From positions 1-38,860 of the IMG/VR virus record IMGVR_UViG_3300037507_003985: 38,860 bases of DNA. One strand, 5' to 3'. Positions within the stretch are counted from its first letter, which is position 1. Each line of letters starts with the position of its first letter. The DNA is from a virus. This document shows positions 1 to 38,860 of this stretch, piece by piece. The notes below the pieces were generated by a model. It ran no database searches. It worked only from the letters and a program-made list of their open reading frames with translations, and had not been told where the DNA came from. The translations under genes and the position numbers were made by a program.

Positions 1-293
1 ACGACGTGGTCGTCTGTCAGTCCGTCGCCATTGAGATGGAAGCGGAAAAATTCGTCTCGCATGAAGGCCGGGATGCCATTGACGGCAACTGCCAGCGGAG
101 TCTCCACCTCGCGCGGAAGAGTGACGGTCTGACCGTCAGAGAGGGTCATGATGTCGAGGGCCCCGATGTTCGCGGCCCAGTCGCCCTCGTCCTGGAGGGC
201 TCGAACTGCCTCGGAGATGCGACGAAGGGCCTTCTGCCGGTCGCACCGACCGAGGACCTCGATCACCTGGTCAATGATCTCCGAGACGAACAT
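1..293 (-). CDS. Adaptor-like phage structural protein, N-terminal part
   Basis: The reading frame starts at the ATG complementary to 291-293 and runs off the left edge without a stop, giving about 97 residues. It begins MFVSEIIDQVIEVLGR, followed by a second helix (residues 17-35) and the phrase DEGDW near residue 37. From about residue 45 a beta-type segment follows (TLSDGQTVTLP). A helical start, then GDW, then a beta domain is what I associate with head-to-tail adaptor proteins of podovirus type (SU10-like adaptor family). That family assignment is from memory and is an inference. The gene is last in the leftward late block here, 7 bases after the stop of the preceding small gene. No good Shine-Dalgarno is visible. 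High third-position GC supports real coding. Confidence 0.6.
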   Translation of the reverse strand, partial: MFVSEIIDQVIEVLGRCDRQKALRRISEAVRALQDEGDWAANIGALDIMTLSDGQTVTLPREVETPLAVAVNGIPAFMRDEFFRFHLNGDGLTDDHV

Positions 294-300
294 GTCCAGA

Positions 301-579
301 TCATGCCACTGGCGGAATCCCGAGTCGGCTGTCGGACATCGCCGAGAGCTCGGCCCCGAATCCAGAAAGATCGGCGCCGGTGGCAAGAACCTCGTTCATT
401 GTCTCGTCGGCCTTCACGGCCTTCTCGTCGGCCTTGAGTTTTGCCTCGGCGGCTCCGATCGCCTGGCTCAGCCCGGCCAGGAATCCCTTGGCAAGGTCAA
501 ACGTCGATCTCGGCAGCGTCAGCTGAATCTGGGGTTCTGGCTCCTCGGCCACCGTGTCGGTCATTCCATTCATGGTCAT
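301..579 (-). CDS. Small hypothetical phage protein
   Basis: A 92-residue protein that I do not recognise. The middle is helical and rich in Ala and Lys (AAEAKLKADEKAVKADE around residues 43-60), with no membrane segment or cysteines. The start is ambiguous: the ATG at 577-579 overlaps the previous stop as ATGA, but an AGGAGG lies only one base before it. That AGGAGG sits 7 bases before the next in-frame ATG (571-573), which may be the true start (90 residues). It lies between an acidic small protein and the adaptor-like gene, so a virion or assembly role is possible, but the sequence does not show one. Confidence 0.6.
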   Translation of the reverse strand: MTMNGMTDTVAEEPEPQIQLTLPRSTFDLAKGFLAGLSQAIGAAEAKLKADEKAVKADETMNEVLATGADLSGFGAELSAMSDSRLGIPPVA

Positions 580-902
580 TCCTCCTCGTCCTCGGTTTCC
601 TCTTCGGACTCGCGGAGACCCTTCTCGATCTCATCCTCGCTGTCCTCGGAGGCCTCTCCAAATTCGATTCCCATGACCTCGAGATCAAGCGACGAGGTCT
701 TTCCGTTCGGACCCTCAGAGTCGGTCTTCGAGACGATCCTGAAGCGGATCGTCGCCTCGCCCTCGGTCCCGACATCGGGAGCGTCGTCGATTCCCTCTCT
801 TCCAGAGATGTAGAGAGACGGATAGGTCATTTTTTCATCCGGCATCGCGGAGACCATCTCGATCATGCCGGCGGATTCTGAAGATTTTCCAAGATTGATC
901 AT
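576..902 (-). CDS. Acidic hypothetical phage protein
   Basis: A 108-residue protein. Residues 13-80 look like a small beta domain (YPSLYISG, EGEATIRFRIVSK), and the last 25 residues are almost all Glu, Asp and Ser, ending EEETEDEEE. I recall similar short phage proteins with a YPSL start, a beta core and an acidic tail in structural regions, but no function can be assigned. The stop overlaps the next gene's start (ATGA). The start ATG has no Shine-Dalgarno and follows a 69-base gap after the acetyltransferase gene, so a local promoter is possible. Confidence 0.6.
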   Translation of the reverse strand: MINLGKSSESAGMIEMVSAMPDEKMTYPSLYISGREGIDDAPDVGTEGEATIRFRIVSKTDSEGPNGKTSSLDLEVMGIEFGEASEDSEDEIEKGLRESEEETEDEEE

Positions 903-971
903 GATCGTGACTCGTTGTGCAAAGTTATCTCTCGATGGAACATTCTGACATCACAGATTGCCGCGCAGAAG

Positions 972-1406
972 TCAAAGAATCTTTCGGAAATAGAGGGCAC
1001 TCCTGCCTCCCCAGACGTGGTGGGGAGAATACAGCCGGAAGCCGCAGGAAATGAGCGAATTCGCGCTCGCAAGATTTGATGGAACCACATAGGTCACGAG
1101 TTCTTTCAGTCCGACTCGGCGAGCCTGGGCGATCCGTCTCCGGATGAGCTCCTTCTGCCGTCCCTGGCCTCGCCAGTCTCGCAGGACTCCGACTCTTGAG
1201 AGAAATCCCAGCCCGGCATTGTGCCTCGCCGTGCAGGGACGCAGGGCCGCATAGGCGACGGGCGTCCGGTCCTGTTCCTCGATCCACCAGTAGCAGCCCT
1301 CGACGCGGACGCGCCAGTCGGCAGGAAAGCACAGCTGGTCGAGACGCAGAATGGTGTCCCGGATCCACTCCGGGCACGAGTCTGGCCTGGCGACGAGCCG
1401 GGTCAT
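972..1406 (-). CDS. GNAT-family N-acetyltransferase
   Basis: A 144-residue single-domain protein that should transfer an acetyl group from acetyl-CoA to an unknown amine. The GNAT core is visible: strand GLGFLSRVGVL, then the acetyl-CoA pyrophosphate loop RDWRGQGRQKEL (residues 76-87; R-G-Q-G-R is the R/QxxGxG/A motif), a helix, strand ELVTYVV, the phrase N.ASANSLISCGFR typical of the fourth motif, and a final strand. Length is normal for the family. It starts three bases after the stop of the helix-turn-helix-like gene. Its place in the late block, after lysis genes, suggests modification of a virion or host protein; that is inference. Confidence 0.85.
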   Translation of the reverse strand: MTRLVARPDSCPEWIRDTILRLDQLCFPADWRVRVEGCYWWIEEQDRTPVAYAALRPCTARHNAGLGFLSRVGVLRDWRGQGRQKELIRRRIAQARRVGLKELVTYVVPSNLASANSLISCGFRLYSPHHVWGGRSALYFRKIL

Positions 1407-1409
1407 GGC

Positions 1410-1856
1410 TCACAGGACGTCGAGATCTCTTCCGAACGCCCTGCCTGAGGGATACGTGGGCTTGCAGTGAGGCCACGTGATCTTCCAGCGCTTTCCATCC
1501 TTCGACAGAATCCCGACCTTGCCAGAGCCGCGGCGGCGTCGCACCCGGGAGCCCTCCATCGGCTCTCTCGCGGGCGCGGGCTCGTCAGATTTTTTGGGAT
1601 CTGCCGCGGCCGGCGTCTCGTTCTTGCCGAGCTCCCGGTAGCCGGTGATCCGGACCAGGCGCTTGAGCTTGTTGTCCCAGACCGTGAAGTCCTGGCGCTC
1701 AACCGTGCCGGCACGGATGCCGGGGGCGAGAAGCGAGGCCACTCTCTCGGGACTGCACTCGAGCTGTTCGGCCACGTCGTCGCGACTCGACCAGCCCCTC
1801 GGCCATGCATAGGCCGCGGCGTTTTGTTTTTCCAGTATGGATTTCCAGTTAGGCAT
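1410..1856 (-). CDS. Hypothetical protein with helix-turn-helix-like N-terminus
   Basis: A 148-residue protein. Residues 19-50 (PRGWSSRDDVAEQLECSPER) read like a helix-turn-helix or winged helix, followed by short strands (TVERQDFTVW, RLVRITGYREL). The middle is a basic, proline- and alanine-rich linker (about residues 80-112), and the tail has another strand pair (KRWKITWP). DNA binding is plausible but not shown, and similar short winged-helix proteins often occur in phage late regions. The start overlaps the phosphoesterase 3' end by 8 bases. An AAAGGA lies about 11 bases upstream of ATG. Confidence 0.6.
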   Translation of the reverse strand: MPNWKSILEKQNAAAYAWPRGWSSRDDVAEQLECSPERVASLLAPGIRAGTVERQDFTVWDNKLKRLVRITGYRELGKNETPAAADPKKSDEPAPAREPMEGSRVRRRRGSGKVGILSKDGKRWKITWPHCKPTYPSGRAFGRDLDVL

Positions 1857-2859
1857 CTGTGCGGTTTCCTTTCAGTAGCATGCCGGCATAGCTCTCTCCG
1901 GCGTTGATGGTGACGTTGAACATGCTGAAGTTGCCAGTGGCTCGGGAGATGAAGCGGACCAGGTAGCCGTGGGTCCACTCGGTCGGCCGGGTGTTGGCGT
2001 AGAGAGGCTGGCGCTTGCACAGGCAGCCCGGATTCCAGGCACTGACCAGGCCGATGCCGGGAATGTGCTTGGGCTTGAAACTCGCCCGGTGGGTGTCGAA
2101 GTAGCAGATGTTGCCGCCGGCCTTGGCCAGGGCCACGTCGGCCGCGTCCTTCGAGTTGCTGATCTTGTGCACATAGAACATCTTGTCGAGCTTCACCCAG
2201 CCCGGCGTGTCGCAGCCCTCGTGGAGGTGGCCCTGCCGGTAGTAGCGGATGCCACGTTCCTTGAGGCGCAGGACGTGCTCGGCACAGAAGGTCTTGCGCA
2301 GCAGCTCGACGTCCTTGTGGTGGGCGAGTCGCTGCGTGAGGGCCCAGCGCTCGACGCGCCACTCATGGTTGCCCTCGAGGTAGTGGATGTCCGGGCAGGA
2401 GCTTGACTCCATGATCGCGTCGAGCAGCCCGTTTGCCACGGCCATGTCGTCCTCGTAGCTGTCGTCGGCCTCGGACACGTAGCCCAGGACGTGGTGCTCG
2501 GCCAGGAATCCGCCGCAGTTGATGAAGTCACCTCCGATGAAGATCCGGTCGGGGCGCAGGATCTTGAGATCACCGAGCAGCGCCGAGAAGGCCGCCGGAT
2601 CGACCTGGTTGCCATGCACGTCGGAGAAGATGACCTCGACGATGTCGCCCTTGCCGGCCCTGGGGCTCGAGGGCCTCGGCACCTGGACAGCCCTGCGGCC
2701 GGCCGTGCGGGCACGTTCGAGGGTCTTGACAGTCTCGGCGTGGGCCCTCCGCTCGGCCTCGAGCTGGGCCTGGGTCTCGGCCAGTCTGGTCTGGTGATCC
2801 GCGGCATGGGCCGCCTGCGCGACCTTGCCCCAGTTGGTGTCAGTGGTTTCTTTTTTCAT
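1849..2859 (-). CDS. Calcineurin-like metallophosphoesterase
   Basis: A 336-residue protein. Residues 15-55 form an Ala/Glu/Arg-rich coiled coil. From about residue 73 the metallophosphoesterase core follows: FSDVHGN (Asp80, His82), IGGDF (Asp111), EGNHEW (Asn164, His165, Glu166), then a His in FYVHKI and the late FDTHRA in place of the usual GHTH. These residues bind two metal ions and hydrolyse phosphoesters. The substrate cannot be read from sequence; nucleic acid or nucleotide is usual for phage members. A strong Shine-Dalgarno (AGGAGG, 8 bases before ATG) fixes the start, just after the endolysin. The coiled coil suggests an oligomer. Confidence 0.88.
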   Translation of the reverse strand: MKKETTDTNWGKVAQAAHAADHQTRLAETQAQLEAERRAHAETVKTLERARTAGRRAVQVPRPSSPRAGKGDIVEVIFSDVHGNQVDPAAFSALLGDLKILRPDRIFIGGDFINCGGFLAEHHVLGYVSEADDSYEDDMAVANGLLDAIMESSSCPDIHYLEGNHEWRVERWALTQRLAHHKDVELLRKTFCAEHVLRLKERGIRYYRQGHLHEGCDTPGWVKLDKMFYVHKISNSKDAADVALAKAGGNICYFDTHRASFKPKHIPGIGLVSAWNPGCLCKRQPLYANTRPTEWTHGYLVRFISRATGNFSMFNVTINAGESYAGMLLKGNRTDA

Positions 2860-2871
2860 GGATGTTTCCTC

Positions 2872-3453
2872 CTATTGTGTCGCCTGAAAGTGCATCGCGT
2901 CTCTCGACCAGAAGGCTCCCGCGGCGAGCCAGCCCTCACGGGCAAAGATCTCCATCACGTCGAGCGGCATGTGGGCCCTGGTCGGCCAGTGCGCGTGCAG
3001 GCCATTCCGGCTCGCGTCGAGATCAATCGCGGCGGCCCGGGCATGCAGACTCGGGAGGGTTCCGCCTCGCATGTTGCGGTTGGCGTAGATTCCAAAATAA
3101 CGGTTGACCCCGGCCTCGGTCCTGGCCTCGTCGGTCTTGTAGCGCTTCCCGAGCTCGTTGAGAATCCGGGAGAGACTGGGAGCGAGCCTCTCGTGGACGG
3201 CCAGCGTCCGGATGGTCTCCGGGCCGTTGTAGAGAAACATCCTGTAGGGAACCGAGATCCGGGCGGTCGAGACCGAGCCCGCCGGGCCGTAGAACGCCGT
3301 GAGACTCTTCTGATCCTGCCTCGGCCACGGATTCGGCCTCGGCATGAGGGCACGAAGATGGCGCTGGCAGGCCAGGATGGACTTTGGTCCCCAGAAGCCG
3401 TCAGGTTCGACCCCGACCGACTCCTGGAGGATCTGAATCTGCGTCTTTTTCAT
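2872..3453 (-). CDS. Endolysin: M15-type D-Ala-D-Ala peptidase with peptidoglycan-binding start
   Basis: A 193-residue cell-wall hydrolase. Residues 5-35 resemble a peptidoglycan-binding repeat (VGVEPDGFWGPKS). The C-terminal half carries the M15 peptidase signature: SLHARAAAID at residues 135-144 (zinc ligands His137 and Asp144) and MHFQ at 187-190 (third ligand His188), with Glu173 in REGW as the likely catalytic residue. The usual SxHxxGxAxD has Ala140 in place of Gly. It should cut peptide stems of peptidoglycan to release virions. It overlaps the lipoprotein stop by ATGA and lies next to a small membrane peptide, forming a lysis cassette. No signal peptide is seen, so export would depend on a holin. 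Confidence 0.88.
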   Translation of the reverse strand: MKKTQIQILQESVGVEPDGFWGPKSILACQRHLRALMPRPNPWPRQDQKSLTAFYGPAGSVSTARISVPYRMFLYNGPETIRTLAVHERLAPSLSRILNELGKRYKTDEARTEAGVNRYFGIYANRNMRGGTLPSLHARAAAIDLDASRNGLHAHWPTRAHMPLDVMEIFAREGWLAAGAFWSRDAMHFQATQ

Positions 3454-3614
3454 CGCTCGGGCCTCACGACCTGCTTGCCGTCGCCGGGCTCGACCGAGAC
3501 GGTGACTCTCTGGTTGAGAAAGTCATAGCCGAACCCGATCCTCGGGGTGGCACAGCCCGAGAGCAGCGCCGCCACGATGAAGGCCAGGATGATGACCACG
3601 AGCGCCGTCTTCAT
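3450..3614 (-). CDS. Small lipoprotein, spanin-like
   Basis: A 54-residue protein beginning MKTALVV, with a hydrophobic signal and the lipobox LSGC (Cys21), followed by 33 polar residues. It should be lipidated and anchored in the outer membrane. The ATG overlaps the previous stop (ATGA). A longer frame upstream exists but is only the opposite reading of the overlapping gene. In a lysis cluster such a protein is usually the outer-membrane spanin subunit; the partner inner-membrane subunit is not obvious, though the coupled 58-residue membrane peptide is a candidate. The lipobox implies, but does not prove, a Gram-negative-type envelope in the host. Confidence 0.75.
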   Translation of the reverse strand: MKTALVVIILAFIVAALLSGCATPRIGFGYDFLNQRVTVSVEPGDGKQVVRPER

Positions 3615-3787
3615 TTGCGCGAGAAGCGGCCGACGAAGGCCACGATCGCCCGCAGCGTCTTCTCGGGCTGTTCTCCCGGGATGAGCGCGAAGATCGCGAT
3701 CAGGGCCACGATGAGGCCGTTGAGGGCCACGATGACCTCGAGCCAATTGAGCCGGGTCAGGGTCTGGATGATGTCATTGATGTTCAT
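3611..3787 (-). CDS. Small membrane protein, holin-like
   Basis: A 58-residue protein starting MNINDIIQTL, with one strongly hydrophobic stretch (residues 16-37, LEVIVALNGLIVALIAIF) and a basic C-terminus (FVGRFSRK). GAGGAG 9 bases before ATG fixes the start. The stop overlaps the lipoprotein start by ATGA, so the two are translationally coupled. One transmembrane segment and position beside an endolysin suggest a holin or an inner-membrane spanin; the sequence does not decide between them. Confidence 0.72.
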   Translation of the reverse strand: MNINDIIQTLTRLNWLEVIVALNGLIVALIAIFALIPGEQPEKTLRAIVAFVGRFSRK

Positions 3788-3926
3788 TGTTGTTTCTCCT
3801 CTGTTGGTTGTTGGGTGAGCTGCTGGTCAATGGCGGCGGCGATGGGACGGCGTCGATGGTGCTGGCGTCGTTGCCGACACGTTGCCATGCGCGGAGGAGG
3901 ATAGATTGTAGAGTTACGGTGCGCAT
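3774..3926 (-). pseudogene. Short N-terminal remnant of an adaptor-like protein
   Basis: A 50-codon frame whose ATG overlaps the preceding stop as TAATG, typical of a coupled real gene. Its first 27 residues (MRTVTLQSILLRAWQRVGND...) look like the amphipathic start of phage adaptor or head-completion proteins. The rest is low complexity (PSPPPLTSSSPNNQQRRNNN) and ends inside the next gene in another frame. I read this as the surviving start of a longer gene. It may still be translated to couple the small membrane gene downstream. It covers the otherwise empty 138 bases before the holin-like gene. Confidence 0.4.
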
Positions 3927-4447
3927 TAGCTGTTCAATACTTGAAGTGCTTCGCTGCTTGCGGCCTCAAATGTGTATGGCGAAGCGCTCCAATTAGAACG
4001 CCGCTCCTCTGGCGAAGTAACGCCCGCCACAATCATGCCGTCGAGCCAACCTTGCACAGCGGCGAGCTTGGGCGATGTCTTTTGCGCGGCGTCGAGTTGC
4101 AGTTTGAGGTAAAGCAGGGTTGTCGGTCGCTTGCCTGCGAAACCTTGCACGTCCACCCATTCGTCTGCGGTGAAAGTCGGCAACGGCACAGGCGGCGGCG
4201 GAATCACATACGCCTCATCCACGGGCAGCGCGGATTCAACGGCGGCTTTCACCGTGGCCTCGTCCAGCGCATCGAGTTCGGGGCCGTCCTGTTCGTAAAT
4301 GGTGAGCCTCGTCGGCCATCCATGCTCGCGCACTTCGACCTTGCCAGCTTCGTCGCGGGTTAGCTGGTAGGACAGGCCGTGCCATGTCTTGCCGTCTATG
4401 CTGCGGGGTTCGGCCAAGAGGACGTTGTAGATTTCGGAGGAGTTCAT
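3926..4447 (-). CDS. Tail-fibre-associated hypothetical protein
   Basis: A 173-residue protein starting MNSSEIYNVLLAEP. The first half is beta-rich (TRLTIYEQDGPE). A proline run (PPPPVPLP) lies near residues 97-104. The rest is helical with the phrase LKLQLDAAQKTSPKLAAVQGW. The ATG comes one base after the fibre gene stop (TAATATG). An earlier frame opening at 4477 would overlap the fibre gene and is less likely. Small proteins directly after a fibre gene are often chaperones or tip proteins; nothing specific is recognised. Confidence 0.65.
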   Translation of the reverse strand: MNSSEIYNVLLAEPRSIDGKTWHGLSYQLTRDEAGKVEVREHGWPTRLTIYEQDGPELDALDEATVKAAVESALPVDEAYVIPPPPVPLPTFTADEWVDVQGFAGKRPTTLLYLKLQLDAAQKTSPKLAAVQGWLDGMIVAGVTSPEERRSNWSASPYTFEAASSEALQVLNS

Positions 4448-4448
4448 A

Positions 4449-7280
4449 TTAGGCGACTCGGTAAAATGCGGTGGCACGCCATTGGATCGTTTCGGAGGCC
4501 GCTCCTGTCACTTCCAGTTGCAAGGCTTCGTTGGTGTCATCGGCGGTCAGCGCAAAAGTCCACGTTGGCGAGCCTGCGCTCTGGTCGGTGCCGAGCGTCT
4601 GAACCGTGCCGATGAGCGCCGTGTTGTTGCTGCCGTCCCTGCGGATTCCGAGGAAGCGGCGGGCGACGAGCCATTTGTCGGCGGTGTCGGAGCGGCGGGC
4701 GACAAGCAGGATGTCCACGGCGAGGGCGGTGTTGGCGGCGATCGTGAAGCGCGAGGTGGCGGTGGCGTCCAGGTTAAGGACGGTGGCGGTGGCGTTTGTC
4801 GTGCTGCCGCCCCAATACACAACGTTGAATGGCAAGGCGCCAAACATTCCGCGCAAGTTCGCATTAGCGTTGAGGCCGACAGCGTTGACGCCACTCGAAA
4901 GAATTTCTAATCCCCCGATAGACACTGCCGCAGTTGCGCGAGCGGCTCCAAAGCCCATAGCAATCGCGTTTGCTGACGTTGCGTCATAAACAGACGTTGA
5001 AATGCAAATCGAGTCATTGCCGCTTGCCAACCCTCGCCCGATGGCGATAGCCCTTGTTCCGCTGGCCGAGCAATTTGTGCCGTTACCGATAGCTGTTGCG
5101 CTGTCGCCGCTTGCCGTGACTTCGTTGCCGATGGCGATGGAGTTGGTGTTTGAAGCGACTCGCGTTGCTGCGCCACGGGCCGTTTGAATGTTTATTGCCC
5201 CCGTGCCCAACGCCGTAGTCGAAGGCGCGAGCCCAATAAACATAGACCCCGCTCCGCTGGGACGCTCCAAGGGGTTTTGATAGACGAGCTTTCCGCTGGC
5301 ATCGTTCCACACTACGGCAGGATTGGCGCTGTTGATTAAGCCGCCGTCATCGGCCACGAGGTTGCTGCCTGAAACGGAAAGCACATCTGCGGTGGTTGCA
5401 TCTACTGCGGAGATGCCGCCGCCCGCGACAGTCTGCCATGACCCATCGCCGCGCAAAAAGTTACTGGCCGAAGGTGTGCCGCTGCCCATTCGCTCAGGGG
5501 CCAACGTCCCGCTGCTGATGTTTGAGGCGTTAGTCGTGTCGGTGGTGGCCGAGGCGGCGAGGCCGAGAGTCGTGCGCTGTGCCGCTGCGTCTGCGTCATC
5601 GAGGAGAGCCTTGCCCGCTGTCGTGATGTCGCCGCCGAGCTTGGATGTTCCGACTGCGCCCGAATCAATCGTCCATGTCGCGCCCGATGCGCTGACGGTG
5701 ATGTCGCCCTTGTCGCCATCGGTGACGCCTGCGCCGCCCGTAGCCGACAACTCCCCCGCCGAAAGGCTCAAGCCCGATCCGATTTGGATCTCCTCGATGG
5801 CACCTGTGCTGGCAGTCGTCCTTCCGAGGATGCGGGCGGTGGCTTGGGTGAGGCCGCTGGTTGTGATGGCTCCCGCTGCTACCGCTCCAACGTCTCCTGC
5901 GGTGGTTGGGATGTCTGTAACGACTGCGAGAGTTCCCGACTGGTCAGGGATCGTGAGGGTTACGTCATCTGTAAGCTGCTCTTGAACATCTATTGTCGCA
6001 GTATATGGCCCTTGCTCGTCAACAAGTTTGGCGCTTGCCATAAGGATGTTGGCAAGATTTCCACCATTTTGCTCAATGCGGACATCGGGGTTGCTTCCTT
6101 GCAAAAACATCTCGCCTTGGCGAAGACCAAGCAACGCCTCATTGTTGTTTTCGTCCGTAACGGAAATGTAGGGAGTATCATTGCCGCCAGTATGTTGAAA
6201 TGTTAGCTCTTGTGATTCAAATTCAATGATATCGCTTGATGCGCCGTTTAGCGAAACTAATGAAACATCATTGCCATCATTAACGGCAAGTTGAGAAAAA
6301 GACGGAATTGGGTCTGATCCGCCCGCAACCCCGCCCGAAAGCGTGAAGCCCTCGCCGTTTTCGGGAATCTGCGACCCATCGCCCCAAATCAAAGTAGCTT
6401 GATTGGAGGGATTGGCCGAGTTCCACGCAGACAGGCGGTTAATTATCGACTGAGAGCCATTAAATGTAAGCGTGATGCTGTTGCCTGCGGTTCCAGCGGC
6501 GTTTGCGCGAACAAGAACGGGCGTGGACATCCCTGCGACTTGGCCGCTGAAACTGGCCTTGACGCCCGCCGCATGGCTGGCCGCATGAGCCAGTGTTGAA
6601 CTCGGTGTCCTCGCATCGCTCAACCGCGCATCATTCCCCTCGCAAAAGCTCCCTGCCGCCGTGCCGAAAGAACCCGCCTCGACTACGCCGTTTGTGCCTG
6701 TTTTGAGCGGGAGGTTGGCGGTGGTGCCGACTTTTCCGTCGTTGGTTAGGTTGCCGTGGGTGTGGCTGGTTGGCGTCCGAGAGTCGCCTGCGTCGTCCAG
6801 CGTAATGTTTTTGTTTGGGACGGTGATCGTCCGAGTCTGACCGGAAGCAATCGAAGCGGCAGAGAAGGCAATCTCTCTGGTCGGATCTGCAGAATCGTAG
6901 ATCCTGAAATACTGGCTGTCGTTGACCGAGGGGAATTCTCCGGCATAGTCCCAGTCGGCCAGGGTCCCGTTGTTGAAGAGCCTGACGTAGATGCCGGCGG
7001 GCTTCCGGTTGATGAACCAGACGCCGGAGTCCTCGCGAACGAGGTAGGCGGTGTTGACGGGCGGGGTCCCGACCGTGACCGGGAGATCGGCGTAGAACTG
7101 GACAGACCCGTTGACGTATCCGGCTCCGCCGCCACCTCCTCCCTCTGAGATGGCCACGAGGGCCGCGATCATGAGACGGCGCCAGGTGGCGGTGTCGAGG
7201 ATGGCCGGAATCTGAGACGGGTCGACCCCGGCCGCCAGGAGTGCCAGGCGGCGGTATTCGGCGGTGTCTAGGACGCTCAC
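4449..7280 (-). CDS. Tail fibre with YadA-head-like repeats
   Basis: A 943-residue modular fibre. Residues 1-45 are helical, followed by a seven-glycine linker (about 47-52). A globular part at 55-160 contains YLVREDSGVWFINRKPAGI, and collagen-free beta modules typical of fibres follow (SHTHGNLTNDGKVG near 172; GDKGDITVSASGATW near 530). Residues about 710-785 contain at least four copies of the AIAIG-type repeat (SIAIGNEVTASG, ATAIGNGTN, AIAIGRGLA, AIAMGFGAA) that builds the left-handed beta roll in YadA heads. The C-terminus (from about 840) looks like a compact beta domain. It should bind host surface structures. Codon composition is AT-richer around residues 340-460, suggesting a mosaic. 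The start overlaps the preceding stop (ATGA). Confidence 0.85.
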   Translation of the reverse strand: MSVLDTAEYRRLALLAAGVDPSQIPAILDTATWRRLMIAALVAISEGGGGGGAGYVNGSVQFYADLPVTVGTPPVNTAYLVREDSGVWFINRKPAGIYVRLFNNGTLADWDYAGEFPSVNDSQYFRIYDSADPTREIAFSAASIASGQTRTITVPNKNITLDDAGDSRTPTSHTHGNLTNDGKVGTTANLPLKTGTNGVVEAGSFGTAAGSFCEGNDARLSDARTPSSTLAHAASHAAGVKASFSGQVAGMSTPVLVRANAAGTAGNSITLTFNGSQSIINRLSAWNSANPSNQATLIWGDGSQIPENGEGFTLSGGVAGGSDPIPSFSQLAVNDGNDVSLVSLNGASSDIIEFESQELTFQHTGGNDTPYISVTDENNNEALLGLRQGEMFLQGSNPDVRIEQNGGNLANILMASAKLVDEQGPYTATIDVQEQLTDDVTLTIPDQSGTLAVVTDIPTTAGDVGAVAAGAITTSGLTQATARILGRTTASTGAIEEIQIGSGLSLSAGELSATGGAGVTDGDKGDITVSASGATWTIDSGAVGTSKLGGDITTAGKALLDDADAAAQRTTLGLAASATTDTTNASNISSGTLAPERMGSGTPSASNFLRGDGSWQTVAGGGISAVDATTADVLSVSGSNLVADDGGLINSANPAVVWNDASGKLVYQNPLERPSGAGSMFIGLAPSTTALGTGAINIQTARGAATRVASNTNSIAIGNEVTASGDSATAIGNGTNCSASGTRAIAIGRGLASGNDSICISTSVYDATSANAIAMGFGAARATAAVSIGGLEILSSGVNAVGLNANANLRGMFGALPFNVVYWGGSTTNATATVLNLDATATSRFTIAANTALAVDILLVARRSDTADKWLVARRFLGIRRDGSNNTALIGTVQTLGTDQSAGSPTWTFALTADDTNEALQLEVTGAASETIQWRATAFYRVA

Positions 7281-7609
7281 TTCTTGTCGAGATTGTGGTT
7301 GATGTCGCGGAGACTGCCATCGATCGACTTGAGAGACGCATCGAGATGCTGCCAGTGCCTCTCACGAGAATTGCGCTCTTCGCGAAGCTCAACGAGAAAG
7401 GTGTCACGGGCGCGATCGAGGTGGCTGATGAAGGCCGGGGCCACCTTGACCAGGAGCATGATGGCCGCAAAGGCGACGAGCCCAAAGCTGCCCATTTCGG
7501 CCACCGTGCGAAGCCATCCAAAGGACTCCATGGCCGGCGCGGCAGTTGCAAAGACGCCGAAGGTTCCGGCGGTCAGCATGGCGGCGGATGTTTTGAGTTC
7601 GAAGATCAT
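7277..7609 (-). CDS. Membrane protein with C-terminal coiled coil, possible holin
   Basis: A 110-residue protein. Hydrophobic stretches lie at about residues 9-27 and 40-62 (MGSFGLVAFAAIMLLVKVAP). They are followed by a charged, heptad-like tail (LDRARDTFLVELREERNSRERHWQHLDASLKSID), with Leu/Ile spacing as in a coiled coil. Topology and size fit a holin or an anchor of the xhlA type, but it lies among fibre genes, not beside the endolysin. It overlaps the fibre start by ATGA. A second, separate lysis-related membrane protein is possible; otherwise unknown. Confidence 0.65.
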   Translation of the reverse strand: MIFELKTSAAMLTAGTFGVFATAAPAMESFGWLRTVAEMGSFGLVAFAAIMLLVKVAPAFISHLDRARDTFLVELREERNSRERHWQHLDASLKSIDGSLRDINHNLDKK

Positions 7610-7640
7610 GGCTTGCGGGCGATTGGACTTTGGAGGGGCA

Positions 7641-7814
7641 TTAGGCGTTTATTTCTATCCCGTTTTCATCAAGTGGCGTGCTGCTTCGATGGCCCTGCTG
7701 AATCTGGCGGTTGATTGCATCAACCACTGGTGCAGCCACCCGAAACGGCATTTCACAAAGTGCCGCGCTGATTATTTGCAAGTGCTTGTCGTTTAGTTTG
7801 ATTGTATGTTCCAT
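7641..7814 (-). CDS. Short conserved-type phage protein
   Basis: A 57-residue protein beginning MEHTIKLNDKHLQIISAAL and continuing PFRVAAPVVDAINRQIQQ. I recall many phages encoding a short protein of this pattern, a leading beta strand and then a helix with PF/PY-x-V-A-A-P, usually annotated hypothetical. No membrane segment. The leader has no Shine-Dalgarno but is A/C-rich (AACAACCAACATAT before ATG). Base composition is lower in GC than the flanks, like the neighbouring tailspike, so it probably moved with it. Confidence 0.7.
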   Translation of the reverse strand: MEHTIKLNDKHLQIISAALCEMPFRVAAPVVDAINRQIQQGHRSSTPLDENGIEINA

Positions 7815-7829
7815 ATATGTTGGTTGTTG

Positions 7830-9455
7830 TTAGTTTGGAACGCGGAGCACCTTGAATCCTGTGCCGCCAGAGTCTGCAGCACCCACTGTCACGTTTTTCA
7901 ACGCGCCATCTGTCCATAAATAGATTGGGTTGTTTCCCGTGGGATCGACTTTAAGAACGGATCTTGCGCCATCCCACAATCCAAAATCTTTGGTTCCATT
8001 TCCAAGGATGTCTTGATTCAGAAGCCAATCGCCAAGATACATACCCGCTCTCTCGCTTGTAGCATGGCTGCTTGCCCAAACTCTAATCGCTGGAGCGTAT
8101 TGAGTGTCCGTCCTAATCTGTATTTTGGTCGCGGTGTCTGCTCCGTCCGGCGCGAACCCAAATGCACATATTCCGGCGTCTGCGGCCACATTGATGGCAG
8201 CTGAACTTGCTGGTCGATGCGGATGCCCGCCAAAAATGTAAAGGCCAGTATTGACAAAATCTTTGATCCCAATGCCATTGTCGATTTTGCTGTTAGAATT
8301 AAATGGCGTCCACGCACTGCCGTGCCCTCCAATGATAATTCCCCACTCATAGGCAGAAGCGGCCGAAGCCGAATGACCGTCTGTGGCCGTGCCATTGACC
8401 CCAGACCACCCGTTGATGGCGACACCAGCAAAAAGTTTGTAATTCTGGACATTGGCCGGACGAGAAAAGTCGAATCCGCCGTTTCCGGGTCGCGTTGTGA
8501 CAGTGATGCCGTAAGAACCTTCGTGGCTGGAATCTTTTGTATTTCCTGGGCAATACTTTTGAACCAAGTAGCATGCGCCTGCCAAAAAAGCCTCTCTTTG
8601 AGGATCGGACTCAGATGTCCCTGTCGGCCCGTTTATAGAAAATTCATTGTAATAGTTGCCTCCGGCAGTAATAGAAGCCGTTGGACTGCATGAAACGGCG
8701 CCGGCCATGGGAACAATTTCGGATCTGCCGCCGCCTGTCCCATTGTCCAGCGAAAACACATTGATAAAACCACAAACGGCATTGGCTGTCCCGCTCGCCT
8801 TTTGTGCCAGCGCAGCTCGCTCTTCTCCGTAGTGCAAATATCCGTAGATTGGAGTTCCAGATTGATAATACGCTGATGTGTTTGCGCGACCGTCATAGCG
8901 GCGGAAAACTGCGATGCCAGAATGTGCTTCTGCGTCTGTGGCGTTCACGTTCCACCTGTCAAACTGAAGCACATTTTGGTATGTCCCCATTTTATGAAAC
9001 TGAAAATTGCCAGTTCCAAACGGACAGTTGTTGGCGCCAAACGCCGCGCCCGCGCCAGTGATTGTGCCGTAGCTTTCAATGCGAATATCTCCAACCGGGA
9101 TCAGCCCACCGCCGCTGATGTTGTAAGTGCCGGATGGAATAATAAGGCGCTTTGACTGCGCGGTCGCCGCGTTCGCCGCCGCGACAAACGCAGCGCGGTC
9201 ATCTGCCACACCGTCGCCTACCGCGCCGAAGTCTTTGACATTAACGGCGTCGGCAAAGCGGTCGGAGATTGACCGGCGGGTGACAGAGCCAGTCGCAATG
9301 ACCGACTCGCGAGATAGCGGAAAACCTCCAGCCGTGGCTCCGTCATGCACGACGGTCGTCTTCTTGTCGGTGTCGACGGTGACCTCGCCAGGGGCCCCGA
9401 TGAAGGGTCCGTGCTGGGCCGTCGTCCCGCGTCTGAGCTGTAGCTGGCTTGCCAT
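7830..9455 (-). CDS. Tailspike with Mtd-like anchor and pectate-lyase fold
   Basis: A 541-residue receptor-binding protein. Residues 1-47 (LQLRRGTTAQ, then VTVDTDKKTTVVHDG) match the N-terminal domain known from the Bordetella phage major tropism determinant and many tail proteins, used to attach to the particle. Residues 71-110 (VNVKDFGAVGDGVADDRAAF) are the start of a pectate-lyase-type right-handed beta helix, suggesting carbohydrate binding or cleavage. No catalytic residues can be assigned to the remaining 430 residues. The anchor is GC-rich while the distal part is AT-richer, a mark of recombination. It is paralogous at the N-terminus to the next spike upstream. Confidence 0.85.
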   Translation of the reverse strand: MASQLQLRRGTTAQHGPFIGAPGEVTVDTDKKTTVVHDGATAGGFPLSRESVIATGSVTRRSISDRFADAVNVKDFGAVGDGVADDRAAFVAAANAATAQSKRLIIPSGTYNISGGGLIPVGDIRIESYGTITGAGAAFGANNCPFGTGNFQFHKMGTYQNVLQFDRWNVNATDAEAHSGIAVFRRYDGRANTSAYYQSGTPIYGYLHYGEERAALAQKASGTANAVCGFINVFSLDNGTGGGRSEIVPMAGAVSCSPTASITAGGNYYNEFSINGPTGTSESDPQREAFLAGACYLVQKYCPGNTKDSSHEGSYGITVTTRPGNGGFDFSRPANVQNYKLFAGVAINGWSGVNGTATDGHSASAASAYEWGIIIGGHGSAWTPFNSNSKIDNGIGIKDFVNTGLYIFGGHPHRPASSAAINVAADAGICAFGFAPDGADTATKIQIRTDTQYAPAIRVWASSHATSERAGMYLGDWLLNQDILGNGTKDFGLWDGARSVLKVDPTGNNPIYLWTDGALKNVTVGAADSGGTGFKVLRVPN

Positions 9456-9471
9456 GGCGTCTATATTTGGT

Positions 9472-9594
9472 TCAGCTGCTGAAAATGCGAATTATGGATG
9501 TCTTGAAGTCTGGCAACGCCACCGGATTCATCTGACTCTTTGAGTCGACGAAACCTGCGTCACCGTCGCGGACTGTTGAGCTTTCGAGGGGCAT
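9472..9594 (-). pseudogene. 40-codon N-terminal remnant of a tail protein
   Basis: The frame starts 3 bases after the spike stop and reads MPLESSTVRDGDAGF, then SQMNPVALPD, then 12 unrelated residues and a stop. The phrase ES(S/T)TxRDGDxGFxGxxxRxNPxxLP opens long virion proteins in many environmental phages, as far as I remember, where it continues for hundreds of residues. Only this opening is left here. I interpret it as a gene truncated by replacement of its body, or as a short peptide kept for its own sake. It fills the gap between the two tailspike genes. Confidence 0.5.
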
Positions 9595-9597
9595 GGG

Positions 9598-11784
9598 TTA
9601 GACGCGGTAGGTGCCGGACACTATAATGTTAGTTGTATTTTCAAAATCCGCCTCCGTCATGTTTGTGCGCGAGCCTCCAGACTGCTTATAGAGGCGAATC
9701 TCGTTCACATCTGACGAATTTATGCCCGCGTCAACATTTGCGTCTCCCAACGCCGCCGCCATAGCCCCAACGCTGACCGTATAAGACGCCGGTGAGGCGG
9801 CGTTTTGAGAGAACGGCAGTCCGCTAATGGTCGCTGCTCCAGACGCCGACCCCTTGCTTGTCAGCAAGAAGTAGCAGTCAAAATATACGCGGTTGCCGAT
9901 GCGCGTGAATGATCCAGTTCGCTGTCCGGCGCTGTAAGTTATTGCGGTTGTCGCGCCGCCAAACTCAAGGGTCGGCGTCCACGTTCCTTCTTGATACCAA
10001 TCGAGGGTGTTGGCATTGGAGTTGTCAGCGTTTCCGACAAGATTACCAACGGCGCTGTTAACCGTGTTATTTGAAGCGTTGCCAGAAATGACCAAACTGG
10101 TGATCGTTGCGCCTCCGTTGCCAATGTCCGATATGTTGGCGTGGTTGCTGGTAAACGTGTTTCCTGTAATAGAAATTGACGCTGCTGAACAAGACCCGCC
10201 CAGCACAATTGCGCGGGTGTTGGCCTTGTAAGAAATGGCATTTCCGTTGCTGTCATTGACAGGAAAATAAAACACATTGCCGCTGATGACAGCAGATGAT
10301 GCGTCTACTAAGCGAATGCATCCGCGATCTGCGATTTCTTGAATGCAGTCGCGGAACGTGCATCCAACCACGCGGAGATCAACGTCATCAGAGGCACAAG
10401 AAATACCGTCTTCGTAACAATAACGGAAACGGCATCCAATAATTCCGACTTCGGTTGCAGTCTCTTCGTCAATATACATTGCGGCATCCATCTGCCCAAA
10501 CGTGCAATCCGTAAAGTTGTGGATGGCGTTGCGAGAAGCCGTTGGAGAGTTTTCGCGGATGTGGACTCCCAGCGGAGTTGGCGAGTCTGCTGCTGTCACC
10601 AACCCGTCGCCGTTTTGGTCGGTGGAGTTGCTATAAGCCAGTCCCCCATCGAAATAGCATTGGTCAAACCAGCAATCATAAGTGTGATCTCCAGCGCCAA
10701 CGATATTTACCATCTCGACCGTCGCTCCAGAAATGTAGCAGTTAGAAAATGCTGCATAGTCATTTCCGCTTACGGTTACTGCTCGACCGGACGTAAACAC
10801 TGCGCCAATAATACAGTTATCATACACAATCGTGAAACCAGTGATTCCGCCGCCTGTCGTCGAGTTCCTTATGGTAACTACGGACGCAGAGCTAATTGGT
10901 GTGTTGGCAATAAAGTTGCGTGCGTTGAGTGCCAAGTTAGAAAAATAGCAATTACGGCAACCCGATGTAATAATTGCAGATGGAAACCCGCTCACATAAC
11001 AGTTGGTCATCGAGCAGCCAAGTCCGCGATCAAACTCAATGCAGATGCTGTTCTGTGTTGTGGCTGAAAGTTTATTAAATCCAAGGTTGGCGACCACAAC
11101 TCCAGATATGTCTGGATGGCTTGCGTTTCCGCTTTCTGATTGAACCAGCACGGCGGGCTGGTTAGTGTCAGCAAAATACCAAAGCTGGCACGCATTGCGG
11201 GCATCGCCTATGAGACAAGTGTTGTTGCGCTTAATACGAAGTTGCTGGCTAAATTTGTAAATTCCGCTTGGGAAATAAATGGCTTTTCCAGCGTTTGCAT
11301 CGATAGCGGCCTGTATCGCCGCCGTGTCATCCGCCACACCATCGCCCACGGCGCCAAAGTCTTTGACATTGACCGTCCCGTTGATCGTGTTCAGACCCTT
11401 GGCCAGCTCGGCGCCGGTGGCTCGCTTGGTGATGCCGCCCTGCTGGATGATGAGTTCGTCGGCGGCGTTGACGGTTGTGGCGTCGGTCAAGGACGGAACC
11501 ACGGTGTTCCAGATGGCCTGCTGTGTGAATAACTCCTGCGCCGTTGCACGCTTGACAACACCCGACTGACGGACGATCAGCTCGTCTGCGGGGCCGACCG
11601 TAGTTGCGTCTGTGAGAAGCGGAATCGCGACATTGAGAGGCGCGATCTCCTTGCCACCCATAGTGGTGCCGTCGTGGACCCTGAGAGAATCGCGGTCGGT
11701 GTCGACCGAGACCTCGGCGACGGCGCCGGTGAAGGCATCGCTCTGTGCGGTCGTGCCGCGCCTGAGCTGTAGAACCTGTGCCAT
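9598..11784 (-). CDS. Large tailspike with Mtd-like anchor and right-handed beta helix
   Basis: A 728-residue receptor-binding protein. Residues 1-47 repeat the anchor seen in the neighbouring spike (LQLRRGTTAQ). Residues about 53-122 hold two copies of a 40-residue unit (LTDATTVGPADELIVRQSG and LTDATTVNAADELIIQQGG). Residues 137-170 (VNVKDFGAVGDGVADDTAAI) begin the pectate-lyase-like helix, which continues through repeated rungs (SNCYISG, VVGCTFRDC, ISGNVFYF). The C-terminal part (from about residue 600, GTWTPTLEFGG) is a separate beta domain common at fibre ends. It probably binds or degrades surface polysaccharide. DNA for the helix is AT-richer than the anchor. Confidence 0.85.
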   Translation of the reverse strand: MAQVLQLRRGTTAQSDAFTGAVAEVSVDTDRDSLRVHDGTTMGGKEIAPLNVAIPLLTDATTVGPADELIVRQSGVVKRATAQELFTQQAIWNTVVPSLTDATTVNAADELIIQQGGITKRATGAELAKGLNTINGTVNVKDFGAVGDGVADDTAAIQAAIDANAGKAIYFPSGIYKFSQQLRIKRNNTCLIGDARNACQLWYFADTNQPAVLVQSESGNASHPDISGVVVANLGFNKLSATTQNSICIEFDRGLGCSMTNCYVSGFPSAIITSGCRNCYFSNLALNARNFIANTPISSASVVTIRNSTTGGGITGFTIVYDNCIIGAVFTSGRAVTVSGNDYAAFSNCYISGATVEMVNIVGAGDHTYDCWFDQCYFDGGLAYSNSTDQNGDGLVTAADSPTPLGVHIRENSPTASRNAIHNFTDCTFGQMDAAMYIDEETATEVGIIGCRFRYCYEDGISCASDDVDLRVVGCTFRDCIQEIADRGCIRLVDASSAVISGNVFYFPVNDSNGNAISYKANTRAIVLGGSCSAASISITGNTFTSNHANISDIGNGGATITSLVISGNASNNTVNSAVGNLVGNADNSNANTLDWYQEGTWTPTLEFGGATTAITYSAGQRTGSFTRIGNRVYFDCYFLLTSKGSASGAATISGLPFSQNAASPASYTVSVGAMAAALGDANVDAGINSSDVNEIRLYKQSGGSRTNMTEADFENTTNIIVSGTYRV

Positions 11785-11786
11785 GA

Positions 11787-12140
11787 TTATGTCAGACCTC
11801 CAAGATCATAGGTGAAAAAGATGACCGTATCAGAGACGAAGCCCATGTCGAACGGAAAAGTGAGAGGAACTATCCCGAAGGCAAAGGCCGCCCAGAAGGC
11901 ATCCCCGGGAGTGGAATCGACGCACATCCAGACGATCTGGGTCTGCTGGTATTCCTGGATCCACATCGAGCCGCGACGATAGCCGGCGTTGGCGTCGTCG
12001 AACGGGGTCGGGGGATTCGGAGACCTGAGGTTGCTGCGGCGGATGAAAGACGTCCGTCCCTCGAGGTCAGTCGCATAGTCCCGCAGCGTCGTGGCGCCGG
12101 GAAGATATACGGCCGGATCTAGGCTGGAGTCCTTGAACAT
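11787..12140 (-). CDS. Small hypothetical tail-region protein
   Basis: A 117-residue protein with the fibre-type phrase DANAGYRRGSMWI near residue 50, followed by QIVWMCVDSTPGDAFW. This resembles the GYxxGSxWI...VYxCxDxTxGxAxW modules I know from phage fibres, where the unit makes a small beta domain. It lies between the capsid gene and the large spike, so it may sit at the base of the spike. No Shine-Dalgarno is seen before the ATG; the upstream bases are A-rich. Confidence 0.65.
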   Translation of the reverse strand: MFKDSSLDPAVYLPGATTLRDYATDLEGRTSFIRRSNLRSPNPPTPFDDANAGYRRGSMWIQEYQQTQIVWMCVDSTPGDAFWAAFAFGIVPLTFPFDMGFVSDTVIFFTYDLGGLT

Positions 12141-12168
12141 GTCTCAGGTTTTCTTTTCTGGGTCGATT

Positions 12169-12216
12169 ATCGGAGAGGGGGCTTCCCACTGCTTGCCCGC
12201 TGACCCCCTCCCCGAT
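12169..12216 (-). terminator. Strong hairpin after the capsid gene
   Basis: On the minus strand the arms ATCGGGGAGGGGG and CCCCCTCTCCGAT pair over 13 positions with one G-U, around a 22-base loop. The hairpin begins 14 bases past the capsid stop. No T-run follows, so it may be a partial terminator, an RNA-stability element or a processing site. Such elements after capsid genes help set high capsid expression over downstream tail genes. Confidence 0.55.
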
Positions 12217-12229
12217 GTATCGAACCAGA

Positions 12230-13438
12230 TTAGAGTCCCGTTGAACTGGTCAGGCAGGTCTCGAGGCCGGTGTCGAAGGTGCAGCGCTTGTAGGCGAAGG
12301 GCACCACGGCATGCGGCCGGATCGGCTGGTATGCCCGGCTGATCTGGTAGATGTGCTGCCCGTAGTCGAGGAACAGGTTGCAGTCGTTGTCACGCTGCGC
12401 GACCCATTCGAGCTCGCCCATGTGGAGCTGAGGCGCGAACTTGAACGATCCCTCGCCGGTGTAGCGCTCGGGCGTGAGCCGCGAGAAGCTGTCGCCGGCA
12501 ATTAGGAAGCCGATCTCATACTGCGCCGAGACCCACGCGGGGTTGCGACGGGCGCCCTTGCCATTGGTCACAGAGACTCCAACCTCGGGCTCAATGAGAA
12601 CGGGCTGGCCGTTTGCACCGAGCGTGTTGAAACGAAGGGGCTGGCTGTCGACGCCGAGGGCGAATCCGCGATACCCCTGGAACGAGTAGCCCGTGAGGGC
12701 CTCATTGCCGAGGCGGAACGAACCGGCCGTGACGTAGAGCAGGTCTTCCTTGACGTCTGCGTCGTTGCGGAAGGCTTCGATCTGGTCGATCGAGGCGATC
12801 ACCATGAAGAAGTCGCCGCGCTCGGTGCCGAAGGGCTCCGCGAGGAGATCCTCACGCAGGAGAGTTCCGAGCTTGTAGAGCGTGCGGAAGTTCATCTGCG
12901 CGTTGGGCAGCTGATTGAGGAACGGCGTGTCGATCTGCTGGGAGTCACCGGTGACGAGATTGTCAAAGGAGACGCCCTTTCTGGCGACGAACTTGACACC
13001 GGAGCGACGCAGGAGCGTGGCGCGGATGTCGGAGTTCATGATCTGCAGGATTCCTTTTTCCAGGGCCATCTGGGCCTGGAGATAGGCGCCCTTGAACGCG
13101 GTGCGACTGGTCTTCACGCAGACGCGAGGACCGCGGCCACGGAGGGACTGCAGCTGATATTGGTATTCGGTCGAGCCGACTTCATCCGGGTCGGCGCCGA
13201 CACCGCAGAGTTCGACGTCGTTGGTGAACGAGGGCTCGGCGAGCGAGGCGTTCATCACGGCGCGTTCCTGCACGACTGAGCGGACGACATCCGAGACGTT
13301 CGGAATGGTTCCGCCCTTGAGGACGTTCATATACGGACTCTTGCGAGCCAGGACCTTTGCGATCTGGCCGACAATACGGTTGACGTCCTTGGCCGCGAAA
13401 TTCTGTACGGCCGACAGATCAATACAATCATTAGGCAT
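12230..13438 (-). CDS. Putative major capsid protein
   Basis: A 402-residue protein starting MPNDCIDLSAVQNFAAKDV. I assign it by position (after portal and scaffold), length, lack of enzyme motifs and overall pattern: an N-terminal helix, VVRSVVQERAVMNASLAEP, a long middle helix near residues 118-145 (GAYLQAQMALEKGILQIM), and beta-rich later segments. These fit an HK97-type capsid fold, although identity cannot be shown by eye. The frame can be extended to a GTG at 13495, but ATG at 13438 is preferred. Cysteines are few. Third-position GC is high, as expected for a strongly expressed native gene. A strong hairpin follows the stop. Confidence 0.72.
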   Translation of the reverse strand: MPNDCIDLSAVQNFAAKDVNRIVGQIAKVLARKSPYMNVLKGGTIPNVSDVVRSVVQERAVMNASLAEPSFTNDVELCGVGADPDEVGSTEYQYQLQSLRGRGPRVCVKTSRTAFKGAYLQAQMALEKGILQIMNSDIRATLLRRSGVKFVARKGVSFDNLVTGDSQQIDTPFLNQLPNAQMNFRTLYKLGTLLREDLLAEPFGTERGDFFMVIASIDQIEAFRNDADVKEDLLYVTAGSFRLGNEALTGYSFQGYRGFALGVDSQPLRFNTLGANGQPVLIEPEVGVSVTNGKGARRNPAWVSAQYEIGFLIAGDSFSRLTPERYTGEGSFKFAPQLHMGELEWVAQRDNDCNLFLDYGQHIYQISRAYQPIRPHAVVPFAYKRCTFDTGLETCLTSSTGL

Positions 13439-13637
13439 ATTGCTTGTGCTTTCTAACTGAGGTTTAGGGTTGAATGGCGATGCATCTTCAGACACATCGT
13501 CGTTCTCTCTGTCCTCGGCACGTTAGGACTGTGTGCGGCCTGTTTGCAGCGGCTGGACCGCGGCTCCCCGATCGCTTTCGGCGATCAATCGCAAGAGCAA
13601 GCTATCCCTGCTGAGAGAGAATAGAAAAGCTTTTTTT
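13439..13637 (-). promoter_or_regulatory. Capsid mRNA leader with two small hairpins
   Basis: A 199-base gap with no gene, between the glycosyltransferase block and the capsid gene. It holds GATCGC/GCGATC around a five-base loop (13570-13586) and GTCCT/AGGAC (13511-13529). An A-run (complement of 13630-13637) follows the upstream stop. A separate capsid promoter or leader control is likely because all neighbouring genes are tightly packed, but no clear -35/-10 pair was found. Confidence 0.35.
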
Positions 13638-14354
13638 CTACGAAGAAACCAGGCGCCGCCTCACCCAGTCGCGCGCGGTTGAGTCCTTGACCCCGTGCAG
13701 CCACACGCAGTCATCCTTCAGGAGATGCTCAAAGACAAAGGACTCGACGTTCCGGGCCTGGTAGAGGTTTCTGATCTCTGGGATGTCCTCCCACCCGAGC
13801 TGATGAAACACGTTTGCCAGGTAGGTGTCCCAGGCGACTCTCGTGCTGCACCCCGCGAGGCGAGGATCGAGCGTCACGGTCAGCGGATCAAACAGGGCAT
13901 TTCCGTTGATGTGACCGACGCGGTGTTCGCCGTTCGGATGCCAGCATCCAGCCACCATGGACTCGGCCCTGTCCCACGCGGCGAGAAGTCTCTGCGGCCA
14001 GTCGCGGACGAGCGGAACCGCGTCAGCCTCGGTCGTCAGGACGCAGTCATACTTCCACTCTTTCGACCGATGCATTGCCGCCACGTGCTGCATCATGTCG
14101 CACCAGACGCCGTTGGGACCCGCCGGAAATCCGGTCTCATGGCGCCTCGACCGATACGGACGAACAACTGAAAAAGATTTGCCCAGCAGTTCCTCGAGCT
14201 CCCTCGGTCTCGGGCAGTCCCTGCGGTAGACGAGCATGGCGTCGACGTCCTGATACGGGGTTCCGTCGGTGATCTCGGCGTGGAGTCTTGCCACCTCGGT
14301 TGCCATGTCGACGTCGCCGTGCCAGACCTGGAGGACATAGAGAAGGCGGCTCAT
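13638..14354 (-). CDS. Glycosyltransferase-like protein (GT-A type)
   Basis: A 238-residue protein starting MSRLLYVLQVWHGD. A central hydrophobic strand leads into VLTTEADAVPL, where the EAD occupies the place of the DxD metal and nucleotide-sugar motif. The later segment HINGNALFDP is typical of GT-A folds, where the loop contacts the acceptor. Sugar and acceptor are unknown. The ATG overlaps the previous glycosyltransferase stop (ATGA); a longer frame upstream is just the shadow of that gene. It closes the four-gene sugar block before the capsid gene. Confidence 0.65.
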   Translation of the reverse strand: MSRLLYVLQVWHGDVDMATEVARLHAEITDGTPYQDVDAMLVYRRDCPRPRELEELLGKSFSVVRPYRSRRHETGFPAGPNGVWCDMMQHVAAMHRSKEWKYDCVLTTEADAVPLVRDWPQRLLAAWDRAESMVAGCWHPNGEHRVGHINGNALFDPLTVTLDPRLAGCSTRVAWDTYLANVFHQLGWEDIPEIRNLYQARNVESFVFEHLLKDDCVWLHGVKDSTARDWVRRRLVSS

Positions 14355-15043
14355 TTCAGTGTCTCCTCGAGTTCGGCCCTCGCCGCCTCGATTCCTCCCC
14401 AGCTCCAGAACTGGCGGGCATGGACCCGCCCCTGCTCCGGAAGACGCCAGACAAACTGGCCGTAAAAATACTTCCATGCGACGGCTCCGAGCACGTTGAA
14501 TTCGCTGAAACTCCGGTGGGGACGAGAGATGACATACTCCTCGAATGGCATCCCGTGGATCTGCTCGATCAGCCGGCGCGTCTCGCCGTAGAGCCACCTG
14601 GGATACATGAAGGGATGACGGCGCATGAATTCATGTTCCGGAGTCCATCCCAGAATCTCGGCCACGACCGGCTGCCACGGGCTGCCCGTCTTTTCATAGG
14701 GCTCGTGAAACAGGACGACCCGGCCGTCTTCCAGGAAGTCCTCGGGCGACGTCTCTCTGGTCAGCATGACGTCCGAGTCCATGTGCATGACCAGATCGGC
14801 ATCCGTGAACGTGTCGGCCAGCATCTTGGTGATCTGTTGCCCGAGATAATCGTCCTGATGGCGGGGACACTCATGGATGATCTCCTCGGTCAGGTGCCGG
14901 AGAGGACCTGAGTCTCCCTCTGGCACCACGATGTGCACCTTCCGAAATCCCCTGGCGTGACGTCTGATCTGGTCGAGGCAGTGCCACAGCCAGCAGAAGT
15001 CGCCAGGATAGGTCCTGATCAGGATGTCGGCGACGGGATGCAT
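14351..15043 (-). CDS. Glycosyltransferase, DUF6492-like
   Basis: A 230-residue protein. After an opening strand (ADILIRTYPGD) and HIVVPEGDSG, the sequence has MHMDSDVML with a clear DxD (around residues 88-90). It then has HEPYEKTGSPWQP, EFMRRHPFMYPRWLY and SFSEFNVLGAVAW. This order matches the DUF6492-type glycosyltransferases as I remember them. It probably transfers a sugar from a nucleotide donor. It overlaps the methyltransferase by 25 bases and the next glycosyltransferase by 4, so the block is one translational unit. Confidence 0.75.
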   Translation of the reverse strand: MHPVADILIRTYPGDFCWLWHCLDQIRRHARGFRKVHIVVPEGDSGPLRHLTEEIIHECPRHQDDYLGQQITKMLADTFTDADLVMHMDSDVMLTRETSPEDFLEDGRVVLFHEPYEKTGSPWQPVVAEILGWTPEHEFMRRHPFMYPRWLYGETRRLIEQIHGMPFEEYVISRPHRSFSEFNVLGAVAWKYFYGQFVWRLPEQGRVHARQFWSWGGIEAARAELEETLK

Positions 15044-15675
15044 AGGATGTCATACTGGAGGCTTCGCTCGGGCGGAAACGACCGCGTCGTGTAGCCGAGA
15101 GACCCGATGAACTCAAGAAGCTGGTCTGGCGTGGTGCCACGCCTCTCGAGAGCGTGCTCGTTGACCTCGATCCACATGGACGGGCGGCATCGGCGGATCG
15201 TGTCGACGGCCCCGTGAAGGGCCTCGAGCTCGCATCCCTCGATGTCGAGCTTGATGAAGTCGCATCTCTCGAGGTTGATCGCGTCGAGCGGGATCAGGTG
15301 GATCTCTCCCGGGGTCTCAACGACGTGCCCGGCTCCGGCATTGAGGGCCTGGGCATAGCCGATCAGCCGCTCCTGGTCAGAGAGGCCTCCCTTCACGAGG
15401 ATCGCCTCTGGACAGTTGTGCTCGAGACACTCGAGGGCCTCAGGATTGATCTCGAGGGCCACGACGTGTCCGTCTGGGCCGACCCGGTCGAGATAGGCTC
15501 TCGTGTGGTCTCCGATAAAGGCTCCGGCGTCGACGACCCAGTCTCCTGGCCTGATGTGCTTGAGGATGACCGGAAGAGCATACTGGTCGTGGTCAAGACG
15601 ACCTGCCTGCTCGACCCACGCCGAGATGTGGGTGTCGTGCTCGATGACAGCGATGTTGTTTGGCAGAATCTTCAT
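15019..15675 (-). CDS. FkbM-type SAM-dependent methyltransferase
   Basis: A 218-residue class I methyltransferase. SAM-binding motif I is VVDAGAFIGDHT (residues 47-58), followed by the acidic strand end ALEINPEA (73-80). The FkbM signature FIKLDIEGCELEALHGA starts near residue 140 with Asp144 and Glu146. FkbM enzymes usually O-methylate sugar hydroxyls, which suits the three glycosyltransferase neighbours. I infer that the block builds a methylated glycan. It overlaps the next gene by 25 bases and the previous one by 4. Confidence 0.88.
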   Translation of the reverse strand: MKILPNNIAVIEHDTHISAWVEQAGRLDHDQYALPVILKHIRPGDWVVDAGAFIGDHTRAYLDRVGPDGHVVALEINPEALECLEHNCPEAILVKGGLSDQERLIGYAQALNAGAGHVVETPGEIHLIPLDAINLERCDFIKLDIEGCELEALHGAVDTIRRCRPSMWIEVNEHALERRGTTPDQLLEFIGSLGYTTRSFPPERSLQYDILCIPSPTS

Positions 15676-16514
15676 AGGACCTCATCAAGGGCTGACGTGT
15701 GCATGCCGTAGACCCCGTGGCCGACATGGAGGGCATGAAGCATCGTGTCGACGTGCGGCTGGAATCCGCACTCCTTGGCCCTGGCACAGAAGGCAATGTC
15801 CTCGCCGCGCCCGTCGTTTTCTGGCTGGAAAAAGTTGAACGGCATCTCGGGATTTGTCGGATTGAGCTCTGGAAACTTGGTCTGCATCGCCTCGAACACC
15901 CTGCGGTGGATGAGCAGACAGCCAGTCCCGATCCAGTCGCAGGGCATGGTCCCGTCGTGAAACGAGGCGACCCTTGCCCGATAGGTCTGGTCGAGCGCCA
16001 GGCTGTTGATGGCACGGCCCTGGGGATGTCTGGAGAAATAGGTGGCTCCGACGATGTCGGCACCATGCCCGACCAGTCGATGCACGACGTGCAGCGCCGT
16101 GGGAGCCGTGGGATACGAATCTGGCAGCCGGCACATCGCCCGGAGGAAATCTGGGCGCCCGATCGGAGGAATCATGTCATCGTCGAGAAACAGGAGCCAC
16201 TGGGCCTGGGTCGCAAGAAACTTCATGGCAAGCTCGTTGCGGGCGTGGTAGATCATCGCGTCGCCGACCTGCATGTCGAACCGGACTTTCTCCTTGCCGA
16301 GATCGAGCGCAATCGCGAGAAGACACCAGGCCGTGGCCGGGTTGGTCTGCTTGTAGCACGGAAAGCCGACAAACAGATCCCTGCCCAGCCACTCGGCCTC
16401 CTGCTTCCAACCCAGCGGAGCCTGGGTCTGGATGACGGTCGTCGGTCCGAGATCCAGGTCTTCTGGATCGACGCCGTCGATTCGTCCGGCATTGGCCATA
16501 CCGGTGTGGCTCAT
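15672..16514 (-). CDS. Glycosyltransferase-like protein with DDD motif
   Basis: A 280-residue protein. The core runs from FVGFPCYKQ (residues 48-56) through ARNELAMKFL to WLLFLDDDMIPP, where LDDDM is the DxD metal site, then DIVGATYFSR, IGTGCLLIHRRVF and GEDIAFCARAKECG. GEDxxFCxRAxxxG is the acceptor-side motif of many GT-A enzymes of family 2 and related types, seen often in phage genomes. It is the first gene of the sugar block and overlaps the scaffold stop by ATGA, so expression is coupled to virion assembly genes. Confidence 0.8.
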   Translation of the reverse strand: MSHTGMANAGRIDGVDPEDLDLGPTTVIQTQAPLGWKQEAEWLGRDLFVGFPCYKQTNPATAWCLLAIALDLGKEKVRFDMQVGDAMIYHARNELAMKFLATQAQWLLFLDDDMIPPIGRPDFLRAMCRLPDSYPTAPTALHVVHRLVGHGADIVGATYFSRHPQGRAINSLALDQTYRARVASFHDGTMPCDWIGTGCLLIHRRVFEAMQTKFPELNPTNPEMPFNFFQPENDGRGEDIAFCARAKECGFQPHVDTMLHALHVGHGVYGMHTSALDEVL

Positions 16515-17803
16515 GACATGGCAGACTCGGCGGCCATGAGGCCGACCTCGATGGCATCCTCGTCAGAGAGCTTGTTGGGATCGGCCGACTCGGTGGCGGG
16601 CTTGCGTCCGCCCTGACGGGCAGATGGCGCCTTGCCAGCCGCTCGGACTGCCTCAAGAGCCTTTTCGGCCTTCTCGGCGCGCTCGTTGGCGGCCTGAAGA
16701 CGAGACCCGAGATCAGTGACTGACTCGGCGAGCTTGACGCTCGCGACGGCGGCGGCCGCGACCTCGGCACGAGCCTGCGGGGTCTGCGGATACAGGGCCT
16801 CGCGGAAGCGCGTCTCGAGTTCCTCGACAGTCTTGTTGTGCTCGGTGATTCTCTTTGCCTCGTCTGGCTTGGCCCCAGGAGGAATTTCCTGATACCGCGC
16901 CCACGGAACCTTCTCGGTCATCTGGTCGACGTGCGTGAAGATCTGCTGCTCGGCCTGATACTGCTGCTGTTCCTGCTGGTTCTGCAGATACTGGCCGTAG
17001 GCCTCGCGGTCTGCCTGAAATTTTTCGATCGTCTTGGAACGATTCTCTGACAGGTCGGCCCGATCAGCGAGACGCTTGCGGACGCGCTCCTGATCGACAA
17101 ACGAGAGCTTGTTGAGGACCGAGTCCTCCCACCACTTGGGAGACACCTTGTCGAGGCCGAGCTGTCTCAGCTGCTTCTCGGTGTCCTCTGGCAGGCCGTT
17201 TTTGCGAAGGATCGCCAGGACATCATTGTCGATGTTGCCGATCTGCTCGTCGAACTGCCTCTTGAACTCGGGGTCGTTCTCGGTGTCCCAGAGTTTTCGC
17301 ATGAGGCGCAGTTCTGTGAGCTCGTTGAGCACCTCGTCGGGGACCTGCGCCTGGTTCTTTTGGACCTCGGCGAGCTGCTGCTCCATTTCTGCAGCGCGAG
17401 ACGCCTGGGCCTTGAAATGACGGGCGACGTCGCGCAGCTTGTCGAAGTTGACGAGATTGCGGGGACTGATGTCTGCCGGCGGCTGAATCGCGTCGAGATC
17501 GATCTGCTCGAGTTCTCTCGCGACGTCCTCCGGAGACGGCTCTGGGGCCTTTTCTTCGGCTGGCTTTTCGTCGGCAGGTTTTTCATCGACGGGCGGCTCG
17601 TCGACGGGCGGCTGATCTGCCGGTTTCTCATCGGACAGAGGGGCCGCCGAGGTCTCGGGCATCTCCTCGCCCGGATCGAGAATTCCGGCCGCTCGCATCG
17701 CCTCGTCGAGGCTGTTCATGTTGTCCTGTGTGGGTGGTTCGACATGCCCGAGGTCAAGTTCCTGGGGCACGCCCTCGCTGGTCACTGGTTTTTCTGCTGA
17801 CAT
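16511..17803 (-). CDS. Scaffold-like capsid assembly protein
   Basis: A 430-residue, highly charged protein. Residues 55-90 are Pro/Glu/Asp/Lys repeats (variants of PVDEKPADEKP). The middle, from about 125 to 300, is helical and rich in Gln, Glu, Arg and Lys (QYLQNQQEQQQYQAEQQ), and another coiled coil lies around residues 355-390 (LQAANERAEKAEKALEAV). No catalytic motif is visible. Acid-rich helical composition and position between portal and capsid fit a scaffolding protein. The ATG follows the stop of the small basic gene by 5 bases. Confidence 0.65.
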   Translation of the reverse strand: MSAEKPVTSEGVPQELDLGHVEPPTQDNMNSLDEAMRAAGILDPGEEMPETSAAPLSDEKPADQPPVDEPPVDEKPADEKPAEEKAPEPSPEDVARELEQIDLDAIQPPADISPRNLVNFDKLRDVARHFKAQASRAAEMEQQLAEVQKNQAQVPDEVLNELTELRLMRKLWDTENDPEFKRQFDEQIGNIDNDVLAILRKNGLPEDTEKQLRQLGLDKVSPKWWEDSVLNKLSFVDQERVRKRLADRADLSENRSKTIEKFQADREAYGQYLQNQQEQQQYQAEQQIFTHVDQMTEKVPWARYQEIPPGAKPDEAKRITEHNKTVEELETRFREALYPQTPQARAEVAAAAVASVKLAESVTDLGSRLQAANERAEKAEKALEAVRAAGKAPSARQGGRKPATESADPNKLSDEDAIEVGLMAAESAMS

Positions 17804-17808
17804 AGTCT

Positions 17809-17982
17809 TTATTTCTTTTTGGCCGTCCTGGCCGAGTCACGAAAATCCTTGGCAGAGGGAGCCTTTTTTGATCCCGGCTTTCTCATTCGCTCGCCAGAGC
17901 CGGCCTTGATTCGGCGGCGCTTGGCATGGATGTTTGCGTAGAGGCCGGCGGCGGCACTTTTTACCTTGTCTGCGTCTTTCAT
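17809..17982 (-). CDS. Small basic phage protein
   Basis: A 57-residue basic protein: MKDADKVKSAAAGLYANIHA, then KRRRIKAGSGERMRKPGSKKAP and a Lys-rich end. I recall this pattern (LYANIHAKR, GSGERMRKPGS, AP.AKxF) in small proteins near portal genes of many phages, without known function. Its charge suggests nucleic-acid contact or packing inside the head. The start overlaps the preceding stop by ATGA and its stop is 5 bases before the scaffold gene. Confidence 0.78.
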   Translation of the reverse strand: MKDADKVKSAAAGLYANIHAKRRRIKAGSGERMRKPGSKKAPSAKDFRDSARTAKKK

Positions 17983-18245
17983 GTCATGTCTCGGTATTCG
18001 GGGTTGACCTGCTCGCGACGCTGAACGTCGGCGAGCGCAAAGAAATTTCTCTCGTAGTCGTCCCAGCCGGCGCGCATCGCGGCCACTCGGGCGACGGCCT
18101 CGGCATCGTTCTTGAGAACTGTCTCGGCGTCAACGACGGCCGGACACATGTCTCGCATCACTTCGGCGATTCGTTCACGCGGGACACGCCGAAAGAACTC
18201 GCGCAGGGACGTCGAATCCTCTGAAGACCATGGAACAGAGCTCAT
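17979..18245 (-). CDS. Small helical hypothetical protein
   Basis: An 88-residue protein, mostly helical, with no cysteine pattern or membrane segment (LREFFRRVPRERIAEVMRDM; DDYERNFFALADVQ). It lies directly after the portal gene and is coupled to the small basic gene by ATGA. I recognise no family. A structural or assembly role fits the position. Confidence 0.62.
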   Translation of the reverse strand: MSSVPWSSEDSTSLREFFRRVPRERIAEVMRDMCPAVVDAETVLKNDAEAVARVAAMRAGWDDYERNFFALADVQRREQVNPEYRDMT

Positions 18246-18250
18246 TCAGT

Positions 18251-20539
18251 TCATCCTCCTGCGGGCGGGGTGGGACGCGCGGGCGACGCGACAGAAGCGA
18301 CGGCAGACTGAATTCCTCCGGCCACGCCGGAGGGCGTGGTCTCCGTGGGCGCGGCAGAAGACGGAGAGACGGAGGTCACCGGGGCCGCACCCGGAGAGGT
18401 CGCGGGCGCGACGGCCGTGGCGGCACGTCCCTCGGTCGTCGGACCCTGGATCAGGGCGCGCGCCTCCTCGAGGATTCCTGTGATCTCCGAGAGCATGGCA
18501 GGCTTGATTCCCTTCTGGAGGGCAGACTGGACGTGCTGGTCGGCATGCTGCAGGGCGACCTCGAGCATCTGGGCGCTGGAATCGAGCGGCATCTCGGAAG
18601 ACAGGAGCGGAGCAAGCCTGCTCAGCATCGCGTTGAGATGGACCATGTCGTCGTCGGTGGTGTCGACTGGCACGGGAGTTCCGTTGAGAAGAGTGGTCAG
18701 CTCAATGAGCTGCTGGCGATGCTGCTTGAGAGCCGACAGGGGACTGAGATCCACGTTGAGAAGACGCTCGGCGGCCGCTCCTCCGAGCTTGGAGGCGATG
18801 TCGCGGCGCTTGAGCTCGACCGTGTCGATGGTCGGGTCTGCGGAATAGCGGCTCACGATCATCTCGAGGACACCGGACTGAGACGCGATGGCATCCTCGA
18901 CGCTCGCACGACTCGACGAGTTGGCAAGAATCGCGATCTGCGAGATCGTCATTCCCTTTTCCAGCATCTCGAGGACTGCCTCGACGGCATCGGTGTCGAG
19001 CGACCGCGGAATCTCGACAAAGAAATACATGGCAGACTCTCCGACAGACTCAAGAGACGTCCACGTCTCGATGTCAAAGATCGGGGTCAGACCGGTCTGT
19101 CTTGATTCGATCATGACCTGGTTTGCAAACTGAAGAATGTCGGCGCGGCAGATGCGGCGCTGCAGCTGGTCGATGAGGGCAAACATCTGGTCGGCAAAGC
19201 GAGACAGCATCCCGGCGCGGATCTGCGCGTCGATCGAGGCCGTGTAGTTCACCTCTGACGCCGTGCGACGCTGTCCCTGCTGGTCAAGAATCTGTCCGGG
19301 CATGAAGGCGCCGACCGCGATCTCGGCCTGCATCGTCGCGTGGCGGTCGAGTGCAAAGAACGCCTCCGAGTTGATCTCAAAGGAAACCTTCTCGAGAACC
19401 TCGTAGCCCTCGCCGACGATCGCGAACGGATGGTTGACGGTGAGGCTCGGGGTCTCCACAGAACCGGCGCCGGCTCTGCTCGTGCGGCGCAGGACCATCA
19501 GACCAGAGAGGTGGAGGGCATCCTGGATGAGGTTGCGCGCCTGCTCGACCGAGACGTGTGTGTTGTAGAGTGCGCGGCCCGCTCCGCGAGAGCCATGAAG
19601 CGTGCGGTCGCCGACCTCGGCAGAAAAGAGACTCAGACACTGCTCCATCTTGTCGTAGCGGGCTCGGCGGAAGAACAGCGGAACGCCGTCCTCGCGGTCA
19701 AAGATGTAGTGGTCGATGCCGCCGGCCGGGTTGGTCGCAAAGATGTGGCCGGCCTTGACGACGCGGATCGACGAGGTGAAGCTGCTGGCGAGGTTGTTCT
19801 CGCGGATAAGGTCCTCGTAGACGCGCTCGTTCTCGGTGTTGGCGCGGTCCTCGAACTGCTTGGTCGACGTGTTGAGCTTCTTGACAAGATTCTCGACGCG
19901 CCACCCGGCAAGAGAAGCGACCTCGGGATCACGGATCGTGTCAACGATGTCGTCGACAAAGAAATCCTCCTTGAGGCCCCAGATCTTTACCCGGTTGGAT
20001 TCCTGGGGACAGCCGACGTAGAACAGGGCTTCGTCAGACCGATACATCTTCGGCTTCCAGGTGAACTCGTCTTCCCGACCGACTGCGGCATAGCCGTAGG
20101 TCAGGTTCTCGTCGATGAGCTGAGAGAGAAAATCAGGCCAGCCCGTCCACTTACGAATGCAGTCCGTGATTGCCGTCCGGAAAGTATCCTCCAAGGCTTC
20201 GGTGCCGGAAGTTTCGTTCGGAAAGCGGCTGTAGGTCAAGAGGGGGAGCTGGTCGACCACCTGTCGGTATGGAGGAGTCAGGCGCTTGATCAGGGACGAC
20301 ATGAATCCCGTGGGCCGATTGCTCCGCCAGGATTGCCCCGCGCCTCGCAGCTTGCGCGGATTCCACGGCTGCTCGCCGTTGATCTTGCGAGCGATCGCCG
20401 CGTTCTTGTTGTTGCGCTCCCGGTTGTCCTGCGTGAAGTTTTTGTAGGTCTGATAGGCCTGATCGAAGGTCAGGACTGCCGGAAGCACGGATCCCGTCTG
20501 CGGGTCGACTATATCGGCTGTTGAGGCGTCGTTTGGCAT
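18251..20539 (-). CDS. Portal protein
   Basis: A 762-residue protein forming the ring through which DNA enters the head. It is large for a portal, as in podovirus-like phages. Signs are the long alpha/beta body with RWxxNRPTGF-like opening (WRSNRPTGFMSSLI, residues 71-84), the region with HVSVEQARNLIQDALHLSGL, and the portal-typical segment GQRRTASEVNYTASID with the long helix after it (AGMLSRFADQMFALIDQLQRRI). The last 75 residues are Pro/Ala/Ser/Thr-rich and probably disordered. The gene lies between terminase and scaffold, as expected. The assignment rests on order and these features, not on a search. Confidence 0.85.
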   Translation of the reverse strand: MPNDASTADIVDPQTGSVLPAVLTFDQAYQTYKNFTQDNRERNNKNAAIARKINGEQPWNPRKLRGAGQSWRSNRPTGFMSSLIKRLTPPYRQVVDQLPLLTYSRFPNETSGTEALEDTFRTAITDCIRKWTGWPDFLSQLIDENLTYGYAAVGREDEFTWKPKMYRSDEALFYVGCPQESNRVKIWGLKEDFFVDDIVDTIRDPEVASLAGWRVENLVKKLNTSTKQFEDRANTENERVYEDLIRENNLASSFTSSIRVVKAGHIFATNPAGGIDHYIFDREDGVPLFFRRARYDKMEQCLSLFSAEVGDRTLHGSRGAGRALYNTHVSVEQARNLIQDALHLSGLMVLRRTSRAGAGSVETPSLTVNHPFAIVGEGYEVLEKVSFEINSEAFFALDRHATMQAEIAVGAFMPGQILDQQGQRRTASEVNYTASIDAQIRAGMLSRFADQMFALIDQLQRRICRADILQFANQVMIESRQTGLTPIFDIETWTSLESVGESAMYFFVEIPRSLDTDAVEAVLEMLEKGMTISQIAILANSSSRASVEDAIASQSGVLEMIVSRYSADPTIDTVELKRRDIASKLGGAAAERLLNVDLSPLSALKQHRQQLIELTTLLNGTPVPVDTTDDDMVHLNAMLSRLAPLLSSEMPLDSSAQMLEVALQHADQHVQSALQKGIKPAMLSEITGILEEARALIQGPTTEGRAATAVAPATSPGAAPVTSVSPSSAAPTETTPSGVAGGIQSAVASVASPARPTPPAGG

Positions 20540-20542
20540 TGT

Positions 20543-20794
20543 TCACCATTTTCCCTTCGGGCAGGATTCAGAAGCTAGCATGGTCTTGGCAAGGATAAAA
20601 CACTCGCAGACCGAGCATTGCATGTCCGATCGATACTCGCACTGATCGCAGACAGACAGCCTTTTTTTCTTCGTAGAACTATCTACAAGCAGGACCTCCC
20701 TGCGAGCGACACGCTCGGCGGCTCTCCCGACGGCACCGGCAAAGTTCTTGATTCCCCTGGTCGTGATCTCCATGCGGCACCTCTTGCAACTCAT
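20543..20794 (-). CDS. Cysteine-rich zinc-ribbon protein
   Basis: An 83-residue protein starting MSCKRCRMEITTRG. The C-terminus holds CDQCEYRSDMQCSVCECF followed by ESCPKGKW. This is the layout of a small phage zinc ribbon that I know as DUF6171-like (CxxC, CxxCxC, then CPxGxW). It probably binds one or two zinc ions. The ATG overlaps the previous stop by ATGA; a frame opening further upstream is only its shadow. It sits just before the portal gene. Confidence 0.75.
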   Translation of the reverse strand: MSCKRCRMEITTRGIKNFAGAVGRAAERVARREVLLVDSSTKKKRLSVCDQCEYRSDMQCSVCECFILAKTMLASESCPKGKW

Positions 20795-21390
20795 CGCCTC
20801 GCCCAGCAGTATCCAGGAAGATCTGGACTCGTGCCGATCCTGTCCATGCGCAGCCACACGGCAGACCTGTTCTCGTGATGCAGGATCTGGCAGGCGCGAA
20901 GTTCTCGCTCATGGTGGACTGTCTGACCGGCTCGCAGAATGGCCGACATGCGGTTCACGGCCTCGACGCAGGATCCGCAGTTGCTGTTCCACCTGACGTT
21001 GAACCTGCAGCCCGCACAGATGTCGGCACGTCGCTGCGCCTCCTGCTTCAGCTCGAGATTCTCGGTCGAGTGATCCTGGATCTGCCTGTCCATCGTCTGG
21101 ATCATCTCGTCTGTGAGGGTGCGGATCGGCGACACGGAGTGCGCGACCTCGATCCGGGCCACTCCCTCGAACTGGTGGCACATGCGCGGGAAATTCTTGC
21201 AGATGTATTCATCGACCTCAGCCCTGACGTCGCCGATCGGGATGACGTTGTCGGCCCTGAACTTGATCACGGCATCGATGAGGGCTCGATAGGTCGGGGC
21301 ACGGATGGGCTCAGGCATGTCGCGGCCGAGACGATCCTTCTCGGGCTTGTGCCATCCTCCGGGCATCACCATGGATTCGATCACGTTCAT
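20791..21390 (-). CDS. Hypothetical protein with zinc-binding cysteines
   Basis: A 199-residue protein. The N-terminus has GGWHKPEKDRLGRD, then a helical part (ALIDAVIKFRADN). Residues about 124-142 hold CAGCRFNVRWNSNCGSC, and CQILHH follows near 166, giving a likely zinc site. It overlaps the zinc-ribbon gene by ATGA. Two successive cysteine-rich proteins between terminase and portal suggest a packaging- or connector-related role, but nothing in the sequence shows it. Confidence 0.65.
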   Translation of the reverse strand: MNVIESMVMPGGWHKPEKDRLGRDMPEPIRAPTYRALIDAVIKFRADNVIPIGDVRAEVDEYICKNFPRMCHQFEGVARIEVAHSVSPIRTLTDEMIQTMDRQIQDHSTENLELKQEAQRRADICAGCRFNVRWNSNCGSCVEAVNRMSAILRAGQTVHHERELRACQILHHENRSAVWLRMDRIGTSPDLPGYCWARR

Positions 21391-21391
21391 G

Positions 21392-23332
21392 CTAGTCGGT
21401 CATGTCGATGAAGTCGAGCTGGTCGACGATGCCGTGCTCGACGCGCTCTGGTCTGGGTGCCGGCACGCGCGCCTCCTCGACCATGCGGCCAGAGATGCCG
21501 CCGTTCATGCGAATGGCGTGGATCGCGACGAGCAGGCTGTCGAAGCGATCAGGCGAGACGTCATTGTGGCGCTTCTTGAATTCCTTCTTGGGCTCGAGTC
21601 TGAGGACTCCGCGGCCGACCTGCATGTAGCGACGAGTGACCGTCTCGCGGCCGAGCTGGTTCCAGTTGATTCCCGGGTTGAGCTTGAGAAGGTCTGTCTC
21701 GATGAACTTGCGGACACTGAACGCCATCTCGGTCACGACGTCATTGTATCTCTCGGCGCAGGTCTCTGAGTCGTCGTCAAGAATGCGAGTGTCTGAGGCA
21801 GCCCAGCTGAACATGACCCCGAAGACATCTGGTCCAAACATCGACTTGAGAGCATCGTGGACTCCGGTGCCGTTGCCGGTTCGATCGACCGCGAGCCACC
21901 TGGGTTTCACTCCCATGTCATTGCTCAGGCGGATGATCGCCCTGGTTTGCTCGATCGTGTCTCTCTTGTCGAGGCTGATCTGCTGTTCGACCTGGATGAC
22001 ACGACGCTCGGACTTGAAGCGCTGGAACGAACCCTGCATGTCTGTCCACCCGATCGCCTGGCCAAATCTGGCGGCGGTGAAGAAGGCAAGGTCATTGCCC
22101 TCGAAGGCGAGGTCGATCCCGGCTGCCATGACTGTCGGTCCCGAGAAGGTGTAGAGACCCTTGGCCCTCTCGAACATCGACTCGTTGACGATGACGACCG
22201 AGGCAGACGACTCGGGGAACCATCCCCTCGCCATTGTGAAATACTCTGGGTTGTCAGACCCGAGCTTGAGGAGTCGCTCGAATCCCTCCCAGGTCTGCAG
22301 GCCAGGATAGACGACCTTTTTCTCGGTGACGTTCTCGCATTTGGCCCCGTCGAGTCGGATGACGTTGTATCCCCGGCCAGATTCCCAGGTCTCGTCGACG
22401 TCGATGTCGATCGATGCCCATCCTCTCTTGGGCTCTGCCAGAACTCCAAACTTGCTGTTGCGGTCCTTGGGGTTCGTGGCGGCAAACACCCTGACGTGGC
22501 TGTTGTCTGCTTCTTCAGTCAGGAGCACGTTGTTGACATCCTCCCACACGCCCTCTGGAATCTCCTCTGCCTCGTCAAGAATCAGGGCGATGCGACTGAG
22601 CTTGCCAAACCGCGGATGAGGGACTGGACGAGGAACCGGGTGAAAGCCTCGCAGACGTCCCTTGCCGTCGTCTCCCATCGGGATCGAGGTGAGATGGATT
22701 CCCTGCTTGTCGTCGTTGTTGACCCTGACTGACTCGGCCTTGATCGAGAGATTCGGGACAGGAACGAGGACGTTGGCGAGCAGGTTCTTGATGTGCGCGA
22801 AGACGTTGGTGACCGCGTGCTGCCGGGTGACCGACATGACCTTGATACAGGTCCACTCGGGATCGCGAAGAAAATCGAGGCCAAAGAACACGGCGCCGGA
22901 ATACGACTTGGAGAGCGATCCTCCTCCCATGATCAGGTTCTTGGCATGGTCTCTGAGTCCGTTCCACACCAGCTTCGTGCAGTGCGGCTCTGGCGTGAAG
23001 AGCTCTGGCCCCCAGCAGACGATGGCCGCCGCCTGATACTGGTCGAGATCAAGAAGTTTCTGGATGTATCTCCAGATGAGATACTCGCACTCGTGGCTGG
23101 CGAGGCGGATCTGTTCCTTCGGCGGGTTCTTCACGCAGTAGCGAAGCAGATACTCGGTCGGTCCAAACAGGTCTCCGGTCTTCTGGTGGGCCTCTCTCAT
23201 CGCATAGGCATGCTCGAGATACTGCCGTCCGTCGAGTGCCTGCTCGATCGATGCCGACTCCTCTGGCGTCACCTCGGAGCGCTTCTTCTTTCGCACCCCG
23301 GTCTTGGCATAGCGGGTGCGGACGACGCTCAT
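21392..23332 (-). CDS. terL: Terminase large subunit
   Basis: A 646-residue DNA-packaging motor. The ATPase half has an altered Walker A, GGGSLSKS (residues 136-143), and Walker B with catalytic carboxylate, IALILDEAEE (Asp253, Glu254), then the coupling-type motif FAATNPKD. The C-terminal RNase H-like nuclease shows AAGIDLAFEGND (first Asp), AVDRTGNGTGVHD and SPDRFDSLLVAI (last Asp). The length is within the upper range of the family. It overlaps the small subunit by 4 bases. It should pull DNA into the procapsid through the portal and cut it at the end of packaging. Confidence 0.92.
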   Translation of the reverse strand: MSVVRTRYAKTGVRKKKRSEVTPEESASIEQALDGRQYLEHAYAMREAHQKTGDLFGPTEYLLRYCVKNPPKEQIRLASHECEYLIWRYIQKLLDLDQYQAAAIVCWGPELFTPEPHCTKLVWNGLRDHAKNLIMGGGSLSKSYSGAVFFGLDFLRDPEWTCIKVMSVTRQHAVTNVFAHIKNLLANVLVPVPNLSIKAESVRVNNDDKQGIHLTSIPMGDDGKGRLRGFHPVPRPVPHPRFGKLSRIALILDEAEEIPEGVWEDVNNVLLTEEADNSHVRVFAATNPKDRNSKFGVLAEPKRGWASIDIDVDETWESGRGYNVIRLDGAKCENVTEKKVVYPGLQTWEGFERLLKLGSDNPEYFTMARGWFPESSASVVIVNESMFERAKGLYTFSGPTVMAAGIDLAFEGNDLAFFTAARFGQAIGWTDMQGSFQRFKSERRVIQVEQQISLDKRDTIEQTRAIIRLSNDMGVKPRWLAVDRTGNGTGVHDALKSMFGPDVFGVMFSWAASDTRILDDDSETCAERYNDVVTEMAFSVRKFIETDLLKLNPGINWNQLGRETVTRRYMQVGRGVLRLEPKKEFKKRHNDVSPDRFDSLLVAIHAIRMNGGISGRMVEEARVPAPRPERVEHGIVDQLDFIDMTD

Positions 23333-23826
23333 GCGAAGCTCTCTGCGAGATTGAGCACCTTCTCAGACACGTCGAGTCTGACCGAGTCCTTGAATTCTCC
23401 CATGATGCGGGCATCAAGCTCGAGAGCCTTGAGCTTGGAGGGAACCTTCACAGACGTCGTGCCATCGGTGGAGGTGCGCACCTCCTCGGCGAGTTCTGAC
23501 TCCTCGTCGATGTCGGCGATCGGGGTTCGGACGAGCTTTGCCAGGAACTCGCGCTTCTCATCGAGACTCAGGAAGCGCTTCTGCTGGGCGCGCTCGGCCA
23601 CGCGGGCCTTGAGTTCCTCGACGTAGGTCTTGGCATGTTCCTTCTGGAGAATGATTCCGCCGGCCCGACAGGCAGAACCCGCCGTGATCTTCCCGTTGTA
23701 TTTGGCCGCGATGACGTCATCGAAGGCGAGGAGATAGGCCCGATACATCGGGAGCCCGTCGAGCACGTGGAGCTCAATGAACTCTCGCTGCTGAGGGGTG
23801 AGTCGTCTTGCTGCTCTGCTCGCCAT
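23329..23826 (-). CDS. terS: Terminase small subunit
   Basis: A 165-residue protein. The start LTPQQREFIELHVLDGLPMYRAYLLAF is the helix-turn-helix opening of the Terminase_2-type small subunits (they usually read LTxkQexFxxxyl.G.na.xAy). It continues with a helix ending KTYVEELKARVAERAQ and a C-terminal oligomerisation-type region. It should recognise phage DNA and guide the large subunit. It precedes the large subunit with a 4-base overlap. Confidence 0.82.
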   Translation of the reverse strand: MASRAARRLTPQQREFIELHVLDGLPMYRAYLLAFDDVIAAKYNGKITAGSACRAGGIILQKEHAKTYVEELKARVAERAQQKRFLSLDEKREFLAKLVRTPIADIDEESELAEEVRTSTDGTTSVKVPSKLKALELDARIMGEFKDSVRLDVSEKVLNLAESFA

Positions 23827-23844
23827 GGTCAGAAGATGGCCGTG

Positions 23845-24327
23845 TCACTCCTTCGAAGTAAACGCATCTCTGCTGAGAAGAATCCCGGCCCTCGCGATGA
23901 GCGGGGCGTCGCAGGTCTGCAGGGTCAGTCGGGTCCTGGGCCAGATCTTCTTCGCGGCATCCAGAAGTTGCCGCTTCCTCGCAGAACGCTCACGGCTTCT
24001 CTGTGACTGCTCGATGGTCAGATTCATCCATTTCAGAAGCGAGAGCTCGACCAGCTCAGACCCGCCGTGCATGAGGGCCGCGCCGCACACCAGCTTGTAG
24101 TTTCCATAAAGCACTGCCATGAAGGCAGCAGACCGGTTCTCGCCCGCAAACTTCGGGATCTGCTCGATGAAGAGATGGGATGCCTTGTTCATTTTTTCTC
24201 GAACAAGCTCTACCACTTCCCGGTCTGTCTCGGGCATCTGGTGCAGACTCACGATGGCCATCGACTCTGGATCGAGGACGGCGATTGCCCCGTGCCTGCC
24301 CGGATCTACCCCGATCACGTGTTTCAT
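23845..24327 (-). CDS. RuvC-like Holliday junction resolvase
   Basis: A 160-residue protein with RNase H-like fold. The acidic catalytic set is visible: Asp8 in VIGVDPGRHGAIAVLD, Glu55 in LFIEQIPKFAG and Asp140 in TCDAPLIARAGILL, which matches the RuvC order DPGxxGA, xxIE and the late AD/DA pair. It should cut four-way or branched DNA before packaging. The length is normal. It opens the leftward block, with the AT-rich intergenic region on its 5' side. TAGCAT about 7 bases before ATG may be a weak -10 for this gene. Confidence 0.85.
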   Translation of the reverse strand: MKHVIGVDPGRHGAIAVLDPESMAIVSLHQMPETDREVVELVREKMNKASHLFIEQIPKFAGENRSAAFMAVLYGNYKLVCGAALMHGGSELVELSLLKWMNLTIEQSQRSRERSARKRQLLDAAKKIWPRTRLTLQTCDAPLIARAGILLSRDAFTSKE

Positions 24328-24678
24328 GGCTCGGATGCTACATCAGAATGCCATCGAGGCACACCTGGAGTTTCTTTGGAGACAATCTCGGGCATAAGTA
24401 GTTCAGAATACAGGACAAGACTAAGTGGAAGATCTAGAATTACTCAAATATCATTAAGTCACAAAGATAAGTAGTTAATATAGAATATATTAGAAAGAAG
24501 TTAATAGGTATTTGAATGCTTTTCTGTTTTTTTAGATTTCAACCACTTTTTTTGCATGCCTAAAAAATTGCCCCGTTATAGCTTTTCCCATTTTGTTCGA
24601 TTACCGGATCATTTTGTCATAAGTCATTTGTGGTCAACAACTCTTTTCTGTGCCATGGGCAGTCGTGTGAAAAAACAG
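24328..24678. promoter_or_regulatory. AT-rich divergent intergenic region with short repeats
   Basis: No gene is found here. It separates the leftward late block and the rightward early block. About 24380-24640 is far richer in A and T than the rest. Repeats are ATAAGTAGTT at 24394-24403 and 24467-24476, with variants TTAAGTCACA near 24453 and ATAAGTCATT near 24619, and AGTTAATA at 24473-24480 and 24499-24506. This could be a replication origin with iteron-like sites, a regulator-binding array, or both. I cannot choose between these from sequence alone. Confidence 0.5.
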
Positions 24679-24707
24679 TTCTGGCACCTGCCATTCCGTG
24701 CTATGAT
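24679..24707 (+). promoter_or_regulatory. Early promoter A (near-leaderless)
   Basis: TTCTGG (24679-24684), a 17-base spacer and TATGAT (24702-24707). The -10 box is close to consensus while the -35 box is weak. ATG comes 14 bases after the -10 box, so the transcript should have a leader of only about 7 bases. Confidence 0.55.
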
Positions 24708-24721
24708 GCTTCTCTGACACC

Positions 24722-25489
24722 ATGAAGACTCCATCTGACCACCTCACCGTCCACTTCCCCATGACCGGCCGCACTCTTCGGCACTCCAGTCACGTCTGGC
24801 GACGAGCCCGTCCCTCGCGTCCCATGGCCTACATGGTCCTCCTTTTCTTCACCAGCACTCCCGATTCGCTCGTCCACGACACGGCCCGTCGCTGGCTTCG
24901 ACAGTTCTGGTCGTCTGCCCGGCTCAACTGGCAGGCCACCATGGCCGCCATGTTCGGAGTCTCCTGGATCAGACAGCAGGACGAGCGAGTCCTGGCTCTC
25001 CGCGCCGCCTCTGAGCGCGACTGCCCAGCGATAGAGGATTCGCACGACCGGTTCATCATTCCGTTCATCCTCACGATGATCGGACAGGTCCCGCTTCGGG
25101 GACTTCTTGAGCTCATCAGGGAGAACCGGGGACAGTGGGATTCTGACCGCTCCGACATCCTTCGGCTTCCCGGCGCCGTCGACTTCTGTCGCGACATCGA
25201 CTGCATTCTCGAGGGCCGGTCTGATGACGTCAGTTGGGCCAGATCTTCTGAGAACCTGCACGACCGATCCCATGTCTCTGGAATCAATCACCGACAGATG
25301 CGCTCTCTTCGCGCCGGCGACTCGGTGCTTCTTGACCCGCTCTCGCGCGGCCTTTCACTCAGGGAGCTTGAGCGACGCTGCCAGGCCATCGCGCTGCGCG
25401 AGTCTGACGACCGCCATCTCTACTCGGTCTCGACAGTCGAGATGCCCGAGACTGGAAAACTCTGCGTGGCAATTCATCGCAGAAGTTAG
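24722..25489 (+). CDS. Hypothetical early protein
   Basis: A 255-residue protein that I do not recognise, first gene of the rightward block behind promoter A. It is rich in Arg, Ser, Asp and Leu and has one mildly hydrophobic segment (RPMAYMVLLFFTS, residues 33-45). Helical segments predominate (DTARRWLRQFWSSARLNWQ). No catalytic pattern is visible. The third codon position is C-rich in this frame, supporting it over the opposite-strand frame. Position suggests a host-takeover or regulatory role; that is inference. Confidence 0.6.
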   Translation: MKTPSDHLTVHFPMTGRTLRHSSHVWRRARPSRPMAYMVLLFFTSTPDSLVHDTARRWLRQFWSSARLNWQATMAAMFGVSWIRQQDERVLALRAASERDCPAIEDSHDRFIIPFILTMIGQVPLRGLLELIRENRGQWDSDRSDILRLPGAVDFCRDIDCILEGRSDDVSWARSSENLHDRSHVSGINHRQMRSLRAGDSVLLDPLSRGLSLRELERRCQAIALRESDDRHLYSVSTVEMPETGKLCVAIHRRS

Positions 25490-25517
25490 TCACGTTCCTG
25501 TTTACATCGCAGAAGTT
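25475..25517 (+). repeat. 13-base direct repeat at promoter E
   Basis: CATCGCAGAAGTT occurs at 25475-25487 and again at 25505-25517, 30 bases apart (close to three helical turns). The first copy overlaps the end of the upstream gene. The second begins inside the -35 box and runs through the spacer of the next promoter. This placement suits an operator bound by a protein on one DNA face. Confidence 0.5.
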
Positions 25518-25529
25518 GCGGATTAAATG
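25501..25529 (+). promoter_or_regulatory. Early promoter E (near-leaderless)
   Basis: TTTACA (25501-25506), a 17-base spacer and TAAATG (25524-25529; TTAAAT with a 16-base spacer is equally possible). The ATG of the next gene starts at 25540, about 10 bases beyond, preceded by GTC. The spacer carries one copy of the 13-base repeat. Confidence 0.5.
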
Positions 25530-25539
25530 GCAGCCTGTC

Positions 25540-25830
25540 ATGAAAAAGACACAACCACAGAAGGGCCCAGTGACGGCCGACCGGATTCCCGACGCTCCCC
25601 CAGTCGATCGCGGAGTCATGAAGTCCCCCTACAATCACCGGACACGCAGTCTCGTTCGGACATTCATCGACACATTCGAGGACGAATCGGCCAAGCGCCG
25701 GCTCCGTTCCCAGATGCGCGACCTCGCCACGTTCACCCAGATCCGCGACTACATGCTGCTCCTCGTCTCTGCCGAGACCATCGATGCCCTGATCGTCTCA
25801 TGGTTTGACGACGGAATGAAGGACGACTGA
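25540..25830 (+). CDS. Hypothetical early protein
   Basis: A 96-residue protein starting MKKTQPQKGP. The N-terminal 35 residues look disordered (Pro, Lys, Asp). The rest is helical (TRSLVRTFIDTFEDESAKRR; QIRDYMLLLVSAETIDAL). The frame is open to a TTG further left, but ATG at 25540 fits the promoter. No family recognised. Two micropeptide genes follow directly. Confidence 0.62.
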   Translation: MKKTQPQKGPVTADRIPDAPPVDRGVMKSPYNHRTRSLVRTFIDTFEDESAKRRLRSQMRDLATFTQIRDYMLLLVSAETIDALIVSWFDDGMKDD

Positions 25831-25831
25831 C

Positions 25832-25921
25832 ATGCACGTTCTCGCGATGATCGGTCTCGTCGTTTCCTGGGCAGGGCTCCTGTTCTTCGGCGGCTGGCTC
25901 GCATTCAAGGAAAAAAAATGA
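25832..25921 (+). CDS. 29-residue membrane micropeptide
   Basis: A short frame beginning MHVLAMIGLVV and ending FKEKK. It is almost wholly one transmembrane helix (residues 4-25) with a positive C-terminus. The ATG is one base after the previous stop, and its own stop overlaps the next ATG (ATGA). The tight packing supports translation. Function unknown; single-helix phage peptides often inhibit host membrane enzymes or assist lysis. Confidence 0.5.
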   Translation: MHVLAMIGLVVSWAGLLFFGGWLAFKEKK

Positions 25922-26028
25922 TCTCGACCGTTCTTGCCATCCTCATGTCGCCACTTCTGACTGTCATTCGAGCATTTCGTGATCGTCTCAAAAGTCTGGA
26001 GGCGCGAATACTCTCACTCACAGACTGA
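25918..26028 (+). CDS. 36-residue peptide with hydrophobic start
   Basis: The frame reads MISTVLAILMSPLLTVIRAF followed by a charged helix (RDRLKSLEARILSLTD). A hydrophobic N-terminal segment precedes an amphipathic tail. AAGGA lies 7 bases before the ATG, a good Shine-Dalgarno, and the ATG overlaps the previous stop as ATGA. The pair 25832-26028 thus looks like two coupled membrane peptides. No family is known to me. Confidence 0.5.
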   Translation: MISTVLAILMSPLLTVIRAFRDRLKSLEARILSLTD

Positions 26029-26033
26029 ACAAC

Positions 26034-26273
26034 ATGACTGACAAAGAACGAAAACAGGAGATCGAGCGACTTCGCGAGATTCTTCGAAAAGGAAAATTCA
26101 CCGTCGTCGAGATGGCATCGATTCGAGGCCGCATCGGAGGATTGGTCGGCGCAGGACATCCCGGACGTCGACTCGGAGGAATACGCGGGGCCGAGGCTCG
26201 CTGGGGAAAGACTCGCAAGAGCTCGGACCGGCGAAAGGACCCCGCGTCACCGAGAGACAAGAGGAAGAAGTGA
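26034..26273 (+). CDS. Basic hypothetical protein
   Basis: A 79-residue basic protein starting MTDKERKQEIERLREILRKG. Helical start, a Gly/Arg-rich middle (GRIGGLVGAGHPGRRLGG) and a Lys/Arg-rich tail. The charge suggests nucleic-acid binding. Not recognised. It ends the first rightward group; a hairpin and T-run follow. Confidence 0.6.
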   Translation: MTDKERKQEIERLREILRKGKFTVVEMASIRGRIGGLVGAGHPGRRLGGIRGAEARWGKTRKSSDRRKDPASPRDKRKK

Positions 26274-26284
26274 GGTCGACCCGT

Positions 26285-26348
26285 GCCGGGAGAGGGAGTT
26301 CTGATCGTCGTGGGTTTCGATCCCTCCCTCCCCGGCCAAAACTTTTTT
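26285..26348 (+). terminator. Possible intrinsic terminator
   Basis: GCCGGG (26285-26290) pairs with CCCGGC (26331-26336), with partial continuation of the stem by purine-rich and pyrimidine-rich arms. Six bases later comes a run of six T (26343-26348). The T-run lies slightly far from the stem, so efficiency is uncertain. A new promoter follows immediately. Confidence 0.5.
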
Positions 26349-26359
26349 GAAAAAAAAGA

Positions 26360-26388
26360 TTCGCATGTGGCTGGCAGCTTGGTAGTAT
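26360..26388 (+). promoter_or_regulatory. Early promoter B (near-leaderless)
   Basis: TTCGCA (26360-26365), exactly 17 bases and TAGTAT (26383-26388). The ATG begins at 26399, 10 bases after the -10 box, within GTCATGA. The spacer holds TGGCAGC. It follows the hairpin and T-run, so a new unit begins here. Confidence 0.6.
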
Positions 26389-26398
26389 CCTTTCTGTC

Positions 26399-26899
26399 AT
26401 GAGAGAAAAACCCGCAATAACCACAGGCTCTCCGTGTGCAGTCAAGATCAACGGAGAATTCACGCCAGCGACCTACGTCGACTGGTCAGACAAGTATAAC
26501 CTGCCGATCGTGATGGTCGAAGGACGTCGCATGTATCGCCGCATCTTCGATGCCGGCGCGACCGGCGTCCTGCGAGCCAGTTCTTCCAAGAAGACCGTGC
26601 CGCTGATCGACAGGCTGCCTCCTCCGCCGGCTCCGTCCGAGTCAGACCGCCCGAGTCTGCTCGCGATGAACCGCGTCCGAGTCGTGCCACTCAACACGCG
26701 ACTCCGCGAGGGCGACATCATCGACCACTACGGGGCCCGCGCCACCGTCGTCCGCGTCAGCGACTGCTCGGCAGACATCGAGCTGCCTCGTCAGGCGCGC
26801 GAGATCACGACCAGAGACGGCGACAGCCGGACGGTGATCGGCAGCCCGCGCGTCATCCGCATCAGCCCCAACTCCGAACTTCCGATCCTCGGACGCTGA
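26399..26899 (+). CDS. Hypothetical early protein
   Basis: A 166-residue protein starting MREKPAITTGSPCAVKING. Beta-rich segments at about residues 11-55 (ATYVDWSDKYNLPIVMVEG) and at 98-150 (GDIIDHYGARATVVRVSD) are joined by a proline-rich linker (PPPPAPSES). The two halves could be small beta-barrel-like domains. No catalytic motif. It is the first gene after promoter B, and its stop overlaps the next start (TGATG). Confidence 0.62.
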   Translation: MREKPAITTGSPCAVKINGEFTPATYVDWSDKYNLPIVMVEGRRMYRRIFDAGATGVLRASSSKKTVPLIDRLPPPPAPSESDRPSLLAMNRVRVVPLNTRLREGDIIDHYGARATVVRVSDCSADIELPRQAREITTRDGDSRTVIGSPRVIRISPNSELPILGR

Positions 26900-27144
26900 T
26901 GAAGATCACCGACACCACGCCCTGCCTCGAGGTCTATCTCGACGAGGAGACCGGCCATGCGGCTCGCCTGATCGTCGACCGCGAGGGAGAACTGTTCGGC
27001 GAACCAGGGAGATACTGGATCGCCTACCGGCTCGGCCACGGTAACGGCCAGGACATCACCGAGTTCTCGGCGCACAGGACTCGCAAGAGTGTTAAGGCGT
27101 TTCTTCGCGGCATCCGCCAGGCCAGAATGAGGAAGGCAGCATGA
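26899..27144 (+). CDS. Hypothetical protein
   Basis: An 81-residue protein starting MKITDTTPCLEVYLDEETGH. Beta-type first half (ARLIVDREGELFG; RYWIAYRLGHG) and a basic helical end (SVKAFLRGIRQARMRK). Not recognised. Coupled at both ends: TGATG with the upstream gene and ATGA with the downstream one. Confidence 0.62.
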   Translation: MKITDTTPCLEVYLDEETGHAARLIVDREGELFGEPGRYWIAYRLGHGNGQDITEFSAHRTRKSVKAFLRGIRQARMRKAA

Positions 27145-27395
27145 GCGACCCCAAGCCACATCCCAAGTTCATCGGCACTTTCACCCTCAGTCCGACCGAG
27201 GCGTGGGAGAGCTACCGTGACACGCTGTTCGCGCACCACATCGAGGACATGCCTGACCACATGGACTCGGCGCTTCATCTGGCCTTCATGGTCGGACTGT
27301 CGCATGGCGCGATGCTGCAGGGCGAGCTCGCCCGCGGCTGCGTTGAGTTTGTCAACGACCGCATCCACGAGATGCTCGATCCCACGAAACAATGA
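27141..27395 (+). CDS. Hypothetical protein
   Basis: An 84-residue protein, acidic and helical, starting MSDPKPHPKFIGTFTLSP. The segment DSALHLAFMVGLSHGAMLQGE is hydrophobic but interrupted by His and Gly. No recognisable family. It overlaps both neighbours by ATGA, so it belongs to the same translational chain. Confidence 0.62.
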   Translation: MSDPKPHPKFIGTFTLSPTEAWESYRDTLFAHHIEDMPDHMDSALHLAFMVGLSHGAMLQGELARGCVEFVNDRIHEMLDPTKQ

Positions 27396-27550
27396 GCACA
27401 TCCGAAGACACCCAGAGACTGCCAGACGAGATCCCATGCCGTGGCAGCCGCCCGCGACGCACGCCAGAGGAGGACGCCGAGTGGGAGGCAGAGAAGCGCC
27501 TCGAGCACGACGCCGACCGCTGCTGCGGCCACGACTGGAGCAACATCTGA
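27392..27550 (+). CDS. Small acidic protein with Cys-Cys pair
   Basis: A 52-residue protein starting MSTSEDTQRLPDEIPCRGSR and ending DADRCCGHDWSNI. Charged helix in the middle (PEEDAEWEAEKRLEHD). It has cysteines at 16, 44 and 45 and a histidine at 47, a possible metal site. It starts in an ATGA overlap with the previous stop and ends 2 bases before the helicase ATG. Function unknown. Confidence 0.6.
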   Translation: MSTSEDTQRLPDEIPCRGSRPRRTPEEDAEWEAEKRLEHDADRCCGHDWSNI

Positions 27551-27552
27551 CC

Positions 27553-28914
27553 ATGGCCGAGTTTCGTCCATACCAGCAGGAGGCCGCCCGCCGACTCTCG
27601 GAGATTCTCTCTGAGAGGGGCTTTGCCCTTGATGCCTCTGACACCGGCATCGGCAAGACCTTCACGGCCATTGCCACGGCGCTCGAGTTCGAAGACCAGG
27701 ACGGGCACATTCCGCGGATCGCCGTGATCTGCCGCGCCCGCGCCATCACAAAGTGGAAGGTCGCCCTCGGGCAATTCGGCATCGTGCCAGAGTTTGTCAT
27801 GAGCTGGGAGAAGGCGCGCGGCGGCCGCAACGAGGACTTCATCCCGATCCGCAACCGACTCGGCCGCGTCCGCGCCTTCAACTTTGTCATGCCCCATCCG
27901 ATGATCCTCATCATCGACGAGATCCACGCCGGCGGAGGTCTCAAGAGCCAGAACGCCGAGCTCGTCATCGCGGCGCAGCGAAATCCGAATGTCCTCGTGC
28001 TCGGCCTCTCTGCGACTCCGGCAGACTCGCCCCTCAAGATGCGAGCCCTCGGCTTCTGCACCGGCATGCACCGGCTCGACAACGACTTCTGGAACTGGTG
28101 CCGCAGGAACGGCTGCGTGCGCAGTCCGTTCGGTGGTCTCTACTTCCGCAAGGGAGATCGTGACCGAGTGCTCGGCGACATCCACCGGACCCTCTTTGAC
28201 GGTCCCGACTGCTGGGGACTCCGTCTCCGCAAGAAAGATCTCTTTGAGGCCGGACAGTTTCCCGAGGCCCAGACGACGGTCGAACTGTGGGATCTTCCAG
28301 ATTCCCCGCCGTCCTGGCTCGGATCCTGGCTCAGTCTGGTCGACGACGACGAGCAGGCCGACGTGGAGCGACACGAGGGAAATCCCAGTCCCGGCATCCT
28401 CGCGATCCGAGACCGGCAGCGCGCCGAGCTCTTCAAGGTCCCGGCCCTGATCGAGGAGATCGAGGACCGGCACGAGGAGGGCGAGTCCGTCATCGTGTTT
28501 GTCCAGTTCACCAGGACGATCCAGGTCATCTCCGAGCGTCTCGGCGCGATTGACCACAGGGTGCTCGACGGCAAGAGGTCTCGGCGCGACCAGGAGGCGG
28601 CCGTGCATGATTTCCAGTCCGGCCTGGTCAGGGTCCTGGTCTGCCAGGTCGACGCGGGATCCGAGTCGATCGACCTGCACGACACGCACGGGTCGAGACC
28701 TCGCCACGTGATCGTGTTCCCGACCTACAAGGCCGTGACCCTCATCCAGGTCCTTGGTCGGGCCGTCCGATCGGGAGCCAAGAGTCCCGTCGTCCAGCGC
28801 ATCGTCTACTCGTCGACCGGCATCGAGTCGAAGATAGCCCGAGCAGTGGAACGGCGACTCGAGAATCTTTCCTTACTGACAGACGGTGAACTCAATATGG
28901 AGGGAATGATATGA
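27553..28914 (+). CDS. SF2 DNA helicase
   Basis: A 453-residue helicase starting MAEFRPYQQEAARRLSE. The Q-motif-like start (FRPYQQEA) is followed by Walker A DTGIGKTFT (about residues 32-40) and the Walker B box IIDEIHAGGG (DEIH). Motif III is LSATPADSP. The second domain has VIVFVQFT, motif V-like VDAGSESIDLHD and motif VI VLGRAVRSGA. The order is that of SNF2/RecG-like superfamily 2 enzymes, which translocate on duplex DNA. ATG follows the upstream gene by 2 bases; the frame is open further left only as a shadow. It may unwind or remodel DNA during phage replication. No primase is visible in the window. Confidence 0.88.
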   Translation: MAEFRPYQQEAARRLSEILSERGFALDASDTGIGKTFTAIATALEFEDQDGHIPRIAVICRARAITKWKVALGQFGIVPEFVMSWEKARGGRNEDFIPIRNRLGRVRAFNFVMPHPMILIIDEIHAGGGLKSQNAELVIAAQRNPNVLVLGLSATPADSPLKMRALGFCTGMHRLDNDFWNWCRRNGCVRSPFGGLYFRKGDRDRVLGDIHRTLFDGPDCWGLRLRKKDLFEAGQFPEAQTTVELWDLPDSPPSWLGSWLSLVDDDEQADVERHEGNPSPGILAIRDRQRAELFKVPALIEEIEDRHEEGESVIVFVQFTRTIQVISERLGAIDHRVLDGKRSRRDQEAAVHDFQSGLVRVLVCQVDAGSESIDLHDTHGSRPRHVIVFPTYKAVTLIQVLGRAVRSGAKSPVVQRIVYSSTGIESKIARAVERRLENLSLLTDGELNMEGMI

Positions 28915-29111
28915 AAAAAATGATCGATCGAATCGTCGGCTGGCTCGACAGGGCCAGTGAGAGTCCGAGACTGCATGCCGCGGGATTCCGCTTCTGCCAT
29001 GAACAGACCAGGTGGATGCGAGAAGACCGCGTGTTTCCGACACGCCATGCGGCCATGGAACACCTGCGTGACCTCACGGTCAGGGCCGCTCTCAGGAGGA
29101 TGGCGTCATGA
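28911..29111 (+). CDS. Hypothetical basic protein
   Basis: A 66-residue basic protein starting MKKMIDRIVGWLDRASE, with amphipathic helices and an Arg-rich end. It overlaps the helicase stop by ATGA and the next gene by ATGA. Not recognised. Confidence 0.6.
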   Translation: MKKMIDRIVGWLDRASESPRLHAAGFRFCHEQTRWMREDRVFPTRHAAMEHLRDLTVRAALRRMAS

Positions 29112-29299
29112 CGCGGGGATTCAGTCTCAACGCCGTGCTCGCGGCCCTCTGCCTGTTCTGGGCGGCCGCCGTGTCGATCGCGATCCTGCATCTCGGATCT
29201 CGCCACCGTCCAGAGCCTGATCTCAGTCTCTGTCCGCTGTGCAGCAGGCCAGTTCCTCCGTCGCAGACAGAGTGGCAGCTTCATCCAGAGACTCCATGA
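29108..29299 (+). CDS. Small membrane protein with CPLC motif
   Basis: A 63-residue protein. One hydrophobic helix at about residues 7-28 (LNAVLAALCLFWAAAVSIAIL) is followed by SLCPLCSRPVPP, a single CxxC knuckle that may bind metal or be redox-active. The tail is short. Coupled on both sides by ATGA overlaps. Function unknown. Confidence 0.6.
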   Translation: MTRGFSLNAVLAALCLFWAAAVSIAILHLGSRHRPEPDLSLCPLCSRPVPPSQTEWQLHPETP

Positions 29300-29841
29300 A
29301 CTGCCAGATCGGATCACTGCCTCGGCACCAGTATGTCTGGGTCGACTCGAGATTCACCCACGAGGAGCCGTGCGGCTTCGTGCCCGCCGTCTGGTTCGGT
29401 CTCGTCTCGATCCCGGGTCGTGCCTGGGGCTGCAACGTCGTGTTCGAGTCGGGCGCCGTCTACAGATCGGTGCCCCCGCACGCGATCGCGTTCAGCGAGA
29501 ATCCCGAGACCGACTGGGAGATCGACGACGCCGAGCTGTGGGACTGCTACGGATACGACTGGCACGCGACCGAATACACCTATCTCCGTGGCCTCAGGTG
29601 CGATGCCATCATCAAGGGAGTGGATCATCCGGGCACGTATCTCTTCACGGCAGTCCCGATCGGCGACGGATTTTCCGACGCGCCCGACCAGGCGAAGGAA
29701 TTCATGTTCATCTGGCTCGACAACGACCGCCTCACGATTCAGCCGACGAACCGCGTTCTCTTTGAGGACCGCAGCTTCACCGATGCGTCTCATGGAGTGC
29801 CGCGTCTTCGCCTGCAGAGCGAGATCTATTCCTGCGAGTGA
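29296..29841 (+). CDS. Hypothetical protein
   Basis: A 181-residue protein starting MNCQIGSLPRHQYVWVDSRF. Rich in Trp, Tyr and Phe with alternating strands (PAVWFGLVSIPGRAWGCNVVFESGAVYRSVPP), suggesting a compact beta fold. The central stretch ELWDCYGYDWHATEYTYL and the late EFMFIWLDNDRLT are notable. I recall similar proteins in phage genomes, always unnamed. The start is the ATGA overlap at 29296; a longer frame begins further left inside the previous gene. It closes this operon; a palindrome and promoter follow. Confidence 0.65.
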   Translation: MNCQIGSLPRHQYVWVDSRFTHEEPCGFVPAVWFGLVSIPGRAWGCNVVFESGAVYRSVPPHAIAFSENPETDWEIDDAELWDCYGYDWHATEYTYLRGLRCDAIIKGVDHPGTYLFTAVPIGDGFSDAPDQAKEFMFIWLDNDRLTIQPTNRVLFEDRSFTDASHGVPRLRLQSEIYSCE

Positions 29842-29848
29842 TGAAAAG

Positions 29849-29864
29849 TTTTCTGCGCAGAAAA
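29849..29864. promoter_or_regulatory. 16-base perfect palindrome, operator candidate
   Basis: TTTTCTGCGCAGAAAA is a perfect inverted repeat, 7 bases after a gene stop and 6 bases before the -35-like TTTACT of promoter C. A dimeric regulator could bind here. No T-run follows, which argues against a terminator. Confidence 0.5.
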
Positions 29865-29870
29865 TATGCA

Positions 29871-29896
29871 TTTACTTGGCAGCCAGCCACGATAAT
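29871..29896 (+). promoter_or_regulatory. Promoter C (near-leaderless)
   Basis: TTTACT (29871-29876) and GATAAT (29891-29896), with a 14-base spacer (16 if TAATGT is taken as -10). The ATG starts at 29909 within GTCATGA. The spacer holds TGGCAGCCAGCCA, also seen in part at promoters B and D. Confidence 0.45.
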
Positions 29897-29908
29897 GTCG
29901 CGCATGTC

Positions 29909-30385
29909 ATGAGTATCCATCTTCGCCCAACTGTCGACGAGTATGCGATGGTCCTGGCCTGTGCCGCTGCCCTCCGTTCCGAGGATCCCAGTCGCAAGGT
30001 TGGAGCCGTCGCGCTCGATCATGAGAACCGCGTCATCGCCACCGCCTACAACGGACTCCCATCTGGATGGGACGTCGCCGACGACTGGTGGCAGAACGAC
30101 GACCAACGCCGCAAGTTTGTCGTGCACGCCGAGTCCAATCTCTGCAGCCTGACCCACCGCGGAGCCGTCAGGACCGTCGCCTGCACGACAATCCCGTGCG
30201 GTCCCTGCGCGCTCAATCTCATCGCGCACGGCGTCAAGCGCGTCGTCTATGGTCTGACTTATCCGCGCGACGTCGCCGGCATGGAGATTCTCGACGAATA
30301 CGGCGTCGAGCTCATCCACATGCCACTCAACCACATCAAGAGCTACATCACTCGCCTCTCCGATTCCCATGAACTCCCAGGTTGA
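29909..30385 (+). CDS. dCMP deaminase
   Basis: A 158-residue zinc-dependent deaminase converting dCMP to dUMP. Motifs: SEDPSRKVGAVALD near residue 23 (the S-R-x-VGA opening of the family), YNGLPSG, HAESNL (zinc ligand and catalytic Glu), and TTIPCGPCALNLI (two zinc Cys). The length is normal. The start at 29909 is set by the promoter; an open frame further left lies across the upstream gene. Its 3' end overlaps the nuclease start by 17 bases. It provides dUMP for thymidylate synthesis and balances dCMP use by the ThyA-fold enzyme. Confidence 0.9.
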   Translation: MSIHLRPTVDEYAMVLACAAALRSEDPSRKVGAVALDHENRVIATAYNGLPSGWDVADDWWQNDDQRRKFVVHAESNLCSLTHRGAVRTVACTTIPCGPCALNLIAHGVKRVVYGLTYPRDVAGMEILDEYGVELIHMPLNHIKSYITRLSDSHELPG

Positions 30386-31532
30386 TCACACGTCACGAGG
30401 CCACTCGCGCATCAGCCCATCAAGGTTGAAGCCGCTTCAGATCTGCCCCGGCTACGAGTCCGACGACACGCCGTCTGCGGCAGCCGCTCGCGGAACCACG
30501 CTACACGAGGTCATGGACACCGGCAAGATTCCTGCCACGCTGCCAGACGAAGACCGCGAGGTCGCAGAACAGACGCTCGCCCTGCTCGCCGACGCCGAGA
30601 GTCAGTCACCCTATGAGCCCCTCAAGGAGGTCGAGCTCGACTTTCGACCCCTCAAGTTCCGTGACTTCGACAAGGGGCACGCCGACCGCGTGATCGTGCT
30701 CGAGGCCGACGCCGATCATGAGCCCGTGTCTGTCGAGCTGATCGACTTCAAGTTTGGCCGGTGGGAGGTCGACCACGTCTCAGAGAACATCCAGTTCCGG
30801 GCCTACGCCCTCGGTCTGTTCATCCTGTTTCCGACCATCGAGAAGATCCGAGTCCGCCTGATTCAGCCCGCCCTGAAGGTCGATGACACGCATCTCTTCA
30901 CCCGCAAGAAGGACTACGAGGTCATCGTGTCGCAGGTCGGAGCAATTGTTCGTCGCCGCCACCGGTGGCTGGAGACACAGGACAACGACATGCTGCGTCC
31001 GCATCCAGACATCTGTGGCTTCTGTGCCCGCCAGGCCAGCTGCTCGGCGTGGCAGCGCTACATGGTCAAGCTCGCCAACGACGCAGACCTGTTTGGCCAC
31101 GAGATCGCGCCTCTCACGAGTCTCGAGTCGCCAGAGACCGCAGATCCTGAGGAAGTCGTGCGCGCTTTTCGCTGGATCAAGCCCATGGAGGACTATCTCA
31201 AGAAGTTCAAGCGCTTCGTGCTGGCAGTTCACGACGCGGGTCGACTGTCCGAGGGAGTCACGATCGTCGAGAAGTCTGGGGACACCTCGATCGTCGATCC
31301 CATCGCCGCGGCGAAGCTCTTGGAGTCTGAATTTGGCGTCACGTTTGACGAATTCTTGTCGGCCTGCGATGTCTCGGTCACGAAGATCAAGCAGCTCGTG
31401 GGTCAGCACGCAAAGACCGGAGAAAAGGGCGGCATGCAGTCGCTCGCGGTCGACCGGCTCCACGAGACCGGACTAATCCAGCACGGCGCCAGAGTGCGCT
31501 ATGCACAACTGAGCAGGGGGAAAAAATCATGA
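30369..31532 (+). CDS. PD-(D/E)XK nuclease, Cas4/RecB-like with Cys cluster (DUF2800-like)
   Basis: A 387-residue protein. The start ISPSRLKPLQICPGYE with Cys26 and GTTLHEVMDTG (His46) follows the opening of DUF2800/PDDEXK_1 proteins. The catalytic core is VELIDFKFG (D-x-K). Near residue 217 comes CGFCARQASC, so together with Cys26 four cysteines can hold an iron-sulphur cluster as in Cas4 and AddB nucleases. It should digest or trim DNA ends, perhaps with recombination. The C-terminal 130 residues are helical. It is coupled to the carrier-protein-like gene by ATGA. Confidence 0.82.
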   Translation: MNSQVDHTSRGHSRISPSRLKPLQICPGYESDDTPSAAAARGTTLHEVMDTGKIPATLPDEDREVAEQTLALLADAESQSPYEPLKEVELDFRPLKFRDFDKGHADRVIVLEADADHEPVSVELIDFKFGRWEVDHVSENIQFRAYALGLFILFPTIEKIRVRLIQPALKVDDTHLFTRKKDYEVIVSQVGAIVRRRHRWLETQDNDMLRPHPDICGFCARQASCSAWQRYMVKLANDADLFGHEIAPLTSLESPETADPEEVVRAFRWIKPMEDYLKKFKRFVLAVHDAGRLSEGVTIVEKSGDTSIVDPIAAAKLLESEFGVTFDEFLSACDVSVTKIKQLVGQHAKTGEKGGMQSLAVDRLHETGLIQHGARVRYAQLSRGKKS

Positions 31533-31810
31533 GCAGAGAAGAGGCAATGCAAAAATTCCACGAGGTTCTGCACGAGATGCTGCCAGAACTTGGCATCATC
31601 ACCGAAGACACCGACATGCTCGACGACCTTGGGCTGCTTGATCTCGACCTCATCGAGGTGCAGCTCATGCTCGAGGAAAAATTTTCGATCCAGCTCGACG
31701 ACGCGGACACTGATGCCATTGGCATCGGCAACTACCGAGTCGGCGACTGGCTCGACAGGATCATGACGATCCGAACACAGCAAGAACAACAAACCAAGGA
31801 AACCAAATAA
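31529..31810 (+). CDS. Acyl-carrier-protein-like, attachment serine replaced by Asp
   Basis: A 93-residue acidic helical protein. The ACP pattern is clear: helix I (residues 4-18), then DMLDDLGLLDLDLIEVQLMLEE at about 29-50, which lines up with the DSL region of ACP (LGADSLDTVEL). The serine that carries phosphopantetheine aligns with Asp38 (codon GAT), so it should not be modified in the usual way. It continues KFSIQLDDAD and VGDWLDRIM as in ACP helix III/IV, ending with a Gln/Lys/Thr-rich tail. Neighbours are DNA-metabolism genes, not fatty-acid genes. It might act as a protein-protein adaptor. Fold assignment good, role unknown. GGGGGA precedes ATG by about 7 bases. Confidence 0.75.
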   Translation: MSREEAMQKFHEVLHEMLPELGIITEDTDMLDDLGLLDLDLIEVQLMLEEKFSIQLDDADTDAIGIGNYRVGDWLDRIMTIRTQQEQQTKETK

Positions 31811-31811
31811 A

Positions 31812-32771
31812 ATGGCACTGATACAGAAACTGTCTCTCCGTCGCAAGACGGCCGAGACTCCGAAGACATCCGACGCGCCCGTCGCCGAGGAAACACCAGT
31901 CGAGACACCCGAGGTGTCCGAAACACCGCAGCCCGCTGCACAGCCCGCGAAGCGCCTGATCACCAAGAAGGCACTCGCCCCGGAACCCGATGAGGACATC
32001 ATCGAGGCCGAGGTCGAGCCGGCTCCCGCGCCATCGAAGAAACTGGCGACTCGCCAGCCCATCATCGAGGCAGACGAGGACGATGTCGCATCCGAGACGG
32101 CCGTCGTGTCCTACCGCCCCATGGCGATGGGTCAGATCGACGGAGCCATCTCCGAGCGCGATCTCATGCGCCCGCGCGTCAACATGGTGCAGTCCAACAG
32201 CTCGGATCTCGAGTCGAAGGGTTTCACCGTCGGACAGATCGTCGTCAATGGCGAGGTCCTCGTGTGGGACAAGGGCTACGACCCGCTCAACCTGATCCTC
32301 ATGACCGGGCGCAAGAAGTTCATCCAGCGCCTGACCGATGAAGAATACAAGGATGGCGTCACCCCGATGATCTTCGACTCGCCGAAGGACGCGGAGAGCG
32401 CCGGATTCTCGACCAACTGGGACGGCAAGGAACCTCCCACGGCCGACCCGGGACTGTTCTGCCTCTTCCTGCTCGAGCAGCCCGAATACATCGAGCCAGA
32501 CCCGATCTTCAGCCTCGAGCACGCGGAGCGCAGGTTCTGTCTGGCCGAGATGAAGTTCACCGGCGTCAACTATCGTGCGGCCACGGCGGCGCGCTGGCTG
32601 ATGACTCAGTCGCAGACCAGCCTGATCCCCGATACCCGCATGTTCATGCTCGGACTCACCTGCAGCCGTGAGAAGCAGAAGTCCGGCAACATCGTGACCG
32701 TGGCCAACTTCAAGAATCTCGGACGCCACAAGGATCCGGGCTTCGCCGAGTGGGTCCTCAGTCTGGGATAA
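31812..32771 (+). CDS. Unknown protein in replication operon
   Basis: A 319-residue protein. The first 95 residues are low complexity, rich in Pro, Glu, Ala and Thr (TPVETPEVSETPQPA), and probably disordered. The folded part begins RPRVNMVQSNSSDLESKGF, followed by VGQIVVNGEVLVWDKG and LILMTGRKKFIQRL. I recall unnamed phage proteins with this P-x-L/V-x-x-x-Q-S-x-S start near replication genes; a single-stranded DNA-binding or recombination role has been a guess only. It starts one base after the previous stop, with an A-rich leader (CCAAATAAA), and is followed by another unknown gene and the polymerase. Confidence 0.65.
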   Translation: MALIQKLSLRRKTAETPKTSDAPVAEETPVETPEVSETPQPAAQPAKRLITKKALAPEPDEDIIEAEVEPAPAPSKKLATRQPIIEADEDDVASETAVVSYRPMAMGQIDGAISERDLMRPRVNMVQSNSSDLESKGFTVGQIVVNGEVLVWDKGYDPLNLILMTGRKKFIQRLTDEEYKDGVTPMIFDSPKDAESAGFSTNWDGKEPPTADPGLFCLFLLEQPEYIEPDPIFSLEHAERRFCLAEMKFTGVNYRAATAARWLMTQSQTSLIPDTRMFMLGLTCSREKQKSGNIVTVANFKNLGRHKDPGFAEWVLSLG

Positions 32772-32775
32772 ACAT

Positions 32776-33534
32776 TTGGGTGACCGGGCGTCCTCTTTGC
32801 AGTGGCGCGCCCGGCAGCTCATGACACCCGCGCTGGCAGACCGCGGCCAAAACGTCTGCCCCACTTTCATGCTTCTTCCGCATCTTCCATTTCATGTCCA
32901 CCGTGTCCTCGTGACCGACTGCGAGTTCAAGAAGAACCGCCAGCCGATCGGGGTCATCTACAGGTTCCTCGCGAACCTCACCGATGTCGCGACGATTCCC
33001 CGTCTCGACGTCACCAATGTCATCATCGGGGGACCGACGACCAGGTCTGAGCCATGGATCTGGCGGGCCGCCGCCGAGAATCCGGCCGTCTGTGTCTCTG
33101 TCGAGGAGACGTCCGACGCCGGCGCGACTTCTCTCGAGGCCGAGGCCCGCAAGGCCTGGCAGTCGATGGCCGAAGAGTTTCAGCGCCGCGGACACTGGAT
33201 GTCGCTCATTGGACTCCATGAGGACATCGTCATGCGGGCCGCCGAGCCGTTCCATCTGCGCGCCATCGAGATTCGCACGATGCACGACGACATGCTGGCT
33301 CGCATGTTTGCGACCGGCTCTGCCGAGATCGCCAGGGTCGCGTCGATGCTGCACTCGATCGAAGAAAAACAGCAGGACCGCGAGCCAGAGTTCAAGACCG
33401 CCCTGCAGAGGTTCATGTGGCCCGTCGTCGATGAGCTTCCAGACTGGGCCCAGAAGAGATATGACGAGGCACTCGCCGGCGGATACACAGTCCTGCAGAG
33501 CCGCTTCGCGCCACAGGAGGAGATGAGCGAATGA
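32776..33534 (+). CDS. Hypothetical protein before DNA polymerase
   Basis: A 252-residue protein. The frame opens at TTG 32776 (coding-like residues SSLQWRARQLM), with the first ATG at 32821 giving 237 residues; the start is unsure. Residues near 50-110 are beta-rich (FHVHRVLVTDCEFKK; VTNVIIGGPTTRS). The rest is helical (EARKAWQSMAEEFQRRGHW). No enzyme motif is seen. It overlaps the polymerase start by 4 bases, so it may be a replication cofactor; that is inference from context alone. Confidence 0.6.
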   Translation: MGDRASSLQWRARQLMTPALADRGQNVCPTFMLLPHLPFHVHRVLVTDCEFKKNRQPIGVIYRFLANLTDVATIPRLDVTNVIIGGPTTRSEPWIWRAAAENPAVCVSVEETSDAGATSLEAEARKAWQSMAEEFQRRGHWMSLIGLHEDIVMRAAEPFHLRAIEIRTMHDDMLARMFATGSAEIARVASMLHSIEEKQQDREPEFKTALQRFMWPVVDELPDWAQKRYDEALAGGYTVLQSRFAPQEEMSE

Positions 33535-35300
33535 CCAGAGATCACGTCGCCGTCGACTTCGAGAGCAGCTTTTTCCCCAAGAAGAAGATCGGGCTGCGCG
33601 ACATGGGTGTCGACCAGTATCTGCGGCATCCCGACGTCGAGATCTACCTCGTGGCAGTCCACGCCGAGGAGGGCTCGTTTGTCGGCCATCCCTCAGAGTT
33701 TGACTGGGCATCGATCAACGACCGGACCTGGGTCAGCCACAACGCCGCGTTCGATGCCCGCGTCTGGCGACGCTATCAGGAACTTCATCCAGAGGTCCAG
33801 GACATCGATCCATCGGAATGGCACTGCACCGCGAATCTGTCATGCTGGCTCGGGCATCCCAGAGATCTCAAGAAGGCCTGCCTCGCAATGTTCAACGTCG
33901 ACGTGTCGAAGGATGCCCGCAAGAAGATGGAGAACAAGACATACCGCGAGCTGCGGGTCAGTCCCGACTGGCGAGAGGTTGTCGAATATGCCGAGCGAGA
34001 CGCCGAGTGGTGCTGGAAGATCTGGGAAGCCCACGCGCATCTGTGGCCAGACGCCGAGAAGAAGATCAGTCTCATGACCACCCTGCAGTGCCTGCGCGGA
34101 CTTCCTGCCGACCGCGAGTATCTTGACCGGTCGATCCAGACGCTCGACCGCGCCTGCTGGGAGGCCAGAAACCTTCTGCCCTGGGCCAACGGAAAGGCCG
34201 AGGAGCGTGCCGTTCTCTCTCCGATCGCCGTCGCCGAGGAGTGCCGCAAGCTCGGGATCACGCCACCCAAGTCGCTCGCCGAGGACTCGACCGACTGCCA
34301 GCGCTGGGAAGATGAGCATCCCGAGATCCCGTGGGTGCGCGAGATGCGCCGGTATCGCAAGGCCAATCTTCTCATGACCAAGCTCATGACGATGCGTGAC
34401 CGCATCCGCCCAGACGGCCGGATCGACTTCAGCCAGAAATACTGCGGAGCCCACACCAAGCGCACCAGCGGAGACCAGGGCTTCAACGTCCAGGGATTCC
34501 AGCGAGATCCTTTCGAGGGAGTCGACATGCGCCGCGCCATCCACGCGATGCACGGCGGCCAAATCGTGATCGCCGACCTGGCGCAGATCGAGCCGCGCAC
34601 TCTTGCCTGGCTCGTCAACGATGAGCGCAAGATCGAGATGATCAACCGCGGCATCTCGGTCTACCAGGTCCACGCGATCCAGACTCTCAACTGGAAGGGC
34701 GCCAGCCTCAAGAAGGAGGATCCCAATCTCTATGCGATGTGCAAGATGCGCGTCCTCGGTCTGTCCTACGGCTGCGGCGCCGAGCGCTTCGTCGATTACT
34801 GCTGGAACCAGTATGGCCACCGAATCTCTCTCAGAGATGCCAAGCTGCAGGTCGGCGACTTCCGCCGCAAGGAGCGGCTCATCGTGGATTTCTGGAACCG
34901 CATCCAGCGCAGGTTCGAGACGTCCGTTGGCCAGGACCTCGAGATCGACCTGCCGTCATGGAACACGATGCGCTACCGCGACGTCCGCCGCGACAAGGGG
35001 CAGCTCACCGCCACCCTGGCGACCGGCCGGGTCAACCGCATGTGGGGAAGTCTTGGAGTGGAAAACATCATCCAGGCGACGGCCCGCGACTGCTTCTACG
35101 AGAAGCTTCTCAAGATCGAGGAGGCCGGAATCCCGACTCTCTTCGCCGTGCACGACGAGGTCGTGACCGACGAGATCCCGGCAGACCAGGTCGACGACGC
35201 CCTCGAGACCGTCAGAGAGATCATGGCCCAGGAATGTGAATGGATGCCAGGAATCGCTCTCGACTCGGAGGCCCACGCGAGCCCGCACTATCTCAAATGA
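33531..35300 (+). CDS. Family A DNA polymerase with 3'-5' exonuclease
   Basis: A 589-residue replicative polymerase. Exonuclease motifs: DFES (Asp9, Glu11), HNAAFD (Asp75) and YAERD (Tyr153, Asp157). Polymerase motifs: motif A IADLAQIEPR (Asp349; the usual DYSQIELR is altered at two places), motif B around KMRVLGLSYGCG (Lys405, Tyr413) and motif C VHDEV (His541, Asp542, Glu543). The size is compact, as in phage-type enzymes lacking a 5' nuclease domain. It should copy the phage genome with proofreading. ATGA couples it to the upstream gene, and its stop overlaps the next small gene. Confidence 0.92.
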   Translation: MTRDHVAVDFESSFFPKKKIGLRDMGVDQYLRHPDVEIYLVAVHAEEGSFVGHPSEFDWASINDRTWVSHNAAFDARVWRRYQELHPEVQDIDPSEWHCTANLSCWLGHPRDLKKACLAMFNVDVSKDARKKMENKTYRELRVSPDWREVVEYAERDAEWCWKIWEAHAHLWPDAEKKISLMTTLQCLRGLPADREYLDRSIQTLDRACWEARNLLPWANGKAEERAVLSPIAVAEECRKLGITPPKSLAEDSTDCQRWEDEHPEIPWVREMRRYRKANLLMTKLMTMRDRIRPDGRIDFSQKYCGAHTKRTSGDQGFNVQGFQRDPFEGVDMRRAIHAMHGGQIVIADLAQIEPRTLAWLVNDERKIEMINRGISVYQVHAIQTLNWKGASLKKEDPNLYAMCKMRVLGLSYGCGAERFVDYCWNQYGHRISLRDAKLQVGDFRRKERLIVDFWNRIQRRFETSVGQDLEIDLPSWNTMRYRDVRRDKGQLTATLATGRVNRMWGSLGVENIIQATARDCFYEKLLKIEEAGIPTLFAVHDEVVTDEIPADQVDDALETVREIMAQECEWMPGIALDSEAHASPHYLK

Positions 35301-35479
35301 ACCCAAACCACAACACCAAGAAGTCACCCGACATCGATGAGGTTAACATGCGCGACATGCTTGTCATGTTCTGCGCCGCCGGAATCCTGTCGGGCAAGAT
35401 CAGCGTCAACCCAACCAAGGCCATCGATCTCGCGATCGAGGCGGCCGACCACTACCTGGAAAAGAGGGCCCAGTCATGA
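35297..35479 (+). CDS. Small hypothetical protein
   Basis: A 60-residue protein starting MNPNHNTKKSPDIDEVNM. A helical body, MLVMFCAAGILSGKIS then KAIDLAIEAADHYLEKR, is typical of short phage proteins of unknown function beside polymerase genes. The start is the ATGA overlap with the polymerase stop; a longer frame to the left is within the polymerase. Its stop overlaps the Nudix start (ATGA). Confidence 0.65.
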   Translation: MNPNHNTKKSPDIDEVNMRDMLVMFCAAGILSGKISVNPTKAIDLAIEAADHYLEKRAQS

Positions 35480-35967
35480 CCGAACCAAGATCACTCCCAG
35501 ATCCGCTGCCGCACTTCACCGTCATGGCCGTGCCCTATGATCCGATCACCCGAATGGTCGCGATGATGTGGCGCGGCGACCGCGTTCGCTCTGCCAAGAA
35601 CTGCCTGTCGACCCCGGCGGGACTTCTCGAGCATGGCGAGCCGTTCGAGGAGGGTCTTCTTCGTGAGCTCCGCGAGGAGATGGCGATCGAGCCAGACAGC
35701 TGCTTCCGCGTCGAGTTCCAGACGATCTACCGCAATGACAATGGGGATGGTCTGGACTGGGTGATCGGTGTATGGTCTGTCGCTGTTCGTGATCTCCAGC
35801 TCGTCGCCCGCAACGTCGAGCCCGACAAGCACGACTACCTTGTCTTCATGTCACTCGATGATCTCGCCTCGCCCAATCCCATGCTCGACGGAAAGCCGGC
35901 GATGTTCGCGAGTTCTCTTCAGCCAGTTCTCAGGACCGTCGCCAAGCGCCTGATCCAGACCCTATGA
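35476..35967 (+). CDS. Nudix hydrolase
   Basis: A 163-residue protein hydrolysing a nucleoside diphosphate linked to X. The Nudix box lies at residues 49-71: Gly49, Glu55, Arg63, Glu64, Glu67 and Glu68 match GX5EX7REUXEEXGU; only Gly near the end is replaced by Ala70. These acidic residues hold magnesium. The substrate cannot be read. Because the next genes are a dNMP kinase and a ThyA-fold enzyme, cleavage of a deoxynucleoside triphosphate such as dCTP to its monophosphate is a reasonable guess. Both ends overlap neighbouring genes by 4 bases. Confidence 0.88.
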   Translation: MTEPRSLPDPLPHFTVMAVPYDPITRMVAMMWRGDRVRSAKNCLSTPAGLLEHGEPFEEGLLRELREEMAIEPDSCFRVEFQTIYRNDNGDGLDWVIGVWSVAVRDLQLVARNVEPDKHDYLVFMSLDDLASPNPMLDGKPAMFASSLQPVLRTVAKRLIQTL

Positions 35968-36650
35968 AGCGCCACCCGATCATTGTCCTTGAGGGACCCG
36001 ACGCCGTCGGCAAGACGACGTGGGGACGCGAATACATGCGCCAGACGGGGGCTCGGTATCTGCACCTGCCGCTGCGCAGGAGAATGTATGAGCATCAGGC
36101 GATGTCCCTTGCTCTCGCAGTCCACTGGTCGATCGAGAAGCCCGTCCTGATCGACAGACACTGGCCCTCGGAGCAGCTGTATGCGGCGGCCTACCGTGGC
36201 GGATCTCCGCTTGTTGCCGAGGCGGCCCGCCTTGATCAGATCATGTCGTGCCTTGGGGTCACTTACGTCGTCTGCCTGCTCTCGAGTCCCGAGCGGATGT
36301 TTGAGTCACTGCGCCGTTCTCGAGAAGAGCGCCATGAGATGTATGAGCCAGACGACCGCTACCGCAACCTGGTCTGTGGCTACTTCGACTGGTGGCACGG
36401 GACCGACCACACCACGACCAACCTCGGCCACTGCGAGACACTACGTGGATTCGGCAACGCCCGTCCCCTGATGGCGCACCTCTATGACTACGAACAGATG
36501 GGACAGACGTCTCATGACATGTCCATGCACGTCCAGGACGTTCAGGACATCGCTTCTGCCATGCTCGAGGCCACCGACTTCAACGTGCAGGCCGAGGACC
36601 TGGTCCGCGACCGCATGCTTCTTCTCAACGAACTGAATCTCATCAAATGA
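35964..36650 (+). CDS. Deoxynucleoside monophosphate kinase (thymidylate-kinase-like)
   Basis: A 228-residue P-loop kinase. Walker A is GPDAVGKTT (residues 11-19) after strand IIVLE. PVLIDRHWPSEQLYA is the DR-type nucleoside-binding motif (DRxxxSxxxY) of thymidylate-like kinases. A lid-like stretch, RRSREERHEMYE, follows TYVVCLLSSPERM. It should phosphorylate a dNMP. Placed directly before the ThyA-fold enzyme, it could serve the modified nucleotide. A C-terminal helical extension (about residues 170-228) has no clear match. The stop overlaps the next ATG. Confidence 0.85.
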   Translation: MKRHPIIVLEGPDAVGKTTWGREYMRQTGARYLHLPLRRRMYEHQAMSLALAVHWSIEKPVLIDRHWPSEQLYAAAYRGGSPLVAEAARLDQIMSCLGVTYVVCLLSSPERMFESLRRSREERHEMYEPDDRYRNLVCGYFDWWHGTDHTTTNLGHCETLRGFGNARPLMAHLYDYEQMGQTSHDMSMHVQDVQDIASAMLEATDFNVQAEDLVRDRMLLLNELNLIK

Positions 36651-37504
36651 ACAACGACAAGATCCCAAAGACCGCCACCGAGGCGTGGCTTCAGCTCATC
36701 GCAGACGTGTCTCTCAACGGCCGTCGATACAGTCCACGCGGCATGCCGGTCCGCGAGATCATCAACAACACGGTGGCAGTCGACATGGCCTTTCCGGTCG
36801 TTCTGACAAAGAAGCGCCGGCTGAGCTACCGCTTCATGGCGGCCGAGGCCTGGTGGATTCTTGCCGGCCGCCGCGACGTCGAATCGATCGGACGATACTG
36901 CTCGGCGATCAAGAAGTTTTCCGACGACGGTGAGACATTCTTTGGGGCCTACGGACCCAAGATCGCGCGGCAGGTCGAATACGTCGTGAACACGCTCAAG
37001 AGAGATCGCGACACGCGCCAGGCAGTTCTCACGATATGGAGAGAGAATCCGCCGCACACGAAGGACGTGCCCTGCACGGTGGCAGTCCAGTGGCTGATCC
37101 GCGACGGGCTGCTCCACTGCATCGACACGATGAGGTCGAGCGACGTCTGGCTCGGGTTTCCGTATGATGTCTTTAACTTCTCGATGCTGTCGTGGCACAT
37201 TCTCGAGGCGCTGCGCGACGAGGGCATGGACCTCCAGCTCGGCACCCTGCATCTCAACGCCGGATCTCATCACATCTACGAGAAGGATCTCGAGACCCTT
37301 TCCGGCTGGCACAACCACGACTGGTCAGAGGGACATGACTTTGATGCCGTCGCTGGTCATCGAATTGAGCGCGGCTTTGTCCACGGCTACCTTGCCGCGA
37401 TCGTCGGCGAGTATTCCGTCACCCCGAATCTCAACGAGCCTCATGGATTTTTTAAGTCCTTTGAGGATCGTCTCCTGAACACAAACAACCAACCCACAAA
37501 ATAA
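36647..37504 (+). CDS. ThyA-fold enzyme, likely dCMP hydroxymethylase or methylase
   Basis: A 285-residue thymidylate synthase relative. Conserved points: Glu67 (AEAWW), Tyr102 (AYG), catalytic Cys143 (DVPCT), Arg163-Ser164 (TMRSSD), Asp166, His209 and Tyr211 (HHIY). The Asn that in thymidylate synthases recognises uracil (PFNI) is Asp174 here (FPYD). This Asn-to-Asp change marks dCMP hydroxymethylase of phage T4 and gives cytosine specificity. The Gln before Arg is Met162. So the substrate is probably dCMP, and the product 5-hydroxymethyl- or methyl-dCMP. Neighbours Nudix and dNMP kinase fit. Start by ATGA overlap with the kinase. Confidence 0.82.
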   Translation: MNNDKIPKTATEAWLQLIADVSLNGRRYSPRGMPVREIINNTVAVDMAFPVVLTKKRRLSYRFMAAEAWWILAGRRDVESIGRYCSAIKKFSDDGETFFGAYGPKIARQVEYVVNTLKRDRDTRQAVLTIWRENPPHTKDVPCTVAVQWLIRDGLLHCIDTMRSSDVWLGFPYDVFNFSMLSWHILEALRDEGMDLQLGTLHLNAGSHHIYEKDLETLSGWHNHDWSEGHDFDAVAGHRIERGFVHGYLAAIVGEYSVTPNLNEPHGFFKSFEDRLLNTNNQPTK

Positions 37505-37510
37505 AACGTC

Positions 37511-38368
37511 ATGGCAAACAAAAGAGGAAAAACCGTAGACACGACATTCTTGTCGCTCGACACCGCCGAGAGACGCGGATTCTTGCATCGCGACTACATC
37601 GCCCACTGTCTGAGGTGGAGTCACATCATGCGCCGCCTGTCAGAGGGCAAGGCGTATGCCGAGGCGACCATTCTCGACGTCGGCTGCGGCCGTGAGCTCC
37701 CGATGGCAAAGACGCTCTACAGCTCTCGCTACATCCCGAAGCGCTACATTGGGATCGATGTCGGACCGATCCTCGACGAGGCCATCCAGGTGTTCCACTC
37801 GGGCAAGTTCCCGCTCGAGGTCTACGAGAAGACTGACATCTGCGAGGCGACCGACGAGTTTGCCAACCAGGTCGACATCATCGTGTGCCTCGAGGTCCTT
37901 GAGCACGTCGAACCAAGCCACATGCTCCGCATGCTCGACTCGTTCAGAGAGATGCTGAAGAAGGGCGGCCGGGCGTTCATCTCGACCCCCTGCTGGGACG
38001 TCAAGACCTGCGCCGACAACCACGTCAACGAGATGCGCCACGAGACTCTCGGGGCCGTCTTCGAGCGCGAGGGCTGGATGATCCAGGCCGTTCATGGCAC
38101 GTTTGCCTCGATCAAGGACTACAAGGAAGAATTCACGCCGGCCCAGCGCGAGATCTTCGAGCGTCTTCGTGGCTACTACGACACCAACTATCTGGCGACG
38201 ATCTTTGCCCCGATGTTCCCGCGGCAGTCTCGCAACTGCATCTGGGAGGTCGTCGACTCTGGCAAGAATCCCGAGCTCGTGGAATCCTATGAGTGCCAGT
38301 ATCCCGAGATCACGGAGGTCCCGGAGCCCTGGGGGTCGTCAGAAAACTGGAAAGAACTCGCTCGGTGA
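37511..38368 (+). CDS. Class I SAM-dependent methyltransferase
   Basis: A 285-residue protein. SAM motif I is ILDVGCGRELPMA (about residues 54-66), the acidic end of strand 2 is YIGIDVGP (Asp78), and IIVCLEVLEHV with EMLKKGGRAFISTP forms motifs IV and V (methyltransferase 11/23 type). The C-terminal 90 residues hold helices (TPAQREIFERLRGYYD) and may bind substrate. The target is unknown: small molecule, sugar, nucleotide or DNA base are all possible. No DNA-methylase DPPY or PCQ motif is seen. It follows the ThyA-fold gene by 6 bases, with an A-rich leader and GTC before ATG. Confidence 0.8.
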   Translation: MANKRGKTVDTTFLSLDTAERRGFLHRDYIAHCLRWSHIMRRLSEGKAYAEATILDVGCGRELPMAKTLYSSRYIPKRYIGIDVGPILDEAIQVFHSGKFPLEVYEKTDICEATDEFANQVDIIVCLEVLEHVEPSHMLRMLDSFREMLKKGGRAFISTPCWDVKTCADNHVNEMRHETLGAVFEREGWMIQAVHGTFASIKDYKEEFTPAQREIFERLRGYYDTNYLATIFAPMFPRQSRNCIWEVVDSGKNPELVESYECQYPEITEVPEPWGSSENWKELAR

Positions 38369-38377
38369 AGTCGGCAT

Positions 38378-38406
38378 TTCACAGCGACAGCCAGCCAACC
38401 TACAAT
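38378..38406 (+). promoter_or_regulatory. Promoter D (near-leaderless), best match
   Basis: TTCACA (38378-38383), exactly 17 bases and TACAAT (38401-38406), each five of six to the sigma70 consensus. The ATG starts at 38417, 10 bases after the -10 box, in GTCATGA. The spacer has CAGCCAGCCA, as at promoter C. Confidence 0.65.
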
Positions 38407-38416
38407 CGAGCACGTC

Positions 38417-38860
38417 ATGAGCCTCGCCCACACCACCGTCATCTTCCTGCAGAACCCATGGTTTCCGCCTGAGACAGACCCCGCGATCCTGCAGTCCTAC
38501 ATGCACGACGTCCAGTTCCGCCGCGAACTTCTCGCGACGACGATGACCGGACGCCGTCTCCTGAGTCTGTTTGGTCCGATGTATCACGACATCTGGTGGG
38601 ACAACGCCCACCCCAGGCCAGTCCTCGGCGACCACCGCGGAGTCGGAGATCCCGACCATGAGCACATGCTGCACGTGATTCTCGAGAGGCGCCCGAAGAC
38701 CATCGGGCTTCTTGGGAGGCGCGCGGCCGCCGGCATGGACCGGCTGTCTCGGGAGGTGCCGCTGTTCTTTCAGGGCGACCGCATGCTCGGAGCCCGGATT
38801 GTCACGGCCCGTCATCCCAACGCCATGGGCTGCACGACTGAGGAGCTCGAGAGGTTCAGC
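38417..38860 (+). CDS. Hypothetical protein, runs off right edge
   Basis: 148 codons without a stop, beginning MSLAHTTVIFLQNPWFPP. A helical middle (LQSYMHDVQFRRELLATTM) is followed by DHEHMLHVILERRPKTIGLLGRRAA and later ARIVTARHPNAMG. The strand-loop IGLLGRRAA and the late HPNAMG faintly recall the uracil-DNA-glycosylase fold (G-x-xA, then HPN/HPS), which would suit a phage handling odd bases, but this is weak. Behind promoter D, so it opens a new unit. Confidence 0.55.
   Translation, partial: MSLAHTTVIFLQNPWFPPETDPAILQSYMHDVQFRRELLATTMTGRRLLSLFGPMYHDIWWDNAHPRPVLGDHRGVGDPDHEHMLHVILERRPKTIGLLGRRAAAGMDRLSREVPLFFQGDRMLGARIVTARHPNAMGCTTEELERFS

Follow-up and report, generated by a model that had tools for sequence, protein, structure and literature searches.

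Two tailspike genes of an uncultivated phage appear to keep constant tail-attachment ends, and their host-recognising bodies have apparently been exchanged with other phages. They lie in the window, that is, the whole stretch of 38,860 nt analysed here (positions 1 to 38,860 of IMG/VR record IMGVR_UViG_3300037507_003985, which may be a fragment). The two genes are very probably paralogous tailspikes occupying two fixed slots, in which bodies are replaced by recombination and the anchor and backbone stay. Swapping of tailspike bodies is a known phage route to altered bacterial binding, and the locus belongs to a known kind, the modular dual receptor-binding proteins, with several joints closely mapped here. 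The bacterial range of a phage is set by its tailspike bodies, and spikes 1 and 2 likely give two specificities. The sister phages make the locus a natural series: the backbone is nearly the same throughout, the bodies in the two slots differ, and several joints are located to within tens of bases or better. With this series one can ask if swaps are directed by DNA homology or if working protein joints are selected for.

Domain architecture and composition of the two spikes

The locus contains the following features.

7277..7609, minus strand: 110-aa gene (MIFELKTSAAMLTAG..), downstream border of the slot-B cassette
7615..7641, minus strand: 27-nt repeat of 9568-9594 (78%), a short relic reading MPLQSP..
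7830..9455, minus strand: spike 1 (slot B), 541 aa, with Mtd_N anchor, ATGS..RFAD linker, seam and body (ORF, Pfam, PHROG)
7833..9197, minus strand: spike 1 body
9198..9242, minus strand: seam of spike 1, NVKDFGAVGDGVADD
9324..9455, minus strand: slot-B Mtd_N anchor, residues 1-44 (Pfam PF18454)
9472..9594, minus strand: 40-aa ORF MPLES.., truncated 5' piece of a gene
9504..9512, no strand: 3' joint of the slot-A cassette, L050/L005-like up to 9504 and L018-L022-like from 9512 (BLAST ends)
9598..11784, minus strand: spike 2 (slot A), 728 aa, with Mtd_N anchor, two linker repeats, seam and pectate-lyase-like body (ORF, Pfam, PHROG tail / tail spike profiles)
9601..11325, minus strand: spike 2 body
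11326..11370, minus strand: seam of spike 2, NVKDFGAVGDGVADD
11371..11616, minus strand: two tandem linker repeats of spike 2, repeat 1 from 11616 and repeat 2 from 11490
11653..11784, minus strand: slot-A Mtd_N anchor, residues 1-44 (Pfam PF18454)

Both spikes start with the shared anchor that the initial annotation had recognised, as Mtd_N (PF18454) is matched by Pfam at residues 6-41 in each (51 bits in spike 1 and 40.3 bits in spike 2; cut-off 26.3). After the anchor, PF12708 begins at residue 71 in spike 1 (40.2 bits) and at residue 138 in spike 2 (62.9 bits), both above the cut-off of 27, and the spike 1 match is confined to residues 71-137. The reading frames are uninterrupted across the joints in both genes. 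Single-chain structure models of the two spikes were too poor for use (mean pLDDT 32.5 and 35.0). The AT-richer DNA first noticed beyond the seam is also borne out: GC is 64.8% in the anchor plus linker and 52.2% in the body of spike 1, and 63.5% and 50.4% in spike 2, with GC3 dropping from 74.3% to 50.3% and from 78.8% to 52.7%, respectively. In spike 1 the best GC change point is situated 85 nt downstream from where the seam starts, in spike 2 it is 65 nt downstream, and its signal is above that in every one of 200 shuffles.

Probable exchange of bodies between phages

Ten of the 46 Mtd_N loci match the window DNA, and the sister set comprises eight distinct loci, whose adjoining backbone shows 81-95% identity to the window across 2.7-4.3 kb; repeat loci from contigs already included (L023, L024, L025, L028, L029 and L032) were left out of the locus comparison. 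The spike 2 body is present in none of the seven sister slot-A genes: five carry bodies only 28-32% identical to it (best local alignment), and the remaining two are without the seam and encode just 148 and 90 aa. Spike 1 is found in one of the seven sister slot-B genes (L050B), L050 being the only sister with a full spike in common with the window. None of the eight sister loci holds the same full-length spike pair, an arrangement that the initial annotation had named as counter-evidence. When the alternative slot-A body of L005 was used as query, 23 loci were matched, one of them on L005's own contig; the next two are 40% alike over ~360 residues, and the remaining matches cover shorter stretches.

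The anchors, by comparison, cluster by slot and not by genome. The eight slot-A anchors are 73-98% identical among themselves and 57-70% identical to the eight slot-B anchors, which are 80-100% identical among themselves.

The bodies of the window are moreover found on other anchors. The spike 2 body stands on a different anchor in L015-L017 (gp17-like in L015, where the body has 97.9% nucleotide identity and the upstream DNA is unrelated) and behind an anchor-less start in L018-L020, while the spike 1 body is joined to a gp17-like anchor in L004 (77.5% nucleotide identity) and, more distantly, in L026. A third body occurs on two differing linkers (L030/L041). Thus the same anchor carries different bodies in close relatives and the same body is reused on unrelated anchors, arrangements that are directly observed together with their breakpoints, and body swapping between phages is well supported by these relatives.

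Plain divergence, in which an old duplication was followed by fast change of the exposed bodies and conservation of anchor and motif, would fit the shared domain order and fold family of the two spikes and the distant likeness of some sister bodies, for instance those of L052A and L053A (37% over 593 residues), which are diverged relatives and not unrelated. It predicts agreeing body and anchor trees, however, and this is contradicted by the reassortment seen here: near-identical bodies are placed on unrelated anchors (L015, and less closely L004), and differing bodies follow anchors and linkers that are nearly identical in phages with backbones 81-95% identical, as in the window and L051A, where the 66 nt linker has 5 differences yet the best body match is 28%. 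We consider this explanation extremely unlikely. An assembly artefact, with metagenomic contigs misjoined at a conserved motif, has to be weighed as well, since the window and all relatives used are IMG/VR virus contigs and the 43-nt near-repeat between the spikes is a possible misjoin point. Nevertheless, the arrangements recur in separately named contigs (the window spike 1 is 99.8% identical in L005, L053 equals L055, and L015 equals L017 with L016 at 99.7%), the frames are open across the joints, and neither the joint at 9504-9512 nor that in the linker coincides with the 43-nt repeat, so that misassembly is very improbable.

Under the replacement of bodies in two fixed slots that we favour, each slot would hold a specific Mtd_N anchor, which attaches the spike to the tail and is followed by a short linker. 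The body, a beta-helix of the pectate-lyase-like kind, would bind a sugar on the host surface, would probably cleave it as well, and may thereby confer sugar specificity. During co-infection, recombination would replace the body and the DNA behind it as far as the start of the following conserved gene, with anchor and backbone kept. Upstream, the crossover could fall around the anchor end, within the linker or within the NVKDFGA.GDG motif that opens the beta-helix, and chimeras would pass selection when the joint respects the domain border. Short homology at the border may help but would not be required.

The seam between anchor and body

The peptide VNVKDFGAVGDGVADD is common to spike 1 and spike 2, and 9200-9242 and 11328-11370 are identical at 38 of 43 nt, exactly as first annotated; the five differences are all synonymous, both copies encoding NVKDFGAVGDGVAD. 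This is the best 43-mer match between the genes (24-28 in 20 shuffles of spike 1). The seam flanks, aligned in register, are mostly less than 40% alike, and the anchors form the other alike part of the two genes (91 nt at 75%). The pectate-lyase-like fold has this seam peptide as its N-terminal motif, and cellular enzymes, among them beta-1,3-glucanase and alginate epimerase, are headed by the motif as well. The near-identical DNA results from an identical, fold-conserved peptide together with codon bias: 10 of 16 codons are identical in the window seams, not clearly above the 6.4-8.2 that three usage tables predict (P 0.05-0.26).

The proposal that the seam is a recombination handle for swapping bodies was upheld in part. 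Bodies are exchanged, anchors are retained and some breaks map to the seam or its immediate neighbourhood, but the near-identical DNA by itself is no evidence of a handle. If the seam were a true DNA handle, which recurring crossover or gene conversion keeps alike between slots and which drives swaps between slots A and B, we would have in its favour, besides the 38 of 43 identical bases and the breaks that map into the seam, that in window versus L052, L053 and L054 the seam stands out with 70-86% identity amid linkers and bodies that are unlike. Among spikes with a recognisable seam motif, L050B and L018 excluded, codon agreement is also 1.23 times the expectation in 186 different-body pairs sharing the ATGS..RFAD linker type, but 1.08 times in 123 pairs with differing bodies and differing linkers and 0.97 times in 10 pairs of the other linker type, all these pairs being mutually non-independent. 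The agreement in the window is likewise near expectation, and there is no within-genome excess between slot-A and slot-B seams (25 of 48 codons within genomes, 170 of 317 between genomes; L050A, with a non-standard seam, and L050B, the same as spike 1, excluded). Furthermore, none of 42 slot-A/slot-B body pairs is shared (top local identity 44%), and most breaks, as mapped below, lie upstream of the seam. A handle of this kind is therefore unlikely, and the 43-nt match was rejected as its proof by the codon-usage null and the pair statistics. As a general caution, when paralogs share a short, near-identical stretch of DNA, conservation of the encoded peptide can be explanation enough.

Breakpoints, linker repeats and 3' joints

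The expectation that relatives would show breakpoints at the seam holds for a minority of cases: 3 of 13 window/sister breaks are at or just before it, and 10 are upstream, in the linker or around the anchor end. Two comparisons place a break inside the seam. L052A and L053A agree at 64 of 66 linker nt and at all of the next 12 nt, then differ at 10 of the final 33 seam nt, so that divergence starts 12 nt into the seam. L015 and the window have 7 differences in the first 36 seam nt and 0 in the next 101; they also differ in body patches (nt 137-233 and 1370-1760), and the seam differences are therefore not unique there.

The joint that made spike 2, judged from sequence comparison, is situated in its linker repeats, ~120-170 nt upstream of the seam. 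The two repeats are identical at 55 of 90 nt; repeat 1 resembles L052-L054, and repeat 2 resembles L051 and L018. At its other end, the 3' joint of spike 2 cuts off a downstream gene: the counterpart of the 40-aa ORF in L018 has 532 aa, and homology to the L018 group stops at 9512. The relic at 7615..7641 lies just upstream of the 110-aa gene, where both L015 and L051 rejoin the window, and many of the spikes compared have a relative of this gene a short way behind them (e.g. L004, L015, L027 and L030).

Comparison with known systems

Bordetella phage BPP-1 varies one protein, Mtd, via a diversity-generating retroelement, and P22-like phages typically have one spike gene per phage. Mtd has the same N-terminal domain as the window spikes (Pfam Mtd_N; PDB 1yu0-1yu4), and BPP-1-like phages match the DNA at 77-78% over 115 nt; unlike BPP-1 Mtd, the window group exchanges the body. 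A retroelement of the BPP-1 type was not found: the 38,860 bases of the record, possibly a fragment, gave no match to reverse transcriptase (PF00078). Named phages gave short matches only (14 records, <=3% of the query covered), and 15 Vibrio phages were matched in the peptide search. The search of genome contigs for a host, with the Mtd_N anchor alignment or the terminase, gave no confirmed relative, and a literature search with seam peptide fragments returned nothing related by title.

The tailspikes of P22 and epsilon34 similarly combine a conserved N-terminal head-binding domain with receptor domains lacking recognisable sequence similarity, as described in PMC2629481, but their anchor differs. 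In KP32-type Klebsiella phages, two depolymerase-type genes with conserved N-termini are also placed between conserved genes, enzymatic domains are swapped and truncated forms of one partner occur (compare the 90 aa of L059A), and the second protein is proposed to sit on a T4gp10-like dock provided by the first (PMC6872550). Both window spikes instead bear the same anchor family, and no Pfam match to a T4gp10-like docking domain (G7C / KP32 type) was found in either spike, where a remote copy could be missed. Kuttervirus (Ackermannviridae) phages likewise carry several spikes each, conserved in their N-terminal regions, and for TSP1, TSP3 and TSP4 it is proposed that receptor-binding modules are swapped at a short conserved motif lying upstream (PMC8432352). 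The anchor and motif of Kuttervirus are different (GTTAVSL, distal end of the TD1 domain), and the proposal lets its modules pass from one spike type to another (PMC8432352), whereas no body is found in both slots of the window group.

A more elaborate two-slot exchange system is conceivable but rather unlikely as a whole: slot-specific, non-mixing anchors, body cassettes, a fixed downstream border and nested upstream joints would make two specificities independently renewable at a high rate, with crossovers favoured by short homology plus selection. Its downstream borders would be the start of the slot-B gene or the 110-aa gene, and its nested upstream joints the anchor end, the repeatable linker and the motif.

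Tailspike genes of the window

Two tailspike genes are carried by the window, a 38,860-base virus record from IMG/VR, and the following features are needed for the comparison of their anchors, linkers and bodies:

11784-9598, minus: spike 2 (slot A), 728 aa, upstream of spike 1
9594-9472, minus: 40-aa ORF, the start of a gene left by the 3' joint (532 aa in the related contig L018)
9455-7830, minus: spike 1 (slot B), 541 aa
7615-7641: 27-nt near-repeat, which we read as a remnant, shorter than the 40-aa ORF, of that gene's start

Both proteins begin with an Mtd_N domain (PF18454; Pfam), followed by a pectate-lyase-like domain (PF12708) from residue 138 in spike 2 and residue 71 in spike 1, and their PHROG matches are chiefly to tail and tail-spike families. 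Judging from these families, the two proteins would be virion spikes whose bodies probably bind or cut sugars, and the pair may have two specificities. The lower GC reported beyond the seam (the near-identical stretches at 9200-9242 in spike 1 and 11328-11370 in spike 2, just ahead of each body) is borne out: both bodies are GC-poorer than the anchors, and the best change point falls 65-85 nt past the seam start.

Distribution of bodies and anchors

A scan for Mtd_N gave 46 loci, 10 of which match window DNA. Counting the identical L053 and L055 once, and likewise L056 and L057, which have the same spikes, leaves eight distinct phages. The adjoining backbone is common to the window and these eight sisters over 2.7-4.3 kb (identity to the window: L050, 93.9%; L051, 95.4%; L052, 94.8%; L053, 93.6%; L054, 81.2%; L056, 90.1%; L059, 93.1%; L093, 92.9%). 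Seven of the eight possess a slot-A gene, short in L059 (90 aa) and L056 (148 aa), while in L093 no slot-A gene precedes the only gene; a slot-B gene is likewise present in seven, the contig of L054 stopping inside slot A. The spike-2 body is absent from all seven sister slot-A genes, five of which carry other bodies (28-32%, best local alignment) and two lack the seam. Among the slot-B genes, that of L050 is identical to spike 1, five of seven have other bodies, and that of L056 lacks the seam. No body was in common between slots A and B in the 42 pairs compared, and residues 1-44 of the anchors group by slot (A, 73-98%; B, 80-100%; A vs B, 57-70%).

The same bodies are also found on other anchors. 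The spike-2 body recurs in L015-L017 (97.9% identical) on an anchor that we take to be T7-gp17-like, from PHROG tail-fibre profiles, and the DNA upstream of the motif is unrelated; in L018-L020 it is about 84% identical and the gene begins at the linker. The spike-1 body is carried on a gp17-like anchor in L004 (77.5% identical), and L026 matches it at 69% of nucleotides over part of its length and 55% in residues. A third body is common to L030 and L041 (80% nt), with differing linkers in front. Scanning with the gp17-like anchor and linker (205 residues) returned 27 loci with widely different bodies, six of them on contigs already in the set and one (L048) a linker match only.

Positions of the joints

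For slot A, the likeness of the window to L051 extends across linker repeat 2, enters the seam and then stops, and L050 has repeat 2 66-93% alike and a different body. Likeness to L052, L053 and L054 stops in the linker near 11544, with a 70-86% island at the seam, and that to L056 and L059 fades about the anchor end. For slot B, L050 is unbroken, L053 breaks near 9280-9250, just 5' of the seam, and L051, L052, L056, L059 and L093 break between about 9400 and 9280, near the anchor end. The initial annotation had suggested looking in relatives for breaks at the seam; 3 of 13 window/sister breaks lie at or just before it, and the other 10 are upstream.

Finer views were taken at the seam. L052 and L053 differ in slot A at 2 of 66 nt of linker, nowhere in NVKD and at 10 of the last 33 nt of the seam, their bodies being 37% alike; spike 2 and its L051 counterpart differ at 5 of 66 nt of linker and 9 of 45 nt of seam, with different bodies. 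Spike 1 and its L053 counterpart agree up to about five codons 5' of the seam, and the slot-B genes of L059 and L093 differ at 16 of 66 nt of linker, 10 of 45 of seam and 2 of the next 33. L015 differs from the window at 7 of the first 36 nt of the seam and at none of the following 101, with further patches later. The mapped breaks therefore make the seam one among at least three upstream joint sites.

Counted from the seam, the differences between the L015 body and spike 2 cluster at nt 137-233 and at nt 1370-1760, and the 1,136 nt that separate the clusters are identical. This suggests that recombination may occur within bodies too.

The spike 2 linker has two repeats, the first (from 11616) resembling L052-L054 and the second (from 11490) L051 and L018, while the single repeat of L050 can be aligned to either. 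DNA likeness of L018-L020 covers 9512-11487, L021 and L022 likewise stop at 9512, and that of L005 and L050 picks up again at 9504, so these BLAST ends pin the 3' joint to about 8 nt. The 7615-7641 near-repeat lies just 5' of a 110-aa gene (7277-7609, minus), at the point from which L015 and L051 again match the window. The 532-aa L018 gene, of which the window keeps only the truncated start, is weakly similar to virion-structural and endosialidase beta-barrel families.

Meaning of the seam match

The two 43-nt stretches differ, as first noted, at five positions, every one synonymous, and the match (38/43) compares with a maximum of 28/43 in 20 shuffled controls. What the seam encodes is the motif that stands at the N-terminus of a large fold family; in phmmer it aligns with cellular enzymes (among them beta-1,3-glucanase, 5m5z; alginate epimerase, 2pyg; pectin lyase, 7chu). 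Over the identical 16-residue peptide of the window seams, 10 codons are identical against 6.4-8.2 expected under three codon-usage tables (P 0.05-0.26). In seam pairs, which are not independent of one another, 641 of 1,476 codons agree where both bodies and linkers differ (123 pairs; 593 expected, ratio 1.08), and the ratio is 1.23 for different-body pairs with the ATGS..RFAD linker type in common (n = 186), a mild excess such as would follow if linker and seam were inherited together. Pairs with the other linker in common (n = 10) show 0.97 in the seam and 1.85 in the 12 codons directly upstream. Slot A and slot B seams taken from one genome agree at 25 of 48 codons, and those taken from different genomes at 170 of 317. 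Hence near-identity alone is no proof of exchange between the two genes, and the earlier view of it as the sign of a swapping handle is not upheld.

We consider it very probable that co-infecting phages exchange bodies at domain borders while anchors stay by slot; upon co-infection, a body would be replaced at such a border and the slot's own anchor retained. Crossovers could be guided by short homology or working joints could be kept by selection, and the evidence leans to selection. Phage-borne recombination is possible, since gene products of the record match a Holliday junction resolvase and also an exonuclease family.

A conserved anchor with a replaced body is already well described in phages: in P22-like tailspikes (PMC2629481), in Klebsiella phages that carry two receptor-binding proteins (PMC6872550) and in Kuttervirus spikes, for which a recombination motif is proposed (PMC8432352). 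A broad survey (PMC10684548) includes pectin-lyase-like domains in its set over-represented in recent shuffling. Our comparison adds a series of sisters whose Mtd_N anchors are slot-specific and whose joints are resolved.

Neighbouring genes

A 57-aa ORF after spike 1 (7641-7814, minus) belongs to a family of 53-62 aa ORFs (..LQVISAALCELPYRVAAPVIDAIN..) with 8 distinct forms, mostly found soon after spike genes (L004:7775, L005:5729, L008:7643, L026:6240, L033:6311, L035:6627 and L040:6242). Six forms scanned gave no Pfam or PHROG match at E < 0.1, and the ORF may travel together with the body. For the 943-aa gene at 4449-7280 (minus), a YadA-head match stays under the curated cut-off, and GC dips near 6000-6450. 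Since L016 matches this gene only piecewise (82-90%), it may also be mosaic. In the backbone adjoining the spikes (15019-16514, minus), a methyltransferase-family match (15019-15675) stands beside a weak glycosyltransferase match (15672-16514).
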